DNA of 64,000 bases from Planctomycetota bacterium (GTDB lineage: Bacteria > Planctomycetota > Planctomycetia > Pirellulales > Pirellulaceae). The notes under the pieces are model-generated. The model saw only the letters and a program-made list of their open reading frames with translations. It did not search any database and was not told the origin of the DNA. A program made the position numbers and the translations under genes. Shown piece after piece: positions 1 to 64,000 of the stretch. Positions within the stretch are counted from its first letter, which is position 1. Each line of letters opens with the position of its first letter. The DNA is taken from the NCBI GenBank assembly GCA_026692845.1, contig JAPLNM010000105.1, forward strand, positions 1 through 64,000, in the 5' to 3' direction.

Positions 1-345
1 AACCAGCGAGAGAGCTTCATCTTTGAAACGGTTCTGTCCGATCCTGTCGGCGAGAAAGTAGATCAACTCGCCTCCTACGCGGCGCTCGGGTACACCGTCG
101 TTCTCATCTTCATCCGTATCAAAGACGCTGACGAGTCGATCCAAAGGGTCGCCATGCGAGTGTTTCAAGGCGGGCATGATGTTCCCGATGACAGACTCCG
201 CGCGAGATTCGAAAGAACTCTTGCAAATCTACAGCGAGCTATTCAGCGGCTCCCTCACGTCATCGTCTTGAGCAATGAGGACTTGAGCAACCCTTATCAG
301 TTGATTGCGATGTATGAGAACGGCCAAGAGCAACCGGTTTATTAA
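1..345 (+). CDS. zeta toxin-like P-loop kinase (COG4185 type), C-terminal part
   Basis: The open frame enters from the left edge and stops at 343-345, giving 114 visible residues. It reads SFIFETVLSDP, then GYTVVLIFIRI, then RVFQGGHDVPDDRLRARF and NLQRAI. This is the characteristic distal half of zeta-toxin-like 'predicted ABC-type ATPase' proteins, in which the GGHDVP stretch follows the nucleotide-binding core. The Walker A region and the start lie outside the window. Relatives of this family act as UDP-sugar kinases in toxin-antitoxin modules, or as orphan kinases. Whether an antitoxin-like partner lies upstream cannot be seen. The family call is from recognition of these motifs; the toxic role is inference. 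Confidence 0.75.
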   Translation, partial: NQRESFIFETVLSDPVGEKVDQLASYAALGYTVVLIFIRIKDADESIQRVAMRVFQGGHDVPDDRLRARFERTLANLQRAIQRLPHVIVLSNEDLSNPYQLIAMYENGQEQPVY

Positions 346-495
346 CCAGCAGCGAGGTAGTTTTTGGCACGATCAATGGTGACCGGTGAGTTGACGTGGC
401 GCGTCACTAAGAACCGCTACTTTCAACTCTCGACAACCCACTCTCTAGCCGCCGGGCGGCTCGCATCCACGGAGCATGCTCATGGCTGAAGACGC

Positions 496-508
496 GGGGA
501 CTGTCCCC
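496..508. repeat. GGGGACTGTCCCC dispersed inverted motif, copy 1
   Basis: GGGGACTGTCCCC followed by AGGTTATG lies just past the stop codon of the VWA gene. Similar motifs occur at 19201-19215 and 46229-46247, each followed by a GGTAT-like tail and each just past the 3' end of a gene. This looks like a dispersed intergenic repeat that could fold as a short hairpin. Confidence 0.5.
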
Positions 509-516
509 AGGTTATG

Positions 517-1701
517 TTACCGATCAAGAAATGCGTTGTTGGATAGGTCGCTCGTAAGCTGCCCTCGCAGCGCCTTGTCGAGCAACTCAGGCATCCGACT
601 CGGACTGCATGCAAAGCAGGGGATCCCAATCGATGCCAGCTTCTTGGCCAGCGATTCGTCGAATATCGGTTTGCCATGATCGGCAAGCGCTAAAAGACAA
701 ACGCACTTGACCCCACTGCCTACCATCTCTTCCAAACGTCGAACCAACTGGGCCTGATTCCCACCCTCGTACAAATCGGTGATCATGATGAATAGTGTTT
801 TGCTCGGATCCTCGATGAACTTCTGGCAATAAGCTACCGATTTGTTGATGTCCGTGCCTCCCCCAAGCTGAACGCCAAAGAGCATATTGACCGGATCATC
901 CCCGCATTTCTCCGTCAAATCGACCACCTCGGTATCGAATGCGATCACATGCGTCTTGAGCGCTGGCAATGAAGCAAAGATGGAACCCATGATCGCCCCA
1001 TAAACGACCGAGTCGGCCATCGAACCACTTTGGTCCATATCGACGATCACAGTCCAACTGTTGGTGTGCTCTGCTCGCGAAAAAAAATAAACTCGCTCCG
1101 GGACAATCGTCCCTAACTTGGGCTGATAATTCTTTAAATTCCGTCCGATCGTCCACTTCCAATCGATGCTGCTGGCATTGGGTAAAGGTGTATGCTGGCG
1201 TCGGTTGATCGCTCCCATGATCGCTTGACGAATCTGCTGCTCCAACTGCAGCTTGATATCATCGACGACGGCTTGGACAACCATCCTTGCTGTCTGTTTG
1301 GTGCGCTCGGGAATCTGTCCGCTCAACGACATCAATGTGGCTACCAACTGAACGTTCGGCTCGACGGACTTCAACGTCTCGGGCTCGAACAACAATTGCT
1401 TAAGCCCTTTTTTCTCGATGGCATCTTGCTGAATGATGCAAACGACGTCCTCCTTGAAGTAGGTGCGGATATCCCCAAGCCATTTCGCAAGTCTCGGGGC
1501 TGATCCCCCAAGTCCTGCGCTCCGCTTGCCACCCTGGTCAATTGCTTCGGATGTGTCGTCGTAGATCGCTGCCAAGGCTTGGTCCATCTCAAGCTGCTCT
1601 GGGGACAAATCACACCCTGACGAGCAACTCGCAAGCTGCTCTTGGGACGAAGCCCCCAAAATCAATCGCCATCGCTTGACCTGTTCGACGGACACGCTCA
1701 T
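517..1701 (-). CDS. VWA domain protein of MoxR/DUF5682 operon
   Basis: The protein has 394 residues. Its C-terminal half carries a von Willebrand factor A domain with an intact metal-ion-dependent adhesion site: DQSGS, then GGGTD, then TDLYEGG. The N-terminal half is helical with no recognised domain, as in CoxE-like VWA proteins. No signal peptide or membrane segment is visible, so it is probably cytoplasmic. It is the last gene of a five-gene minus-strand operon with a MoxR AAA+ ATPase. VWA proteins are the usual partners of MoxR chaperone-like ATPases, with the VWA domain binding the substrate or target. The ATG at 1701 is the first good start, 51 bp after the DUF5682 stop. The domain is clear; the cellular target is unknown. 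Confidence 0.9.
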   Translation of the reverse strand: MSVSVEQVKRWRLILGASSQEQLASCSSGCDLSPEQLEMDQALAAIYDDTSEAIDQGGKRSAGLGGSAPRLAKWLGDIRTYFKEDVVCIIQQDAIEKKGLKQLLFEPETLKSVEPNVQLVATLMSLSGQIPERTKQTARMVVQAVVDDIKLQLEQQIRQAIMGAINRRQHTPLPNASSIDWKWTIGRNLKNYQPKLGTIVPERVYFFSRAEHTNSWTVIVDMDQSGSMADSVVYGAIMGSIFASLPALKTHVIAFDTEVVDLTEKCGDDPVNMLFGVQLGGGTDINKSVAYCQKFIEDPSKTLFIMITDLYEGGNQAQLVRRLEEMVGSGVKCVCLLALADHGKPIFDESLAKKLASIGIPCFACSPSRMPELLDKALRGQLTSDLSNNAFLDR

Positions 1702-1752
1702 CTGGAAAACCTTTTGGAAAGCGAATAACGACTAGACAACGGAGAACGGCTT

Positions 1753-4113
1753 CTAAATGTCCCCAAAATCGAAATCATTCAAATCCTCCAACGCTTGCTC
1801 TTCTTGCTGAGTCAACGGGCCGTCAAGCGACTCCTTGACATCCTCGTTGTGGACTCCCCAAACCTCGGCTAGATTTTCAGCGATGTTCCGCTTCTCGTTG
1901 GGACTGAATTCGCCAAAAGCACGACGCAAAAAAACCAAGGACCGTTTGAACTGCTCGTCGTCCAACGTCGATACGTAACGATCGAGCGTATCCCAAAGCA
2001 CCTGCCTTGCGATCAATCCATATCGATTCCGTTTGGCTAAACCCTCGAACCAACCGGCTCCCAAGTCGACGGATATGCCGGGAGAAAGCCGACGCGAAAC
2101 CTCGCGGACCAGCGCCTCGTTGCCCATCGATCCGCGTTCGAGTAGCAACGCACAAGCATACCCGGATAGAACCGGATTTCGATCGTCTGCGTCGGAAAGC
2201 GCTTGCAACTTGCGGTTCCAGAGGGATTCATCGATTCGATCGTGAAATTCCAACGCAACTCGATTCATCTGATCGATCGAGTGCAATAACTCCTTGGCCG
2301 CCGTTGCGTCGCAATTGGCCGCTTCGTGCAACGCCAAACACCCCTGAACGAACAACGCTTCAATGAGCGGCACCAGGGGTTGTGTATCAAACCGCCTGAC
2401 ATCGCCATAGCGAACCACCTGCATGAGCTCAAAGGCTGCGGCAGCTATCTGGCCCAGAGCCGAAGTCTCACAGGCCAGACGCTGAAGCTTTTCTCTGGCC
2501 TGCTCCATCGACTCCATCAGGTTGCACTTGCAAGCGTCACTCACGAGCGATGCGGCCGCATCGATCGTCGGAGCGGCCTCGATGAGTTGCTTGAATCGAT
2601 ACCCACAGGCCAACTCGATCGTTTCCCCGAGCAACACCGATTCGACGAGCGTGATCTCGCTTTCCGGACTCCATTGCAGGTTCCAGCGCTCAGCCCAAGT
2701 CGCCGAGTCCTGTCGAACCGGAACGTGCTCTGCAAACAGGACCCCAAGAATTCGCAAACGATGAAAAAAACCCGAACGATCCAAATCCAGAAACGCGCTC
2801 GCTTGGGTCTTTGCTAGACGATTCTCTCGCAAATCGATCGACAACTCCTGCTTGATCGCCGTTCGGTACTTCTCCAACTTCAGACGATCGATGTGCCTGC
2901 CGAAATCCTCCTGGATCGAGGTTCGGCTAACTCCCTTTGGCAGTTGCCCAATGGCCGTCCCAACATCAACCCGCATCAACGATTCTGCGATGTTGCTTCG
3001 TTCCCCATGGCCCAACAATGCGATGGCAGCATCATGCAAATCCTCCAGCGTCGGATGATACCCCTCCTTGAGTGCCGAAAGCGTCTGCGCTAATCGGACC
3101 CCTTCGATCACTTCAGCCGTTGAACGATAAGTGCCTAACTCGCGATAATTTCTAGCGACCGAACTGAGATAGCGCACGCCCAATGCGTCCAAAGGATCGC
3201 TCTGGAGAGTCTCCCACAAAAGCTCAAAATAAGCCGGTGCAAGGTTCCCGGCCCCGTAGCCCGATTGCGTCGATAGCCGAAAGTACGAGTAAGGCATCAG
3301 CGTTAATTTGCTCGCGCGCCGAGGCAAACTCGCAAACTCCTTGTCGCTCATCGCCAAATGCGATCCATTGAGCACCGGGGCATGATACGCACCCACGATG
3401 GCGACGATCTTCTCTGGACGTATCCCCCGTGCCAATGCCTGCTCGATTTGACGTCGCATGAACGCTTCGCGGACCAGATTCTCGGCTCGCCGCCGAAGCG
3501 GCTCGCGATCAAACTCTCGAAGCGAGGCACCAAGCTCGTTGGCAGCCAACCGATAGGCATCCTCGTTGAGGTTGTGCTCGAAGCGTCGCTCCCAATAAGC
3601 GTCGTAACTGGTCTCCCCTGAAATCTCCGCCAAACGTTCGTAAACCGTACCGCGACGAGACTCGCTATCCGTCGGCGTGCTGTCAGCATGCACACTCTCG
3701 GCTAATTCCTCAGCCAATTCCTTAGCCAAATCCTTAGCCAAATCCTTAGCTATGCGCTCGGCAAACTCTATTTCGACCTCCTGCAAACCCAAAAAGGCAT
3801 CCGAAGGCAGATCGATGAACTCAAGCGGCTTGCGGTTCTCGTGGGCCCATAGCACAGCCTGATACTCCGGACTGTAAATCGCCAACGGATAAACCAAAGT
3901 CCGCACGGGCAATGAATCGGTGTAAGCCAAAATGGCCACTGGTGGCTTGGTCCCCTTGTTGACCAAGTGCCCAGTTAGTTCGACCGCATCATGCAAACCC
4001 TCAACCATCACCAAATCGGGCTCAAGGCGATCCAAGTACCGTCGCAAATGCCAAGCACCACTCGGGGAAAGATGCCGAACCCCGAATACGTTGATCTCCC
4101 AAGGGGACGTCAT
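1753..4113 (-). CDS. DUF5682 family protein (EreA/ChaN-like N-terminus)
   Basis: The protein has 786 residues from the ATG at 4113. That start overlaps the MoxR stop codon as ATGA, a translational-coupling arrangement, and is preferred over a longer frame opening at 4152. The N-terminus reads FGVRHLSPSGAWHLRRYL, then PDLVMVEG, which is the hallmark of DUF5682 proteins and resembles the erythromycin-esterase/ChaN/TraB fold. The remainder is helical. A short in-frame repeat (KDLA/KELA, about 3707-3752) gives a charged helix near residue 130. DUF5682 genes regularly sit between MoxR and VWA genes. The biochemical function is unknown; hydrolase-like activity is only a fold-based guess. Confidence 0.85.
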   Translation of the reverse strand: MTSPWEINVFGVRHLSPSGAWHLRRYLDRLEPDLVMVEGLHDAVELTGHLVNKGTKPPVAILAYTDSLPVRTLVYPLAIYSPEYQAVLWAHENRKPLEFIDLPSDAFLGLQEVEIEFAERIAKDLAKDLAKELAEELAESVHADSTPTDSESRRGTVYERLAEISGETSYDAYWERRFEHNLNEDAYRLAANELGASLREFDREPLRRRAENLVREAFMRRQIEQALARGIRPEKIVAIVGAYHAPVLNGSHLAMSDKEFASLPRRASKLTLMPYSYFRLSTQSGYGAGNLAPAYFELLWETLQSDPLDALGVRYLSSVARNYRELGTYRSTAEVIEGVRLAQTLSALKEGYHPTLEDLHDAAIALLGHGERSNIAESLMRVDVGTAIGQLPKGVSRTSIQEDFGRHIDRLKLEKYRTAIKQELSIDLRENRLAKTQASAFLDLDRSGFFHRLRILGVLFAEHVPVRQDSATWAERWNLQWSPESEITLVESVLLGETIELACGYRFKQLIEAAPTIDAAASLVSDACKCNLMESMEQAREKLQRLACETSALGQIAAAAFELMQVVRYGDVRRFDTQPLVPLIEALFVQGCLALHEAANCDATAAKELLHSIDQMNRVALEFHDRIDESLWNRKLQALSDADDRNPVLSGYACALLLERGSMGNEALVREVSRRLSPGISVDLGAGWFEGLAKRNRYGLIARQVLWDTLDRYVSTLDDEQFKRSLVFLRRAFGEFSPNEKRNIAENLAEVWGVHNEDVKESLDGPLTQQEEQALEDLNDFDFGDI

Positions 4114-5255
4114 GACATCTGGTCCGAACAAGCAGCAAAGAGAGGACGCCATTCGGCTCCTCGCTTTTTTAGAACATTCGCAAGATACTCCTGCCAGACA
4201 ATCTTGTCTTTTTCCTCGTCCTTGATGACAGCTCCCTGAATCGAGGATGCCAAGTCCTCCGGGGAAACCTTGCCATCGCCAAAGTTACCAGCAAGCGACA
4301 TGCTTGCGGCAAGAACCGAAATCGCTTCGGCGGTCGAAAGCACCCCCGACGGAGACTTGAGCTTATTCTTGCCGTCGAGCGTTTGGCCTGTACGCAGTTC
4401 GCGGAAGATGGTGACGACTTTTTCAATCGCCTCATCGGCAGGTACCGGGGCCTTGAGCTCGAGGTTCTTCGCAAGCTCATGGACCCGCCTGCGGACAATG
4501 TCCATTTCGGTTTCTAAGGTGGCTGGCGATGGTAGTACGACGATGTTGAACCGACGCTTGAGGGCCGCCGACATATCGTTGACGCCGCGGTCTCGGGTAT
4601 TGGCAGTGGCGATTACCGAAAAACCCTTTTGCGCTGGAATCTCCATCTGAAGCTCTGGAATCGAAATCCGCTTTTCCGATAGCAAAGAGATCATCGCGTC
4701 TTGTACCTCGGATGCACACCGTGTGATCTCCTCAAAGCGAGCGATCGATCCCCCCTCCATCGCTCGCATGATGGGACTTCGAATCAGCGACGTATTCGAT
4801 GGACCCTGGGCGATAAGCAAGGCGTAGTTCCAGGTGTAGCGGATCTGCTCTTCGGTCGTGCCGGCTGTACCCTGAACGACCTTGGTCGAATCGCGATTGA
4901 TCGCCGCCGCCAAATGCTCCGACAACCAAGACTTGGCTGTCCCTGGTTCGCCGATCAACAAAAGGGATCGGTCGGTCAGAAGCGTCGAAATCGCGACCTC
5001 CACCAATCGCTTATAACCCACGTACTTGGGGGTAATTGTCGTTCCGCCGACGGTACCGCCCGTGATATAGGTCAACACCGCCCGAGGGGATAACTGCCAA
5101 CCCGGTGGACGCTCATAGGAATCAGCCTGCGCAAGAGCATCGAGCTCATGGGCATAGTACTCCTCGGCCGGTGCTCGCAACACATTCCCCTGAGAGCTTG
5201 GACCACCTTCTTTTGTTGTCGTCGCGACGAGGTCGTCCGGTTTTTTCTTGGCCAT
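4110..5255 (-). CDS. MoxR-type AAA+ ATPase
   Basis: The protein has 381 residues. Visible motifs are Walker A GEPGTAKSW (about residues 101-109), a Walker B-like segment ARFEEITRC, sensor 1 IATANTRDRGVNDMS and an arginine-finger region LKRRFN. These are typical of MoxR-family AAA+ ATPases, which work as ATP-driven chaperones together with VWA proteins. The stop codon overlaps the next gene start as ATGA, and the HEAT-like gene ends 42 bp upstream, so all five genes are probably one transcript. The N-terminal 60 residues are polar and probably flexible. The protein has no membrane segment and is expected in the cytoplasm. Confidence 0.92.
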   Translation of the reverse strand: MAKKKPDDLVATTTKEGGPSSQGNVLRAPAEEYYAHELDALAQADSYERPPGWQLSPRAVLTYITGGTVGGTTITPKYVGYKRLVEVAISTLLTDRSLLLIGEPGTAKSWLSEHLAAAINRDSTKVVQGTAGTTEEQIRYTWNYALLIAQGPSNTSLIRSPIMRAMEGGSIARFEEITRCASEVQDAMISLLSEKRISIPELQMEIPAQKGFSVIATANTRDRGVNDMSAALKRRFNIVVLPSPATLETEMDIVRRRVHELAKNLELKAPVPADEAIEKVVTIFRELRTGQTLDGKNKLKSPSGVLSTAEAISVLAASMSLAGNFGDGKVSPEDLASSIQGAVIKDEEKDKIVWQEYLANVLKKRGAEWRPLFAACSDQMS

Positions 5256-5297
5256 TTTGGCAATTTCTAAATGAGAGAATGTGGTTCAATGGAAAGA

Positions 5298-7067
5298 CTA
5301 TTTCTTGGTCCGCTCGCGGATTTCGCTGATCGCATCGATCAACCGATTGCTTGCACTCTCTGCGAGTTTCGCGTCGCCAGCAAGGGACTCTAAGGCGGGG
5401 AGTGCATCGGCATTCAAACGGGTCGCTAGATTGCACCATGGATAGGATTCATAAGCACTCTTCTTTTTCAAAGAAGCGGCCAGCTTTTCAATCACGAACG
5501 CGTTGGTCTTAGGATGTCCGATGACGATCATCGCCGAAGCGACCGAGGACTCCAGATTGCTCATCGCTTTGGGATCGGTAAGCTTGGTGTCAATGTATTT
5601 GACCAATCCAGCGTGATTGGGCTGTGCAAGTGCTACGGCTAGCTCCAAATCGTCGGCCGCAATCGCGTCATTCAACCAATCGACATCCATGGGCTTACGT
5701 GCCTCCTTGCGGATCCTTCCCCAATGATATTCGTTGTCACCAAACAAGCCCTCTCGCACAATCGTATTCCTGCGGTGTTCAGGGGTATTCTTTTTCGCCG
5801 AACGGTTGATGTAAGGCGAAAACGTATTGTAAAACTTCTTCGGGGGCAGAACCTCAAGCCCCTGGACAAAAATTTCATGAAAGCATTCCACGGGTAAATG
5901 ATCTCGATGCTGGATCAAGTAATCGATGCTCGCGCTATCGGCGGCTAACGCCTCAACGACGGATTCTACGATATCGAGTCCTCCAGGCGTGGATTTGATC
6001 TTCTGCAATTCTTTAGACATCTCAACGCATTCGCGCAAGAAATGCCTAGACTCAGGTTTCATCGGGTTGCGAAGAATAGAAATCAGCTCAAGGATCCTTC
6101 CAACCTGATCGCCCTGTTTTTTCTTGTCGCTGTTGGATGGGACTTCGACAAGGAGTTTTCTTGCCCGATCCAATGCGGCATCGACAAGCTCCGGTGGCTT
6201 GCTGTCGCTTGCCGCTCTTGCAACAAGCTCCAAATCCTTGCCATCGATACCCTTGATCAATATCGCCAGTGACTCCTCGTTGGCGACCTTGCACAAGGCG
6301 CAATAGGCGGCTTGGCGAACATTCTTGGCCGAAGCCTTGGATTGCTCGATCAAGTACGAAAAATCTTCAGCGTCGCCACCCAAGCATTCAATGGCTGCGA
6401 CCTTGACGTCAGGGGAACCACCCACAAGCGATTCCTTGACCGTCTCTCGCGCGAAAACTGGATCGATCGTGTGCATCAGCTTCAGTCGCCGCGCGTGTCC
6501 AACCTTTCCTTTGATTTCATAAGCGGATTTCAAATCCGCCAGGATCGCCTTGCCATACGTGGGTAGGACTCGTTCTGCGATCAGATCCCCGATTTCACTG
6601 TAGGAGTCGTCGATTGCCAGCAGAGCAGGACGGACCAAACGCAGATCTGCAAACAGACCATGATCGATCGCACTGCGGATCGCGTCGAGTCTCCCGGACC
6701 CTGTCGACGTCAACGCCTCGATCAGCGGCTTGAGCATCCGAGCGCTGATCTGATTGCGCTGGGTAAGAACCGATGTGGATTGGATGCCTTCGAGCTTCCC
6801 GTCCACTCCTGTTGCTCCTTGGGTGTAGAGAATCGAGCAAACCAGTGAGCTGAGAATCAGCAGACTCGATGCGGAGCTCTGTTCGTTGGAGTTGACCAGG
6901 TCCTCGACACTCTCGGCCACTTTGGAAAAAATAGGGGCTTTGGCACCCGCCTTCTTTAGTGGTTCGATCAACTTCTTGATCCGAAAATCACCGGGTGCAA
7001 CCAAACTGCCGGCGACCGCAAGGCGTCGAACCTCGCTGTAGACTTCGTTGAGAATCGCAATGCTCAT
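5298..7067 (-). CDS. HEAT-like helical repeat protein (DUF5691-like position)
   Basis: The protein has 589 residues and is almost entirely helical. Segments such as GSPDVKVAAIECLGGDAED and KNVRQAAYCALCKVANEES have the spacing of HEAT/Armadillo repeats (about residues 215-300). There is no signal peptide or catalytic motif. A TAAGGAGAG ribosome-binding site precedes the ATG at 7067. In related SWIM/MoxR/DUF5682/VWA operons of other bacteria this position is held by a helical scaffold protein annotated DUF5691. I place this gene in the same role by position, not by a confident family match. It is probably a scaffold or adaptor for the MoxR-VWA machine. Confidence 0.75.
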   Translation of the reverse strand: MSIAILNEVYSEVRRLAVAGSLVAPGDFRIKKLIEPLKKAGAKAPIFSKVAESVEDLVNSNEQSSASSLLILSSLVCSILYTQGATGVDGKLEGIQSTSVLTQRNQISARMLKPLIEALTSTGSGRLDAIRSAIDHGLFADLRLVRPALLAIDDSYSEIGDLIAERVLPTYGKAILADLKSAYEIKGKVGHARRLKLMHTIDPVFARETVKESLVGGSPDVKVAAIECLGGDAEDFSYLIEQSKASAKNVRQAAYCALCKVANEESLAILIKGIDGKDLELVARAASDSKPPELVDAALDRARKLLVEVPSNSDKKKQGDQVGRILELISILRNPMKPESRHFLRECVEMSKELQKIKSTPGGLDIVESVVEALAADSASIDYLIQHRDHLPVECFHEIFVQGLEVLPPKKFYNTFSPYINRSAKKNTPEHRRNTIVREGLFGDNEYHWGRIRKEARKPMDVDWLNDAIAADDLELAVALAQPNHAGLVKYIDTKLTDPKAMSNLESSVASAMIVIGHPKTNAFVIEKLAASLKKKSAYESYPWCNLATRLNADALPALESLAGDAKLAESASNRLIDAISEIRERTKK

Positions 7068-7076
7068 GGTCTCTCC

Positions 7077-7110
7077 TTAGAGGGTCAAGCGAATTAGAGG
7101 GTCAAGCGGA
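7077..7110. repeat. 17-bp tandem duplication over the SWIM gene stop codon
   Basis: Two adjacent 17-bp units (7077-7093 and 7094-7110) share 16 of 17 bases (TTAGAGGGTCAAGCG core). The stop codon of the SWIM gene is the first triplet of the second unit, and an identical triplet opens the first. The last codons plus the stop have thus been copied into the spacer in front of the next gene. Confidence 0.85.
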
Positions 7111-8623
7111 TAACTTCACAGTCCGTGACGATGCTCAAGGGTTTTACCTCTAGGCGGCATCGGTCCAGGTCATGTCGAAAGCGGCCCACGAGGACTTGAT
7201 CTCGGATCGCTTCGACAGGCACCAATCGCAGAAGTTCGACACTCGAGGGTTCTTCGGCCATGCCTCGATCGTTGAGCGAAAATCGATTACCGGCTTTGTC
7301 TTCGATGACAAATACCCCATCGATGATCCCTAGGGTCTTGAATTCAAGTAGGCACACCGGTTGCTTTTCCGACAAAGGTCCCTTGAGATTGTTCTTGACT
7401 GCTTTAGCCAAAGCAGCAAAATCACTCGCAGACGCTTTGCGAACTTTTTCGAAATCCTCCTTGGCCGTCGGACGAGGAATCATTTCTTCCCATCGACAAC
7501 GCGTGTTCAAGTCCCCGGGATAGATGCACAGCATCGGGACTTGGGCGATCTGAAAAAAGCTATCCTCGGACTTGATGAATTTCGCTGCTTTGTAGGGTCG
7601 ATAGGTTTTGGTAGTGAGGACTTTCCCTGTCGAAAGTTCAACCCAGATCCCCGTGTCAACAAATTCACGACGGGCAAGATCGTCGTGAGAATTGAAAGCT
7701 ACTTGCAGCAACTCGGCATTTTCCTGCGTCAACCCAGCTTCTTTCAACTCGCTCAATTGCCAAGCGTGCCCCAGCCAAGCCGCAATGGGCGATTCGATTT
7801 CGGGTTTGAGCTCTGGGTCTTCCAACCGCTTCTCCAGATACGCTCGACCTTGTTTGACCAACGCGTGGAGTCGTCCGAGTTGATCGAGGGCATCGCTGTA
7901 GATCGCCTCACGGACCGAGGTAGATACCTTGTCATCGAACTTGCCGCTGCTGTCGGAAAACAGAGACGTGTAGGCATGCAGCGCATTTTGTGCCCCAGGC
8001 AAATAAGCGTCTCCGAGTTGCTTGGCCCGGCTTTCGATGGTGCTTGCAAGTTTTGCATTCATGTTGCCGATGCCGATACGGGCCAATTCGATGGTGAGCT
8101 GCTCCAGAAGGTTGATCCCTTCGAGTTGCATCTTGATCTTTTTAGCCAACGCGGCTTTGTTGACCTGCTTTGGGACGGCAGAGACTTCCTTCTGCTTCTC
8201 GGCCCGAGCAACAACCTTTTCGCGCTTGCTCTGAAGATCCTCAGGGACCTCAGCGGTCTTAAAGGAGGAAGCGTTTTGAACGTAGGCGTACATTAAACCG
8301 ATCGAATGCTTGCATGGGAATTGGCGACTAGGACAACTGCAGCGGTAGGTCGGAGCCCCAGGTCGAATAAAGTCGCACGAGCAGCGATAAGGTTCCTTGC
8401 CACTCCCCTGGCACTCACCGAATAGGATCGAACTGTCACCAGAAATACTCATCTGGAGATATTTTTTCTTAAGAACCAGAGTGCGTCCATTCTTTGCAGC
8501 TTCCGCATTCGGGGCAGCCGAATCAACAAAAGACTCATCGATAGAAATCACAACAGTTACCTCCTGTAAGTCTCGGGCGTCATCGAAGGTCGTGCGGATG
8601 GACCCCAACCGATCACTTGCCAT
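7094..8623 (-). CDS. SWIM zinc-finger protein
   Basis: The protein has 509 residues from the ATG at 8623; a TTG at 8641 would add six. The SWIM motif is plain: YRCSCPSRQFPCKHSIGLMY (about residues 90-109), giving CxC-x6-CxH zinc ligands, preceded by YRCSCDF. SWIM domains bind zinc and mediate contacts with DNA or protein. The remaining 390 residues are helical with no recognised domain. It is the promoter-proximal gene of the five-gene MoxR/VWA operon, and SWIM proteins recur in that position in relatives. It could recruit or recognise the target of the machine. The gene ends inside a 17-bp tandem duplication that repeats its stop codon. Confidence 0.88.
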   Translation of the reverse strand: MASDRLGSIRTTFDDARDLQEVTVVISIDESFVDSAAPNAEAAKNGRTLVLKKKYLQMSISGDSSILFGECQGSGKEPYRCSCDFIRPGAPTYRCSCPSRQFPCKHSIGLMYAYVQNASSFKTAEVPEDLQSKREKVVARAEKQKEVSAVPKQVNKAALAKKIKMQLEGINLLEQLTIELARIGIGNMNAKLASTIESRAKQLGDAYLPGAQNALHAYTSLFSDSSGKFDDKVSTSVREAIYSDALDQLGRLHALVKQGRAYLEKRLEDPELKPEIESPIAAWLGHAWQLSELKEAGLTQENAELLQVAFNSHDDLARREFVDTGIWVELSTGKVLTTKTYRPYKAAKFIKSEDSFFQIAQVPMLCIYPGDLNTRCRWEEMIPRPTAKEDFEKVRKASASDFAALAKAVKNNLKGPLSEKQPVCLLEFKTLGIIDGVFVIEDKAGNRFSLNDRGMAEEPSSVELLRLVPVEAIRDQVLVGRFRHDLDRCRLEVKPLSIVTDCEVIRLTL

Positions 8624-8947
8624 GCGAACCGTCTTTTGCAAGTGGATCGATCCAACAGAATTGTCTCAGGCCCCTACGACCCAGTCAAGCATACGTACCA
8701 CTCGAACAAGCTTCGATTCGATTCTCGGCTTTTCTTCCCTTTGCGTTCTTAGCGCCTTGGCGAGATTTCCGGTATCCCTGCCGCGACTGCTAAGAGAACC
8801 TAAACGATCATCACTTGTTAGCAAATCGATGATATCTCTGAACGCTTGAGCGGGTATACTCATGGCGTCGATTGCGAGGAACACAATATGCCAGCACCGC
8901 GCCCGGCCGCGCCTGGCCCAAACCGAAAATCCGAATCCCAAAACCCC
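8624..8947. other. intergenic region between divergent genes
   Basis: These 324 bp separate the minus-strand MoxR/SWIM operon from the plus-strand secreted-protein genes, so they must hold divergent promoters. Short open frames on both strands have no recognisable similarity or good ribosome-binding site, and I do not call them. I see no repeat or strong hairpin. Confidence 0.5.
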
Positions 8948-9196
8948 ATGAACAAACTCCCCTTCCAAGCCGCGTGGATACTCGTATCCCTGACGCTGGT
9001 CGCTTGCAACGCGATGGGTTTCGAAACCCCCAAGGGACCTCTGGCCTCCGCGGACAAGCCCGCCAGCAAGAGCCTGCCCCTGCAGGTCTACATCCTTGCA
9101 GGCCAGTCAAACATGCAAGGCTCTGCAAAGATCCTTGGAGGGGTCGGCAAGGGACTTGCCGAAGCGATGGCGGAACTCAAACAACTCAAGAAATAA
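8948..9196 (+). pseudogene. sialate O-acetylesterase-like protein collapsed by internal deletion
   Basis: An 82-residue open frame starts with a secretion signal carrying a lipobox-like LVAC and then reads VYILAGQSNMQG, the block I motif at the very N-terminus of SASA/SGNH sialate O-acetylesterase-like enzymes. It jumps directly to SAKILGGVGKGLAEAMAEL, which resembles the C-terminal end of the same family (commonly GSAKT...IGKAFAEAM). The whole catalytic middle, including the expected Asp/His region, is missing, while the frame is kept. I read this as an in-frame deletion with the junction near 9118-9130. The nucleophile-loop serine remains but the protein should be inactive. It lies 5 bp before the DUF6288 gene. 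Confidence 0.65.
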
Positions 9197-9201
9197 CAAG
9201 C

Positions 9202-11610
9202 ATGAAAAACCAAACCGTATTCTTTGCACTCGTCTTTGTTTTCTCGGCGTTTGGCGCTAGCTACGCCGCCGAGGGAGGTCAGGCAGCAGAGGTCCCTGAT
9301 TTCACTCAAGGGGCCAAGATCCCCGACGACGCCAAGCACGATTGGAATCTCGGGGCCACGGGTCTGCGGGGCTGGATGTATTGTGACAAGATGGTCACCT
9401 CCGACGCCCGACAGATCGCGATTACCAAGGTTGCAAAAGGTTCTCCGGCGTACGGAATTCTAGAAGTGGGCGACGTGATTCTAGGGGTTGGAGGAAAGCC
9501 GTTTTCCTATGACCCTCGCACCGAGATGGGCAAGGCGCTGACGGCTGCTGAAAGCGAAGCAGGAAACGGTGAACTAACGCTCAGCCGCTGGCGAGCCGGT
9601 AGCTCGGAAGAGGTCGTTTTGAAAATACCGGTATTGGGAACTTATAGCGCCACGGCTCCTTACGATTGTCCAAAGTCCAAACGGATCCTCGAACAAGGCT
9701 GCAGAGAGCTTGCCAAGCGGATGGAGAATCCCTCCTATGCTAGGCGGCTCGATCCGATCCCTCGTTCGCTCAATGCGCTAGCTTTGCTTGCCAGTGGCCA
9801 AGAGAGCTATTTGCCACTTATCCAAAAGGAAGCTCAGTGGGCAGCGAGTTTCAAGGACGAAGGGATGGCCACTTGGTACTACGGCTACGTCATGATGTTG
9901 CTTGCCGAATACAAGATCGCCACGGGAGATGATTCGGTCATGCCGGGCCTGAAGCGACTGGCGCTCGAAGCGGCCAATGGACAAAGTGCGGTCGGTTCCT
10001 GGGGGCATCGGTTCGCTCGGCCCGACGGACGCCTCTACGGATACGGGATGATGAACTCTCCGGGGTTGCCTCTGACGATCTCGATGATCATGGCACGTGA
10101 GGCAGGCGTCGAGGATCCGGCATTGGACCGCGCCATCGAACTGAGTGTGCGCTTGATGCGATTCTATATCCACAAAGGAGCGATCCCTTACGGAGACCAT
10201 CATCCGTGGATTGAAACCCATGAGGACAACGGCAAGTGTGGGATGGCCTCGGTATTGTTCAATCTGATCGGAGAATCGAAGGGTGCGGAGTTTTTCTCGC
10301 GCATGAGCGTCGCTGCGCATGGACCGGAGCGCGACACGGGGCACACGGGGAATTTCTTCAACATCCTCTGGTCCTTGCCCGGCATTTCCCAGTCTGGACC
10401 GAATGCGACCGGAGCTTGGATGAAGGAATTTGGTGGCTGGTACTTTGACCTCGCAAGGCGCTACGACGGCAGTTTCCTGCATCAAGGCCCACCCGAGAAC
10501 GATCGGGATAGCTACGCCGGTTGGGATTGCACGGGGAGCTATCTGCTGGCCTATGCGATGCCACTCAAGAAGCTGTATCTGACGGGCAAGAAGTCCGACG
10601 CGGTGCCCAAGCTCGATGTCGCTACGGCAGAGTCACTGATCGATGACGGACGGGGTTGGAACAACAAAGACCGAAACGGTTTCTACGATGCGCTTAGCAA
10701 CGAGCAACTTCTCGAGCGACTTGGGAGCTGGTCGCCTGTGGTGCGCGAGCGAGCGGCGATGGCACTCGGGCGCCGCAAAAACGTTCCGGTCGAACCCCTG
10801 ATCCAGATGCTCGATTCCCCGAGCTTGGAGGCTCGCTATGGGGCTTGTCAGGGTTTGATCCAGCTTCGTCGTCGCGGCATGCCGGCCGTAGCGGCCTTGC
10901 AAAAGACGCTTGCACAGGACGACCTATGGCTTCGAATCAAGGCAGCCGAAGCACTTGCAGCGATTGGCAAGCCTGCCATGCAGACGGTGCCGCAACTGCT
11001 CGAATTGCTCGCACAGGTGGACATTGAGAATGACCCGCGCGGCATGCAGCAGAGGTATTTGTCGTTCGCTCTTTTTGAACGCGATGGAATGCTCGGCCGA
11101 TCGCTCGACGGTGTCGATCGCGAGGCGCTCTACAATGCCGTGCGAGCGGGCCTGAAGAACCAGGACGGGAGAGCTCGGGGCAGCATCGGTTCGGTTTATC
11201 GCCAATTATCGCTCGGGGAGATCCTGCCTTTACTGCCTGCGATCCATGAGGCCATCATCCAGCCGGCACCCAGTGGCGAGATGTTCGCCGACGGGATCCG
11301 GGTCGAGGGGCTGCGGTTGCTCGCAGAGCACCATATCGAGGAAGGGATCAGCGCCTTGGTGCTCTACACCCGCGATCAGAATCCTTGGGAGAGCCAAAAC
11401 CGAACGCCTGAGCTGATGAAGATCCTTTTAAGTTATGGCACGCATGCCAAGGGAGTCATTCCGGAACTCACCAAGATCGCCAATTACTTTGAGAAGGAGG
11501 AAGAAGACTTTCCACGGGATTTGGGGCTCATGAAGGCCAAAAGCGTCCGAGAAACGATCGCCGCAATCCAAGCTGCGACAGACACCCCGGCGCTTATCCG
11601 TCTAAAATAG
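9202..11610 (+). CDS. secreted DUF6288 PDZ/HEAT protein
   Basis: The protein has 802 residues from the ATG at 9202. It begins with a Sec signal peptide (MKNQTVFFALVFVFSAFGA, cleavage near residue 22). It continues with the block KHDWNLGATGLRGWMYCD and a PDZ-like domain (about residues 50-130; GSPAYGILEVGDVILGVGG). A central region follows with YDCPKSKRILEQGC, typical of DUF6288 proteins of planctomycetes and verrucomicrobia. HEAT-like repeats occupy about residues 495-605 (RERAAMALGRR, LRIKAAEALAAIGK). It is expected to be periplasmic or surface-bound and has no recognised catalytic triad. A longer reading frame begins at 8872, but the signal peptide fixes the start used here. Confidence 0.82.
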   Translation: MKNQTVFFALVFVFSAFGASYAAEGGQAAEVPDFTQGAKIPDDAKHDWNLGATGLRGWMYCDKMVTSDARQIAITKVAKGSPAYGILEVGDVILGVGGKPFSYDPRTEMGKALTAAESEAGNGELTLSRWRAGSSEEVVLKIPVLGTYSATAPYDCPKSKRILEQGCRELAKRMENPSYARRLDPIPRSLNALALLASGQESYLPLIQKEAQWAASFKDEGMATWYYGYVMMLLAEYKIATGDDSVMPGLKRLALEAANGQSAVGSWGHRFARPDGRLYGYGMMNSPGLPLTISMIMAREAGVEDPALDRAIELSVRLMRFYIHKGAIPYGDHHPWIETHEDNGKCGMASVLFNLIGESKGAEFFSRMSVAAHGPERDTGHTGNFFNILWSLPGISQSGPNATGAWMKEFGGWYFDLARRYDGSFLHQGPPENDRDSYAGWDCTGSYLLAYAMPLKKLYLTGKKSDAVPKLDVATAESLIDDGRGWNNKDRNGFYDALSNEQLLERLGSWSPVVRERAAMALGRRKNVPVEPLIQMLDSPSLEARYGACQGLIQLRRRGMPAVAALQKTLAQDDLWLRIKAAEALAAIGKPAMQTVPQLLELLAQVDIENDPRGMQQRYLSFALFERDGMLGRSLDGVDREALYNAVRAGLKNQDGRARGSIGSVYRQLSLGEILPLLPAIHEAIIQPAPSGEMFADGIRVEGLRLLAEHHIEEGISALVLYTRDQNPWESQNRTPELMKILLSYGTHAKGVIPELTKIANYFEKEEEDFPRDLGLMKAKSVRETIAAIQAATDTPALIRLK

Positions 11611-11657
11611 ACGACGGTCGCCGCGCTAGGGACGAACGAATAGGAACCATCACGGAT

Positions 11658-14600
11658 ATGAAGCGAATATTGCCTGCCATGCGATTGACGATTTGGAAGA
11701 AACTGATTTGCGTTTGTGCTCTGATGCATCTTATGGTCAGTCACCTTGGTGCGGCAGAAGAGCAAGAAAAACCTGCTCAGCAGGCGTCTAGGGCGATAAA
11801 GCCATCGCCTTTCGTCGAAAACTGGACGCAGTGGCGAGGCCCTCATGCGGATGGACATGCAGGGGAACGAGCCAGGCCACCGATTCAATGGGACAAGGAA
11901 AAAAACATCGCTTGGGTGGCTGAGTTACCCGGAGAGGGCTCGGCAACGCCTATCGTGTACGGCAATCAGGTTTTCGTCTTGTCGGCAGTCAAAACCGAAC
12001 GAAAAAGCACAACGGCAGTGGTCAATGACGAGCGAGCGAAAACAACGCCTGACGCGATGTTCTATCAGTTTGTCGTCTCAAGTTATGATCGCCGTACTGG
12101 GCAGGTTCTTTGGCAGCGAGTCGCGATTGAACAAGTCCCGCATGAAGGCAAACACGAAACGAATACCTATGCTGCCGGATCGCCGACTACCGACGGCCAG
12201 CGACTTTACTTTTCATTCGGATCCCGAGGAGCCTTCTGCTACTCGCTCGAGGGTGAGTTGATTTGGAAGATCGATCTCGGTGTTATGCGAACACGAAATG
12301 GTTGGGGAGAAGCCATCACGCCAACTTTGACCGAGGATTCGCTCATCATCAATTGCGATCAAGAGGAAGGGTCTTTTATCGCTGCCGTCGACAAGCTCAC
12401 TGGAAACATCCGTTGGAAGGTGGATCGTGCGAGTGAGGTTACCTCTTGGAACACCCCTTTTGTCACGACCTACGAGGGAAAGCAACAAGTCATCGTCAAT
12501 GGTACCGGGTCGGTCAAGAGCTATGATGCTACCGATGGGACCATGATCTGGGAGTGTGGGGGCCAAACGGTCAATGCGATTCCTTCACCGATCCGGTTTC
12601 GTGATTCGGTCATTTGCACTAGTGGTTATCGCGGTGCACTGGCTTGTTCGATCCCACTGAACTCCCGAGGCGATGTAACCACGAGCGAGACGATTGGTTG
12701 GAGGGTCAACCAGTCAACGCCGTATGTACCCTCACCTATTCTGAGCAATACACGACTGCTATTCACGGCGGGCAACACCAATTTGCTCAGTTGCATCGAT
12801 GCGGGCAACGGCAACTCGCTCCTGGAACGAATGCGGCTGCCAGGAATCCGCACCATGTATGCATCGCCTATCCTAGCAAACGGCCATTTCTATTTCACGA
12901 GTCGCGAAGGAACCATTGTGGTCGTGAAAGACAATGAAACCTTGGACGTGGTTGCAACGAATGAATTGGAGGATGTGATCGATGCATCGCCGGTCGCTGT
13001 GGATAACCAACTCTTTGTGCGGAGTTGGAACAAGCTTTATTGCATCGAGCAGAATTGCATCGAACAGATCCCTGCGGCGGATTCATCCTCAACGGGTCCA
13101 ATGAAGAAGGAGCCGCTTGCAGAGGGTATATCCTTCCAACAGGTCGACCTCGAAGCGTCTGCAGAGACATCGGCCAATGCGAGCATCGGAGACCTCGATG
13201 GCGACGGTGACCTCGACATTGTCTTGGCCAAGGGACGGCACTGGCCGCTCCACAATCGGATCTTTTTCAATGATGGCCATGGGAATTTCCAAGCCAGAAA
13301 CGTTGGAGCCGAACCAGACCGAAGCTATGCGGCTGCCTTAGGGGATATCGATGGCGATGGAGACTTGGACATGGTCGTCAGCAATGACAACCCCGACGAA
13401 AAGAGAGCTTATCGGAACGATGGCAAGGGGAATTTTAGTCTTGCGGGACCCTGGGGCGATCCCTCATGGAACACGCGTAACATCGCGTTGGTTGATATGA
13501 ACGGAGACCATCACCTCGATCTTGTCGTCGCCAATCGAAAGAGTCCCAGCTATATCATCCTCAATGACGGCAAAGGTGATTTCAACAAGGAGCATTGGAA
13601 CACCCTACCCACGGAGTCTGCGACGACGATCGTAGCGGCCGATTTCAATGGCGATGGTTTGCCGGACCTTGCTGTTCCCCATCGAGACAAGGGTGTGAGT
13701 CGAATTTTATTCAATGACCAGAAGATGAGTTTCAGAAACACGGCCACCTTTGGCCCCGAGGTTACCTCGACACGCGCTTGCGCAGCAGGTGATCTTAATC
13801 GCGACGGGGCCATCGACTTGATCGTCGGTGATGATCAACTCGGAACGGCAGTCTTCATCAATGACGGTAAGGGGAACTTTCCCAAGTCGATCGCGCTAGG
13901 AGATCCAAAACGGGTAGCCTATGCCATTGCGGTAGACAACATGAACCAGGACCATCAACTCGACGTGATCGTTGGGTACTCCAACGGTGGCAGCAGAATT
14001 TTTTTGAATGATGGAGCGGGATTGCGATTCGAGGAACTCTCGATTGGTGATGGCAAAGGAGCCGTCTATGGGATTGCTGTTGGCGATCTCAATTCGGACG
14101 GCAAAAAGGATATCGTTCAAGCCCATAGCGAAGCTACCAACACGATCTTTTTCAACCAAGGCTTGGGTGATGAACCTGCCCCCGCCGAACCGCACAATAC
14201 ACCATGGCTGACGTTTCCAGGCGGGGATGGACCGGGCAAAGGCAAGCGTATCGTGCTGATTTCAGCCGAACAAGAGTATCGCAGCGAGCAATCGATGCCG
14301 ATGCTGGCGAAAATTCTCAGCCAGCATCATGGCTTCGATTGCACCGTACTCTTTGGTGTGAACGCTCTGGGTGAAGTAGACCCGACGATGCCGGTCTATC
14401 CCGAGAAGGGAAAAGAGGCTCAGTTCCAGGAGCATCATATTCCCGGCCTAGAGCATCTTGCGTCGGCAGACCTCGTGATTTTCTTTACGCGTCTGCTGAC
14501 TCTGCCGCAAACTGAGCAGCAGCAGATCGTCGATTACATCGATTCAGGCAAACCCTTGATCGCGCTGCGCACGGCAAATCACGGCTTTCGAGGTCCACTC

Positions 14601-15155
14601 CCTTACAAAATCCATGGCAAGCAAGTCCGATGGGGCGAGGACATCCTCGGCGGGTCCTTCATGAATCACCATGGACGATGGCACGCCGACTCGACGCGTG
14701 GCTTCTTCGACAAAGATCATGCGCAGCATCCGATCCTCACTGGCGTCACGGATCTCTGGGGCGACTCGGATGTCTATCGCACCTACAAAGAAGGTACAAA
14801 CCTTCCGGCCGAATGCACCGCGCTTGTATGGGGCCAACCCTTGATGGGCCGCAAGCCGGATGACTTGCCCAATGACAAGCTCGAGCCACTCCCGGTTGCG
14901 TGGGTCAAGCCTTGGCAAACCAGCGACGGCAAAACAGCGAGGGTCTTTCATTGCACGATGGGCAGTGGGATCGACCTGAAAAGTCCTGGCCTGCGCCGGC
15001 TCGTGATCAACTCTGCCTATTGGTGCATCGGGCTGGAGGAATCGATCTCCGCTAGCCGCAGTGTGGAGATCGTCGGGAGCTACGAGCCTCTCGAAAGCGG
15101 TTTCAACTACGACGAACTCGGTGTCAAGCCGCGCCCGATTTCCTTCTATCGATAA
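11658..15155 (+). CDS. secreted PQQ-propeller / FG-GAP / ThuA-like fusion
   Basis: The protein has 1165 residues with a signal peptide in the first 35. Residues about 50-460 form a PQQ-like (BamB-type) beta-propeller: WTQWRGPHADG, then repeated TGQVLWQ/TGNIRWK blades. About 495-850 are FG-GAP/VCBS repeats with calcium-binding DLDGDGDLDIV, DIDGDGDLDMV and DFNGDGLPDL loops. About 860-1140 match ThuA/trehalose-utilisation-like domains: GKRIVLISAEQEYRS, ALRTANHGF and VFHCTMGSG. Each module is common in planctomycetes; having all three in one chain is less usual. An in-frame 15-bp duplication gives CIEQNCIEQ near residue 466. The neighbours suggest a periplasmic sugar-oxidation role, but the substrate is unknown. 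Confidence 0.85.
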   Translation: MKRILPAMRLTIWKKLICVCALMHLMVSHLGAAEEQEKPAQQASRAIKPSPFVENWTQWRGPHADGHAGERARPPIQWDKEKNIAWVAELPGEGSATPIVYGNQVFVLSAVKTERKSTTAVVNDERAKTTPDAMFYQFVVSSYDRRTGQVLWQRVAIEQVPHEGKHETNTYAAGSPTTDGQRLYFSFGSRGAFCYSLEGELIWKIDLGVMRTRNGWGEAITPTLTEDSLIINCDQEEGSFIAAVDKLTGNIRWKVDRASEVTSWNTPFVTTYEGKQQVIVNGTGSVKSYDATDGTMIWECGGQTVNAIPSPIRFRDSVICTSGYRGALACSIPLNSRGDVTTSETIGWRVNQSTPYVPSPILSNTRLLFTAGNTNLLSCIDAGNGNSLLERMRLPGIRTMYASPILANGHFYFTSREGTIVVVKDNETLDVVATNELEDVIDASPVAVDNQLFVRSWNKLYCIEQNCIEQIPAADSSSTGPMKKEPLAEGISFQQVDLEASAETSANASIGDLDGDGDLDIVLAKGRHWPLHNRIFFNDGHGNFQARNVGAEPDRSYAAALGDIDGDGDLDMVVSNDNPDEKRAYRNDGKGNFSLAGPWGDPSWNTRNIALVDMNGDHHLDLVVANRKSPSYIILNDGKGDFNKEHWNTLPTESATTIVAADFNGDGLPDLAVPHRDKGVSRILFNDQKMSFRNTATFGPEVTSTRACAAGDLNRDGAIDLIVGDDQLGTAVFINDGKGNFPKSIALGDPKRVAYAIAVDNMNQDHQLDVIVGYSNGGSRIFLNDGAGLRFEELSIGDGKGAVYGIAVGDLNSDGKKDIVQAHSEATNTIFFNQGLGDEPAPAEPHNTPWLTFPGGDGPGKGKRIVLISAEQEYRSEQSMPMLAKILSQHHGFDCTVLFGVNALGEVDPTMPVYPEKGKEAQFQEHHIPGLEHLASADLVIFFTRLLTLPQTEQQQIVDYIDSGKPLIALRTANHGFRGPLPYKIHGKQVRWGEDILGGSFMNHHGRWHADSTRGFFDKDHAQHPILTGVTDLWGDSDVYRTYKEGTNLPAECTALVWGQPLMGRKPDDLPNDKLEPLPVAWVKPWQTSDGKTARVFHCTMGSGIDLKSPGLRRLVINSAYWCIGLEESISASRSVEIVGSYEPLESGFNYDELGVKPRPISFYR

Positions 15156-15206
15156 CACTCGGTTGGATGGCAGAAGACTAGGAGTTTGCTTACAATCGAA
15201 GCGACC

Positions 15207-17603
15207 ATGAATAGAATCTACCTGTTGATTGCAATCCTGATTGCCACCCCCTATGCTCTTGCAGGCGATCCGGCGATATCAGGGCATCATCCTCTGACGC
15301 AGATTCAAGCCGGCAGCGTTCTGATAGCGGAACTGCGATGCTCAGCATGCCATACCGGCGTTGAACCGATGTCCGTTGCAGACAAGGCGGCTCCGGAGTT
15401 AGCACAAGTCGGGACGCGGATTTCGCCAGAGTACTTGCGGCGATTCCTTGCGTCACCGCTGACGGCGCATCCAGGCACAACGATGCCGGATTTGTTGGCA
15501 TCACGATCGGAATCCGAGCGGCAAACGATTGCCGAGGCGCTCACGCACTTCTTGGTATCGCTCTCGAGTACCGATGTTCCAGCGGAACCTAGCGAGACGA
15601 TCGATCGCAAGCTAGGCAAAGAATTGTATCATTCGATCGGATGCGTCGCTTGCCATGGACCCAAGGAAGCTCTCTCGGACCTGCAGCACAGCGCCAATCA
15701 AAAACAAGAGGACGAAGACAGCGAGCAAGAGTCGACCAAGCCCATCGCCATGGCACTCGAGCATGTCGCGGCGAAGTACGCCGTGGGATCGCTTGCTGAG
15801 TTTCTGTTTCAGCCTATGAAAGTTCGAAGTTCAGGACGTATGCCTGACATGAAGCTGACAAGGAACGAATCGCTCGCGATCGCAGGATATCTTATCGATG
15901 AGCAAGCACCGACCTTCGAGCCATTGGTTCCTGATGCGGCCTTGGTTGAGGCCGGGAAGACGTACTTTCAAGCGTTGAACTGTGCGGCTTGCCATGCACT
16001 TGAAGGCCATGCACTTGAAGGCAGCTCAGCGGCCCGGCCCGTTGGGTCGCTCAAGGGAGCCGATCTGACCGGCGGATGCTTGTCAAACCCTTCGGACAGA
16101 TCTGCGAATGTTCGCAGCCCGCGATTTGCTCTCGAAGAGAATCAGCGCGCGGCTATCGCCGCAGCGCTCGCAGGAGAGACGGCTGTTGACTCAGACAAGG
16201 ACGCGTTGGCGAAAACATTGACCGCCTTTCGGTGTGTGGCGTGCCATGTTCGCGATGAGTATGGGGGTGTGCACGACGCCCACAATGCTTTCTTTCAAGG
16301 GAGTGAATTGAACCTCGGGGACGACGGTCGCATCCCGCCCCCGCTGACGCACATGGGGGCCAAGCTCAAGCCGACATGGATGAAGAAAGTGCTCTTCGAC
16401 GGTGAAAGCGTTCGTAACTACATGGTGACTCGAATGCCACAGTATGGGGCGAAAAACCTAGAGCATCTACCTGGACTGTTCCGTCGGCTGGATGTGTTCA
16501 ACGGCCCAGAAATGAATATCCCAAGTCCAGAGGGTCGCAACGAAAAAGAGCGTGAGCAAGAGAAACTCATCCGCGCCGCGGGCCGAGAACTGCTTGGCGA
16601 CAAGGGGGCCAATTGCGTCGCTTGCCATCGATTCAACGCCAAAGCGGCCAACGTGAATCAGGGGATCGAACTGCTGACGAGCTACGAGCGACTCGAGCCA
16701 GAGTGGTTCAATCGCTATCTGCGAAATCCTGGAGCCTTTCGCCCTCGAACCGTCATGCCGTCGGCGTGGCCTGACGGAGTTTCTGCATTCAAGTCGATTT
16801 TGGAAGGTGACTCGGATCGACAGATCGAGGCCATTTGGTACTACCTATCGCTTGGTACTTCGGCCGCCGACCCATCGGGCGTTCGTGCCGTGAGTACCAG
16901 GATCGAGGTTGGCGACCAAGCCGCGGTTCATCGAGGACGCAGTCGTGTTGCTGGCTTCCGAGGGATCGCAGTGGGCTTACCGGAAAAACTCAGCTATGCT
17001 TTCAACGCCGAGACAGGCACTCTGTCGGCGATTTGGCAAGGAAACTTCATCGGAGTCAATTGGAGCGGTCAGGGTTCGGGCGATTTCAATCCAGCCAGCG
17101 AGCCGATCACGCTTGCCCAAGACGTCTCGTTTGTTTCTTTAGCCGATGAGAAGACACCTTGGCCGTTGTTGCCGGTGATGACCAAAGAGGCTCCTACCAA
17201 TCCCGATCCGCTCTATCCAAAGAATCTCGGTTACCAGTTTCGCGGCTACTATCTAGGCGAGTCTTCCATCCCGACTTTCCAGTACCGCAGCGGCAGGATC
17301 GAGATCGAAGATCGTACGGTCGCAGTCGGCGACGCGCCGCAGCGAGGACTCAAGCGGGTCTTGCAGTTTGAATCCCCCGAGCCGCAGACACTCTGGTTCC
17401 GCGTGCTGGTCGGAGATGTACTCCGCGAGTCCGATCAAGTCTTCCGCAGTGGTCGCTTGCGCCTAAATATTCCAGACAGTACTGCGATCGATGCGAAATT
17501 GAGAGAATTGTCCGATGAACCGAAGCAATCCGAATTGTTGCTGCGGTTGGAGATTCCTCAAGGCAAATCCACTTTGGAGCTTGTGTATGAACCGCTCAAG
17601 TAA
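15207..17603 (+). CDS. secreted five-haem c-type cytochrome (planctomycete type)
   Basis: The protein has 798 residues with a signal peptide (MNRIYLLIAILIATPYALA). Five CxxCH haem-attachment motifs are visible: CSACH (about residue 45), CVACH (148), CAACH (260), CVACH (344) and CVACH (471). The last 160 residues lack haem motifs and resemble the beta-sandwich tail of large planctomycete cytochromes. The ATG at 15207 starts the signal peptide, so an upstream TTG is not needed. A perfect 15-bp in-frame duplication at 15993-16022 repeats HALEG right after the third haem motif. The gene overlaps the next by 17 bp, so the two are probably co-translated. Likely role: periplasmic electron acceptor for the neighbouring dehydrogenase-like propeller. 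Confidence 0.88.
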   Translation: MNRIYLLIAILIATPYALAGDPAISGHHPLTQIQAGSVLIAELRCSACHTGVEPMSVADKAAPELAQVGTRISPEYLRRFLASPLTAHPGTTMPDLLASRSESERQTIAEALTHFLVSLSSTDVPAEPSETIDRKLGKELYHSIGCVACHGPKEALSDLQHSANQKQEDEDSEQESTKPIAMALEHVAAKYAVGSLAEFLFQPMKVRSSGRMPDMKLTRNESLAIAGYLIDEQAPTFEPLVPDAALVEAGKTYFQALNCAACHALEGHALEGSSAARPVGSLKGADLTGGCLSNPSDRSANVRSPRFALEENQRAAIAAALAGETAVDSDKDALAKTLTAFRCVACHVRDEYGGVHDAHNAFFQGSELNLGDDGRIPPPLTHMGAKLKPTWMKKVLFDGESVRNYMVTRMPQYGAKNLEHLPGLFRRLDVFNGPEMNIPSPEGRNEKEREQEKLIRAAGRELLGDKGANCVACHRFNAKAANVNQGIELLTSYERLEPEWFNRYLRNPGAFRPRTVMPSAWPDGVSAFKSILEGDSDRQIEAIWYYLSLGTSAADPSGVRAVSTRIEVGDQAAVHRGRSRVAGFRGIAVGLPEKLSYAFNAETGTLSAIWQGNFIGVNWSGQGSGDFNPASEPITLAQDVSFVSLADEKTPWPLLPVMTKEAPTNPDPLYPKNLGYQFRGYYLGESSIPTFQYRSGRIEIEDRTVAVGDAPQRGLKRVLQFESPEPQTLWFRVLVGDVLRESDQVFRSGRLRLNIPDSTAIDAKLRELSDEPKQSELLLRLEIPQGKSTLELVYEPLK

Positions 17604-19092
17604 TTGTATGCTTCGTTTGCTGTGCAGTCTGAGCACGATCGCCGTCGTTGCCGTGGGAATGGTCCATGCAGAGGACGTTGGCAAGCGATGGGGGACCGAG
17701 GAGCGCGAGCGTGAGTTCTATCCGATCGTGAACATTCCATTGCCCAAGGACACGGTCATCGAGGCCGGTGCATTCGCCGTGCTACCCGATGGACAAGTCG
17801 CCGTCGGCACTAGGCACGGCGAGATTTTTTTGATCGATGGCATCGATGCTCAAAAGCCTACACCGTCCTTTCACCGATTTGCATCGGGGCTCGATGAAAT
17901 CTTTGGATTGGTATGGAAGGACGATGCATTCCGAGTAACCCAAAGCTGCGAATTGACGCGTGTGAGCGACACCAATGGCGACGGTGTAGCCGATCGGTTT
18001 GAGACCATCTCGGATGCTTGGGGATATGCCAATTACCACGAGTACGCATTCGGATCGAAGCTCGATGCGCAAGGCAATCAATTCGTCGCGCTTGGATTGT
18101 CTGCGTCTTACTACTCCCATGCTTGGAATCGTGGCTTCATCATGAAGATCGCTCCGGATGGAAAAACGACGGCTTTTGCGAGCGGCCTGCGCAGTCCGGG
18201 TGGCATTGGGTTTGATGAGCATGGTTCGCTGTTCTACATCGAGAGCCAGGGGCCGTGGAACTGTTCTTGCAGTTTGAAAGCCGTGTCACCGGGTAGCTTT
18301 CAGGGTCATCCGGCGAGCTTTAACTGGTATCCGTACTCGCCCGAGCTAGGGCCTGTGCCCGAGGTGCCTAATTCGGGCACTCGTATTGTCACGGAGAAAA
18401 GCCGGGTCCAACAACTGGTGCCCTATGCAGTGATTTTTCCCTACATCCGAATGGGACGATCGATTAGTGCGTTCAATCTGGATCGGACACAGGGCAAGTT
18501 TGGTCCTTTCGAGAATCAGCTATTCCTCGGCGACTATACACAGTCGATCCTCATGCGGGCTACGACCGAGCAGGTCAACGGCGTTTGGCAAGGTGCTTGT
18601 TATCCATTCCGAGAGGGGCTTTCGACGGGAATCCTCAATGTCGAATTCACCCCTGGGGGCAATTTGCTATGCGGCGGGACCAACCGTGGCTGGCCCGTGC
18701 GGGGCATCAAGCCCTTTGCCCTCGAGCGCCTTGAATGGAGCGGCAAAATGCCTTTCGAGATCCAGCGCATCACGATTGAGCCCAGTGGATTCAAAGTCAC
18801 CTTCACCAAACCAGTTGAACCGATCACGGGCGGTTCATCGGCTTGCTATTCGATCCATGCCTTCACGCATCCTTACCATGCTGGCTATGGGGGACCGGAG
18901 ATCGAGCAGCAAAAGCCGGAAGTAAAGTCAGTCGTGCTTGCCGAAGACGGACTCTCGGCGATCATCACGCTGGAGAAACTCGAGCGGGGATTTGTCTACG
19001 AGCTCGATCTTGCCCAGCTACGTTGTGTCGACGGGGAGGATCTACTGCACCGGAATGCTTTCTACACGGTCAACGAAGTGCCGGTTCGATAA
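17587..19092 (+). CDS. secreted glucose/sorbosone dehydrogenase-like beta-propeller
   Basis: The protein has 501 residues from the ATG at 17587, which has a GGAG ribosome-binding site eight bases upstream and overlaps the cytochrome stop by 17 bp. A signal peptide (MLRLLCSLSTIAVVAVGMVHA) is followed by a soluble propeller: AGAFAVLPDGQVAVGTRHGEI, then FASGLRSPGGIGFD and RIVTEKSRVQQL. This matches the PQQ-dependent sugar-dehydrogenase-like proteins abundant in planctomycetes, often encoded with multihaem cytochromes and ThuA proteins. Residues that bind PQQ cannot be checked by eye, so catalysis is not proven. With the two preceding genes it forms a cassette for oxidation outside the cytoplasm. 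Confidence 0.8.
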   Translation: MNRSSNCMLRLLCSLSTIAVVAVGMVHAEDVGKRWGTEEREREFYPIVNIPLPKDTVIEAGAFAVLPDGQVAVGTRHGEIFLIDGIDAQKPTPSFHRFASGLDEIFGLVWKDDAFRVTQSCELTRVSDTNGDGVADRFETISDAWGYANYHEYAFGSKLDAQGNQFVALGLSASYYSHAWNRGFIMKIAPDGKTTAFASGLRSPGGIGFDEHGSLFYIESQGPWNCSCSLKAVSPGSFQGHPASFNWYPYSPELGPVPEVPNSGTRIVTEKSRVQQLVPYAVIFPYIRMGRSISAFNLDRTQGKFGPFENQLFLGDYTQSILMRATTEQVNGVWQGACYPFREGLSTGILNVEFTPGGNLLCGGTNRGWPVRGIKPFALERLEWSGKMPFEIQRITIEPSGFKVTFTKPVEPITGGSSACYSIHAFTHPYHAGYGGPEIEQQKPEVKSVVLAEDGLSAIITLEKLERGFVYELDLAQLRCVDGEDLLHRNAFYTVNEVPVR

Positions 19093-19200
19093 GAGCTCAG
19101 TAGAGATCACAGAGTGGAATGTTCTGTTTCTCTCTGTGTCCTCAGGTGCCTGTGTGTTTCCCTTCAATGCTAGCCACGCACGCAAGCTACGGCATAAACT

Positions 19201-19215
19201 CGGGGTCTGTCCCCG
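19201..19215. repeat. GGGxCTGTCCCC-type dispersed motif, copy 2
   Basis: CGGGGTCTGTCCCCG followed by GGTATT matches the copies at 496-508 and 46229-46247. Here it lies about 110 bp past the stop of the sorbosone-dehydrogenase-like gene. Confidence 0.5.
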
Positions 19216-19293
19216 GGTATTTGCCGAATGCTGGCTTGGGAACCTGATTCACCGGACGGGGCAAGCCCGTCGGGGGCCGTCTTGGCCCCGAAC

Positions 19294-19341
19294 GGCTCCC
19301 AGACGGGCTTGCCCCGTCTGAAGCCCAAGGCGTGTAGCTAG
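19294..19341. repeat. 48-bp hairpin-bearing direct repeat, copy A
   Basis: The unit contains a perfect 8-bp stem CAGACGGG / CCCGTCTG with loop CTTGC (19300-19320), followed by AAGCCCAAGGCGTGTAGCTAG. It is 47/48 identical to the copy at 19362-19409. The shape is that of a REP-type intergenic element. Confidence 0.75.
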
Positions 19342-19361
19342 CACCTGTCGGGTTCCCGAAA

Positions 19362-19409
19362 GGCTCCCAGACGGGCTTGCCCCGTCTGAAGCCCAAGGCG
19401 TGTGGCTAG
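19362..19409. repeat. 48-bp hairpin-bearing direct repeat, copy B
   Basis: Second copy of the 19294-19341 unit, differing at one base (GTGGCTAG in place of GTAGCTAG). A third, partial and inverted relative is the GACGGG-GCAAG-CCCGTC hairpin at 19255-19271. Confidence 0.75.
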
Positions 19410-19601
19410 GCACTCCTTTGTCTTGGGCCGATTATACGCAGGACACGAAAAAACGAACGAAATTGGTTGAGTTTTTCCCCCCGCACCGGCTTTCGAGAGC
19501 TCAGAAACCAGCAATATCCGTGTGACGAACCCCCCAAAATCCACTAAACTGAAAGCTCGCTCGATCTTCTTTTGCACCTTCTTAAAAACCAACCTACGAA
19601 C

Positions 19602-21470
19602 ATGTCGAAAACGTCGAATACCTCGAATAGGTCGAAATCATTTGCGCCCGTCGCTCTTCTTTCCTTGACGCTAGGAGGATTCCTCTGGGGGCAAAGCTCG
19701 GCGGATGAAAACCCCGTGGCCAAAGGACCCGTTCTTAAAACGCCTGCTGAGGAACGGATCTACGCCGATATTTCCTATCTGGCCGCCGACGATCTCAAAG
19801 GCCGAGCCGCCGAGACCCCAGGTCTGAAGCTCGCCGCCGATTTCATCGCCAAACGTTTCGGAGAACTCGGGCTCCAAACCGATCTGTTCGACGGAAAACC
19901 CTTTCAGTACTTCGACGTCACCGGCGAACCAGGAGCCTCGCCCGAGACGAACCAACTGGCACTGACCAAACCCGACGGCACCAAGCTGCCGCTTGCGCTG
20001 TCCGACGACTTTCAACCGCAGGCTATCGGCTCGAACGGCCAGTTCAACGCTCCGCTGGTCTTTGCCGGTTACGGGATCAGCGCCATCGAAGAGAACTTCA
20101 AATACGACGACTACGATGGACTCGATGTCCAAGGCAAAGCGGTCCTGGTGATTCGCAAGCAACCCAAGCCTGCAACGGATACCGGCCCTTTCGTCGGATC
20201 CCAACCCAGCCAATACGCTTTCTTCACCAGCAAGGAATCCAATGCGGCCAAACATGGAGCCGCAGCCTTGATCCTGATCAACGACGCTGCGTCCGAAAAA
20301 GACAATCCCGGAGCGCTCTTGCCGGTCTCCGGAGCGGGCAATAACCCCGAGGGCGATAAGATCCCGACTTTCTTCGTCAGTCGCTCGATGGCTGAAGCTT
20401 GGCTCAAAGAGGCCGGCAAGTCCTTGGCCGAACTCGAAGCGGCCATCGATGAGAAACTCCAACCGCAGTCTTTCGAAATGACTGGTTGGTCCGCAAGCGG
20501 ACAGTCCGATGTGACCCGACGAAAAATCCCCTCGATGAACGTCTTGGGCCTTTTGCCTGGCCAGGGGGATTTGGCCCAAGAGTACGTCGTCGTCGGAGCT
20601 CACTTTGACCACGTAGGCATGGGGGGTGCAGGGTCACTGGCGCCTGGAACGTACGCGATCCACAACGGAGCCGACGACAACGCATCGGGGACCGTCGGAC
20701 TCCTGGAGACGGCGCGTCGCGTCGTCGAAATGGTCAAAGAGGCCCCCGCCGACAAACCTCGGCGCAGTATCCTCTTTATGACCTTCAGCGCCGAAGAACT
20801 CGGGCTTATCGGCAGCGAGTACTACGTCAATCACCCCCGATTCGATTTGGCCCAGACCGTCGCGATGCTCAACCTCGACATGGTGGGACGAATCTCCGAG
20901 AACATCCTGACAGTCTATGGCACGGGCACGGCCAAAGAATTCGATGATCTGCTGACCCGTTCGAACGAGAAGCTCGGTTTTGACATCAAACGCCAACCCG
21001 AGGGGGTTGGACCTAGCGATCACCAATCGTTCTTTTTGAAGGGGATTCCCGTCTACCACTTCTTCTCGGGTTTCCATCCCGATTACCACCGCCCCAGCGA
21101 CGACTTCGAAAAGATCAATGTCGAGGGAATCTCCAAGATCTCCGACATGGTCGTCTTCTTGACCGACCATATCGCTCATAACCCAGAGCGACCGACGTTC
21201 CTCAGAAGCGGGTCGAACAAAATTCGCCTAGGCGTGCGGCTCAAGCAAGGGGAGCAAGGTGTGGTCGTCGAGCGAGTTATGCCAGGCGGATGGGCCAAAA
21301 AAGCCGGCGTCGAAGCCAATGACCGCATCCTCAAAATCGGCGATAGCGAAATCGCTAATCGAGAGCAGATGGACCAAGCGCTCCAGGCATACAAGCCCGG
21401 CGATGATTTGGAGGTCCAAGTCCAACGCGATCAGGAGACGGTCGTGCTGAAGTCCCAAATCGGGACCTAA
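19602..21470 (+). CDS. secreted M28-family zinc aminopeptidase with PA and PDZ domains
   Basis: The protein has 622 residues. A signal segment (about residues 12-32) is followed by a protease-associated (PA) insert (about 120-260). The M28 catalytic domain follows, with ligands visible as HFDHVG, then GADDNASG, then FSAEELGLIGS and LNLDMVGR, with HHQ-like SDHQSFFLKG further on. These supply the His, Asp, Glu-Glu, Asp and His expected of a di-zinc peptidase. A C-terminal PDZ domain (about 540-620; GVRLKQGEQGVVVERVMPGG) is common in planctomycete M28 enzymes. It is expected to act outside the cytoplasm on peptides. The ATG at 19602 is chosen because the frame opening at 19572 has no ATG and adds residues ahead of the signal. 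Confidence 0.92.
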   Translation: MSKTSNTSNRSKSFAPVALLSLTLGGFLWGQSSADENPVAKGPVLKTPAEERIYADISYLAADDLKGRAAETPGLKLAADFIAKRFGELGLQTDLFDGKPFQYFDVTGEPGASPETNQLALTKPDGTKLPLALSDDFQPQAIGSNGQFNAPLVFAGYGISAIEENFKYDDYDGLDVQGKAVLVIRKQPKPATDTGPFVGSQPSQYAFFTSKESNAAKHGAAALILINDAASEKDNPGALLPVSGAGNNPEGDKIPTFFVSRSMAEAWLKEAGKSLAELEAAIDEKLQPQSFEMTGWSASGQSDVTRRKIPSMNVLGLLPGQGDLAQEYVVVGAHFDHVGMGGAGSLAPGTYAIHNGADDNASGTVGLLETARRVVEMVKEAPADKPRRSILFMTFSAEELGLIGSEYYVNHPRFDLAQTVAMLNLDMVGRISENILTVYGTGTAKEFDDLLTRSNEKLGFDIKRQPEGVGPSDHQSFFLKGIPVYHFFSGFHPDYHRPSDDFEKINVEGISKISDMVVFLTDHIAHNPERPTFLRSGSNKIRLGVRLKQGEQGVVVERVMPGGWAKKAGVEANDRILKIGDSEIANREQMDQALQAYKPGDDLEVQVQRDQETVVLKSQIGT

Positions 21471-21538
21471 ATGCAACTGGATTGTTTCCGCGTCAATGGA
21501 GCGATGTCCGACGTTTTGAGTTTTTCTCCACCATAAAT

Positions 21539-21554
21539 CGGGCCTCTGAGCCCG
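21539..21554. terminator. short GC hairpin between convergent genes
   Basis: CGGGC-CTCTGA-GCCCG is a 5-bp stem between the M28 peptidase and the convergent argJ. No T-run follows directly, so a terminator role is only possible. Downstream (21624-21653) lie short CTTTGCGCC-like tandem repeats. Confidence 0.3.
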
Positions 21555-21687
21555 TTGGATGCTAACGAAGTAATTCGCGCACGGGTCGGAGCCCCATGCT
21601 ACGGGTTTTCTTCTTCCTTGCGTCTTTGCGCCTTTGCGCCTTTGCACCTTTGCGTTTTTTTCTTCTCTTCTCTTCGCACCTTGGCGT

Positions 21688-22890
21688 TCACGTCGAGTAC
21701 TCTGAGTTGAAGCGGACGTATTCGGTGTTCAAGTCCGTCGTCCAATGGGTGGCAGAGCCTGGTCCTAGGCCGACTTGCAGGTCGATCGATGTGAGTTTGC
21801 TCGATCGAATCGATTCGCTGACTACTTTGGCATCAAACTCCAGAGGTTCCCCGGCGTCGAACAACGGGATGGAGTTGATTTTCAGAGCGGTTCTTTTCGG
21901 ATGGATCGGGACCCCGGCGAAGCCAGCGGCCGAGACGATACGACCCCAGTTGGGATCCCCGCCGGTGATCGCGGTTTTGACCAAGTTGCTCAGGGCGATG
22001 TTGCGAGCGATCGCATCGGCATCGGCTTGGGAGTTCGCCCCATGGACGCAGATTTCGATCAGGTGCGTCGCACCTTCGCCATCGTCGGGGATCATCTTTG
22101 CCAGTTCGATGCACAGCTCGGTCAGCTCTGCTTCGAATGTCGCAAGGTCGGCATCGCTCAGCGACGGATGTGTAGCCGAGGGAGCTTGGGCGAGCAAGAC
22201 TAGAGAGTCGTTGGTGCTCATGTGGCCTTCGACGCTGATGCAGTTGAACGAGCGGTTTGCGGCTGCTTGCAAGAGCCGTTGCGCTTGGGTCGCTTCGATG
22301 GGTGCATCGGTCACAACGATCGCGAGCATGGTGGCCATTTTTGGACCGATCATTCCAGCCCCTTTGCACATGCCGACGATCGCATGCGAGCCGTGCGAGG
22401 TGGTGACGCTTCGGTGGGCGATTTTGCGAAACGCGTCGGTGGTCATGATGCCATCGCAAGCGTCCAGGAAGTGATCATCGCTTGGCCCGAGGCTTTTGGC
22501 GGCCAGTTCGATACCGGCTTTGATTTTGGTCATCGGCAGTTTGCGTCCGATGATTCCTGTACTCATGACGAGGAAGTCTTCGGCGGTCAAGCCTTTGGAG
22601 TCCGGGATCGATACGGCGGCTAGGCGTGTCATTTCGGCTGCATCGAGGTCCCCTTGGAGTCCGGTGCAAGCGTTTGCGTTTCCGCTGTTGATCACGATGC
22701 CACGGAGTGAGGAGGACGGGGTGCGGGACCGCGAGAGCACGACCGGTGCAGCGACGATCTGGTTGGTGGTATAGACCCCGGCGGCGGTGCAAGGCAGGTC
22801 TGAGACGATCATAGCGACGTCTTTGGCTCCGGCCCGACTCTTGATCCCGGCGCTGACGCCAGCAAAACGAAAACCCTTAGGCAATTGCAT
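21688..22890 (-). CDS. argJ: bifunctional glutamate N-acetyltransferase / amino-acid N-acetyltransferase
   Basis: The protein has 400 residues, the normal ArgJ length. ArgJ transfers the acetyl group from N-acetylornithine to glutamate in the cyclic arginine pathway. Visible signatures are NSGNANACTG (about residues 68-77), STGIIGRKLP and KMATMLAIVVTDAP, in which the precursor is cut before Thr187, the nucleophile. CNDSFVL-like NDSLVLLAQ and DPNWGRI (GGDPNWGRIV) follow. All key motifs are intact. The gene is cytoplasmic and lies 24 bp downstream of a BtaA-like gene on the same strand, so the two may be cotranscribed, although no metabolic link is obvious. Confidence 0.96.
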   Translation of the reverse strand: MQLPKGFRFAGVSAGIKSRAGAKDVAMIVSDLPCTAAGVYTTNQIVAAPVVLSRSRTPSSSLRGIVINSGNANACTGLQGDLDAAEMTRLAAVSIPDSKGLTAEDFLVMSTGIIGRKLPMTKIKAGIELAAKSLGPSDDHFLDACDGIMTTDAFRKIAHRSVTTSHGSHAIVGMCKGAGMIGPKMATMLAIVVTDAPIEATQAQRLLQAAANRSFNCISVEGHMSTNDSLVLLAQAPSATHPSLSDADLATFEAELTELCIELAKMIPDDGEGATHLIEICVHGANSQADADAIARNIALSNLVKTAITGGDPNWGRIVSAAGFAGVPIHPKRTALKINSIPLFDAGEPLEFDAKVVSESIRSSKLTSIDLQVGLGPGSATHWTTDLNTEYVRFNSEYST

Positions 22891-22914
22891 CGTAGAAGGC
22901 TCCTTGGAAATCGA

Positions 22915-24105
22915 TCAAGCGTTTGCAAGATCGGCGATATAAAAGCTTCCGTAGGTATGGACTCGATCGAGCTGATGGAGTTTGGAAGCCAAATCGGTTT
23001 GGTAAGTCAAAAGCTCCGGGAGCAGATAGGACTTGCCGTTTCGCGTGACGGTCACATCGTTGAGGAAATCGGTACGTAGGCCACCGGATCGCCAGAGGAT
23101 TCTGGTATTGGGAGCGGCGCGATCGAGGATCGCTTGCCACTCGGATTCCAGGAGCGGGAAGTAGTGGTCGCTGAGCCAATCCATGTGATCCAAGAGGACA
23201 AACCGCGAGATTTTTCCTTGGTGTTTTCTCAGGAAGCCTTCGACCGAATCGGTACGAACCGTCAGTTGATCGAGCAGGCCGTCGCGGAGTTTTTGGAAGT
23301 TTTCTGGCTTGAGATATTCAGGGCAGCAGGCCGGGGTGTAGGAGCCGGTGATGTAGACGCGCCAGAAGTAGTTGTCTTGGATAGGGAGTTTGGAAAAGAC
23401 CGTATCGATCGAGTCTTCGACAAACTTGACGATTCCGCCTGGGTACTGATCGTCGATCTGTTTGCGCTGCGCCTTGGGCACCCCGAGAAGGCTCAGGGTT
23501 GTGTCGCGGTTCATGGCAAACTGAAGGGTCTTTGACCAAACCTTTTCTTTGAGGCTATCGTAGAGTTGGCGTTGTTTATCCAGGGAGGAAGCATCGAGAA
23601 GCTCATTGATTTCGCTTCGGCATCGAGCGACTTTGTCGATGTAATTGCCGACCATGTGTGCGAAGGTGCCGGAGGTCCCTCGGAAGTAAAAGGACTTCTT
23701 GGGGTGGTCGAAGAACTTGATCCAACGGTCCCAGTATTTGCGGGACTGCGGGGAGAGGTTCTCGCGTAGTTTGGCTGCATAGAGCGACTCGGCCATCGGC
23801 AGATGCCCGCGTCCGAACATATCGAAGAACTGCTCGTAGCTCAGATTGCGGATGGCTGAAGCCTTGAGTTCCAGCAGTGCGTTTTGCCGCGGGTTCATGT
23901 CGACGGCATAGACATGGCCGGCGCCTGCGAGCAGGTAGTCCAAGGCGTTGCAACCGGCCGACGTGATGACCAACAACCGGTCTTGGGAGGTCAGGTTGAG
24001 CGTTTGGCGATCAAGCCTGGGGTCCTCCCAACAGGTGTTGTATACGAGGTTGTTCCCATGGACGAACTGAAATACACGACGACTGACCCATTCACTAATT
24101 GGCAT
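22915..24105 (-). CDS. DUF3419/BtaA-like SAM:diacylglycerol 3-amino-3-carboxypropyltransferase
   Basis: The protein has 396 residues. The N-terminus VYNTCWEDPRLDR and the SAM-binding loop LLVITSAGCNALDYLL followed by VYAVDMNPRQNALLELK are diagnostic of DUF3419/BtaA proteins. BtaA moves the 3-amino-3-carboxypropyl group of S-adenosylmethionine to diacylglycerol, the first step of betaine-lipid (DGTS) synthesis. The second enzyme, the N-methyltransferase BtaB, is not encoded next to it in this window. The family also includes members of unproved function, so the product is inferred. The ATG at 24105 gives a full-length protein. Likely cytoplasmic, acting at the inner membrane surface. Confidence 0.82.
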   Translation of the reverse strand: MPISEWVSRRVFQFVHGNNLVYNTCWEDPRLDRQTLNLTSQDRLLVITSAGCNALDYLLAGAGHVYAVDMNPRQNALLELKASAIRNLSYEQFFDMFGRGHLPMAESLYAAKLRENLSPQSRKYWDRWIKFFDHPKKSFYFRGTSGTFAHMVGNYIDKVARCRSEINELLDASSLDKQRQLYDSLKEKVWSKTLQFAMNRDTTLSLLGVPKAQRKQIDDQYPGGIVKFVEDSIDTVFSKLPIQDNYFWRVYITGSYTPACCPEYLKPENFQKLRDGLLDQLTVRTDSVEGFLRKHQGKISRFVLLDHMDWLSDHYFPLLESEWQAILDRAAPNTRILWRSGGLRTDFLNDVTVTRNGKSYLLPELLTYQTDLASKLHQLDRVHTYGSFYIADLANA

Positions 24106-24134
24106 CGGCTTGGAAAATCTAAGTGGCTAGCGGT

Positions 24135-24908
24135 CTAAGGTTGTTTGCGATTCTGGTTGTTGGGTACCTGATTCGGATTCGCCTGATTGGGATTCGCGTT
24201 CGGATTCGCGTCCGGGTTGGCCTGATTCGGGTTTGCGTTGGGATTGGCTTGGTTGGCCTTTTGGTTTGGATCCAGCGCTGGAGCTTTGCGTTGTGCCCCG
24301 GCGTTGGTCATTGGCCGGATCGCATCGCCACCGATGGGCAGGAGGGTATTCATTTGGGCAACGCCGGAGCTTTCCATCGCGCGGCTCCAAGGAATCGCGA
24401 ATGCGACGAAGGTACCGAGCTTGACGTCCACGACATAGATCAACGATTGGGAGGCTCGGACTTGGCCGCCCGTTGGTCCCGAGGCGGAGGCTCCGCTGAC
24501 GAGCAGGTACTCGGGGTTCTTTCCGCCTGCGGTGCCCAGATACTGGATGACGTTCGTCGCGAACAATCCGCCGAAGGCTTGCATGCGTGGGTAGTAGACC
24601 CAGCCTTTGAGGTCCCCTGTTAGGAAGTCCAGCGCAAAGAAGCCTTCGGCCTCTTCGCCTGCGGCAGCGGTGCAAACAGCGATGTTCGCACTGCCATGCG
24701 TGGCGGTGGCTTTGAGCCATTCGACAGGCAGGTCTGGATGGACGCGATTGCCCGGGATGCTCTTAGAGCTTACAAGCTGCTGTTCTGGAGCCGAGTTGCT
24801 CGACAAGCGACCGAGCCAGTAGGAAGTCGCAAGCATCGCACAAAGGGCGACGCCAGAGCACAAGCCGATCCAGAACGTTTTTCCAAAGCGGGTTTGGCGC
24901 ATTTCCAC
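24135..24908 (-). CDS. membrane-anchored hypothetical protein with Asn/Pro/Ala-rich tail
   Basis: I do not recognise this family. A GTG at 24908 is preferred as start because GGAGG lies eight bases upstream; in-frame alternatives are TTG 24944 and ATG 24902. The protein has about 257 residues. One membrane segment lies near the N-terminus (WIGLCSGVALCAMLATSYW). A soluble region follows (ATHGSANIAVCTAAAGEEAEGFFALDFLTGDLKGWVY, shortened here as two strand-rich blocks). The C-terminus, about 45 residues, is a low-complexity run of NPNAN/NQAN units. The tail is probably unstructured. The protein is expected to face the periplasm. An 18-bp inverted repeat lies about 65 bp upstream of the start. 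Confidence 0.7.
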   Translation of the reverse strand: MEMRQTRFGKTFWIGLCSGVALCAMLATSYWLGRLSSNSAPEQQLVSSKSIPGNRVHPDLPVEWLKATATHGSANIAVCTAAAGEEAEGFFALDFLTGDLKGWVYYPRMQAFGGLFATNVIQYLGTAGGKNPEYLLVSGASASGPTGGQVRASQSLIYVVDVKLGTFVAFAIPWSRAMESSGVAQMNTLLPIGGDAIRPMTNAGAQRKAPALDPNQKANQANPNANPNQANPDANPNANPNQANPNQVPNNQNRKQP

Positions 24909-24973
24909 GTTAGAAACCTCCGATGAGCAATCTGAGCAAGACAAGACCTCTGAGATACACTACCTCTAACATT

Positions 24974-24991
24974 GTATCGGATTTCCGATAC
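24974..24991. promoter_or_regulatory. perfect inverted repeat, candidate operator
   Basis: GTATCGGA-TT-TCCGATAC is an 8+8 bp perfect inverted repeat with a 2-bp centre, 65 bp upstream of the minus-strand gene that starts at 24908. Its size and symmetry suit a dimeric regulator site. No regulator is identified. Confidence 0.4.
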
Positions 24992-25026
24992 GACTTGAAC
25001 GGAACTTGGTGCAAACGGACGTAAAA

Positions 25027-25060
25027 AAACCCTGTCGGGTATAAAAACCCGACAGGGTTT
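25027..25060 (-). terminator. strong rho-independent terminator of the TIGR03000 gene
   Basis: A perfect 14-bp stem (25027-25040 pairs with 25047-25060; arm AAACCCTGTCGGGT) with a 6-nt loop is followed on the minus strand by a T-run. It lies 60 bp past the stop of the minus-strand TIGR03000 gene. The other side is also T-rich (GCTTTTT), so it may work in both directions. Confidence 0.9.
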
Positions 25061-25093
25061 GCTTTTTATTGCAACCGTTGCTCTGCGACGAAA

Positions 25094-25121
25094 CCGATTA
25101 GCAAAAACCGATCAGCAAAAA
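25094..25121. repeat. 14-bp tandem duplication abutting the TIGR03000 gene stop
   Basis: Two 14-bp units, CCGATTAGCAAAAA and CCGATCAGCAAAAA, sit immediately next to the stop codon at 25122-25124, on its downstream side. They differ at one base. Confidence 0.8.
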
Positions 25122-26276
25122 CTAATCGATCGAAGCCAACTTGTTGGCTTGGATATCGGCGAAGTTGAAGCTCATTTCGAGCTTGTCGCCACCGATCAAT
25201 CGGATGGTCTTTTCCTTGGTAACCCCATTGAGGGTGACTTGGACTTTGTAGTCATCCCAAGCTTCCCCGACTTTGAGTTGCTTGGTGCGATAGACGCGAA
25301 GGTTTCCGTCGCTCTTGGTCGCGTTGTTGGCAAGAACCACCGAAGCTCCCTCGGGGACGTTGAGCGTCAGGGTCGTTTCGACCGGGTCATCGCTAGCCGA
25401 AGGGTCGAAGACCAAGGACTCGGTGCTGCCGGACTTGGCGATGACGGTCTTGGTCTGGATGACTTCCTTGCCGTCGACTTCGTAGACGGCTTGGACTTCG
25501 AATCGATAGGCTTCGCTAGGATTGAGATCCTTGCTGACGAATTGTCGCGAGGTCCCAGTCGCCTTGGTCGGATTTCCGTTGACGAAGACTTTTGCGTTCA
25601 TCGGAACGTCGACGGTAAGCTGGACTTCGGTACCCGAGACCGAAGGCTTGGTCGACCAAGCTCGGCTGGCCGAGAAGGTCTGGCCGCCGATGTAAGCATC
25701 GTTGGTCGATTGCATCGGAACGCTGTAACCGCCTTCGGTTGCGCCGTACTCGTAGGACGGAACGTAGTAGTTTGAGCCGCCGTAGCCGCTGCTGTAGCCG
25801 CTGCTACCCGACGATCCACCGCCGGACGAGCCGCTACCGTAGTAGCTGCTACCCGACGATCCACCACCGGACGATCCGCTACCGTAGTAGCCGCCGCCGG
25901 AAGATCCGCCGCCGGAAGAGCCACCGCCGTAGTAGCTACCGCCGGAAGAGCCACCGCCGGACGAGCCGTAGCTGCTGACGCGATAGGAGCCTGAGGACCC
26001 GTACCCGCCTGAGCTACCGTGGCTTGAACTCCAGCGAGCCGCATGCCGAGCATGCTTGGCTGCAAGATGCGTATGGACTCGATCGTGCAAGCGTCGCAGA
26101 GGTCCGACGTAGCCGCCAGAAGATCCGCCTGAGGAGCCACCTGAGGACCCATAGTGTCCACTCGAACCGTAACCACCACTGGAACCACCACTGGAACCAT
26201 GGCCGGCCATGGCGTCGGCTCCGACCCATCCTGCGGTCCAGACGGCAAGTGCCGTCAACAACATCCGTTTGATCAT
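25122..26276 (-). CDS. secreted TIGR03000-domain protein, Gly/Ser-rich
   Basis: The protein has 384 residues from the ATG at 26276. A signal peptide (MIKRMLLTALAVWTAGWVGADA) leads into about 150 residues of GSSGG-type repeats with a central basic stretch (HAARW). Two TIGR03000 domains follow, one near VQLTVDVPMNAKVFVNGNPT and the next near TTLTLNVPEGASVVLANNAT. TIGR03000 is a small beta domain almost restricted to planctomycetes. The protein is expected on the cell surface or in the envelope, with the Gly/Ser region as a flexible spacer. An exceptionally strong terminator follows, which suggests high expression of a single-gene transcript. Confidence 0.88.
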   Translation of the reverse strand: MIKRMLLTALAVWTAGWVGADAMAGHGSSGGSSGGYGSSGHYGSSGGSSGGSSGGYVGPLRRLHDRVHTHLAAKHARHAARWSSSHGSSGGYGSSGSYRVSSYGSSGGGSSGGSYYGGGSSGGGSSGGGYYGSGSSGGGSSGSSYYGSGSSGGGSSGSSGYSSGYGGSNYYVPSYEYGATEGGYSVPMQSTNDAYIGGQTFSASRAWSTKPSVSGTEVQLTVDVPMNAKVFVNGNPTKATGTSRQFVSKDLNPSEAYRFEVQAVYEVDGKEVIQTKTVIAKSGSTESLVFDPSASDDPVETTLTLNVPEGASVVLANNATKSDGNLRVYRTKQLKVGEAWDDYKVQVTLNGVTKEKTIRLIGGDKLEMSFNFADIQANKLASID

Positions 26277-26584
26277 CTTTCGGTCGCTCCTGTACTGACG
26301 TGTACTCAAGGGGTGCATCTGCGTTGTGCTTGAACATGGTCTTGCGCAGTCTCTCGCGAGGCGCAAGCTTACGACGGATTTTCCGTCGCTTAGTTCCTTG
26401 AGAATAAACCAAAAGCTGGGCAGTTCAAGGCGACTGGGTAAGATTTAACGTGTAAGGTTTGCGGGATTTTTTCCTGGGCATACGCGTTGCATTGCAGCAC
26501 GGGGATCCAAACGCGGGTAGCAAGGGGCCGATTCGAGGGTTTTTAGGCCTACGGAGTCTGCTAGAGCCTTCGTTTGTTAAGGCC

Positions 26585-27574
26585 TTAGGGCGTTCGGGCG
26601 ATCGCGGCGCGGACGGCCTGCAGGACCCTGGATTGGACTTCGCCGAATTCCCCGTCGAGAAACGCGCCGGCAGCGGCCCGATGCCCACCGCCACCGAACT
26701 GCCTAGACAGTTCGTTGCAATCGACATGGCAGCGGGAGCGGAAGCTGATTTTGAAGCCACCTTTGAGCTGCTCGATGAAGATCACAGCGACCTTGGTCCC
26801 TTCGACGGCTAGGGTCAGGTTGATCGCGTCTTCGGTGTCGCTGGCCAGTGCTCCGGATTCGATAAAATCTTCTTTGCGAACATACGTGTGGACCAGTTGC
26901 CCGTTGCATTCGTCGGTCGCACGGGCCAGGATTCGGCCTCGCAGACGAACGCGTCCGATGGTGTCGCGTTCGTACAGATCGCCGTAGATCGTCGATGGCG
27001 AAGCGCCTTGATCGACCAGTTCGGCGATCACACGGTAGGTCTCGCTGGTTGTCGAATTGAAACGGAACCAACCGGTATCGGTGGCGATCGCTGCATAAAG
27101 AGCGTTTGCCATCGATTTGGTGATGGGGACTTGGGCGTGCTTGGCGCACAGGGTCACCAGATGCCCGGTCGCCTCGGCGCTGGTGTCCTTGAAGAACTCG
27201 GTCCCGAGGTCGTCTTCGCCGACATGGTGGTCGATGACGAGTTTGCGACCTGGGAATCGTCGGAGGGCTTCGGCCATCGGTCCGAGTTGAGCCCAGGCGC
27301 TCGTATCGAGGACGATCAAGCAATCGCCGGTGACCTCTTCGAGATCGATGCTTTGGCCTAGCACGCGAATGTTTTGTCTTGGATCCAAGAACGACAGCGT
27401 CGGCGGGGTTGGGTGCCCGTTGACGATGGTGACTTGCTTGCCCAAGCCTGCGAGCACACCGGCCATTCCGATTTCGCTGCCGATCGCATCGCAATCGGGT
27501 CGGATGTGGCTTGTGAGGATAAAACGCTGGTGCGAACGAAGGATAGGAATCAGCCGGTCCCAGGCTAGTGTCAT
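26585..27574 (-). CDS. DHH-family phosphoesterase (NrnA-like oligoribonuclease/pAp phosphatase)
   Basis: The protein has 329 residues from the ATG at 27574. Metal-binding motifs are visible: SHIRPDCDAIGSE (about residues 19-31), VLDTSAW, VIDHHVGEDDLG (the DHH motif) and the DHHA1 signature GGGGHRAAAGA near the C-terminus. NrnA-type enzymes degrade short oligoribonucleotides and dephosphorylate 3'-phosphoadenosine-5'-phosphate. All ligands look intact. The longer frame from 27661 has no good ribosome-binding site. It is a cytoplasmic housekeeping enzyme, transcribed apart from its neighbours as far as can be seen. Confidence 0.9.
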   Translation of the reverse strand: MTLAWDRLIPILRSHQRFILTSHIRPDCDAIGSEIGMAGVLAGLGKQVTIVNGHPTPPTLSFLDPRQNIRVLGQSIDLEEVTGDCLIVLDTSAWAQLGPMAEALRRFPGRKLVIDHHVGEDDLGTEFFKDTSAEATGHLVTLCAKHAQVPITKSMANALYAAIATDTGWFRFNSTTSETYRVIAELVDQGASPSTIYGDLYERDTIGRVRLRGRILARATDECNGQLVHTYVRKEDFIESGALASDTEDAINLTLAVEGTKVAVIFIEQLKGGFKISFRSRCHVDCNELSRQFGGGGHRAAAGAFLDGEFGEVQSRVLQAVRAAIARTP

Positions 27575-27686
27575 GTCATTGGGGTTTTCTAGTAGGGGAT
27601 CTTCAGAAAGATCCGCAGAGTTGCAGGCAGGGAACTTGAGTAGAACTCTCAGTATAACCAATATGGTGACGAAGTGGTGCCAGACG

Positions 27687-27714
27687 CTTGGTCAGACTCA
27701 CTTGGTCAGACTCA
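27687..27714. repeat. 14-bp tandem duplication over the ABC permease stop codon
   Basis: CTTGGTCAGACTCA occurs twice in direct tandem (27687-27700, 27701-27714) with no mismatch. The permease stop codon is the last triplet of the second unit; the duplicate stop triplet closes the first. Confidence 0.88.
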
Positions 27715-28509
27715 GCCGTCGGATTCAAAGCCCGTATCGATTGTCCAGCGTTTGAAGGCCCAGCGGTTGAGCAGTTCGACGCCGAGAAAAAGTAGGATTC
27801 CAAGCAGGGTGCAAGCCAGGATCGCTCCGATGAGCTCGGCCGTCCGTAGGTTCGCCTGCATGGCGTTCATCAGGGCTCCGAGTCCGTCGCTGGTCCCTGA
27901 ATTTCCTACAAAAAGCTCTCCTACAATCGCGCCGATGACAGCCAGTCCGCAACTGATCCTCAAGCCTTGGACCAGGGCTCGGATGGCCGACGGGATGCGC
28001 AGTTTCAGCAGCGTCTGCCATCGCGTTGCTCCTTGGAGTCGAAACAGATCGAGGTGATTCGGATCGATCGACAGCAAGCCGCTGGTGACATTCGAAATGA
28101 TCGGAAAGATGCTGATAATGCATGAAACGAGCACCACGGTCCGGAACTCCGCACCGCTCCAAACGATCAGAAGCGGCGCGATCGCGACGATCGGAACGGT
28201 TTGAAGGAAGATGACGTAGGGGTACAGGGCGGTTCGGATCCAAGCCGATTGGCTAAAGAGGATCGCCACGAAGGACCCGATCAGGGCGCTGGCTGCAAGC
28301 CCCAAGACGGACGCTTGGAGGGTAACCCAAGATCCCTGAGCGAGCCGAAGGCGCTCGGTCCAGATGGCTTGAAGGACCCGATAAGGTTTGGGCAAGAGGA
28401 TCGGCGGAAGCTTGAACCAGTCGACGGCCAAGTGCCAAGCGATAGCCACTGCGAAAAAAACGCCGATTGGGGCTCCGATGCGTATCCAACGTGGGGACTT
28501 GTTGTTCAT
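27712..28509 (-). CDS. ABC transporter permease (SsuC/TauC type)
   Basis: The protein has 265 residues with about six hydrophobic segments. Its core EAA-like region and GSWVTLQASVLGLAASALIG / LQTVPIVAIAPLLIVWSG match BPD-type permeases for nitrate, sulfonate, taurine or hydroxymethylpyrimidine. It sits in the inner membrane and pairs with the ATPase encoded just upstream. No substrate-binding protein is encoded nearby, so the substrate is not known. The ATG at 28509 lies in the second unit of a 14-bp tandem duplication that also carries the ATPase stop. An ATG in the other copy (28523) overlaps the ATPase stop but is out of frame. Confidence 0.9.
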   Translation of the reverse strand: MNNKSPRWIRIGAPIGVFFAVAIAWHLAVDWFKLPPILLPKPYRVLQAIWTERLRLAQGSWVTLQASVLGLAASALIGSFVAILFSQSAWIRTALYPYVIFLQTVPIVAIAPLLIVWSGAEFRTVVLVSCIISIFPIISNVTSGLLSIDPNHLDLFRLQGATRWQTLLKLRIPSAIRALVQGLRISCGLAVIGAIVGELFVGNSGTSDGLGALMNAMQANLRTAELIGAILACTLLGILLFLGVELLNRWAFKRWTIDTGFESDG

Positions 28510-28523
28510 GACTTGTTGTTCAT
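28496..28523. repeat. 14-bp tandem duplication at ATPase stop / permease start
   Basis: GACTTGTTGTTCAT is repeated perfectly (28496-28509 and 28510-28523). On the minus strand each copy reads ATGAACAACAAGTC. The copy nearer the ATPase gives an ATGA overlap with its stop but is out of frame with the permease; the other supplies the true start. The duplication has apparently split an ancestral coupled stop/start. Confidence 0.88.
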
Positions 28524-29290
28524 ACCGTCGCGTTCCGGATCAACGACTCACTGACGCGGCCATAGGTCGCTGCGAACTCGGGCGAACTTCGCACCTGGGA
28601 ATTCCTTGGGAAGGGCAAATCGACATCGATCTGCTCGCCGATTCTGCCTTGGCTGAATACCGCGATCGAATGGCTCAGGTAAATCGCCTCGGCGATGTTG
28701 TGGGTCACAAACAGCATGGTGGTTTTTGTCTGCTCGACGATTCGCAAGAGCAGATCGTTGAGTTTGGATCGGAGCATGTCATCGAGGGCTGCAAAAGGTT
28801 CATCCAAAAGCAGGATGTCCGGTTGGGTGATCAGGGCCCGGGCGATCGATGCGCGCATCTTCATCCCACCGGATAGCTGGTGGGGTTTTTTGTGCCAGTC
28901 GGTCGCTTTGAATCCGACTAAATCCAAGGCGGTGCGGATCCGGGATTCAAGCTCTTGTCCGGAAAGTCCCTGCCGCAACTCCCAAGGCAATCGGACATTC
29001 TGCCAGACGGTTCGCCAGGGCAGCAGCGCCGATTCTTGAAAGACAAACGCAAGTTTGTGCTGGGAGGCCCGGACGCTTTGGCCTTCGATTTTGACCGATC
29101 CGCTGGCAGGTTCGGTCAAGCCCGCTACGACCCGCAGCAGCGTACTTTTGCCACAACCGCTAGGCCCCAGTAGGGTCGTGATTTGACCGAGAGGGACGGC
29201 TAGGTCCAAGCCATCGAGGATTGTCTGATTGGCTCCTCGTTGCGAAAACACAACCCGCAAACCTTCGCACTGTATCGCCACTGTTGCCAT
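28520..29290 (-). CDS. ABC transporter ATP-binding protein (SsuB/TauB type)
   Basis: The protein has 256 residues. Walker A GPSGCGKST (about residues 43-51), the ABC signature LSGGMKMR and Walker B DILLLDEPFAALDD are all intact, with a Q-loop FQESALLPW and H-loop FVTHNIAEA. This is the nucleotide-binding subunit for the adjacent permease. It is the first gene of a two-gene unit and ends inside the 14-bp duplication at the permease start. No binding-protein gene accompanies it. Confidence 0.92.
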   Translation of the reverse strand: MATVAIQCEGLRVVFSQRGANQTILDGLDLAVPLGQITTLLGPSGCGKSTLLRVVAGLTEPASGSVKIEGQSVRASQHKLAFVFQESALLPWRTVWQNVRLPWELRQGLSGQELESRIRTALDLVGFKATDWHKKPHQLSGGMKMRASIARALITQPDILLLDEPFAALDDMLRSKLNDLLLRIVEQTKTTMLFVTHNIAEAIYLSHSIAVFSQGRIGEQIDVDLPFPRNSQVRSSPEFAATYGRVSESLIRNATV

Positions 29291-29345
29291 CGTTGAAACT
29301 TAAAAAATCCAATTCTTTGGGTTCTAGAACATCGCGGGGTTCGAT

Positions 29346-29367
29346 CGCCTATTGCTCGCCTATTGCT
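29346..29367. repeat. 11-bp tandem repeat in the rex-ABC spacer
   Basis: CGCCTATTGCT occurs twice in tandem, and CGCCTATTG recurs at about 29387. It lies between rex and the ABC ATPase gene, downstream of rex and upstream of the ATPase start, so it falls in the ATPase promoter region. Confidence 0.6.
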
Positions 29368-29422
29368 CAGTCTTCTACAGCTTAATCGCCTATTGTAGTA
29401 CGTCCGGCAACGGCCGATGAAA

Positions 29423-29456
29423 CGGCGTGATAAACCGGCGTGATAAACCGGCGTGG
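29423..29456. repeat. 13-bp tandem repeat abutting the rex stop codon
   Basis: CGGCGTGATAAAC is repeated twice (29423-29435, 29436-29448), followed by a partial third copy that runs up to the rex stop codon at 29457-29459. Confidence 0.8.
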
Positions 29457-30092
29457 TCAGCGGACGACCGAGAAGGCCAATCGCTGCAGTTCGATGGCCA
29501 GGTCGACTTCTTGGATGATCGTTTTGCTTTGGACCGAGGGTTGTACGGCGATGGGTGCGAAGTTGAGGATTCCGGGAATCCCTGCTGCTTCGATTGCAAG
29601 GACGACCCCTTGGGCAGCCACGGCCGGGACGGCCAAGATGGCCAAGTCGATCGGATGGAGTTTTGCGAAGGCTTCGAGTTGATCGAGGCTTTGGATTTGG
29701 AGTTGGCCGAGGGGTTTTCCGATTTTATCGGCATCGGTGTCGAAGGCTCCGAGCAAGTCGAAGCCTTGTTCTTGGAATCCGCGATAGCCGCTGAGCGCAC
29801 GGCCGAGATTTCCGACCCCGACGAGGATGACATTCCAAGTCCGATCGGTGCCTAGGATCGATTGGATGCTGTGGATCAGATCCTCGACGCGGTAGCCGAC
29901 ACCGCGTTGGCCCACGGTTCCGAGGCACGAGATATCGCGTCGGACTTGGGAGTCGTTGAGCCCCAATCGTTCGGCGATGGCTCGGCTTTGGATATTTGCA
30001 AAACCGGACCTTTGCATTTGTTGCAATTCGCGGAGATAAAACGCCAGACGCGTCACGGTCGCTTTTGGGATCTGCTGACGCGGCTTGGTCAT
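29457..30092 (-). CDS. rex: redox-sensing transcriptional repressor Rex
   Basis: The protein has 211 residues. The N-terminal winged helix (RLAFYLRELQQM, then AERLGLNDSQVRRDISCLG) is followed by the conserved GQRGVGYRVEDLI. The Rossmann NADH-binding domain carries VILVGVGNLGRALSGY. Rex senses the NADH/NAD+ ratio and represses genes for respiration and fermentation when NAD+ is high. All recognisable Rex signatures are present and the length is normal. It lies 33 bp downstream of the large FAAL-oxoamine synthase gene on the same strand, so it may be on that transcript. A tandem repeat follows its stop. Confidence 0.95.
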   Translation of the reverse strand: MTKPRQQIPKATVTRLAFYLRELQQMQRSGFANIQSRAIAERLGLNDSQVRRDISCLGTVGQRGVGYRVEDLIHSIQSILGTDRTWNVILVGVGNLGRALSGYRGFQEQGFDLLGAFDTDADKIGKPLGQLQIQSLDQLEAFAKLHPIDLAILAVPAVAAQGVVLAIEAAGIPGILNFAPIAVQPSVQSKTIIQEVDLAIELQRLAFSVVR

Positions 30093-30107
30093 TCTAGGAT
30101 CGATCGC

Positions 30108-30143
30108 TCAGTTGGCTTCCAGGTTTCAGTTGGCGTCCTGGTT
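30108..30143. repeat. 18-bp tandem duplication over the FAAL fusion stop codon
   Basis: Two 18-bp units (30108-30125 and 30126-30143) differ at two bases. The stop codon of the FAAL-ACP-oxoamine synthase gene opens the second unit, and the same triplet opens the first. The last five codons plus stop have been copied downstream. Confidence 0.82.
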
Positions 30144-33100
30144 TCGGAAGGATTCCGGAGCGATCTGTTTGAGGAACTCGGCGCATTTGTCGACCGCGTA
30201 GAGGATCTGTTGGTTCGAGTGGGTCGAGTTGATGAAGAATCGCAACCGAGCTGCGGATTCCTCGACGGCCGGATAGAGGATCGGCTGGACGTTGATCCCC
30301 GAGTCGATCATGCGGCGCGAGAGTTGCAGGGCATGGAGCGAATTTCCGGTGATCACGGGGATCACGGGAGTTTCGGTCGAGTTGCCTGTATTGAGTCCGC
30401 GTTTCTTGGCCTCGGTCAAAAACAGCCGAGCGGCTTCTTTGAGTCGCGTGACCCGGGATGGATCTTTGCGCAGCACCTGGATCGAGGCGATTGCAGCGGC
30501 GGTATTTGGTGGCGAGAGTCCGACGCTAAAGACGAATCCGGGGGTGGTGTACTTTAGGTACTCGATCAGTTCGGATCGGCCCGCGATGTAGCCACCGCAG
30601 GATCCAAAGGACTTGCTGAGGGTTCCCATCCAGATATCGACATCGTTGGGGTCGACCCCGAAGTGTTCGGAGATGCCGCGCCCGGTCTTGCCCATCGTTC
30701 CGATCGAGTGGGCTTCGTCGACCATCAACCAGCACTGGTGCTTCTTGCAAACCTCGATGAATTTCGGGAGGAACGGAAAGTCCCCGTCCATGCTGTAGAC
30801 CCCTTCGACGATCACCAGGACGCGACGATGGCGTTTGCGTTGTTCGAGCAAGATCGCATCGAGGGCTTCGAAGTTGTTGTGGGGGAAGGGTCTGCGGCGG
30901 CTGCCTGAAAGGATCGCTCCTTGGACAATGCTGTTGTGCGAGAGCGAATCGTGCAGGATCAAATCTTGTTGGCCCACGAGATGTCCGATGACCGATTCGT
31001 TCGTCGAGTGTCCGCCGACCATGACGATCGAGTCTTGGACTCCGATCCAATCGGCGATCTGTTTCTCGAGTTGGCGATGGATGTCTTTTTCGCCGCTGAC
31101 GAGGCGTGAGGCCGAGACGCTCGTGCCGTACTTTTTGGTCGCCTCGATGACCGCTTGGGTCACCTCCGGATCGCCGCTCATGCCTAGGTAGTTGTAGCTG
31201 GCAAAGCTGATGCGTTGCTGACCGTCGACCAGGGTGGTATCTCGCGTTAGCCCTTCATGGACGGAGAAATAAGGGTTAGGCAGCCCGGTCATTTCCATCT
31301 GCTGAATCGTCTGCTTGAGGCGTCGGTATTCGGGCATCAGGTCAAAGCGATAGTCTTCTGGGGCGATGGTCCGTTCCTCGACCGCATCGGTCGAGATGGT
31401 CTTGACCCCTTCGCGAATCCGATCCTTGCTGAAGGTCCCTTCGATCGCTTCGGCGATCTCTCGGACCGTCTCGATCTCTTGGAGGAGGTCTTCGGGGATT
31501 CGGCCTTCGACGGAGTTTTCTAAGAAGTGTGCGATCTGGAGTCGCTCGAGGCTATCGAGGCCCAGGTCGATAATGACGTTGGTGTCGAGGTCCAGGAGTT
31601 TGGCTCGCTCTTGAGCAACGCTTCGAACCGCACGCTTGACGAGTTCGACCACATCGGGATCCGGATCGCGGGTCTTCTTCGGATGGATTCCTGAGGAGTG
31701 CGACGGACCGCTTGCGAAGCCGTCTTTGAGTTCGCTGACGGTCGCTGCGGCGATCATCGGCGGACCATCGAAGAGTCCCTCCTCCCAACTGAGCCACTGA
31801 TGGACGATCCGCAATCCTCCTTCGCGGAACCCCTTCAAGCACGCGTGACGCTGGATCTTGCCCGAGGAAGTCTTCGGAAGCGATCCGTGACGGACCAAGA
31901 CCACTGCATCGGGCGGAATCTCATGATTGGCCGTCACTGCGCGGCGAATCGATTGAACGACCGGGCTCCAGTCATCCTCGAGCGATCGCTGCACTTCGAC
32001 GGCGATGATCAGCCGTTCGCGAGGTCCCGAATCGTCGGCAAAGGCCGCCGCGGCCGACGACTGGATCGACTCATGGCACTCCTCGACCGTCTGCTCGATG
32101 TCTTGGGGGTAGCGGTTGACTCCCCGAACGATGATCAAATCTTTGACGCGACCGGCCACGTACAACTGGCCTTGGCTCAAGAAACCCAGGTCTCCGGTGC
32201 GAAGATAGGGGCCATCGCCGTCTTTGGTCGTGGCGTTGAATACCTCTAGGGAAATCTCTGTTTTCTCCCAGTAGCCCAAACCCACGCTCGGGCTGTCGAT
32301 CCAGATCTCGCCGATCTCGTTGTCCGGCAGGCGCTTGCGCGACTCGGGGTCGACGATCATGACCGTGTTGTTGTCGGTCGTGACCCCGCAACCGACGAGC
32401 TTGCGAGCCGTCGGATCGTCGGCGGCGACTGGAACGACCAACCGTGCATCCAATTGCCGAGCACTGAAGCTCCGAAGGATCGGATCGGAGTGATGTGGAC
32501 CTCCGGTGACAATCAGCGTGGTTTCGGCCATGCCGTAACAAGGCAGGTGCGACTTGTTGCGAAATCCTACCGGCGCAAACCGTTGGGAGAATTGCTCGAT
32601 CGTCGTGGCCCGGACAGGCTCGGCGCCATTGAACGCCACGCGCCAGGTGCTCAGGTCCAAGCCTGCGAGCTCCTCGTCGGTTACCTTATCAACGCAGAGC
32701 TGATAGGCAAAATTCGGAGCCCCGCTGGTGGTCCCTTTGTACCTGGAGATCGCGCGAAGCCAACGGACCGGTCGCTGCAGGAAGGTCATCGGACTCATCA
32801 AGACCATCGTGGCTCCGAAAAATATCGGAGCGAGAATCCCACCGATCAAACCCATGTCATGGTAGGTCGGCAACCAGGAACAACCGATGCATGTGTGGTG
32901 CTCACCGAAAAGGGTCGAGATGATTTCGCAATTGCGGATCAAGTTTGCGTGCGTGAGCATCACCCCTTTGGGTTGCCCGGTCGAACCCGAGGTGTATTGC
33001 AAGACAGCCAAATTGCCGTCGAGGATCGGAATCTCGTTGAACTGGATCGCGATCGATCGGTCGATCGAATCGGAGGCGATGATCTCCATGCTCTGCGTCT

Positions 33101-33620
33101 CGCTGCGCATGTTCTCATCGCGCAGGATCTGTATGGCTGTCTCCTGCGTCGTCAACGCACAAGCCGCTTGGCAGTCTCCCGCGATGCCTTGGATCCGAGC
33201 CCCCTTGCGATTGCGTCGAGGAGGATACGCAGGCACGGCGATGCAGCCGGCATAAAGGCAACCGAAAAACCCGGTGATAAATTCCAGGGTACCGGGCGGA
33301 TAGAGCAACAAGACGCGCGAGCCGACCGGGTGCTTTTGAAGGATCCGCACGGCCGTGGCTCGGGCCGTATGATCCAACTCCGCATAGGTGAGCTTCGATT
33401 CGTCGTCGCTCTCCCCATCGGTCAGATAAAAAGCCACCTTGTTCGGAAACGTGTTGGCCCAATACCGAAGCATGTGGACCATCGTCGAAAGCGGCGGGTT
33501 GTACGGCGCATGGACCGAACTCAGGTCGAGTTTGATAAACTCCCTGGCGTGGCGCTTGCCAACGATGTTCATGGCCGGTGTACTCGGATGGGTTGGGTAG
33601 GTTGTATTGCTCGCGTTCAT
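30126..33620 (-). CDS. fatty acyl-AMP ligase / acyl carrier / alpha-oxoamine synthase fusion
   Basis: The protein has 1164 residues with three modules. Residues about 40-610 are an adenylation domain of the fatty acyl-AMP ligase type: YTSGSTGQPKGVMLTHANL, GCSWLPTYHDMGLIGGIL, LRTGDLGF and KTSSGKIQRHA. Residues about 650-740 are a phosphopantetheine-carrier domain with LGLDSLERLQ (Ser is the attachment site). About 770-1150 form a PLP-dependent alpha-oxoamine synthase of the KBL/BioF type: ASYNYLGMSGD, VDEAHSIGTMGKTGRG and the Schiff-base lysine in GTLSKSFGSCGG. The chain should activate a fatty acid, hold it as a thioester and condense it with an amino acid, releasing CO2. It is divergent from rplM. 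The product is unknown. Confidence 0.92.
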   Translation of the reverse strand: MNASNTTYPTHPSTPAMNIVGKRHAREFIKLDLSSVHAPYNPPLSTMVHMLRYWANTFPNKVAFYLTDGESDDESKLTYAELDHTARATAVRILQKHPVGSRVLLLYPPGTLEFITGFFGCLYAGCIAVPAYPPRRNRKGARIQGIAGDCQAACALTTQETAIQILRDENMRSETQSMEIIASDSIDRSIAIQFNEIPILDGNLAVLQYTSGSTGQPKGVMLTHANLIRNCEIISTLFGEHHTCIGCSWLPTYHDMGLIGGILAPIFFGATMVLMSPMTFLQRPVRWLRAISRYKGTTSGAPNFAYQLCVDKVTDEELAGLDLSTWRVAFNGAEPVRATTIEQFSQRFAPVGFRNKSHLPCYGMAETTLIVTGGPHHSDPILRSFSARQLDARLVVPVAADDPTARKLVGCGVTTDNNTVMIVDPESRKRLPDNEIGEIWIDSPSVGLGYWEKTEISLEVFNATTKDGDGPYLRTGDLGFLSQGQLYVAGRVKDLIIVRGVNRYPQDIEQTVEECHESIQSSAAAAFADDSGPRERLIIAVEVQRSLEDDWSPVVQSIRRAVTANHEIPPDAVVLVRHGSLPKTSSGKIQRHACLKGFREGGLRIVHQWLSWEEGLFDGPPMIAAATVSELKDGFASGPSHSSGIHPKKTRDPDPDVVELVKRAVRSVAQERAKLLDLDTNVIIDLGLDSLERLQIAHFLENSVEGRIPEDLLQEIETVREIAEAIEGTFSKDRIREGVKTISTDAVEERTIAPEDYRFDLMPEYRRLKQTIQQMEMTGLPNPYFSVHEGLTRDTTLVDGQQRISFASYNYLGMSGDPEVTQAVIEATKKYGTSVSASRLVSGEKDIHRQLEKQIADWIGVQDSIVMVGGHSTNESVIGHLVGQQDLILHDSLSHNSIVQGAILSGSRRRPFPHNNFEALDAILLEQRKRHRRVLVIVEGVYSMDGDFPFLPKFIEVCKKHQCWLMVDEAHSIGTMGKTGRGISEHFGVDPNDVDIWMGTLSKSFGSCGGYIAGRSELIEYLKYTTPGFVFSVGLSPPNTAAAIASIQVLRKDPSRVTRLKEAARLFLTEAKKRGLNTGNSTETPVIPVITGNSLHALQLSRRMIDSGINVQPILYPAVEESAARLRFFINSTHSNQQILYAVDKCAEFLKQIAPESFRNQDAN

Positions 33621-33936
33621 GGGATCGCTATATTGCTCCTGAGCTTCGAAACACCGCTTTTTATCGGCCCTTGGTTATACCGACAATTCGTCAAACTCGG
33701 TACAGACCGTCTTTTTCCGCCGAACTGGCAAACGTCTAGTTTTCAACAATCGACCCAACAGGGGGGGATTTCAAGGGGAATTAGTAGAAATCTCGGGAGA
33801 AAATCCACTTGCTGGTTTTTCCCTGGGAAACTATAATTTCACCCCCTTGAGCTGGTTTGACGTAGGCTTCGTAGCCGATTTCTCCACTTCAGACGTTTAT
33901 CCGCGATTGATTCCGCAGCGAAAGCTAAGATTGGCC
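33621..33936. other. divergent promoter region and rplM leader
   Basis: These 316 bp separate the FAAL fusion from rplM. They hold a near-consensus plus-strand promoter (33809-33837) and a leader of about 90 nt before rplM that could host ribosomal-protein autoregulation, though no leader structure is proven. No gene is seen. Confidence 0.6.
33809..33837 (+). promoter_or_regulatory. sigma-70-type promoter of rplM-rpsI
   Basis: TTGCTG at 33809-33814 and a perfect TATAAT at 33832-33837 are separated by 17 bp. Transcription would start near 33844, about 90 bp before the rplM ATG. Strong, constitutive-looking promoters are expected for ribosomal-protein operons. Confidence 0.7.
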
Positions 33937-34452
33937 ATGGTCCAACACACTCATACGATCGAAAAAAGCAAAACCATCCAGCAGAAAACCAGTGTTGCCA
34001 AGGCCGGACAGGTCGAGCAAAAGTGGTTTGTCGTCGACGCGACCGACTGCACCCTAGGTCGCTTGGCCAGCCAAATTGCGATGATTCTCATGGGCAAACA
34101 CCGCCCAGAATACACGCCCCACGTCGATACCGGCGAATACGTAGTGGTCATCAACGCCGAAAAGGTCAAGATGTCGGGCCGCAAACTCGAGCATCGCCAC
34201 TACGCTTGGTACAACGGCTACAACCGCCAAAAAATGGAAAGCTACGGCGATAGGCTCGAACGCAAGCCAACCGACTTGGTCCACTTCGCCGTAAAGCGTA
34301 TGTTGCCCAAGAAAAACACCTTGGCTCGCCACATGTTAGGGAAACTCAAAGTCTATGCAGGCACCGAGCATCCCCACCACGCACAACAGCCCATCCCAGC
34401 TTCTTTCGGCTTCCAAGCCGTCGCAGCCAAAGCCGTTGCGTCCCCGGAATAA
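33937..34452 (+). CDS. rplM: 50S ribosomal protein L13
   Basis: The protein has 171 residues from the ATG at 33937. The core [39 protein letters not shown] and the late [20 protein letters not shown] are standard L13 signatures. A 25-residue polar N-terminal extension before the conserved WFVVDA block is longer than in most bacteria. The frame is open further upstream, to 33847, but the promoter TATAAT ends at 33837, which supports the later ATG. It is followed by rpsI as in most bacteria. Confidence 0.96.
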
Positions 34453-34583
34453 TTTCCCAAAATAAATTCCCTGTAGGTCAAATCCACTTCAGCATCATCC
34501 CCTCGGATCACCATCCGGTCGCACAGCGACCAGGTCGCAACCCAAGCAATTCACAAAGCACTTGCCTTTAAAGAGAAGCCAGC

Positions 34584-34994
34584 ATGTTCACAAAGAAAGA
34601 CAAAGTCAACGGTGATTGCCTCGGCACCGGACGTCGCAAAACGTCCGTCGCCCGCGTTCGCGTGCGACCAGGTTCCGGAAAAATTACCGTCAACGACCGA
34701 GCTTTCGAGGTTTATTTCGTCACCGATTTGGAACGACGCCTCGTCGTCCAAACCCTCGAACACGTCGGCCACGGCGATAAAGTCGATGTCTTCGTCCGCG
34801 TCGCTGGCGGTGGACCAATCAGCCAAGCCGGTGCGATCCGGATGGGTCTGGCCCGCGCACTGGTCAGCCTCTCGGAAGAAAATTTCCAACCTCTCCGAGA
34901 CGACGGGTTCCTGACCCGCGATTCGCGAATGAAAGAACGCAAGAAGTACGGTCTACGCGGCGCTCGTCGCGGCACCCAGTTCTCCAAGCGTTAA
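34584..34994 (+). CDS. rpsI: 30S ribosomal protein S9
   Basis: The protein has 136 residues. GTGRRKTSVARVRVRPGSG near the N-terminus, GGGPISQAGAIRMGLARAL in the middle and the basic C-terminal RDSRMKERKKYGLRGARR ending FSKR are definitive for S9, whose tail reaches the ribosomal P-site. The ATG at 34584 follows AGAGAAG. It is cotranscribed with rplM 131 bp upstream. Confidence 0.97.
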   Translation: MFTKKDKVNGDCLGTGRRKTSVARVRVRPGSGKITVNDRAFEVYFVTDLERRLVVQTLEHVGHGDKVDVFVRVAGGGPISQAGAIRMGLARALVSLSEENFQPLRDDGFLTRDSRMKERKKYGLRGARRGTQFSKR

Positions 34995-35026
34995 TTCCAG
35001 CTCCTTCCCCAGAACATGCATTTGCA

Positions 35027-36583
35027 GTGACCTGCCGCTTCGATCTAATCGTCGTCGGGTCCGGGTTCTCAGGAAGCCTCCTTGCCTGGATCCTTGCCTC
35101 CCAAGGCCGTTCGGTCCTCTTGATCGATCGGTCCACGCACCCACGCTTCGCCGTCGGCGAATCTTCAACCCCCACCGCCGATTTCCTGCTGGCTTATCTC
35201 GCCCAACGCTGGAATCTACCGGCCCTGGCCCCGCTGGCCTCCTGGGGACAATGGAAAGAACACTACCCAGAGCTCCTGTGCGGTAAAAAACGAGGGTTCT
35301 CTTACTACCATCACCAACACGGCCGCCCTTTCGATCGTGAAAACCTCCACCGCGAATCCCTCTTGGTGGCCGCAAGTGCCCAAGACGCATGGAGCGATAC
35401 CCACTGGCACCGTAGCTCCGTCGATGCGTTTCTAGCCAACCAAGCTCGATCCGCCGGCGCAACACTCCTGGAATCGACCCAACTTGCCTCAGCCCTCTTC
35501 GATCCGCTCGAACACCGCTGGCGATGCACCCTGGAGTCTGCCTGCGAAAATTCTACAGGCCGCGAAACTGCTTTAAGCGTCGAAGCGACTTGGCTCGTCG
35601 ATGCGACCGGACACCAAGGTCTCCAATCGCCATCGATCGACAATCCAGACGATTCGAGCTTTATGCACACGCGCACCGGCGCGGTCTTTGGACACTTTGA
35701 GGGGGTCGCCCCGTTTGTGGCTGGAGCAAGTCCTGAGGATCCGTTCTGCGGAGACGACGCGGCGCAGCATCATGTGCTCGCGGACGGCTGGTTTTGGATG
35801 CTAAGGTTTGACAATGGAGTCACCAGTGTCGGCCTAGTGCAACCCTCATCGACGCTGCGCAGCGAACGGAGGTTCTGGGAGTGCGTCGAAGGGCACCCGA
35901 GCCTCGCAGCACTGATGCAACATGCCAAGCTCGTCGCGCCGATGGGACAATCCCCATCCAAGCCCGCGATGGCCTCTGTGGATCGAATGAGCCGCTGCCG
36001 CGCTAGAGCCTCGGGCCAAGGCTGGGTAAGCTTGCCCGTCTCGTACGGCTTTGTCGATCCGCTTCATAGCTCTGGGATCGCCCATGCGCTAAGCGGTGTG
36101 GTGCGACTTGCCGAAGCGCTCCTGTTGGACCGCGACGCGTGCTACGAAGCGATTCGGGTTTACGGGGAGGACCTCCGAAGCGAGATCCAATGGTTGGATT
36201 TGCTCGTCGCAGGTTGCTACGCCGCCCAACCGTCCTTCGAGAATTTTTTAGCCTACGCCTGCATGTACTTCGTCAGCGCCATCGAGTTTGAAAAGCAACT
36301 GGCAGTCGATCCGGGTCGATGGCCTAAGGGCTTTATGCAAAGCCAGGACAGCCTTCTGGTGCCGGTGGTGCGCCAGGCTTACGAAACACTGGCCCGCTCA
36401 AAGCTACGAGGCGATGAGAGCCCGCCGGGTCAATCGGAGTTTCCATCGCAGATGCGACGCTGGATCGAACCTTGGAACCGTGTCGGCTTGCTCGATCCTG
36501 CGTTGGGCAATCGGATCTGGCATTCGGTGGCACCCAAGTATGCTTCGAGCATCGAGGGGCTTTGCTGTTCCCTAACCAAGTAG
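35027..36583 (+). CDS. FAD-dependent oxidoreductase, flavin-halogenase-like
   Basis: The protein has 518 residues from a GTG at 35027; the ATG at 35016 runs into a stop in its frame. The N-terminal GxGxxG FAD motif is VVGSGFSGSLLA, followed by the GESSTP box seen in tryptophan-halogenase-like flavoproteins. A GWFWMLRF motif corresponds loosely to the WxWxIP motif of halogenases, but the last residues differ, so halogenation cannot be assumed. Geranylgeranyl-reductase-like flavoproteins are the alternative. It is cytoplasmic and lies 32 bp after rpsI, possibly by readthrough. The stop codon is embedded in a 16-bp tandem repeat. Confidence 0.82.
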   Translation: MTCRFDLIVVGSGFSGSLLAWILASQGRSVLLIDRSTHPRFAVGESSTPTADFLLAYLAQRWNLPALAPLASWGQWKEHYPELLCGKKRGFSYYHHQHGRPFDRENLHRESLLVAASAQDAWSDTHWHRSSVDAFLANQARSAGATLLESTQLASALFDPLEHRWRCTLESACENSTGRETALSVEATWLVDATGHQGLQSPSIDNPDDSSFMHTRTGAVFGHFEGVAPFVAGASPEDPFCGDDAAQHHVLADGWFWMLRFDNGVTSVGLVQPSSTLRSERRFWECVEGHPSLAALMQHAKLVAPMGQSPSKPAMASVDRMSRCRARASGQGWVSLPVSYGFVDPLHSSGIAHALSGVVRLAEALLLDRDACYEAIRVYGEDLRSEIQWLDLLVAGCYAAQPSFENFLAYACMYFVSAIEFEKQLAVDPGRWPKGFMQSQDSLLVPVVRQAYETLARSKLRGDESPPGQSEFPSQMRRWIEPWNRVGLLDPALGNRIWHSVAPKYASSIEGLCCSLTK

Positions 36584-36616
36584 CCCACGACGCAAGTAGC
36601 CCACGACGCAAGTAGC
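36577..36616. repeat. 16-bp tandem repeat over the flavoprotein stop codon
   Basis: CAAGTAGCCCACGACG is repeated at 36577-36592 and 36593-36608, followed by half a copy. The true stop codon is at 36581-36583 in the first unit; each later unit carries the same last codon plus stop (AAGTAG). Confidence 0.88.
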
Positions 36617-36740
36617 AGAATCAGAATGTCTCGCAAAGGCGCCAAGCTCGCAAAGCTAAACAGAAAAAATCTAAACAGAATGCCGTGTTGATCCGCACCA
36701 CGAGCTTCTTGCCTCGATCTTGGACTTGGCGAACTTCGCG

Positions 36741-36806
36741 CCTTTGCGGTAAGTTTCGTAGGCCTTTGCGGTAAGTTTCGTAGGCTTTTGCGGTAAGTTT
36801 CGGAGG
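36741..36806. repeat. 22-bp triplicate tandem repeat
   Basis: Three 22-bp units with core CTTTGCGGTAAGTTTCGTAGG (36741-36762, 36763-36784, 36785-36806). The first two are identical and the third has two changes. The array lies in the spacer between the convergent flavoprotein and cphA genes. Confidence 0.85.
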
Positions 36807-36836
36807 CTTATGGATAGCCCGATTTGAAGGTCCCGA

Positions 36837-36864
36837 TTTAACGGTATTGGTTTAACGGTATTGG
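36837..36864. repeat. 14-bp tandem duplication just past cphA
   Basis: TTTAACGGTATTGG occurs twice in perfect tandem, ending 16 bp from the cphA stop codon at 36881-36883 on its downstream side. Confidence 0.85.
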
Positions 36865-36880
36865 GTACGCGCCGTATGGG

Positions 36881-39610
36881 TCAGTTCCCGGACCTTCTGG
36901 ATACCGATGGGTTCGACACCGGAGCTGTCGACGTTGATCCCTGATCGGAGCTATGGGTCGATGGGTTGGCATGTAGGGCCGAGTTCAGATCGATTTCGCG
37001 ACCGAGTTGGTTGTGCTCGATGGCGCGTTGAAGGTACTGGACGGTCTCGTCGATGGTGTCTGCTTGGAGGAGCATCAGTTCGCCGGCCTTGATGAGCGTC
37101 AGGGCATGTTCGACGGCTTTTTCCCATCCGACGAAATCGTAGACTTCTTTGACCCGTTTGCCCGAATCCATGCCCCGTTTGAAGATCGAGGAGATCTCGC
37201 CTGGCTTTCGGCCTCGGAGGTACTGGTCTTCGTAGAGGATGACACGGTCGAAGTGATCGGCGAGGATTTCGCCTTGGCGGATCATATCGATATCGCGGCG
37301 GTCGCCTGCTGCGGAGTAGACGACCGTTCGGTGTCCATGGGGGAATTGTTCGAGGGCTTCGATGATGGCCAGGAGGCTCGAGCTGTTGTGTCCATAATCG
37401 GCGATGACGGTCGCGCCGTGGACTTCCAGGAGGTTGAAGCGACCTGGGACTTTGTCCATGTGGGCGCTGAAGGATTCGAGACCTGCGACGATCTGCTCGA
37501 CGGACATCCCGAAGCCCCAGCAAGCCGCGACGCTAGCAAGGACGTTCTCGACTTGGAATTGGATTCGGCCTTGGTGGGTCAAAGGAATATGGTCGAGGGT
37601 CGTCAGCGAGGTTTCGTCGGCACCTTCGGCAATGACGATACGGCTGTTGCGAACAAAGACGACGCGTTGACCTTTGACGCGGTGATTGTTAAGGACCGGA
37701 TCGTTTTCATCGATCGCAAAGAAGATCACGCGACCTTTGCATTTTTCGGCCATTTCGGCGGTGAGTGGATCGTTGGCTTTGAGGATCCCGAAGCCGTTTT
37801 TGTGCACGGCTTCGATGATGCATCGCTTGACCTTCGAGAGCTGTTCGATCGTCTCGATATCGGAGAGACCCAGGTGGTCACCTTCGCCGATATTGGTGAC
37901 GATCCCGACGTCGCAAAAATCGAATCCGAGGCCTTCGCGTAGGATGCCTCCGCGGGCCGTCTCCAGCACAGCGGCTTCGACAAAGGGATTCATCAGGACC
38001 GAGCGAGCGCTTTGTGGGCCGCTGCAGTCCCCTGAATCGATGCGTCGTCCACCGACGTAGATTCCGTCGGTACAAGTCATCCCGACTTTTTTGCCGGTGC
38101 TGGCTACAAGGTGGGCGATCAGGCGCGTGGTGGTCGTCTTGCCGTTGACCCCGGTGACGCTAACGATCGGAATGCGACCGTTTTGGGGTCCTGGAAACAT
38201 CATTTCGAGGATCGACTCGCCGACGGGTCGGGGTGTGCCTGAGGAGGGTTCGATGTGCATGCGCAAGCCTGGTCCTGCGTTGACCTCGACGATAACACCG
38301 CGTTGGCCTTGGAGCGGTTGCGAGATGTCTTGGGCGACGATATCGACTCCGGCGATGTCCAAGCCCACGACGCGAGCCGCTTCGATTGCATGGCGAGCCA
38401 GATCGGGATGGACATCATCGGTGACGTCGGCAGCCGTCCCGCCGGTGCTCAAATTGGCGTTGCGTCGGATGAGGACTTTCTTTCCGACCGGAGGGATCGT
38501 ATCGGGCGTCATGCCTTGGGCAAAAAGCACACCAAGGGCTACGGCATCGATCTTGATGAGGCTCAAGGAGGTGGCGTGCCCATCGCTTCGACGGGGATCT
38601 TCGTTGATTTTATCGATCAGTTTTTGGACGGTCGATTGGCCATCGCCGATGACGTGGGCTGGCTCACGGCGGGCGGCGGCAACGAGTTTTCCGCCGACGA
38701 CGAGCATCCGGTAATCGTCGCCTGGGGCATGCCTTTCGACGACGATCGATCGGCCTTCTTCGCGGGCAGCGTTGTAGGCGGCGATGACTTGTTCTTGGGA
38801 TTGTAGGTTGGTAGCGACCCCTCGTCCGTGGTTGCCGAATTGGGGTTTGACGACCACAGGCAGACCGATGTCTTCGGCAGCTTCCCAAGCATCCTCGGCG
38901 CTTTCGACGGCGCGGCCTTCGGGAGTCGGGATTCCGATGGATCGGAGCAAGGATCGCGTGAGTTCTTTGTCTTGGGCAATCGATTCGGCGATGGCGCTGG
39001 TCGAATCGGTTTCGGCAGTGCAGATACGTCGCTGATGGATCCCGTAGCCGAGTTGGACCAAGCTACCTTCGTTCAAGCGACGCCAGGGGATGCTCTTGGC
39101 TTTGGCCGCATCGACGATCGAGCGGGTGCTAGGTCCGAGGCAAATGTCGTAGGCGTACTCTTTGAGTTCTGCTGTTACTTTCGCTACATCGTAAGGGGAG
39201 TCGTGAATGGCCGCTTGGATCAATTCAAAGGCTCGGTCTAAGCAAGCCAGGGCGAGCTTCTCTTCTTTAAAAGCGATGGCGACTTTGTAGATCCCATCGG
39301 TGTTGGTCTCCCGAGCGCGGCCAAATCCGACCGGTGTACCCGCGAGGGATTGCAACTCGAGCGTCACGTGCTCGAGGATGTGAGCCATGTAGGTTCCTCG
39401 TCGAAGGCGAACAAAGAAACCGCCTCGCTCGCCGATGCTGCAGCGATGCTCGACCATCGTTGGCAGCCAGTTCATAAGGCGCTCGTTGAACCCAGGGATC
39501 ATCTCCGAGGAAGTGTCCTTCATCTCCTCGAGGTCGACCCAAGCTTCCAGAACCGGATAGTTCGCCCAAATGTTCGGACCTCGAAGCTTGTTTACCTTAA
39601 GTATCTTCAT
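36881..39610 (-). CDS. cphA: cyanophycin synthetase
   Basis: The protein has 909 residues, the usual CphA length. The N-terminal domain is MKILKVNKLRGPNIWANYPV, with LEHVTLELQSLAG. The ATP-grasp region carries VVKPQFGNHGRGV and VVERHAPGDDYRMLVV (about residues 240-310). The Mur-ligase-like C-terminal half has VTGVNGKTTTTRLIAHL and YGHNSSSL. CphA polymerises aspartate and arginine into cyanophycin, a nitrogen reserve. AGAGGA precedes the ATG. The matching depolymerase gene cphB is not in the window. The last 40 residues are polar and less conserved. Confidence 0.95.
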   Translation of the reverse strand: MKILKVNKLRGPNIWANYPVLEAWVDLEEMKDTSSEMIPGFNERLMNWLPTMVEHRCSIGERGGFFVRLRRGTYMAHILEHVTLELQSLAGTPVGFGRARETNTDGIYKVAIAFKEEKLALACLDRAFELIQAAIHDSPYDVAKVTAELKEYAYDICLGPSTRSIVDAAKAKSIPWRRLNEGSLVQLGYGIHQRRICTAETDSTSAIAESIAQDKELTRSLLRSIGIPTPEGRAVESAEDAWEAAEDIGLPVVVKPQFGNHGRGVATNLQSQEQVIAAYNAAREEGRSIVVERHAPGDDYRMLVVGGKLVAAARREPAHVIGDGQSTVQKLIDKINEDPRRSDGHATSLSLIKIDAVALGVLFAQGMTPDTIPPVGKKVLIRRNANLSTGGTAADVTDDVHPDLARHAIEAARVVGLDIAGVDIVAQDISQPLQGQRGVIVEVNAGPGLRMHIEPSSGTPRPVGESILEMMFPGPQNGRIPIVSVTGVNGKTTTTRLIAHLVASTGKKVGMTCTDGIYVGGRRIDSGDCSGPQSARSVLMNPFVEAAVLETARGGILREGLGFDFCDVGIVTNIGEGDHLGLSDIETIEQLSKVKRCIIEAVHKNGFGILKANDPLTAEMAEKCKGRVIFFAIDENDPVLNNHRVKGQRVVFVRNSRIVIAEGADETSLTTLDHIPLTHQGRIQFQVENVLASVAACWGFGMSVEQIVAGLESFSAHMDKVPGRFNLLEVHGATVIADYGHNSSSLLAIIEALEQFPHGHRTVVYSAAGDRRDIDMIRQGEILADHFDRVILYEDQYLRGRKPGEISSIFKRGMDSGKRVKEVYDFVGWEKAVEHALTLIKAGELMLLQADTIDETVQYLQRAIEHNQLGREIDLNSALHANPSTHSSDQGSTSTAPVSNPSVSRRSGN

Positions 39611-40019
39611 AGTTTCCTCTGATCGTCGTTCCTACTGGAAAAGCAGCTTTCCCAGATCTAGTTCGCCCCCTCGTGGAATCCACGACCGTTCCGCGGTCGG
39701 TATGCTGCTTGACGTTCCGTGCAGCCAGTGGATTGACGAGAAGATTGTTCGATGGCGGCCGAAGGATCTCGGCCTTGGAAAAGCAATCGATTGAAGAGCA
39801 AAGGCCGTTCCGAGCGATCTTTTGGTTTCGTTCGGCTCGATTTCTCCACAATTTCAGCGTTTTCCGCAAGTTTGACCGCTTCGGTGCGTCGAAGGGGTGT
39901 CGTCGATTTGATCACAGTGTGTATCGCAGGTGTTGTCGATTGCGATTGTTGGGTATTCGGAAGGCGTCGGGTGGCGCCATGAGGAAAATCGGTATTGGGG
40001 TTACCTACCTGGGCTTTCT
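39611..40019. other. intergenic region upstream of cphA
   Basis: These 409 bp lie between cphA and the Gfo/Idh/MocA gene, both on the minus strand, so the cphA promoter should be here. Small hairpins are visible (for example GGCCGA-AGGATC-TCGGCC at about 39757-39774). The open frames in it look spurious and I see no gene. Confidence 0.5.
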
Positions 40020-41360
40020 TTAGCCCATAGCGGGGACTTCGAACCCCTTGCGATAGGATTTGCTCAGGAGCAACGAGGCCGCAGGATCGCCGGCCAGGGC
40101 TAGCTTGGTGGCATCCCATTGGAGGGTTTTGCCTGGGATCCGAGCGGCGATATTTCCGAGTTGAACGGTTTCGGTCAAGGGACCTGCGTATTCGAAGCCG
40201 TCGGAGGTTTTCTTGCCGGCGACGACCGCATCGACCCAATCGTGCCAGTGGTTGGTCCCAGCGATTTCTGGAATGGGGACGTTTTTGGGTTTGTTTCCTT
40301 CGTAGAGCGTTGGCATTGCGACGTGCGGCAGGACCATGGTTCCTGATTCGCCGATAAAGAGCGAGCCGGCGCCGGGGAGTTCGACCCCGTCGGGGAGTTG
40401 GGCAAGCTCGCGGGGTGGTTTGAGTCCACCGTCTCGCCAGACGACTTGGATTTGCGAGTCGGTGGTGTACTTCGTCGGGGGGAAGACGTAGGTGATGGTC
40501 TCTGGGCCGGGCCAAACCTCTTTGGTGGTTCCATCGTTTTGGGCCACTAGGCTCGTTGGGGCCGTCAGTAGCAAGGCGCTGAAGACAGGGTCTAGGATAT
40601 GGCATCCGAAGTCCCCGAGGGCCCCAGAGCCGAAGTCTTGCCAATCGCGCCACTTGAACGGGTGATAGATATCGGGAGCAAAAGGCCTTTCGGGAGCCGC
40701 ACCGAGCCACAGATCCCATTGGACATGGTTTGGCACGGGGGCCGACTCAGGTCGATCCGTACGATGGCAGTACTGTCGGCCTTGGACTCCGACCCACGAG
40801 TGGACCTCTTTGACCTTGCCGATCGCGCCGTCTTGAATGAGTTTCACGCCCAGTCGATACTCCTTGGCCGAGTGAATTTGGTTTCCCATCTGGGTCGTGA
40901 GGTTTTTCTTTTGCGCCATGAGTCGCATTTGGCGAGCTTCCCAAACCGTATGGGTCAGTGGCTTTTGGCAGTAGATGTGCTTGCCCATCCCCATGGCCAT
41001 CATGGCAGCCGGTGCATGCATGTGGTCGGGGGTCGAGACGATGACCGCATCGACTTTGTCGGCCAGTTCGCTGAGCATCAGGCGGTAGTCTGCAAAATGC
41101 TTCACGCCAGGAAACGCTTTATCGACTTGGTCGAAGCGTTGGGTATCGATATCGCAGAAGCCGACGAATTTGACCTTGGAGTGACTGCCGACCTGGGACA
41201 GGTCGGACCAGCCCATGCCGTTGACACCCACGACTGCGACGTGGAGTTCTTGCTGGGATGTGCAAGCCCGAAGGATATTGGGAGCAGCAGCGATGGTGCA
41301 AGCTGCGGCGGAGGAAGCTTGGAGAAAGGCACGGCGGGGGATCGACACGGGGGTTGGCAT
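40020..41360 (-). CDS. Tat-exported Gfo/Idh/MocA family oxidoreductase
   Basis: The protein has 446 residues from the ATG at 41360. A twin-arginine signal opens it (SIPRRAFLQASSAAACTIAAA). The Rossmann fold follows (VAVVGVNGMGWSDL) with IVSTPDHMHAPAAMMAMGMGKHIYCQKPLTH, which holds the EKP-equivalent (QKP here) motif of Gfo/Idh/MocA dehydrogenases. Planctomycetes export many such proteins, probably for sugar or sugar-acid oxidation with tightly bound cofactor. The frame is open to 41438, but the Tat signal fixes the start. The substrate is unknown. Confidence 0.92.
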   Translation of the reverse strand: MPTPVSIPRRAFLQASSAAACTIAAAPNILRACTSQQELHVAVVGVNGMGWSDLSQVGSHSKVKFVGFCDIDTQRFDQVDKAFPGVKHFADYRLMLSELADKVDAVIVSTPDHMHAPAAMMAMGMGKHIYCQKPLTHTVWEARQMRLMAQKKNLTTQMGNQIHSAKEYRLGVKLIQDGAIGKVKEVHSWVGVQGRQYCHRTDRPESAPVPNHVQWDLWLGAAPERPFAPDIYHPFKWRDWQDFGSGALGDFGCHILDPVFSALLLTAPTSLVAQNDGTTKEVWPGPETITYVFPPTKYTTDSQIQVVWRDGGLKPPRELAQLPDGVELPGAGSLFIGESGTMVLPHVAMPTLYEGNKPKNVPIPEIAGTNHWHDWVDAVVAGKKTSDGFEYAGPLTETVQLGNIAARIPGKTLQWDATKLALAGDPAASLLLSKSYRKGFEVPAMG

Positions 41361-41605
41361 GGCAGTCGGTTGGGTAAGGGAGCGGTTGGTAAGAGATCTA
41401 TGGATCTTAGAGCTGAAGGGTTGAGAATGCTCGTGCATGTGGATTAAGGCAGCCGCGGTGGACCCTGGAAGCTTTTAAAGTCGGGATCCAAGACCTAATG
41501 GCAAGCGACCAGTATACTACCGGACTTGGGGCAATGGAAACATTTTGATCGTTCTTCAGTTCGGTTTTCTTCTTACCCGTACTCAGTGAAACGGATCCCA
41601 TCGCC

Positions 41606-41842
41606 TTGCCCGAGATCCATGGCTTCGTGCGGCGCAGTCGGTTTTTCGAGATCGCACGTGGTTCCGCTTTGGAATGCGCTGCGATTGACGATATACTGTT
41701 ATCGATACTGTTATCGTTTCAGGCAATCGATTCCGAAGCGAATCGGGTTGGAAAGGTTAATTTGAAACGGATCGTGGCGATGTTGACTCGATTGATCCAG
41801 CGAACCGAATCGGTATCGGACAAAGCAGTCGAGTACGAGTAG
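41606..41842 (+). pseudogene. four-helix-bundle protein remnant
   Basis: The block RFFEIARGSALECAAIDDIL, then LKRIVAMLTRLIQR, is the distal half of the small four-helix-bundle (S23/IVS-like) proteins common in planctomycetes. The normal N-terminal half cannot be found: the upstream frame shows only a degraded PIALPEIHGF where SIPxNIAEG is expected. A perfect 12-bp tandem duplication (41693-41716) doubles ILLS in the loop. The tail VEYE is also typical of the family. I read it as a decayed, probably non-functional copy; a short expressed protein from the TTG at 41606 cannot be excluded. Confidence 0.6.
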
Positions 41843-41921
41843 CTCCTCGCAACGTCTTTTTTCCCTTGTCCTTTGAAACCCCTTTTTAGCCTCATCAGAG
41901 AATGGAAGGAAACGCCCAGCG

Positions 41922-42836
41922 ATGCCACAGCATGCTTCCTTAGATGCCTCGGGTTTATCGGACCAAACATTGCTTTCTCCTGAGATGATGGCCAAGCTCG
42001 AGCGGATGGAGCTTGTGAGCCGAAAGATTTTCAGAGGCAGGATGAAAGGGGAGCGCAGGAGCAAGCGTAAAGGTCAGAGTGTCGAGTTTGCTGATTTCCG
42101 CAATTACGTCTCGGGCGACGACCTTCGTTTCATCGATTGGAATCTTTTTGCAAGGCTCGACAGGCTCTATCTGAAGATCTTCCTCGAGGAGGAGGATCTC
42201 CATTTTTACACGTTGGTCGACGATTCGCTGTCGATGGATTTCGGAACCCCGACGAAGTTCATGACGGCCAAACGGATCGCAGCGGCTTTGGGATACATCG
42301 GTCTGTGCCGAGGGGATCGCGTTTCGGTATCGACGTTCAGCAAAGCCTCCTTGCCGCTGGTGGTCCGTGGCCGATCGAGTTCGCACCGGCTGATCGGTCA
42401 ACTCCAATCGGCCGAGTGTCAAAGCCCCGCGCCGTCGATGGAGGAATCGGTTCGACGCTTCTGTATGAAGAACACCGGCAAGGGGATTGTCGTTTTGATT
42501 ACCGACTTGATGAACAAGACCGGATATGAAACCGCATTGAAGATGCTCGTCGCGCGGGAGATGGATGTCTACCTGATCCATATAATGAGTCCTGAAGAAC
42601 TCGAACCGAACTTGACCGGCGATCTGAAGCTCATGGACGCCGAAGACTTCGATATGCGGGAGGTCTCGATCAGTGCATCGCTGCTGCAGCGCTACCGTCT
42701 GACGCTCAATGCATTTATCGATTCGGCTCGAAGCTTCTGCAACCGCCGATCGATCGGTTATGTTTCGGTCCGAAGCGACCAAGCCATCGATCCGTTGATC
42801 AATGACTACCTTCGTTCACGCGGCTTGGTTCGTTAA
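41922..42836 (+). CDS. DUF58 domain protein
   Basis: The protein has 304 residues. The diagnostic block is RRSKRKGQSVEFADFRNYVSGDD and RFIDWNLFARLDRLYLK, followed by a VWA-like fold with DDSLSMDF in place of the DxSxS site. DUF58 proteins are normally encoded between a MoxR ATPase and BatA/BatB VWA membrane proteins. Here the BatA-like gene follows 11 bp downstream, but no MoxR gene precedes it; the only MoxR of the window is at 4.1-5.3 kb in another operon. Expected to be cytoplasmic, acting with the membrane VWA protein. Confidence 0.9.
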   Translation: MPQHASLDASGLSDQTLLSPEMMAKLERMELVSRKIFRGRMKGERRSKRKGQSVEFADFRNYVSGDDLRFIDWNLFARLDRLYLKIFLEEEDLHFYTLVDDSLSMDFGTPTKFMTAKRIAAALGYIGLCRGDRVSVSTFSKASLPLVVRGRSSSHRLIGQLQSAECQSPAPSMEESVRRFCMKNTGKGIVVLITDLMNKTGYETALKMLVAREMDVYLIHIMSPEELEPNLTGDLKLMDAEDFDMREVSISASLLQRYRLTLNAFIDSARSFCNRRSIGYVSVRSDQAIDPLINDYLRSRGLVR

Positions 42837-42847
42837 GGAGCATTGCG

Positions 42848-45010
42848 ATGACCTGGATCAATATGCTCTCCCCGTTGCAATGGGCGTTGCTCTTGGCAAT
42901 CCCACCGGCGATCCTGAGTTTGTATTTTTTAAAGCTCAAGCGCCACGAGTCCGTCGTCCCTAGCACGATGCTATGGAAGCGTGCGATCGAGGACCTGCAC
43001 GTCAACAGCCTTTGGCAGAAGCTTCGCAAGAACCTGCTTTTGTACCTGCAGCTCTTGTTCGTCGGACTATTGATCTTGGCCTGCATCCGGCCCGGCTGGA
43101 GCGGGATGAATCGTCTCGGGGAACGCCGCATCTACATCATCGATCATTCGGCAAGCATGCAGGCGAGCGACAGCAAGCCGAGCCGCTTGGACGTCGCCCG
43201 CGAGAAAGCCATGAAGCTCATCCAAGACGCGGCCAGCAACGATTCGGCCATGGTCATCGCCACGTCGGACCGGGCCAGCGTCGAACAAGGATTCACCAAC
43301 AACCGAAGCTTGCTGGAAAAAGCCGTCGAGCGCATCGAGCCGACCGCGCAATTGACCGACGTGAGCGAAGCGTTTCGCGTGGCTGCCGGCTTGGCCAATC
43401 CAGGACGCATGAGCTTTGAAGACAACGTCGATATCCAGGTTGCCGAAGCGATCCCGGCGACGGTCTACTTCCTGAGCGATGGAGCCATCGGAGAACTCGA
43501 CGAATCCGAATTCGGTCAGCTCAAAATTGAGTATGTCCCTATCGGAGATGCCGACACCTCAAACGCGGGTATCTTGAGTTTCGCAATCCAACGAACCGAG
43601 ACCCAAGATGTCCAAGCCAATCCGGGGGCTATCTCAGCGTTTGCTCGGATGATCCAGCACGGCTCGCAAGCCATCGAATGCACCGCTTCGCTCTACTGGA
43701 ACGATTCGCTCGTCGATGCCCAAAAAGTCCAACTCCAACCCGAGCAGGAAACCGGTATTGAGTTCGAGCTCCAAGGAGTCGAAAGCGGCACGCTCAAACT
43801 CCAACTCGATCACCCCGATGCGCTCCCCCTGGACAATGTCGCTTATGCTGCCATTCGTCCCGATCGCCAAGTCAGCATCCTGCTGGTCACCGCAGGCAAC
43901 AGCGCCCTAGAGACCGCACTTGGCACCCAACGCATCACGCAGATCGCCAAAGTGCAGATCGAGCCGATCAGTTACCTAGCGAGCCAGGACTACCAAACCA
44001 ATGCGAGTGGATCGAAGTTCGATCTGATCCTCTACGACGCGTGCTCGCCAGAGAAGATGCCAGCAGCGAGCACGCTGTTTCTCGGCGGGGTTCCTCCTGC
44101 GGATATCCAGCCTCCTGCCAGAGAAAATAGTCCTGAAAATAGTCCTGAAAATAGTCCTGAAAATAGTCCTGAAAATAGTCCTGAAAATAGTCCTGAAAAT
44201 AGTCCTGAAAAAAAGCCCGATACCGACTCTGGCCAAACCACCGATGCACCGGCCAACGCGGTCGAGCCCGACGCCGTTCCCAAGTGGACTTTTGGCGAAT
44301 TGTCTGGTCCAGTGATTGTCTTGGACGTGAACCGATCGCATCCGATCAGCCAGTATCTAGAAATGTCATCGGTCGGGATTGTCGAAGCCAGGACGGTGCG
44401 TCCCCCGAGCTCGGGTGCGATCCTGATGATCGCCGACACTGGACCGGTAGGTGCCGTCGCCCCGCGTGGGCCTTACCAAGACGCGGTGTTAGGGTTCGAC
44501 ATTGTCAGGCCGAGTGCAGAAGGCTTCGAGATCAATAGCGACTGGGGGATCAAGCGATCGTTTCCGGTCTTTGTGCTCTCGGCGGTGGAGAATTTGGCAG
44601 GAGGGATCACCGAAGCAAGTGCCCCGACGGTCCAGCCTGGGTTACCGGTCCAATTGCTCCTATCGAATCGATTTGAGAAGTATCAGATCGTCGACCCAAA
44701 AGGCAACATCGAGACGATCCAGCGCAGTGGCGACGGCCGGTTCTTGTATACCAAGACCGAGCAGTTAGGGGTTTACGAGGTGCGAGCCGAAGGCTTGGAG
44801 GAACCCGTCGAGCGATTTTGTGTGAATCTGTTTTCCAATCGGGAGAGCAACTTGAAAGTGGGGCTGGAGCTCAAGACGGGTGCGGAATCGATTGCAGCGA
44901 CGACCAACACGATCCGCGCTCGTCAAGAGATATGGCGATGGTTATTGTTGTTAGCGATCGTTTTTTTGATGTTCGAGTGGATGGTATTCAACCGCCGGAT
45001 CTTTGTCTAA
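42848..45010 (+). CDS. BatA-like membrane VWA protein with NSPE repeat
   Basis: The protein has 720 residues. It starts with the BatA N-terminal membrane hairpin (PLQWALLLAIPPAILSLYFLKL, then LLLYLQLLFVGLLILACIRP). The VWA domain follows with an IIDHSASMQASD metal site (about residues 97-108). A C-terminal membrane segment (WLLLLAIVFLMFEWMVF) ends the chain. A run of seven perfect 12-bp units (44123-44206) encodes NSPE repeats at about residues 427-455, in a proline/glutamate-rich linker. AAGGAG precedes the ATG. With the DUF58 protein it forms a short Bat-type unit of unknown target. Confidence 0.88.
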   Translation: MTWINMLSPLQWALLLAIPPAILSLYFLKLKRHESVVPSTMLWKRAIEDLHVNSLWQKLRKNLLLYLQLLFVGLLILACIRPGWSGMNRLGERRIYIIDHSASMQASDSKPSRLDVAREKAMKLIQDAASNDSAMVIATSDRASVEQGFTNNRSLLEKAVERIEPTAQLTDVSEAFRVAAGLANPGRMSFEDNVDIQVAEAIPATVYFLSDGAIGELDESEFGQLKIEYVPIGDADTSNAGILSFAIQRTETQDVQANPGAISAFARMIQHGSQAIECTASLYWNDSLVDAQKVQLQPEQETGIEFELQGVESGTLKLQLDHPDALPLDNVAYAAIRPDRQVSILLVTAGNSALETALGTQRITQIAKVQIEPISYLASQDYQTNASGSKFDLILYDACSPEKMPAASTLFLGGVPPADIQPPARENSPENSPENSPENSPENSPENSPENSPEKKPDTDSGQTTDAPANAVEPDAVPKWTFGELSGPVIVLDVNRSHPISQYLEMSSVGIVEARTVRPPSSGAILMIADTGPVGAVAPRGPYQDAVLGFDIVRPSAEGFEINSDWGIKRSFPVFVLSAVENLAGGITEASAPTVQPGLPVQLLLSNRFEKYQIVDPKGNIETIQRSGDGRFLYTKTEQLGVYEVRAEGLEEPVERFCVNLFSNRESNLKVGLELKTGAESIAATTNTIRARQEIWRWLLLLAIVFLMFEWMVFNRRIFV
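44123..44206. repeat. 12-bp coding minisatellite, seven units
   Basis: GAAAATAGTCCT is repeated seven times with no mismatch, inside the BatA-like gene. Each unit adds four residues, so copy-number changes stay in frame. The perfect identity suggests recent expansion. Confidence 0.95.
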
Positions 45011-45019
45011 AGCTGCGCC

Positions 45020-45130
45020 GTGGGATAGGCTTCCAGCCTGTCGGCCTTTGAATGAAAACGACACCCGTGGGATAGGCTTCCAGCCTGTCGGTCTTTGAAT
45101 GAAAACAGGCAGCGTGGGATAGGCTTCCAG
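45020..45130. repeat. three direct REP-like units
   Basis: GTGGGATAGGCTTCCAGC-type units start at 45020, 45067 and 45114. The first two extend 40 bp and differ at one base (tail TTTGAATGAAAAC); the third is cut at 45130 by the IS remnant. The stem AGGCTxxxAGCCT-like core suits a REP hairpin. Related copies lie at 45847-45869 and 51768-51875. Confidence 0.85.
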
Positions 45131-45785
45131 CCAATAGTGTTCGGCACTGTTTTTGCCTTGTCGTCGGACGCGAGATTGGCTGCATTTTTGCCAACTGAAT
45201 TTGCATCAAGAATTGGGCATGTAGCCAAGCCTGTGATGCTCATGATTATGATGGCAGCGATGATTGCAAGGTAAATCTGGATCGTGAAGCCATTGGGCTT
45301 GTGACAAAGAAGATGGCGGCATCCTAGGAGTTGCTTGATCATTCTGGAAGTAAAGCTCGATCGTCCATCGGAGTAAGTACGATCTGAAAGGTCGGGTTGT
45401 CTCGAATGCGACAAATATATTGGCTTGCCTTTGCATGGATCGCATTCCACAAAGCGTATTTTTCGTAACCGCGATCCAGGAGGTAACAACGTTCTGATTC
45501 CAGTGTTTTCTCAAGGACAACGCGCTCATCGGAGGGGCCTTTAGGATTCGCTGGGGTCGGCAGGAGTTCTATTGGGAAGCTTTTGGCCTAGCTCCTCGGC
45601 CAGGGCAGCTAATGGTTCGGGATCAAAGACCGAGACGGATTCGCTTAGGCTTCCCAGTGAGGCTCGACCGACTCCAAATAATTGCACGAAAAAATGGCAG
45701 GGCGATAGGATGTCCCGAGCTGGCGCAAATATCGTGCCAAAGTGGAGAAGTTTCGCAAAGCAAATTCCGGGCCGAACACTATTGG
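45131..45785 (-). mobile_element. IS4-type insertion sequence remnant with intact ends
   Basis: The element has perfect 15-bp terminal inverted repeats (CCAATAGTGTTCGGC at 45131-45145; its complement at 45771-45785). It is flanked by a perfect 7-bp direct repeat CTTCCAG (45124-45130 and 45786-45792), the target-site duplication. Removing the element and one CTTCCAG restores a REP-like unit, so it inserted into a REP. At 655 bp it is about half the usual length of IS4-family elements; its transposase on the minus strand is broken and internally deleted. Confidence 0.85.
45150..45690 (-). pseudogene. IS4-family transposase, frameshifted and deleted
   Basis: Fragments in different minus-strand frames line up in order. 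LFGVGRASLGSLSESV and VFDPEPLAALAEELG lie at about 45560-45690. CYLLDRGYEKYALWNAIHAK and SQYICRIRDNPTF lie at about 45370-45500. Then comes YLLRWTIELYF joined, after removing one extra C near 45346, to RMIKQLLGCRHLL and a C-terminal tail. Together YLLRWTIELYFRMIK gives the Y-x2-R-x3-E-x6-K signature of IS4 transposases. The middle with the second catalytic Asp is missing. It cannot be active. Confidence 0.8.
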
Positions 45786-45846
45786 CTTCCAGCCGTCTGC
45801 CATGGAAAGAGAATAGCAAAACAACCACTGACTGCAACAAGAAAAG

Positions 45847-45869
45847 GACAGGCTGGAAGCCTATCCCAC
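45847..45869. repeat. inverted REP-like unit next to RAYT remnant
   Basis: This is the exact complement of the 23-bp REP core found at 45020 and 45067. With the IS-split unit at 45114-45130 it would have formed an inverted pair, as in REPIN elements, before the IS arrived. Confidence 0.82.
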
Positions 45870-45878
45870 GGCTGGAAC

Positions 45879-46089
45879 ATGAACGGGATCTTTAGACGAC
45901 GGCATCTGCCGCATTGGGATGTAGAGGGGCATCCGGTTTTTATCACCGCGTGTTTGGAAGGGAGTATTTATTCGGCTGGATTAACGCAAATACGCGAGTT
46001 GCGAGATGGTCAGTTTTTACTTGACGGGCTGGGCCACACGAGAAGAACTTCAGGAGCACGTCAAAAAGCTCTCCGACAAGGTAGTATAG
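45879..46089 (+). pseudogene. REP-associated tyrosine transposase (RAYT) remnant
   Basis: From the ATG at 45879 the frame reads FRRRHLPHWDVEGHPVFITACLEGS (given here as the family start RRHLPHWDVEGHPVFITA), the N-terminus of RAYT/TnpA_REP proteins. Full-length proteins need about 150-250 residues with HxH and Tyr motifs; none follow. At about 46006 another frame takes over (FYLTGWATREELQEHVKKL, stop 46087-46089), which could be a shifted distal piece. RAYTs mobilise REP repeats, and this one lies 9 bp from a REP, the classic arrangement. Confidence 0.65.
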
Positions 46090-46228
46090 GGATACTGAAC
46101 GCCGAGGTAACGAATTAGTCCATTTTGCGTGCCGCCAGCAATCACTGCGATCTGTTTTCGTAGCACCCTGTCTCATCCTATTCCTTGGCTCTGCCGTGTT
46201 GGCTGCTGACACGGCTAAGCCCCTGGAA

Positions 46229-46247
46229 CCCAGGGACTGTCCCTGGG
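46229..46247. repeat. GGGACTGTCCC dispersed hairpin, copy 3
   Basis: CCCAGGGA-CTG-TCCCTGGG is an 8-bp perfect stem with a 3-nt loop, 16 bp past the stop of the minus-strand hydrolase gene. A second hairpin, GCCGTGT...ACACGGC (46193-46215), stands beside it. Similar motifs follow the 3' ends of two other genes in the window (496-508, 19201-19215). Confidence 0.55.
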
Positions 46248-46262
46248 TATTCAGATGACCGC

Positions 46263-47411
46263 TTAGAGGCGCTGGGAATAAAGGTAGGTCATCAAGGCGA
46301 GCGCGGTTGCCAGAAGAATGGATTTTAGGGGCAAAATGGAGACCGTTTCCATGAGCCAAGTCGGCTTGGGGGCTTGTTCTTCCCAGTTCGAAGGCTCGAC
46401 GCGAGCCGACTCGAAAAGCGGCTTCCAGAACTCGCGAATGAAACGCTCCTGGAAGTAATCGCCATGGGCCTTGTCATGAGCGCGGTCCTGGACATCCGAG
46501 CGACCAAAGCCATAGCGTCCGGTATCCCCATATCCCCAACTGAGCTTGCGCGCCCAAAACGGCCAGATGTCGCGCGTGCCGAAATCATTGATCACTTTGT
46601 TGTTGATTCGACCCGAAAGGTGTTCCCAAGGATAATCGTTTGGGATGATGCAACCGCACAGGACCAAGCGATCCAGGACAAGGTCCTTGGTCTGAGCCAA
46701 AACCTTGGAAATCGTATAAGTACCGAAACTGTGGGCGATGACCGAGTAGTTGCCGACACGATAACGGTTTTTTCCGATTTGGATTTGCTCGCGTGTGTAA
46801 CGAATCGGCTCTTCTCGGGTCCAAACCGGCAGCCAAAAACGAAAGGCATCGAAGTAGCCATATCGAATAGGGATCACGACCACGCCGTCGATTTCTTCCA
46901 AGACTCGTTTCACTAGGGACTGCCAACGGGCTCGATCTCGAATCCCATGGATCAGAAAGATCACTTCGCGATAGGGTTTTGGATCTGAAGTCGACGTGCT
47001 GTCGACGGGAAAGGGAATCGACGCGGCGGGTTCGACCAGCAGAATCACAAGCTGGAAGACCGCTGGCATACCGTCGAGTTTATCCCAGGCCGCAGACAGA
47101 ACCCAAGGAGAGAGATTCGCTTCGATAACCGTGGTTTGATCTGCTTTGACGCCAGAGCTTACGATCTGGAACGGATAGCTTGGGCGCAGAGCATCGAGGA
47201 CTTCATCGAGTTCCCCCTCGAATTCCAGTTGGCCTACGATTTCCAGGTGCGTTGTCGATGCGGTTGGAGTTTCATGGATTTCGAAGCGGATGTTATGGAC
47301 ACGTTTGTCTGCATCGAAGATGACCCTACGAAACTGGGTTTGCAAGGCGATGGCTGCTTGTTGCAGCAAGCCTTTTTTGATCGATGGGCTGTCGTTAAAG
47401 TCACTGGACAT
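46263..47411 (-). CDS. alpha/beta-hydrolase with C-terminal membrane anchor
   Basis: The protein has 382 residues from the ATG at 47411, which overlaps the upstream gene by 11 bp. The hydrolase domain is shown by VIFLIHGIRDRARW (oxyanion/HG region), then YSVIAHSFGTYTISKVL, whose HSFG is the nucleophile elbow (Ser about residue 230). The last 20 residues are a membrane segment (SILLATALALMTYLYS). The first 110 residues are an unrecognised domain. It is coupled to an unknown protein gene upstream, and the pair stands alone. An esterase or lipase acting at the inner membrane is likely; a conflict-type effector is a speculative alternative. Confidence 0.75.
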   Translation of the reverse strand: MSSDFNDSPSIKKGLLQQAAIALQTQFRRVIFDADKRVHNIRFEIHETPTASTTHLEIVGQLEFEGELDEVLDALRPSYPFQIVSSGVKADQTTVIEANLSPWVLSAAWDKLDGMPAVFQLVILLVEPAASIPFPVDSTSTSDPKPYREVIFLIHGIRDRARWQSLVKRVLEEIDGVVVIPIRYGYFDAFRFWLPVWTREEPIRYTREQIQIGKNRYRVGNYSVIAHSFGTYTISKVLAQTKDLVLDRLVLCGCIIPNDYPWEHLSGRINNKVINDFGTRDIWPFWARKLSWGYGDTGRYGFGRSDVQDRAHDKAHGDYFQERFIREFWKPLFESARVEPSNWEEQAPKPTWLMETVSILPLKSILLATALALMTYLYSQRL

Positions 47412-48495
47412 GGCGGGCTCTGAGCGTTTCGTTCTTGATGGATCCTTGGACAATGATGTTCGAGCGGCGAGGATCGAGGCTTACTGATTTGCCGATTTGT
47501 TCGGGTGGACAAGATATCCAAACCCCTTCGTTGGTTTCGAAGACACGGAACTTGAGTTTGGCCACGAAGAGCTCGGAATCCAATTCGAACGCGCTTTCGC
47601 GGACCGTATCGGGGATCAGGTTCAGGAAGGAATCTTGATAAGCCGGATCGAGGTACTGCTGAGCGATTCGCGAGTAGGTCCAGTTCTTCTCGGGAGCCCT
47701 AGGCAGAGCGACCATGGCAGCAAAGAGCTGATCGCGCTGGGCCCCTGAGGAGGACTCGAAAGCGTCTTTGAGGTGACTGACAAGTTGGTAGGTTGAATTT
47801 TTCGAGTCCATCGCATAGATGGCGTTTAGAAAAAGTCGTAGCCAAAAGTCAGCCGCGCGCTCATCGGTCTTGCGGGATTGGATATCGATGACTCTGCCGG
47901 TGCGGAAGCCTTGGGCGTTGTTCGGTCCTGAGAAGATCGCTGCTTTGCGCCACGTGGAGGATTTGCTAAAGACATCGTCAAGCAGCCACAACTGGTTTCC
48001 TTGCCGAGTCGTTTCGAGTCGAAAGACGTCGTCTTTGGGGAAAAGCCAAAGCGCGATCCGGCGGTGCTTGTTCAGTTCGTGGGCATCGATCACCAGCAGG
48101 GAGTGTTTCGAAGAGCGTTGATCCATCGCTAGGCTCAGTTTAGCGGCGATTTCCGAAGCGCACCGGGCTGCTTGTTGGTCCGAACCATAGCAGATCTCCA
48201 GAAAGTGATCGCGGATTTCGTTTCGGAACGGCTCGGTCTGGAAATCGTCAGATCGAAGGTGAACGATCGACTGGGTTTCGATTTTGGATGAAGGGATGAG
48301 CTTCTCGAAGAGTTCAAGCACATCGGGGTTAGTGCGGATAGGCCCACCTTGGGCTTCGGGAACGTGACTAAGGGTCCTTTTTGGGGAAACTTGGAATGCG
48401 AAGAGTCGGTGCATGATGATAGAAAATCGCTGTGAAAACCTCAGTTCTTTAAGTGTGCTAGCATCATACTGTTCTGGAATGACACGTTTGGTCAC
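47401..48495 (-). CDS. hypothetical protein paired with membrane-anchored hydrolase
   Basis: I do not recognise this family. The frame gives 364 residues from a GTG at 48495 or 337 from the ATG at 48414; neither has a convincing ribosome-binding site. The protein is soluble, with no signal or membrane segment. Notable stretches are SLLVIDAHELNKHRRIALWL, which looks like paired beta strands, and a helical middle (ADFWLRLFLNAIYAMD). The stop overlaps the start of the hydrolase gene by 11 bp, so the two are translated together and probably act together. Confidence 0.72.
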   Translation of the reverse strand: MTKRVIPEQYDASTLKELRFSQRFSIIMHRLFAFQVSPKRTLSHVPEAQGGPIRTNPDVLELFEKLIPSSKIETQSIVHLRSDDFQTEPFRNEIRDHFLEICYGSDQQAARCASEIAAKLSLAMDQRSSKHSLLVIDAHELNKHRRIALWLFPKDDVFRLETTRQGNQLWLLDDVFSKSSTWRKAAIFSGPNNAQGFRTGRVIDIQSRKTDERAADFWLRLFLNAIYAMDSKNSTYQLVSHLKDAFESSSGAQRDQLFAAMVALPRAPEKNWTYSRIAQQYLDPAYQDSFLNLIPDTVRESAFELDSELFVAKLKFRVFETNEGVWISCPPEQIGKSVSLDPRRSNIIVQGSIKNETLRARHVQ

Positions 48496-48598
48496 TGCTT
48501 GTGAAGAAAATCGCTAGCAATAGTTGATGTTGCGGGAAAGTACTCGGTTTTGGTACAGCTCAATCGGTTAATAAGTTGCTCAAGCCTATGAGTCGAAA

Positions 48599-50269
48599 AT
48601 GCTTTCCCGTTGGTCGATCCGAAAGAAGCTGCAAATCGCGATGGTGGTCTTAGGACTGGTCATTGCCGTCTTGGGCTATAGCTCTTTCCGAGGCGTTTAC
48701 GCGTACAAAGAACTTGTCGCGACCCTGAGTTCTCGGGCAAGCGAGATCCCTTTGACGGCCGAATTGACCCGAGCGATCGATGATTTGCGGGTCGATCAGG
48801 AGCCTACGCAGACCCGCGAGATCCTCACCTTCTCGATGCAGGAAACCGACCCTTCGAACAGTTATGCCCGCAAGCCCTTTTCGGATCGGCTTCAGCAGGT
48901 TCGGGAGATTTTAGCAAGGTACAAATCGAGGCTTGAAAGTTCCCATACCGATGCGCTGTTTCTTGCCGACCGAAGCGAGGAATTGGAGACTGCCGAGAAG
49001 ATCGGCGAGTTGATCAACGAGATCGCTTGGCGAAACGGACAAAAAGACCTGATGATCAATCGGGTGGCTCGTTTGCAGCAGGAGCAGGATCTGGACGAAC
49101 TCGCAGAGCTAGCCCATCAATTGCCCAATTTGTTGACCCTGCGGATGATCAGTTTCCGCGATGAGGTGCGCACAAGGTATCGGACTTGGATCATCATGGC
49201 ATGGAGCAGCGCGATTCTGGCTATAGGGATGCTCGTCGGTCTGTTCGTCTATGCCCGCTCGGCAGTGGTTCGACCTTTTAAGAATCTCTTGTATGGAGCG
49301 CGGCGGGTGGCGAATTGCGATTTCGCTTATCGGATCCACACCTCAAGCTCCGATGAGATCGCCGAGTTGGCCCATGCGATCAATCTCAGCGCACAGAGTT
49401 TTCTGGCGATTCAGAAAGACCTTAAAGAGCAAGTCCGACAAAGGTCCGAGGAAGTGATCCGAAACGAACAACTCGCGAGCGTCGGCTTTCTGGCCGCTGG
49501 CGTGGCGCACGAAATCAACAATCCACTTGCCGCGATCGCTTGGAGCGCCGAGGCGCTCGAAGCCCGATTGCACCGAATCCTTCACCCGGTCATGGAAGAG
49601 ACTCTAGAACCCTCGTCCAAACCGACCGAGAGCCTTGCCGGTGCCGATCTCGATACGCTTCGAACTTACCTGCGCCGCATCCAAGACGAAGCGTTCCGAT
49701 GCAAAGGCATTACCGAGCGCTTGCTGGACTTTTCTCGGCTAGGGACCATCCAACGCAAACAACAGACGGACATGAATGCGATCGTCGAGGATGTCGTCGA
49801 CATGGTCCGACATCTTGGGCCATACCGCTCGCAGAAAATCGAAGTCGAAGTCTCCGACACCCCCGCGATCGCTTGGGCGAGCCCTCAGGAAATGACCCAA
49901 GTGGTCTTGAACCTCGTAACCAATGCCCTTGAATCCCTCGATCCAGATTCGAGGTCCGGGGTCGTTCGAGTCAAAGTCCACCATCGGCCAGAACAAGACC
50001 AAGTCCACTTGGTGATCGAAGACAACGGGTGCGGGATGGACCAAGAGGTCCTGAAGCATTTGTTCGAACCGTTCTTTACCCGGCGACGCGATGGTCGAGG
50101 AACCGGTCTGGGTTTGCCGATCACCAACCGTATCATCACCGACCACGGCGGGAGGATCACCCCCCGCAGCGACGGGCCCGGACTGGGCTCTCGATTCGAA
50201 ATCATCTTGCCCTCGAAACTCACCAACGACTCCCTTTATGACAACCAAAACCAACTCGCCGTCGCCTGA
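48599..50269 (+). CDS. membrane sensor histidine kinase (NtrB-like)
   Basis: The protein has 556 residues. Two membrane segments (about residues 12-30 and 197-218) enclose a helical periplasmic sensor of about 165 residues. A HAMP region and short coiled coil follow. The H-box VAHEINNPLAAIAW carries His304; the N-box is LNLVTNALESLD; then DNGCGMD, LFEPFFTRR and GTGLGLPITNRI complete the ATPase. All catalytic motifs are intact. The stop overlaps the response-regulator gene by 32 bp, so the two are coupled. The kinase should phosphorylate that sigma-54 activator. The signal is unknown. Confidence 0.95.
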   Translation: MLSRWSIRKKLQIAMVVLGLVIAVLGYSSFRGVYAYKELVATLSSRASEIPLTAELTRAIDDLRVDQEPTQTREILTFSMQETDPSNSYARKPFSDRLQQVREILARYKSRLESSHTDALFLADRSEELETAEKIGELINEIAWRNGQKDLMINRVARLQQEQDLDELAELAHQLPNLLTLRMISFRDEVRTRYRTWIIMAWSSAILAIGMLVGLFVYARSAVVRPFKNLLYGARRVANCDFAYRIHTSSSDEIAELAHAINLSAQSFLAIQKDLKEQVRQRSEEVIRNEQLASVGFLAAGVAHEINNPLAAIAWSAEALEARLHRILHPVMEETLEPSSKPTESLAGADLDTLRTYLRRIQDEAFRCKGITERLLDFSRLGTIQRKQQTDMNAIVEDVVDMVRHLGPYRSQKIEVEVSDTPAIAWASPQEMTQVVLNLVTNALESLDPDSRSGVVRVKVHHRPEQDQVHLVIEDNGCGMDQEVLKHLFEPFFTRRRDGRGTGLGLPITNRIITDHGGRITPRSDGPGLGSRFEIILPSKLTNDSLYDNQNQLAVA

Positions 50270-51665
50270 ATCCCTATCGATTCTGTTTGCCGACGACGAG
50301 AAAGAACTGCAAGAAATCGCCCGGATGGAACTGCCGTTCTACGGGCACCGAGTGACCGTCTGCCCCGACGGTTACACCGCCATCGCCGCGTTGGAAAAAG
50401 ACCAATTCGACTGCTTGATCGTCGACCTGGATATGCCTGGGATGAACGGCATCCAGGTCATCGAGAGAGCGGCGGCTCTATCCCCGGCGACCGAGGCGAT
50501 TGTTTTGACGGGAAAACGTTCGCTCGAAACGGCGATCGCCGCGCTGCGATTCGGTGTGATCGATTACTTGAGCAAGCCCTGCCGTTTCTCCGAGCTCAAC
50601 GAGCTATTAGCACGCGTCTCTCAGCGCAGGCGACTCAAGCAACGCACCGCCGAACTCGAACGCTTGGAACGCAGCCGAAGCTCACGCCCCACCCAGATCG
50701 TCGGTGACTCAAAATCGATGCAGGCGATCGCTAAACTCGTCTCCCGCGTCGCTCCAACCCATAGCACTGTCTTGATCCGCGGCGAAACCGGATGCGGCAA
50801 AGAGCTCGTGGCTCGCTCGGTGCACGAGAAAAGCCTGCGATGCGACAAGCCTTTTATCGCCATCAACTGCGGAGCGCTCCCAGAACACCTCATCGAGAGC
50901 GAACTGTTCGGTCACATCAAAGGTGCGTTCACCGGTGCGGATCTGCACCGCCAAGGACTCTTCGAAGCTGCCAATGGAGGAACCATCTTCCTCGATGAGA
51001 TCGGCGAACTACCACTGGCGATGCAAGCCAAATTGCTGCGCGTGCTCGAGAGCGGCGATCTGCGACGCGTCGGGGACAACCAAATCATCCATGTCGATAC
51101 CCGCGTCGTGTGCGCCACCCACCGAGACCTCGAAGCGATGGTCCAAGCCGGCTCGTTTCGCGAAGACCTACTTTTCCGCATCAACGCCTTTGAAATCCAT
51201 GTCCCACCCTTGCGACAACGAAGCGAGGATGTCATGGCGCTAGCCAGTTATCTGTACCTTCGGCACCATCCCGAGCAAGCATCGATCCAGGAAATATTTT
51301 CCCCAGAGACGATCGAACTGATCCTGCAACACCCATGGCCAGGTAACGTTCGAGAACTCGCCAATGTGATCGAACACGCCACGATCCTATCGGAATATCC
51401 ACCGATCCTCCCAGAGCATCTACCACGCCATCTTGTTGAACGAAAACTGCGCAGGGACATCAAGGACGCTTCGGCCGCCCCGGTCGCCCTAGCGATCCGC
51501 GAAGCACCCAAAAGCCTTAAGGAACTCGAAGTCCTCGCGGTTTTAGAAGCCGTGCAACGGCACAATGGAAACAAGGCAGCGGCGGCCGACGAGCTCGGAA
51601 TCAGCATCAAAACGCTCTACAACAAGCTCAATTCGGCCGAGGCCGGCTCGAAGAAAGCCGCTTAG
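50238..51665 (+). CDS. sigma-54-dependent response regulator (NtrC family)
   Basis: The protein has 475 residues from the ATG at 50238, inside the end of the kinase gene. The receiver domain carries FADDE and the phosphoacceptor Asp63 in VDLDMPGMNG, with LTGK and SKPCRF. The AAA+ domain has GETGCGKE (Walker A), the sigma-54 contact loop GAFTGAD and FLDEIGELPL (Walker B). A Fis-type helix-turn-helix ends it (NKAAAADELGISIKTLYNKL). It should activate sigma-54 promoters upon phosphorylation. Two PEP-CTERM genes lie downstream; kinase/sigma-54 regulator pairs control PEP-CTERM/exopolysaccharide loci in other bacteria, but a link here is inference. Confidence 0.96.
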   Translation: MTTKTNSPSPESLSILFADDEKELQEIARMELPFYGHRVTVCPDGYTAIAALEKDQFDCLIVDLDMPGMNGIQVIERAAALSPATEAIVLTGKRSLETAIAALRFGVIDYLSKPCRFSELNELLARVSQRRRLKQRTAELERLERSRSSRPTQIVGDSKSMQAIAKLVSRVAPTHSTVLIRGETGCGKELVARSVHEKSLRCDKPFIAINCGALPEHLIESELFGHIKGAFTGADLHRQGLFEAANGGTIFLDEIGELPLAMQAKLLRVLESGDLRRVGDNQIIHVDTRVVCATHRDLEAMVQAGSFREDLLFRINAFEIHVPPLRQRSEDVMALASYLYLRHHPEQASIQEIFSPETIELILQHPWPGNVRELANVIEHATILSEYPPILPEHLPRHLVERKLRRDIKDASAAPVALAIREAPKSLKELEVLAVLEAVQRHNGNKAAAADELGISIKTLYNKLNSAEAGSKKAA

Positions 51666-51767
51666 GAGCACCGCGCTTCAACATCGTGCCGCAGCCGACA
51701 CGGCGATGGACTGGCCAGAGGGCAAATGGAACTGCAGCGCGACTTCCCACTGCACGCGGTTCCTCCC

Positions 51768-51875
51768 GTGGGATAGGCTTCCAGCCTGTCCTGTACTCCA
51801 GCTACTCAGTTCTAAGATGCTCATGGTTCGCGTTACTTCTTCGTTGAAGGCAGACAGGCTAGAAGCCTATCCCAC
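51768..51875. repeat. REPIN-like inverted REP pair
   Basis: A 23-bp REP core at 51768-51790 and its complement at 51853-51875 (one mismatch) flank 62 bp of unique sequence. The same core occurs at 45020, 45067, 45114 and 45847. The arrangement is that of a REPIN, a non-autonomous element moved by RAYT transposases. Confidence 0.85.
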
Positions 51876-51956
51876 GTGCACAGCAGAGTTGCTTGTTGGT
51901 TGCCGAGGATGATTTTGCCAAGGCGGCAGGCGTGGCGAAGGTAACGGAACGACAAG

Positions 51957-51978
51957 GAGGCAGCCGGTTGGCTGCCTC
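51957..51978 (-). terminator. GC hairpin past the first PEP-CTERM gene
   Basis: GAGGCAGCC-GGTT-GGCTGCCTC is a perfect 9-bp stem with a 4-nt loop, 39 bp beyond the stop of the minus-strand PEP-CTERM gene. The following minus-strand sequence (CTTGTCGTT) is only moderately T-rich, so termination is probable, not certain. Confidence 0.5.
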
Positions 51979-52016
51979 GTTATACTGAAAACCGATCGTA
52001 TTCAAAAAGCAAAGAG

Positions 52017-52625
52017 TTACACCATGCACTTGCGTCTTGCGCGGTACGCCATGCCGAGCGCACCGAGGCCAAAGATCGCCATCGAAGTCGGTTCGGGTAC
52101 GGCAGCGCTACTGCCGACACTGTATTGACCAATCAATTGTGGCCCACCATCTAAATCATCAATACTATCAGCAAACGCATAAATGTCACCACTTGTTGGT
52201 GCCTGTAAAAATACAGCATATTGCTGGGCGGTAAGACTCCAAGTTGCACTTCCTTTGAATGCTTGAACACCACTCGTAAATGAGGCAGGGACTTGAGCGT
52301 CGTCCATATCGTAGATATTGAGCCCGGGGTCATTTGTTTTGCGGTGTATGCCTGGGAGTTCATCAGACGTTGCGTTGAAATACACCAACGAAGCTCCTAA
52401 ACCTGCATCAAGGTCAATTTCTGATCCTCCAGGAGCGAAAAAATCTTTGAGGTACACCCCCCTCCTATCGCTACCACTCACCGAGGCGAGCGACGAGCCC
52501 GTGGTTGCAGAGATCGTGACTTGATTTACGGTGCTCAGGTCTATCTGCAAAACAACCGCCGCCTGTGCGGCAGAAACCATTAAAACGCAAACTGAAAAGC
52601 AATGTCCAAGCAAACGGAAAAACAT
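52017..52625 (-). CDS. PEP-CTERM sorting-domain protein
   Basis: The protein has 202 residues. A signal peptide (CFSVCVLMVSAAQAA) is followed by an exported domain of unknown function and a C-terminal PEP-CTERM signal: VPEPTSMAIFGLGALGMAYR and a basic end RARRK. Such proteins are processed by exosortase and linked to the cell surface or exopolysaccharide. GGAG lies ten bases before the ATG. A ten-base run of C (G on the coding strand) lies about 75 bp upstream. Confidence 0.92.
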   Translation of the reverse strand: MFFRLLGHCFSVCVLMVSAAQAAVVLQIDLSTVNQVTISATTGSSLASVSGSDRRGVYLKDFFAPGGSEIDLDAGLGASLVYFNATSDELPGIHRKTNDPGLNIYDMDDAQVPASFTSGVQAFKGSATWSLTAQQYAVFLQAPTSGDIYAFADSIDDLDGGPQLIGQYSVGSSAAVPEPTSMAIFGLGALGMAYRARRKCMV

Positions 52626-52698
52626 TTGGATACCTCCAAAACAAGGCCATAAGGATTCGAAACGCCTGAAATCGGCGATTTGGTGAGTAATTTACCCT

Positions 52699-52708
52699 CC
52701 CCCCCCCC
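52699..52708. repeat. poly-C tract upstream of PEP-CTERM gene
   Basis: Ten consecutive C residues lie about 75 bp upstream of the minus-strand PEP-CTERM start. Homopolymers of this length can slip during replication, so promoter-linked expression variation is possible. Confidence 0.7.
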
Positions 52709-53118
52709 TTGTCAACCAAAAAAAACGGAAATCCGTCAGAATCGTTAAGTCTTCATGGACAGTGGGTAGCTCGTTCAATCATGTTCGAGCAGCAGCCAAC
52801 ACGGCGATGGGCTGGAATGTTGGGATAGGGGATCTCGCGTAGAGATCCAGCTGTTTGGTTTTAGCCCGGAGGGCGACCCTTCTCGGCCGGTGTGCGTAAG
52901 CCACCGGACCCTGGCAACAACACAACCATTCTATATTCCTTAGATGCGCTAGCATCCATTTCAGATGCTTCGCATTTTACTTACTATCTCATTTAGCAAA
53001 CACATGCTCACCCTCTAAAGTTACCACTCACCCCATGTTCAATCAAAAAGGTGCTTGGCAAAGCCCCCACGCTCGATGGTGGGTTGCGCGGCAAGGCAGC
53101 GAACGATTCGCGTTCCTT

Positions 53119-53152
53119 GGACGTAGCCACTTGTCGGACGTAGCCACCTGTC
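53119..53152. repeat. 17-bp tandem duplication
   Basis: GGACGTAGCCACTTGTC and GGACGTAGCCACCTGTC are adjacent and differ at one base. They lie in the spacer about 100 bp from the LamG gene stop. Confidence 0.75.
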
Positions 53153-53254
53153 GCCAGACGGTGGAAGCTTTACTCGCGCCGCCCCACCGCTTGGCAGCGG
53201 ATGACTGAGATTTTCAGCAGATAAATCGAATATTTGCTAAAAAAGAAAAAAGGG

Positions 53255-54046
53255 TTACTTCTTCTTCCTCTTACGAAGCAACCCGCCCAATCCAAGCAGC
53301 ATCCCAATCAGCATCGAACTAGGCTCGGGAACTGCGTTGGGTGTCCCGTACAACGAATCGATATCAGATTGGTTTAAGGCGTGATTGTAGATTCGTATGT
53401 CATCTATCGCACCATCAAAAACGCCTGCGTTTGCGTGCGTTGAACCGCGAATGTTTCCTATTCGGAGTGGAGCACCGCCCATGTATGGTGTAATATTCAA
53501 CACCGATGCAACGCCCTCAAGTACTCCATTTACATAAATTTTGAGCGACTGCCGATCGTAGACCGACGCGACATGGTACCAGGCCCCATGAATTTTTGTA
53601 TCTGAGGAAACACCATAGTCCTGACCGGTCGCGGAATCCTCCAGGCCTACCCCAAATCGATTATTTGCGCCCCAGGATAATGCATAGTTGTCAGGGTCAC
53701 CGGGACCGGCAAGTTTCCAGATAATTGGATTGTTGCGTCCATCCAAAGAAGGATTGCTTGGTCTGGCCCACGCGGACAACGAAAAAGGGCCACTCAATGA
53801 TAAGAGACCTCCAGAGTTCTGAACTACTATTAAATCATCAATATTATCAAAGTTGTATGCGGAATTCAAATTACCGAAACGATCAGCAATTAACGTCGCG
53901 CCTGTTACTGTACCGTGAAGACCATTTCCACTACCATCATTCGCGTTACCAGTAAAATCGTAAGACGCAACAACTGCTGCGAAACAGAGATTCGGAAGCA
54001 AATACAAAACCGAAAAAACGATTAAAAAACTCTTTCGAAAGCTCAT
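53255..54046 (-). CDS. LamG-domain PEP-CTERM protein
   Basis: The protein has 263 residues. A signal peptide (FLIVFSVLYLLPNLCFAA) leads into a LamG/concanavalin-like jelly roll: ASYDFTGNANDGSGNGLHGT, AYNFDNIDDLI, FSLSAWARP, WYHVASVYD, LKIYVNGVL and GAIDDIRIYNHAL. The C-terminal sorting signal is VPEPSSMLIGMLLGLGGLL followed by RKRKKK. It should be surface-exposed and bind glycans or matrix. Its ribosome-binding site and start region (GGAGTATTCCAATG) resemble that of the other PEP-CTERM gene. Codon use is more AT-rich than its neighbours. Confidence 0.94.
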   Translation of the reverse strand: MSFRKSFLIVFSVLYLLPNLCFAAVVASYDFTGNANDGSGNGLHGTVTGATLIADRFGNLNSAYNFDNIDDLIVVQNSGGLLSLSGPFSLSAWARPSNPSLDGRNNPIIWKLAGPGDPDNYALSWGANNRFGVGLEDSATGQDYGVSSDTKIHGAWYHVASVYDRQSLKIYVNGVLEGVASVLNITPYMGGAPLRIGNIRGSTHANAGVFDGAIDDIRIYNHALNQSDIDSLYGTPNAVPEPSSMLIGMLLGLGGLLRKRKKK

Positions 54047-54555
54047 TGGAATACTCCAGATACATAAGTTGAAATTTTAAGAAATTTTAATACCGGCAAT
54101 TGAAGACCCTTGCATCGATGACTACATGGGCCAGTCGTGATTGTTTTACATTTGAAGCTGCGTACCAAAACGTGTGCCAGTGTTTAGCGGCATTTCGGTA
54201 AGCGGAAGGGACCCTAATTGACTTTTGCAAAGCGCACGGGTCTTAAACAGGTTGATTCAAGGTGCGTCCTTGTTTCGTTTCCAGCTCGCTCGAACATCCC
54301 CTTATAAGTTGGTGAAATCTTGATCATCGACTTCCTGCAATGACCAATGGAAAGCACTAGTTTGGCGATCAACTCGTCAGCAGCCAAGAATCTCCGAATT
54401 GATTTGCGCCGAGCCGGCGCAATCGCGAAAATTTTTTTTGACATGACGCGCATTTTCTATTTGACGACGAGGTTCTATGGGAATGCGGCTTCTCGACCTT
54501 TTCTCGCTTTGAGCACAGATCGAAATCAGTCTTGTCCCAGGAATAAGAGGAAATC
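54047..54555. other. intergenic region, no gene seen
   Basis: About 500 bp upstream of the LamG gene. It should hold that gene's promoter. A 79-codon minus-strand frame (54214-54453) is judged spurious. Confidence 0.45.
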
Positions 54556-54630
54556 TCTAGCTTTGCTGACGGTCACCGTCGCTACCGTCGGTTACGGAGA
54601 CATCATCCCGGTGACAACCTCAGGTCGAAG
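54556..54630 (+). pseudogene. potassium-channel pore fragment
   Basis: The stretch LLTVTVATVGYGDIIPVTTS contains the potassium selectivity filter TVGYGD in its normal context of two-helix channels (TVTTVGYGDIxPVTTxGR). No flanking membrane helices can be found on either side in any frame, so only the pore loop survives. It lies upstream of the esterase gene in an open frame that otherwise looks random. Confidence 0.55.
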
Positions 54631-54806
54631 CATCACGAAGCCTTTTACCCCGGAGCGTTCGGGTGGCAACCGTTCCGCTTTTGGGCGATGGATCGATTAC
54701 ACTAAGCCTCGACGAACAGATGTTAGACAATCAGGCACGAGCGTCAGCATTGAAGTTTTCCAAACAAGCCGCAGTCGACAGATCAAAGAGAGCCCAGGAA
54801 TAGCGA

Positions 54807-55703
54807 ATGAACCAGATTTATTTGAAACTCACAAGCGCATCGACAAGCTCGATCCTGTGCTCAGTGGTACTAGGGTTTCTAGGGAGCATCAGCCAAGCCC
54901 AAAGCGATGCACCCCAGAGGATCGAACTTTGGCCCCAAGGAGCACCAGGTTCCCAAGACAGGAAGCAGGAGCCTGAGAAGACTGATCGCACCAATGGAGC
55001 ATGCAACGTCACAAGCGTCCACGCGCCATCGGTCACCTTCTATTTGCCAACGCCTGAAAAGGCGACAGGAACCGCCATCATCCTAGCGCCTGGAGGAGGA
55101 CACAGGATGCTATGCCTGGGGCACGAAGGCGACTCGCTTGCCGAGTGGTTTGCAGACCAGGGCATCGCAGCATTTGTGTTGCGTTATCGACTGGCCAAGG
55201 AGGAAGGTTCCAAATACACCGTCGATGAGCATGCGATGGCCGACACCCGCCGAGCGCTGCGACTGGTGCGCAGTCACGCCACCGATTGGAAAATCAAGCC
55301 TGATCGTATCGGAATCCTTGGCTTTTCGGCGGGTGGCGAGCTCGCCGCACTTGCTGCAATGGAATCGGATTCAGGAATTTCCGGCAGTCCGGACCCTATC
55401 GAGCGAAACAGCAGCCGGCCGGATTTCCAAGTCCTCATCTATCCGGGCAGTTCGCATCGGTTCACCGTCAGCCAGGGGATGCCCCCCGCATTTATCGCCT
55501 TGGGAGCCCAGGACCGCGACGACATCGCATTGGGGATGGCACAGTTGTACCTCAAGTACAAAGAAGCCCGAGTACCATGCGAACTCCACATCTATTCCAA
55601 TGCGGGCCATGGTTTCGGGTACCGAGCCACAGCGACGCACGCCGCGGCGCAATGGCCCCAGCGACTCAGAGAGTGGCTTGTCGATTCCAAGTTGCTCGAC
55701 TAG
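54807..55703 (+). CDS. secreted alpha/beta-hydrolase (BD-FAE/acetyl-esterase type)
   Basis: The protein has 298 residues. A signal peptide (about residues 1-31) is followed by an alpha/beta-hydrolase: AIILAPGGGHRML (oxyanion hole), RIGILGFSAGGELA with the nucleophile Ser, an acid around PAFIALGAQDRDD, and the His in SNAGHGFG. All triad residues can be placed. The family includes carbohydrate acetyl-esterases and feruloyl esterases, and planctomycetes encode many with sulfatases. AGGA precedes the ATG at 54807. Confidence 0.9.
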   Translation: MNQIYLKLTSASTSSILCSVVLGFLGSISQAQSDAPQRIELWPQGAPGSQDRKQEPEKTDRTNGACNVTSVHAPSVTFYLPTPEKATGTAIILAPGGGHRMLCLGHEGDSLAEWFADQGIAAFVLRYRLAKEEGSKYTVDEHAMADTRRALRLVRSHATDWKIKPDRIGILGFSAGGELAALAAMESDSGISGSPDPIERNSSRPDFQVLIYPGSSHRFTVSQGMPPAFIALGAQDRDDIALGMAQLYLKYKEARVPCELHIYSNAGHGFGYRATATHAAAQWPQRLREWLVDSKLLD

Positions 55704-56259
55704 TGTCTAGACGCTCAGCAAAGCATCTCTCGTAGCAAGCACCGCAAGCTTTCGGTTGCAAGGAAGCAAAGTGCAGCCTTCGAACTTCGTGTCTAGCATC
55801 TACTTCGTTTTTTTAGCTAAGCACCATAAGGCCCGTCCAACACAGCCCCCAAGCCCACGTGATTCCCTTAGACCCGAGACCCTCACTCACGTAAGCGACC
55901 CTTGACTATCAGTACCAAAAGCACCGATAAGCTACATGGCACTTAACCAGATTTCGAAAAATTGCGTACAACTAGATACCCTAAGTAGTCGCCAAGCACG
56001 GAACCCGAGCCGATAGATCGATCGGAATTCGAGTAATTCGACTGGATCGATGTTGAGAACGGCGCCCCCCTGCGTGGCCCAAGAGCCTGATTTCCTCAGT
56101 CCATCATACAGCCGAAGCTTTTATTTCAAGAAATTTCGAATACGGACTGATTTTTGAAGATTGACAGGCTGATGGCTAGTAGTTATCTTCTTAACAAATC
56201 TAAGAAACTCTCGATTTTTACCTTGCAACGGGGTGAGCTTTTCCAGTGCTAGTTGGTAA
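55704..56259. other. intergenic region at the edge of the AT-rich block
   Basis: These 556 bp hold no supported gene. Composition shifts to AT-rich in the last 150 bp, which should contain the promoter of the GAF-kinase gene. A 60-codon minus-strand frame overlapping the kinase start (56121-56303) is doubtful. Confidence 0.45.
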
Positions 56260-58191
56260 ATGTCATCAAAAGACGAGACAATGAGAACCTCTGACCAATT
56301 CATCGACAGCCTCCTGAGTCTTAGGTTTATAGATCCTGAACACGATATTGGTGAATTGTGTAAGATTTGGCAGCAAGCGACTAAGTGTGAATGGGTTTGG
56401 CTTTGGATAAAAAACGAATTTAATGGCCAATTTGAACTTCGCAGGCACCAAAGTGCAAGTAATCGTATATATAAGCCCTTTAGTAAGGGTGCATCTAGCA
56501 GTTTCTCCGTCGCTCAATTCAGCGCCGATCACGATGAAATTGTAGAGCTATACAAAGAAGATTTTAGCGGATGGGAGAAGCATTCTGGATGCGGAACGCG
56601 AAGATATAAATGCATAAGTCACGAAAGCTTAAAGGAACACAAATGTGAAAAGTTCATATGTATTCCTATCGGACTTCGAAAAACCAACAAAGTAAATGCT
56701 TCGGGTTTTAATCTTTCGGCTAGTATCTGCATACACTACTTGAATAAATCGGAGGTGAGTCTAAGTCATGCCGATTTAAGGAGGCTTGGGCAGCTCTCGA
56801 GCTTTTTCATAGAAAACTCATATCGTTCAAGAAATGAAACGACACTCCAGCGATTGTACAGGATCGATTCAGAATTCGCTCATGCAGAGAGGAAGAATTC
56901 TAAAACGATTCTAAATGAGTATTGCCTGCGATTGCTCGGCCAGTTATGCAATATCGTAAAAGCGGAAGCGGCATCATTGTTTTACGATTTAGATGGATGG
57001 GACGAAAGCGTTAAGTTAGTCGGTTCCACACACGACATCTTGAACTGGGAGACAAAAAAAATGCTTCGAAAGCGGGAGCATAAAGACGTTTCCTATACGA
57101 AGCAAGAAGGCTACACAGGGCGAACTTTTGCGTCAGGCCGAATTATGACATCGCATGCTGAAGACGACTTAAAGCGAAAGCCGAAATTCATTGAAAGTGA
57201 TAATAAAAAACATTTCATTGGACGAACGACGGTATTTATTCCATTAAAGTTGTTAACTTCAATCTCTGGAAAAGACGTTCAGCAAACGGTTGGGGTTTTG
57301 AGATGCGTTGGCAAGAAAAAGTCGCCATCCGATTTTTGGGTCGATACGTTCGATCAAATCGATTTGGAAGCGTTGCAGTTTTTCTGCGAACAGATTACTC
57401 CAGTCTTGCTCTCTCTTGTATCGCGAGTCGATCGCGAGAAATCAATCAGTATCGTTAAGCACGATTTGATTGGGCCGTTAGCTCATATTCGACATATTGC
57501 AGATCATCTAGAGACGACGCAAACGGTATCATTGGTTGAGTCTGTTGAGACGATCCAGAAGCCTGATGAAAATCGGTCCGGTTTCTACACTACCAAGCGG
57601 ACATACCAAATGAAGATACCTTTTAGAGACCTAATGAATATAAAAAACCACGCGATCGTTGCGTCAAATTTAGTTGTTCAACTTGACCCCGAAATGACGA
57701 GTCTGACGCGTTTTGCACCAACCCCAACCTTTCTCGATCACGACGTTCTTGCTAGACTCAAGGATGTAATGAAATACGATGCTCGCGAAACAAAAAACAT
57801 GTCGATTTCTTTCGAAGGGTTTGAGGTCATTCCGCAGCTCAAGGTTGATCGCGATGCGATTGAGAGGGTTTTTTTTAATCTGATTTCAAATGCGATCAAG
57901 TATGGGGATAGGGATACGAAGATAATGATCTCTGCTTTCGAGTCTGATACTGAGTACGGAGTTTCTGTTTCCAACTACGGAATTGGAATTGGCGCCTTGG
58001 AACAGAAGCTAATTTTTGAGGAAGGCTATCGATCCGTAGCGGCTACCAAGTCGCCAGCGCCAGGATTAGGTCTTGGGCTGTATATCGCTAGACGCGCTAT
58101 GCAGCGCCATGGCGGTCGACTCGAATTGACGTTTAAAACGGATCCAACCACGTTCTGTATGTTCTTTCCAAAGGTTTTACGAGTGATTTAA
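56260..58191 (+). CDS. soluble GAF-domain histidine kinase, AT-rich
   Basis: The protein has 643 residues with no membrane segment. The first 200 residues and about 205-380 look like two GAF-type sensor domains (second one: KAEAASLFYDLDG, GYTGRTFASGRIM, HFIGRTTVFIPL). The kinase core has an H-box-like SIVKHDLIGPLAHIRHIADH with His401, an N-box FFNLISNAIKYGD, and a G-box APGLGLGLYIARRAMQRHGG. The H-box is unusual because HD replaces the common HE. Codon use is strikingly AT-rich beside its neighbours, which suggests horizontal transfer. A receiver gene follows 13 bp downstream. Confidence 0.85.
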   Translation: MSSKDETMRTSDQFIDSLLSLRFIDPEHDIGELCKIWQQATKCEWVWLWIKNEFNGQFELRRHQSASNRIYKPFSKGASSSFSVAQFSADHDEIVELYKEDFSGWEKHSGCGTRRYKCISHESLKEHKCEKFICIPIGLRKTNKVNASGFNLSASICIHYLNKSEVSLSHADLRRLGQLSSFFIENSYRSRNETTLQRLYRIDSEFAHAERKNSKTILNEYCLRLLGQLCNIVKAEAASLFYDLDGWDESVKLVGSTHDILNWETKKMLRKREHKDVSYTKQEGYTGRTFASGRIMTSHAEDDLKRKPKFIESDNKKHFIGRTTVFIPLKLLTSISGKDVQQTVGVLRCVGKKKSPSDFWVDTFDQIDLEALQFFCEQITPVLLSLVSRVDREKSISIVKHDLIGPLAHIRHIADHLETTQTVSLVESVETIQKPDENRSGFYTTKRTYQMKIPFRDLMNIKNHAIVASNLVVQLDPEMTSLTRFAPTPTFLDHDVLARLKDVMKYDARETKNMSISFEGFEVIPQLKVDRDAIERVFFNLISNAIKYGDRDTKIMISAFESDTEYGVSVSNYGIGIGALEQKLIFEEGYRSVAATKSPAPGLGLGLYIARRAMQRHGGRLELTFKTDPTTFCMFFPKVLRVI

Positions 58192-58204
58192 AGGTTAAAT
58201 TGTC

Positions 58205-58627
58205 ATGGACAAACGAGTTGTTTTTTTTATTGACGATGAAGATAGTATGACCCTCAGCTGGAGGAATTGTCTCGGAGTAGTTTTCGACGTCAAATACTAT
58301 AATGTATATCCGGGTTTTGAACCTATCTACAATGATATCATTAGTTATAATCCCTGCGTAATTATCCAGGACGTTATGATGAAGGATGCTCGAACAAAAA
58401 TTATTAACATCGAAGCGGGTATCGAGATTGCTGAAGCGATAAAAGATACGCTTGTAAAATTACGTATACCACTGATCTTCTTCTCTAATAGAGAGTTTCC
58501 TGATTTTGGAACCGATTTTTCAGAGCTTGATTATCCACCCGAATTACTATACTATCGGTCTAAATTGAAGGTGGGATATCAGACCTTACTAAAAGAAGTT
58601 AATGATGTTCTTTCTGGAGTGATTTGA
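58205..58627 (+). CDS. stand-alone receiver-domain protein
   Basis: The protein has 140 residues. It matches a CheY-like receiver: acidic FIDDED (residues 8-13), phosphoacceptor Asp56 in IIQDVMMKD, FFSN in place of the conserved Ser/Thr and a Lys near YYRSKLKVG. There is no output domain, so it acts by protein contact or as a phosphate relay. AAAGG precedes the ATG. It shares the AT-rich composition of the kinase 13 bp upstream, and the two form one transferred unit. Confidence 0.82.
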   Translation: MDKRVVFFIDDEDSMTLSWRNCLGVVFDVKYYNVYPGFEPIYNDIISYNPCVIIQDVMMKDARTKIINIEAGIEIAEAIKDTLVKLRIPLIFFSNREFPDFGTDFSELDYPPELLYYRSKLKVGYQTLLKEVNDVLSGVI

Positions 58628-58996
58628 AATTCTTGCGATTTTTATGGGTCGCTTTCTGAGTTCATTTAGAAAGTGGTTTTACAAGCGAAAGGTCGGCGGT
58701 GCTTCGCTTCTGGTTTACTGCTGTCATTGGCGCCATCCTGTTGTGAAGCAATGATAAGCCTCAACGGTAACGAAGTATTTACCAATCGAAGGCGAGAAGA
58801 GTTTTCGTAGGGTCTTTAGTAGGGGCACCCTTTGAGCGCTCCAAAAGTGGCCGAGATGGTTTTTCAAGGGTGTACTCTTTGCGTGACCGGAGGTGGCGCT
58901 GCGCTTAGATGCGGCTAATGGCTCGGATCCCGCCGGGAACAGGAGTTATTCTAAGTGACATGGTCAACAGAATCCTTATGGAATCCGGGATTATGT
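58628..58996. other. intergenic region, no gene seen
   Basis: These 369 bp lie between the convergent receiver gene and the macro-like gene. I see no repeat, RNA gene or supported reading frame. GC content returns to the level of the rest of the window here. Confidence 0.45.
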
Positions 58997-60187
58997 TTAG
59001 CTAGTCTGCAGGAATTCCTCGCACATTGCGCGAACCTCTGGATCGCTAACACGGTAGCTTACGATCTTCACATCGAGGTCGCATCGACGGTACAGTTCGG
59101 CTGCGCGACGAATCGCATCGAGGATCCAATCGGGCTCGTTGCCAAACGCGCCCCCACCGAGCGATGTTAGGTACACCGATCGGTTGCCAGTCTTCGACGC
59201 ATTGACAAGCGCGGCTGCAAACGTCGCTTCATAAGCGGCCTGCAATATCAGGCTGGCAAACCGTCCCCACAATTCGTAGGACAGACAACTATAAGCCACC
59301 GGCAGGGCCGAGCAATAGGCTTGTGTCACCCTGTGCTCGCAACCTTGAAGGGTTACTTGTGTATCCCACTGCACCCCAATTTTTAATTCGCGACGCAACT
59401 CGTCGAGCTGTGACTCCGACATCCTCCCCAATTTGGAGTCGACCTCTTTGAGCCCTTCGGCACTCGGCAATGCATAACCATTTTGCATGCTCCAAAGGCG
59501 ACTGTCTGCGTTCCCGAGTGCCTTACCGATTTCCTCGAGACAATCGACCTGTTTTGCTTGCGTCTGGCCGATCTGGCCATCCAAGTCGACCAAGTAGTTT
59601 CGGTAGATCGTCCCTGCCCCGCATGCGACCGCACAGGCAGGACCCTGCGTCAGATCCCGCTCGTAGATTCCTACACCTTGTTCTGGTGTGACGTCCGGTG
59701 AAGTCATCTCGAGCAAATTGAACTGCGAGGCGACTTGAAAAAAGGCTCCCGCGTTTGAAGCGTCGGCATGAAGCGCCTTGGCATCACCGACGATCGGGGA
59801 AATCTTCAGCTTTTTATCCTGAGCATCCATCGCTGCTACTAGTTTGCGAAGCGTCCCCAAGGACACGATCTCCAATTTTCCGCATCGGTAAGTCGCGCCG
59901 TTGACTCGACTCGTCCATCGACCCTCCTGCACTTCGATGCACTGGCGAACCTCATCGGGTGACCTTTCGGAAAAACCAGTCAGCTTGGTAAACCAATCGT
60001 CGCGCAAAACCAACGTCGATGGCGTCTTGGTCTTCGGTTTGTCCTGCTCTTTAATCCAATTCAATACGAATCGCTTTTGGGTGTCGTTTTCTGGAGCTTC
60101 ACGCCAAGATCGCTCCGTATCGGCTTGCCGCAATTCGCTCAGCACTTCAAATACGTTCTCCTTGGTGGCATGACCATGCTTCAAGAG
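58997..60187 (-). CDS. macro/PARG-like domain part of an amber-split phosphatase fusion
   Basis: This is the distal part of a 536-codon frame (58997-60607) broken by one TAG at 60188-60190. The first 45 residues (HGHATKENVFEVLSELR...) complete the preceding phosphatase. The rest contains GDAKALHADASNAGAFFQVA, SQFNLLEM, TQGPACAVACGAGTIYRNY and SLGGGAFGN near the C-terminus. The last resembles the ligand loop of PARG-like macro domains (LGxGAFGN). I recall this as a widespread family of unproved function. It may be translated from TTG at 60184 or ATG codons further in, or only by readthrough. Role in ADP-ribose chemistry is inference. Confidence 0.65.
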   Translation of the reverse strand, partial: LLKHGHATKENVFEVLSELRQADTERSWREAPENDTQKRFVLNWIKEQDKPKTKTPSTLVLRDDWFTKLTGFSERSPDEVRQCIEVQEGRWTSRVNGATYRCGKLEIVSLGTLRKLVAAMDAQDKKLKISPIVGDAKALHADASNAGAFFQVASQFNLLEMTSPDVTPEQGVGIYERDLTQGPACAVACGAGTIYRNYLVDLDGQIGQTQAKQVDCLEEIGKALGNADSRLWSMQNGYALPSAEGLKEVDSKLGRMSESQLDELRRELKIGVQWDTQVTLQGCEHRVTQAYCSALPVAYSCLSYELWGRFASLILQAAYEATFAAALVNASKTGNRSVYLTSLGGGAFGNEPDWILDAIRRAAELYRRCDLDVKIVSYRVSDPEVRAMCEEFLQTS

Positions 60188-60607
60188 CTAGCAGCTGACC
60201 ACCGTACCGGTTCGGCCGATGCCGCCATAGCAATGGAGGTAGACCGGGCGATGGCTCTGGATCGAACCGTCGATCGCATCGACGATGCGGTTCATTCGCT
60301 CATTGGTTGTGATGTGCCGATCCTCAATCGGAAATCTAAGGCAATCGACCGGCTCCTCGGCTTCGGATGCAAGTTGCTCTAGGACTCGATCGTAGGGAGC
60401 AAATAGCTTTCCTTGCGGATTTTTTTCATGCTCCTCCATTAGATTGATGAACGTCCGGATGCCAGCCTTGAACAATCCGGACAGTCGCTCTTTTTGTTGC
60501 TGCGGGTCTGGCTTGCCCGCGTAAGCCCCAGCTAAAAATATCCCATCGAGTACCCAATAAGTTCGCAGGAGAGGAGCTTTCGATCGCGGTGTAAAAAAGT
60601 CGGACAT
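60188..60607 (-). CDS. dual-specificity-type protein phosphatase, cut after the active site
   Basis: There are 139 residues from the ATG at 60607. The active-site loop is YLHCYGGIGRTGTVVSC (HC-x5-R-T/S), preceded by the general-acid region FPIEDRHIT. The frame stops with TAG right after VVSC, where family members continue through CYL.RHGHA and two further helices. Those residues (LLKHGHATKENV) are present in the same frame immediately after the TAG. A single base change therefore splits a phosphatase-macro fusion. The truncated protein keeps Cys and Arg but lacks the helices that pack behind the loop, and is probably unstable unless the TAG is read through. Confidence 0.78.
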   Translation of the reverse strand: MSDFFTPRSKAPLLRTYWVLDGIFLAGAYAGKPDPQQQKERLSGLFKAGIRTFINLMEEHEKNPQGKLFAPYDRVLEQLASEAEEPVDCLRFPIEDRHITTNERMNRIVDAIDGSIQSHRPVYLHCYGGIGRTGTVVSC

Positions 60608-60820
60608 AGAAATCGCAAGTCCATCGAGCGGTGAGTTTGTTTACAAAACACGATTCTACTCCATCCGGAAACCGACGGCAAACCCCTTGAAACACAACGG
60701 CAAGACAATACGTTGGCGAATTCCTTCCCTTCGATTTTGGTAAGAATGCGATCTTACTCGCAACCACCCACTTACGTAGAACGCTATCGTATAGAGATAT
60801 CGAACAAGACCCCGTTTGCC

Positions 60821-60868
60821 CGCGAACTATTAAAATCGCGAACTATTAAAACCGCGAACCAGTAAAAT
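60821..60868. repeat. 16-bp triplicate tandem repeat upstream of phoD-like gene
   Basis: CGCGAACTATTAAAAT (60821-60836) is followed by a copy with one change (60837-60852) and one with more changes (60853-60868). The array ends right before the AAGGAAG ribosome-binding site of the phosphatase gene, so it falls in its leader or promoter. Confidence 0.85.
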
Positions 60869-60884
60869 CGGTAAGGAAGTTGCC

Positions 60885-62858
60885 ATGAGTGCGTTAGACA
60901 AATATCGGATGCTTCGGAGGGTTTTTTATCAGCGTGCGGCTCTGGCCGCAGGCGCGCTGGGAATCGCGGGAAATACGATTGGACCCATTGCGGCTCAAAG
61001 CGATCAGGAACTCCCCTTCGGCACGGATTACCCAAACCTCGATTCGCTCGCGACGGGCAAGTGGTGGACGAAATCATTCAAGGGACAAAATCCACCACCA
61101 AGCATGCAGGTCCCCCGAGATCAAACCATCGCCTTTGCACTCTATACGATCGATGAAGATATCCTTTCGCTCTCGGCGCAACTCTTCCCCTTGCTGCGTG
61201 ACGAAACGCCAGAGGTTCGCTTGGAGGTCCTTCGCGATAACCAATGGATCGAACTGGCTCGCAAGTCGGTAGCCTACCCTGGATGGGACGTGCAATTTCG
61301 GATCCAACCCTGGGATGCTTCGCAGCAAGTCCGTTATCGCCTGCTGCATGGTTCAGCAGCTAGCTTCGAAGGAACCTTCCGCCGCAACCCCATCGATCGC
61401 GAGTCCATCGTTGTTGCAACCATGTCTTGCAATTCCAGTCGCACCACGGGCTTGCGCACGGAGATACTTGAGCACCTGCTGGATCAAAACCCCGATGTGC
61501 TCTTCTTTGCTGGTGATCAAACTTATCGCCACACCGAACACACCGCCGGTTGGATCGAGTTCGGTTTGCAGTTTCGCGACTTGATCAAGGATCGGCCCAC
61601 GGTGACGATCCCCGATGATCATGATGTCGGACATCCAAACCTTTGGGGTGAATCGGGCAAACGATCCAACTTGGCTCATGGAGCCGACGGCGGATACTTT
61701 TACCCTGTGCCTTACGTGCAAATGGTCGAGCGGCAGCAGACCGGGCATCTGCCCCCACCGGTGGACCCTAAGCCGCTCGATAGTGGGATCGGAGTTTATT
61801 TCACTCGCATGCGCTGGGGTGGAATCGATTTCGCTATTCTCGAGGATCGCAAATTCAAGTCCGCACCCATGGGAAACATTCCTCCTATGGGCCCAAGACC
61901 TGACCACATCAACGACCCGAACTACGACCCGAAGTCGATCGATCTTCCCGGATTGAATCTCTTGGGTGAGCGCCAGCATCGTTTCTTAGAAAACTGGGGC
62001 TTGGATTGGCACGGTGCGGAGCTTAAATGCGTCCTATCGCAAACCGCCTTTTGCGGTGCGGTACACATGCATGGCAAACGAGATGAAAGGTTGCTTGCCG
62101 ATCTGGACTGCAACGGCTGGCCTCAATCGCAGCGCAATCGAGCCCTAAAGGAACTGCGGCGTTGCCGCGCGGTTCATCTATGTGGCGATCAACACTTGGC
62201 CGTCGTCGTCAAGCATGGAATCGATCAGCCCGGCGATGGACCTTTTGCATTCACTAGCCCGGCATTGATCAACACCATTTATGGGCGATGGTGGCACCCC
62301 AGAGACGAAAAATCTGGCGAGAATGCCAAGGCCGATTCTTTGCTACCTTGGACCGGAGACTATGTCGATGGACTGGGGAACCCCATTCGCATGCTCGCGT
62401 ATGCAAACCCCCAAAAAATAGCCGATGAGAAGCAGCGGGGGGATGGGTATGGGCTGGTACGATTCAACAAGCGATCGCGCGAAGTGACGTTTGAGTGCTG
62501 GCCTCGCTTTAGCTCCAAAGGGGCAAGCGATGCGCAGCAGTTTCCCGGCTGGCCTTTGACCGTATCGATCGATGAGAATGATGGGCGTGTGGCCAATGCA
62601 TGGCTCCCAACGTTTCAGTTCGATACCGACGATGGCACACTTCGAGGCGGCATGGTCGTATCGGTGCACGAGGAAGCTACCGGCGAGCTGCTCTATGCGA
62701 TTCGCACGGACAAGCCAGAGTATCAACCCGCGGTTTTTGGACCTGGCAAATACACGATCGGGATCGGGCGCGACAAACCGACCGAATTCTCGATCCTGGG
62801 GGTCGAGGCCCAAGCGAATCGCGAGAAAACCGGTTCGCTGAAAATCCGCCTGCCGTGA
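60885..62858 (+). CDS. PhoD-like secreted metallophosphatase
   Basis: The protein has 657 residues. The start carries a Tat-like signal (RRVFYQRAALAAGALGIAG). The metallophosphoesterase motifs are in order: MSCNSSR, FFAGDQTYRH, IPDDHDVGHPNLWG, then HLCGDQHLAVVVKHG. Relatives are PhoD-type alkaline phosphatases or phosphodiesterases that need iron and calcium. An approximately 90-residue beta-rich tail follows. AAGGAAG precedes the ATG at 60885. Expected in the periplasm or on the surface for phosphate scavenging. A sulfatase gene follows, fitting a scavenging or polysaccharide-degrading locus. Confidence 0.9.
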   Translation: MSALDKYRMLRRVFYQRAALAAGALGIAGNTIGPIAAQSDQELPFGTDYPNLDSLATGKWWTKSFKGQNPPPSMQVPRDQTIAFALYTIDEDILSLSAQLFPLLRDETPEVRLEVLRDNQWIELARKSVAYPGWDVQFRIQPWDASQQVRYRLLHGSAASFEGTFRRNPIDRESIVVATMSCNSSRTTGLRTEILEHLLDQNPDVLFFAGDQTYRHTEHTAGWIEFGLQFRDLIKDRPTVTIPDDHDVGHPNLWGESGKRSNLAHGADGGYFYPVPYVQMVERQQTGHLPPPVDPKPLDSGIGVYFTRMRWGGIDFAILEDRKFKSAPMGNIPPMGPRPDHINDPNYDPKSIDLPGLNLLGERQHRFLENWGLDWHGAELKCVLSQTAFCGAVHMHGKRDERLLADLDCNGWPQSQRNRALKELRRCRAVHLCGDQHLAVVVKHGIDQPGDGPFAFTSPALINTIYGRWWHPRDEKSGENAKADSLLPWTGDYVDGLGNPIRMLAYANPQKIADEKQRGDGYGLVRFNKRSREVTFECWPRFSSKGASDAQQFPGWPLTVSIDENDGRVANAWLPTFQFDTDDGTLRGGMVVSVHEEATGELLYAIRTDKPEYQPAVFGPGKYTIGIGRDKPTEFSILGVEAQANREKTGSLKIRLP

Positions 62859-62967
62859 TCGGGCGGATTGCTAGGCAATCCAACACGTCGGTCATTTGAT
62901 ATCTCATATCCATTTGGATCGGATATCCCTATCGATCGGGCATCGCATCGGATTTCCTCGTGCTCGT

Positions 62968-63090
62968 GCTCAGTCCGCCGCGGCGGACTGAGCACGAGCA
63001 CGGCGAACAGCCAGAACCAAGCGATGGACCGAAGACCTCGATCGAGCGTTTTTTGACTTGCGTTGAGTTATCTCCTGTCACTCGGTCAAT
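62968..63090. repeat. palindrome-bearing direct repeat, copy 1
   Basis: The unit starts with the 20-bp perfect palindrome CAGTCCGCCGCGGCGGACTG (62971-62990), continues with AGCACGAGCACGGCGAACAG and ends near ACTCGGTCAAT. The first 59 bp match copy 2 exactly; the rest is about 85% alike by eye. Confidence 0.85.
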
Positions 63091-63411
63091 ATCGGTCGTT
63101 CTGACGTAGAATCGCAATGATCGTGCTCGTGCTCAGTGAAACGGTGCTCGTGCTCGTAATCGATTTTGGACATCAAGGACAGAATACTTGTTTGACCATG
63201 ATCGACTTGACGTTTATCGGCATTCGAGCCAGAGTGTGCTGCGGTTCAAGACATGCTGGTGGTTTCTGGCGTTCTGAATCGAGAAACGAGTTTCGATCTG
63301 AAATCCAAACTTGCGCGAATTGGGGCGATATTGACAAAGATGGCAATGAAATTCGATGGTGTCTGGGGAATCCCTGAGCGAGTACACTCTGAGCATCGAT
63401 TACGAGCACGA

Positions 63412-63535
63412 GCTCAGTCCGCCGCGGCGGACTGAGCACGAGCACGGCGAACAGCCAGAACCAAGCGATGCAGACGAAGTGCTCGATCGAGCGTTTTTTG
63501 ACGTGCGTTGCGCTATCACCTGTCGCTCGCTCAAT
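63412..63535. repeat. palindrome-bearing direct repeat, copy 2
   Basis: Second copy of the 62968-63090 unit, in the same orientation, 320 bp on. It carries the same 20-bp palindrome (63415-63434) and ends about 165 bp before the sulfatase start. Confidence 0.85.
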
Positions 63536-63698
63536 GCAAACGATCGGATGAAAACAGCTTGAGTAAATCCACTCGATTTGAGCGTCGGTGCGTTTCACTG
63601 GCGTAATACCGTTTACCATGGATACTCCAAAGGTTTGTGAGCCCAACGAAATACATAACCACCAAGTACATCCTCACGAAGAGCAGTTAGAGCAGACA

Positions 63699-64000
63699 AT
63701 GTTGCACAGAATCACTTTGTTCATGGCGACTGGGGTTTTTGCGGGTGTCTCGGTCGCATCGCTTCTGATGGATGGGGTCCAAGCACAGACGTTCGATCGG
63801 AGCATTCTGCCGATTCGCGAGCCTGCGCCCCCGGTCTACAAAGAGCTCGATGCGAGGAATGCGAAGGCTCCGGTTAGGTGGGATGTTAAAGCACCTGAGG
63901 GAGCACCCAACGTCGTGGTTGTCTTGATCGACGACATCGGATTTGGGCACTCGAGCGCCTTTGGCGGACCGTGCCTGATGCCGAATCTCGAGAAGCTCGC
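63699..64000 (+). CDS. arylsulfatase, N-terminal part
   Basis: The frame runs off the right edge after 100 residues. From the ATG at 63699 a signal peptide ([17 protein letters not shown]) leads to [20 protein letters not shown], which supplies the paired Asp calcium ligands of formylglycine sulfatases, then MPNLEKLA. The C/S-x-P-x-R site lies beyond the window. An in-frame ATG at 63618 would add 27 polar residues before the signal and is less likely. The enzyme should be exported and remove sulfate esters from polysaccharides; it would need a maturase encoded elsewhere. Confidence 0.88.

Follow-up and report, generated by a model that had tools for sequence, protein, structure and literature searches.

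According to the available text of PMC9503650, loci with Nudix or WYL regulators couple ARG hydrolases to a phosphatase in slightly more than 55% of neighbourhoods, and the phosphatase there most commonly belongs to the rhodanese-phosphatase superfamily. Bacterial poly(ADP-ribose) glycohydrolases (PARGs) can take ADP-ribose off RNA 5'-phosphate ends and 2'-OH groups, and the PARG gene of D. radiodurans shares a putative operon with a gene for a phosphatase/kinase protein (both from the accessible part of PMC11833690). A change of both motif and specificity within a macrodomain branch is exemplified by DUF4804, where MavL matches the PARG structure 3SIH with a DALI Z score of 5.8 (PMC10951314, as far as its accessible portion goes). 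The locus analysed here, within a 64,000-nucleotide stretch of a planctomycete MAG contig (the window), joins a Cys-based phosphatase to a domain of PARG/macrodomain fold in one frame that is broken by a single amber codon. We put at about two in three the probability that it specified a two-domain ADP-ribose/NAD enzyme recently inactivated in this MAG by an ordinary amber codon, and that it is an accessory gene decaying repeatedly in the genus.

Homology across an internal amber codon

Read on the reverse strand from 60607 to 58997, the frame consists of 139 codons, a TAG (codon 140), 396 further codons and a terminal TAA.

58997..60607, minus strand: whole phosphatase–PARG-fold fusion frame, 536 codons plus TAA with one internal TAG (sequence, homologue across the stop)
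60188..60190, minus strand: internal TAG at codon 140, Trp in near relatives (sequence, homologue alignment)

That one stop splits an otherwise open frame had been proposed from the letters of the window, and indeed only the TAG interrupts the 536 codons; the length then given, about 390 codons, fits the part after the stop (396) but not the whole frame, as 139 more precede it. The window contains 22 same-frame open pairs that are split by one stop and have at least 120 codons on each side, so it is homology and not the open frame that constitutes evidence for one gene. The closest intact homologue, from a Pirellula MAG (locus L003, genome G019), aligns with the window's copy over residues 1-532 in one frame and without a gap, with 434 identities in 532 positions (82%), of which 99/139 (71%) lie before the stop and 335/392 (85%) after it. 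This ungapped similarity indicates that both halves belong together, the residues on either side of the TAG joining in one frame as anticipated, and the continuous homology rules out an artificial joining of unrelated frames. Intact homologues of the fusion were searched for and open fusions found at five loci (L003, L016, L017, L034 and L008), so the homologues are not confined to two separate genes.

At position 140 a Trp is present in 15 of 18 aligned related phosphatases and a Leu in the remaining three, with a stop in none; of the two residues that the sequence-only reading expected there, Tyr or Trp, Trp was therefore right and Tyr (0/18) was not. The stop is private to this MAG, since in the clade formed by the window's copy, L003 and L004 (support 100/98) only the window has the TAG. 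A search of the genome for a second copy gave no further protein match at E 0.001, and at the DNA level just one 38-base stretch elsewhere.

60038..60607, minus strand: Cys-based phosphatase domain of PTP-SAK/DSP type, residues about 1-190 (Pfam, fold match)
60206..60235, minus strand: P-loop HCYGGIGRTG, residues 125-134, with Cys126 and Arg132 (sequence)

Assignment of the N-terminal half to the Cys phosphatases is borne out by its match to PF22784 (PTP-SAK, 5.2e-17, residues 36-169), which scores 62.7 bits with the TAG read as X, against a cut-off of 27, and 54.6 bits for the truncated half alone. The half lies above the cut-offs of three Pfam families, PTP-SAK (PF22784), Tc-R-P (PF22785) and PTP-NADK (PF22741), and the model of the intact homologue matches the fold of human VHZ/DUSP23. 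An HCx5R loop is present, in the form HCYGGIGRTG, which we take to be the P-loop motif of Cys phosphatases. In the predicted model of the intact homologue the TAG position falls within the helix that follows this loop (residues 132-143). The product of this genome thus lacks a complete phosphatase domain; truncated inside that helix it should not fold as a phosphatase, and going by the model the phosphatase of this MAG is very probably dead. The profile phrog_17568, which matches residues 79-192 of the L003 half at 1.1e-13, carries the label 'thymidylate synthase', which we take to be misleading.

Fate of the interrupted gene

The interrupted gene shows the marks of constraint on both sides of the stop. 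Compared with L003, dN/dS is 0.29 before the stop and 0.14 after it, at a dS of about 0.6, a distance at which small differences between the halves should not be over-read. In columns where two outgroup sequences agree, the window's copy has five private changes before the stop and L003 seven, and after it six and five, respectively. All 39 C-domain columns that are near-invariant across 36 rows and two subfamilies are retained and, beyond the stop itself, the downstream part shows no decay. This constraint indicates that the lesion is recent, or that the C-terminal half is still made, or that the stop is a consensus or strain variant. The earlier proposal was of a very recent mutation or of a TAG open to read-through; what is retained is one nonsense mutation in a fusion gene that is otherwise under constraint, while the evidence speaks against read-through.

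Were the TAG read through or recoded, giving a regulated full-length product, the frame past the stop would be expected to stay open and constrained, as it does. This is nevertheless highly improbable, as no CUA-anticodon tRNA occurs among 43 tRNA matches in the genome (ARAGORN read 42, and the last is UCC by Rfam alignment), a count in which a tRNA may have been missed since 150 of 207 candidates were scored and the MAG is 96% complete. Furthermore release factor 1 is present, scoring over its family cut-off, TAG serves as an ordinary stop that terminates 10 of 39 long, mechanically listed ORFs in the window, and the related phosphatases have no stop at the site. Neither mark of an amber-recoded gene, a suppressor tRNA or loss of RF1, was found. 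One tRNA match without a full D-arm, with anticodon UCC in the Rfam alignment and uncalled by ARAGORN, lies at G000:C105:89007-89065 (L102 3008-3066).

In the assembly the amber codon is genuine, though nothing out of the ordinary, and damage to this gene recurs in the genus. A C-domain match is present in 12 of 27 genomes of the genus (its own genome counted), and in five of these 12 the copy is damaged: besides the window's, there is a frameshift near residue 79 (G016), an in-frame loss of 25 residues (G017), a 13-residue gap ahead of the ASQFN motif (G025) and a fragment of just 75 residues, well inside its contig (G002). In another genus of the family a single-contig genome (G036) keeps a remnant that has lost an internal stretch. 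Several lesions among the relatives come from MAGs, in which assembly errors are possible. It may likewise be that the TAG is a consensus, sequencing or minor-strain artefact and the population gene is intact, as would suit a single substitution with no other damage, purifying selection on both sides and an assembly in 182 contigs. Nothing direct speaks against such an artefact, but the independent lesions in other genomes of the genus make a real one unsurprising, and we consider an artefact unlikely, if far from negligible. The best reading is of an accessory gene that is decaying repeatedly in the genus, the TAG being ordinary decay (or a consensus or strain variant).

The domain behind the stop and its phosphatase partner

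59012..59998, minus strand: PARG/macrodomain-fold domain of an unnamed family, residues 204-532 (models, fold searches)
59708..59737, minus strand: signature QxASQFNxLE, residues 291-300 (36/36 rows)
59639..59650, minus strand: signature TQGP, residues 320-323 (36/36 rows)
59138..59158, minus strand: GGGAFGN loop, residues 484-490, matching the PARG loop GAWGCGAFGN (sequence comparison)

The PARG/macro-like character ascribed to the C-terminal half is confirmed at the level of fold, by models and fold searches. A predicted model of the window's own C-domain (pLDDT 84, pTM 0.89) has bacterial PARGs as its best fold matches, 3sih with Z 17.9 and an rmsd of 3.8 over 237 aligned residues at 12% identity, and 5zdb with Z 17.7 and an rmsd of 3.7 over 233 residues, other macrodomains reaching Z 14.4 and lower (Z scores from VIA); Foldseek places the model against PARG at E 2.5e-5. 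None of the Pfam or NCBIfam models scores over its cut-off on this half, PADLOC and PHROGs return no match, and PDB sequences give none against the C-domain profile to E 10. Sub-cut-off matches to YagK_YfjJ_C (0.03-0.05), SPATS2-like (0.22), NTS (0.31), Res_ParT_toxin (0.014) and PRK14429 (0.14) were taken as chance. Profile-profile comparison with PARG is weak and local, with a probability of 24-38% over the GAFGN end, and a global alignment is useless.

Motifs and conservation were counted in 36 of the 41 rows of the C-domain tree, the incomplete L004, L025, L039, L050 and L128 having been dropped. QxASQFNxLE, TQGP and a loop of the form GGGx[FC]xN are each present in all 36 rows, and these three signatures are common to two subfamilies that are split by long, fully supported branches. 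The GGGAFGN loop presumably has a phosphate-binding role, and TQGP would stand where PARG has QEE, judging from the order of the elements and not from an alignment. The MacroD motif Nx6GG[V/L/I] is found in two of the 36 rows (L008 and L013), the window's row being without it. The PARG catalytic motif, GGGx6-8QEE as defined after the available part of PMC10951314, occurs in none of the 36 rows but in 7/7 PF10021 PARGs taken from relatives and, in one case, from this genome itself, these controls having been picked from their loci by a looser GGG..QE pattern. PF10021 itself has no match in eight C-domain proteins, two of them the window's, in searches listed to E 1 and E 10.

These counts bear on whether the C-domain is a true poly(ADP-ribose) glycohydrolase, in an enzyme that strips phosphate and poly- or mono-ADP-ribose from proteins or RNA. 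The ranking of bacterial PARGs above all other macrodomains in the fold searches and the retained GGGx[FC]xN loop point that way; the catalytic motif that is found in the real PARGs of relatives and nowhere in this family, and the genome's possession of its own PF10021 PARG, argue against it, and we hold a true PARG to be quite unlikely. As modelled, the C-terminal half has the look of an enzyme of PARG fold whose active site differs; this is resemblance to PARG and not identity with it. The PF10021 PARG of the same genome, with its GGG...QEE motif, lies at G000:C168:2686-3111 and suggests that ADP-ribose is also turned over in other ways.

The fusion is real and recurrent. Among 44 loci (388,574 bases scanned) a phosphatase profile matches 16, in every case as a fusion with the C-domain or as the gene immediately upstream of it in the same orientation, and it has no other match in those bases at E 1e-4; the profile was built from seven phosphatases of these loci (L003, L005, L008, L009, L013, L050 and L138, the last being the same gene as L022), so that matches at the seven source loci arise by construction. 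The pairing is seen in both deep C-domain subfamilies. Paired loci comprise Pirellula fusions and split pairs, a fused Mycobacterium copy (L008), a proteobacterial MAG (L009), an uncultured actinobacterium in which the two genes overlap (L013) and a viral contig (L050). A genome of the window's class (G419) is also paired, though its C-domain comes from the other subfamily; its phosphatase, outside the profile set, matches at 2e-36 and is confirmed by Pfam (PF22784, 7.8e-18). One genome (G032) has both domains at distant loci. Tree parsimony calls for at least six changes between linked and unlinked states and at least three for fusion, on a tree with 12 unresolved forks. In the L050 viral contig (4433-6011) the phosphatase gene is followed by a C-domain gene with its own internal stop, and another viral contig (L049, 4986-5981) has a C-domain gene without a phosphatase. 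The fusion had been called unusual; it is real, but less unusual than that suggests, as it or the pairing extends over planctomycetes, actinobacteria, a proteobacterial MAG and a viral contig, and coupling of a phosphatase to an unrelated ADP-ribosyl hydrolase is already published. Searching the literature by title or abstract start returned no described macro–phosphatase fusion, and PMC9503650, beyond its accessible part, may mention such pairs.

60182..60184, minus strand: possible restart codon TTG, 3 bases past the TAG (sequence; function conjectural)

At 28 of the 44 loci, including five plasmid loci and three that are remnants only and absent from the tree (L028, L029 and L126), there is no phosphatase at E 1e-4 in the stretch scanned. 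The PARG-fold half must therefore be able to work alone, and in this MAG it may still do so if translation restarts at the TTG just past the stop or at TTGs near residue 199-201, yielding a stand-alone PARG-fold protein. This would be in keeping with the separate C-domain gene directly behind the phosphatase in three close relatives (G005, G018 and G008) and with the 39 near-invariant columns kept. However TTG is a weak start codon, and by eye no Shine-Dalgarno sequence was seen before any of these TTGs. We regard a working restart as rather unlikely, and prefer the reading in which the amber codon has inactivated the gene as a whole.

Genomic context and comparison with known systems

In two mycobacterial loci the C-domain is followed by a PnuC-type transporter (PF04973) and an AAA_28-domain protein, which we read as a probable NadR. 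A further actinobacterial locus (L121, genome G493) has a divergent NrtR-type Nudix regulator (PF21906) and a short ORF that looks by eye like a PnuC remnant and has no Pfam match, and at the fourth (L013) no NAD genes were seen by eye. NAD-gene context is thus present at three of four actinobacterial loci and was seen nowhere else, most of the other neighbours standing outside the family scan. These actinobacterial neighbours point to ADP-ribose/NAD metabolism. No paper on a macrodomain together with PnuC and NadR was found in the literature search.

Of 72,556 plasmid records, 338 contain C-domain genes; 260 of these records come from Klebsiella and 288 are predicted conjugative, and among the matches listed the genes are nearly always annotated 'hypothetical protein'. 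By DNA similarity 41 of 5,426 E. coli genomes have the gene, 17 over at least 80% of the query, and always on plasmids. Six plasmid regions that were inspected list no phosphatase beside the C-domain gene. Phage records gave no match at E 0.01, and a scan of viral contigs gave three with the C-domain.

Several features near these genes are recorded as such. In the window a VWA_CoxE, a DUF5682, a MoxR-type AAA and a weakly HEAT-like gene lie in a row (517-7067, minus strand). In G019 the first three of these families (VWA_CoxE, DUF5682 and MoxR) stand directly upstream of the phosphatase–PARG gene; a MoxR–DUF5682–VWA cluster as a fixed planctomycete operon partner was rejected, the window's cluster (517-5255) being 54-57 kb off, and the proximity was put down to chance. 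Closer to the gene, 56260-58627 holds a histidine-kinase-like gene and, downstream of it, a small gene that no Pfam model matches, and GC is 43% at 56001-58000, compared with 52% in the immediately preceding stretch and about 55% across much of the window. At 62959-63535 there are repeats of 68 nt and of 61 nt, in two copies each and spaced by about 444 bases, built around a GC-rich near-palindrome. Possible arsenic-resistance neighbours of a C-domain gene are present in L009 (2035-5227, LMWPc and SBF families by Pfam), and similar ones (LMW-phosphatase-like and an SBF transporter) were seen in L011 (1-2850), by eye only.

The intact product would be an enzyme of two domains, with a PTP-SAK-type Cys phosphatase joined to a domain of PARG fold. 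The PARG-fold half would bind and cleave a compound containing ADP-ribose, releasing or cutting the ADP-ribosyl part, and the phosphatase would take a phosphate off the same or the next compound, in the clearing or salvage of NAD or ADP-ribose. In this MAG a single base change would have replaced the conserved Trp codon behind the P-loop by an ordinary amber stop, and the PARG-fold half would also be lost unless a weak internal start supplies it. The substrate is probably a derivative of ADP-ribose or NAD, and poly-ADP-ribose seems very doubtful. The suggestion that one enzyme reverses two different protein modifications stays unproven, the PARG motif being absent from all 36 rows and the informative context being NAD/ADP-ribose metabolism.

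This unnamed family of PARG fold merits investigation for its own sake. The notable part of the locus is the domain behind the stop, which is deeply conserved, outside the curated families searched and tied recurrently to one phosphatase type. More tentatively, and with rather less than even confidence, we suggest that it is a new PARG/macrodomain branch that uses a catalytic motif of its own (QxASQFNxLE plus TQGP) for a new reaction on a compound derived from NAD or ADP-ribose, forms an ancient two-step module with a dedicated PTP-SAK phosphatase, and is carried by conjugative plasmids in enterobacteria, perhaps as protection from attack that consumes NAD or ADP-ribosylates. Were its substrate defined, ADP-ribose biology would gain a reaction and a common plasmid gene a function.

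Among known systems, bacterial-type PARG (PF10021; T. curvata 3sih and D. radiodurans 5zdb) has in common with the C-terminal half its fold over 237 residues and a GAFGN-type loop. The two differ in that the half is only 12% identical, lacks the QEE pair and a PF10021 match, has its own invariant QxASQFNxLE and TQGP, and has a phosphatase fused or paired with it. The DUF4804/MavL-type arginine-specific macrodomains (PMC10951314, accessible portion) are likewise a branch that has departed from the PARG and MacroD motifs, but their WDxx[S/A]xPGN is found in 0/36 rows here. The N-terminal half is over the cut-off of PTP-SAK, Tc-R-P and PTP-NADK alike, whereas no NAD kinase and no toxin cassette is fused to it here. 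The ARG/DraG loci, as the available text of PMC9503650 presents them, resemble this one in having an ADP-ribose hydrolase and a Cys phosphatase as a fusion or as tight neighbours, and the NrtR-type Nudix regulator beside one actinobacterial copy extends the likeness; the hydrolase there has the unrelated ARG fold, and here the PARG/macrodomain fold.
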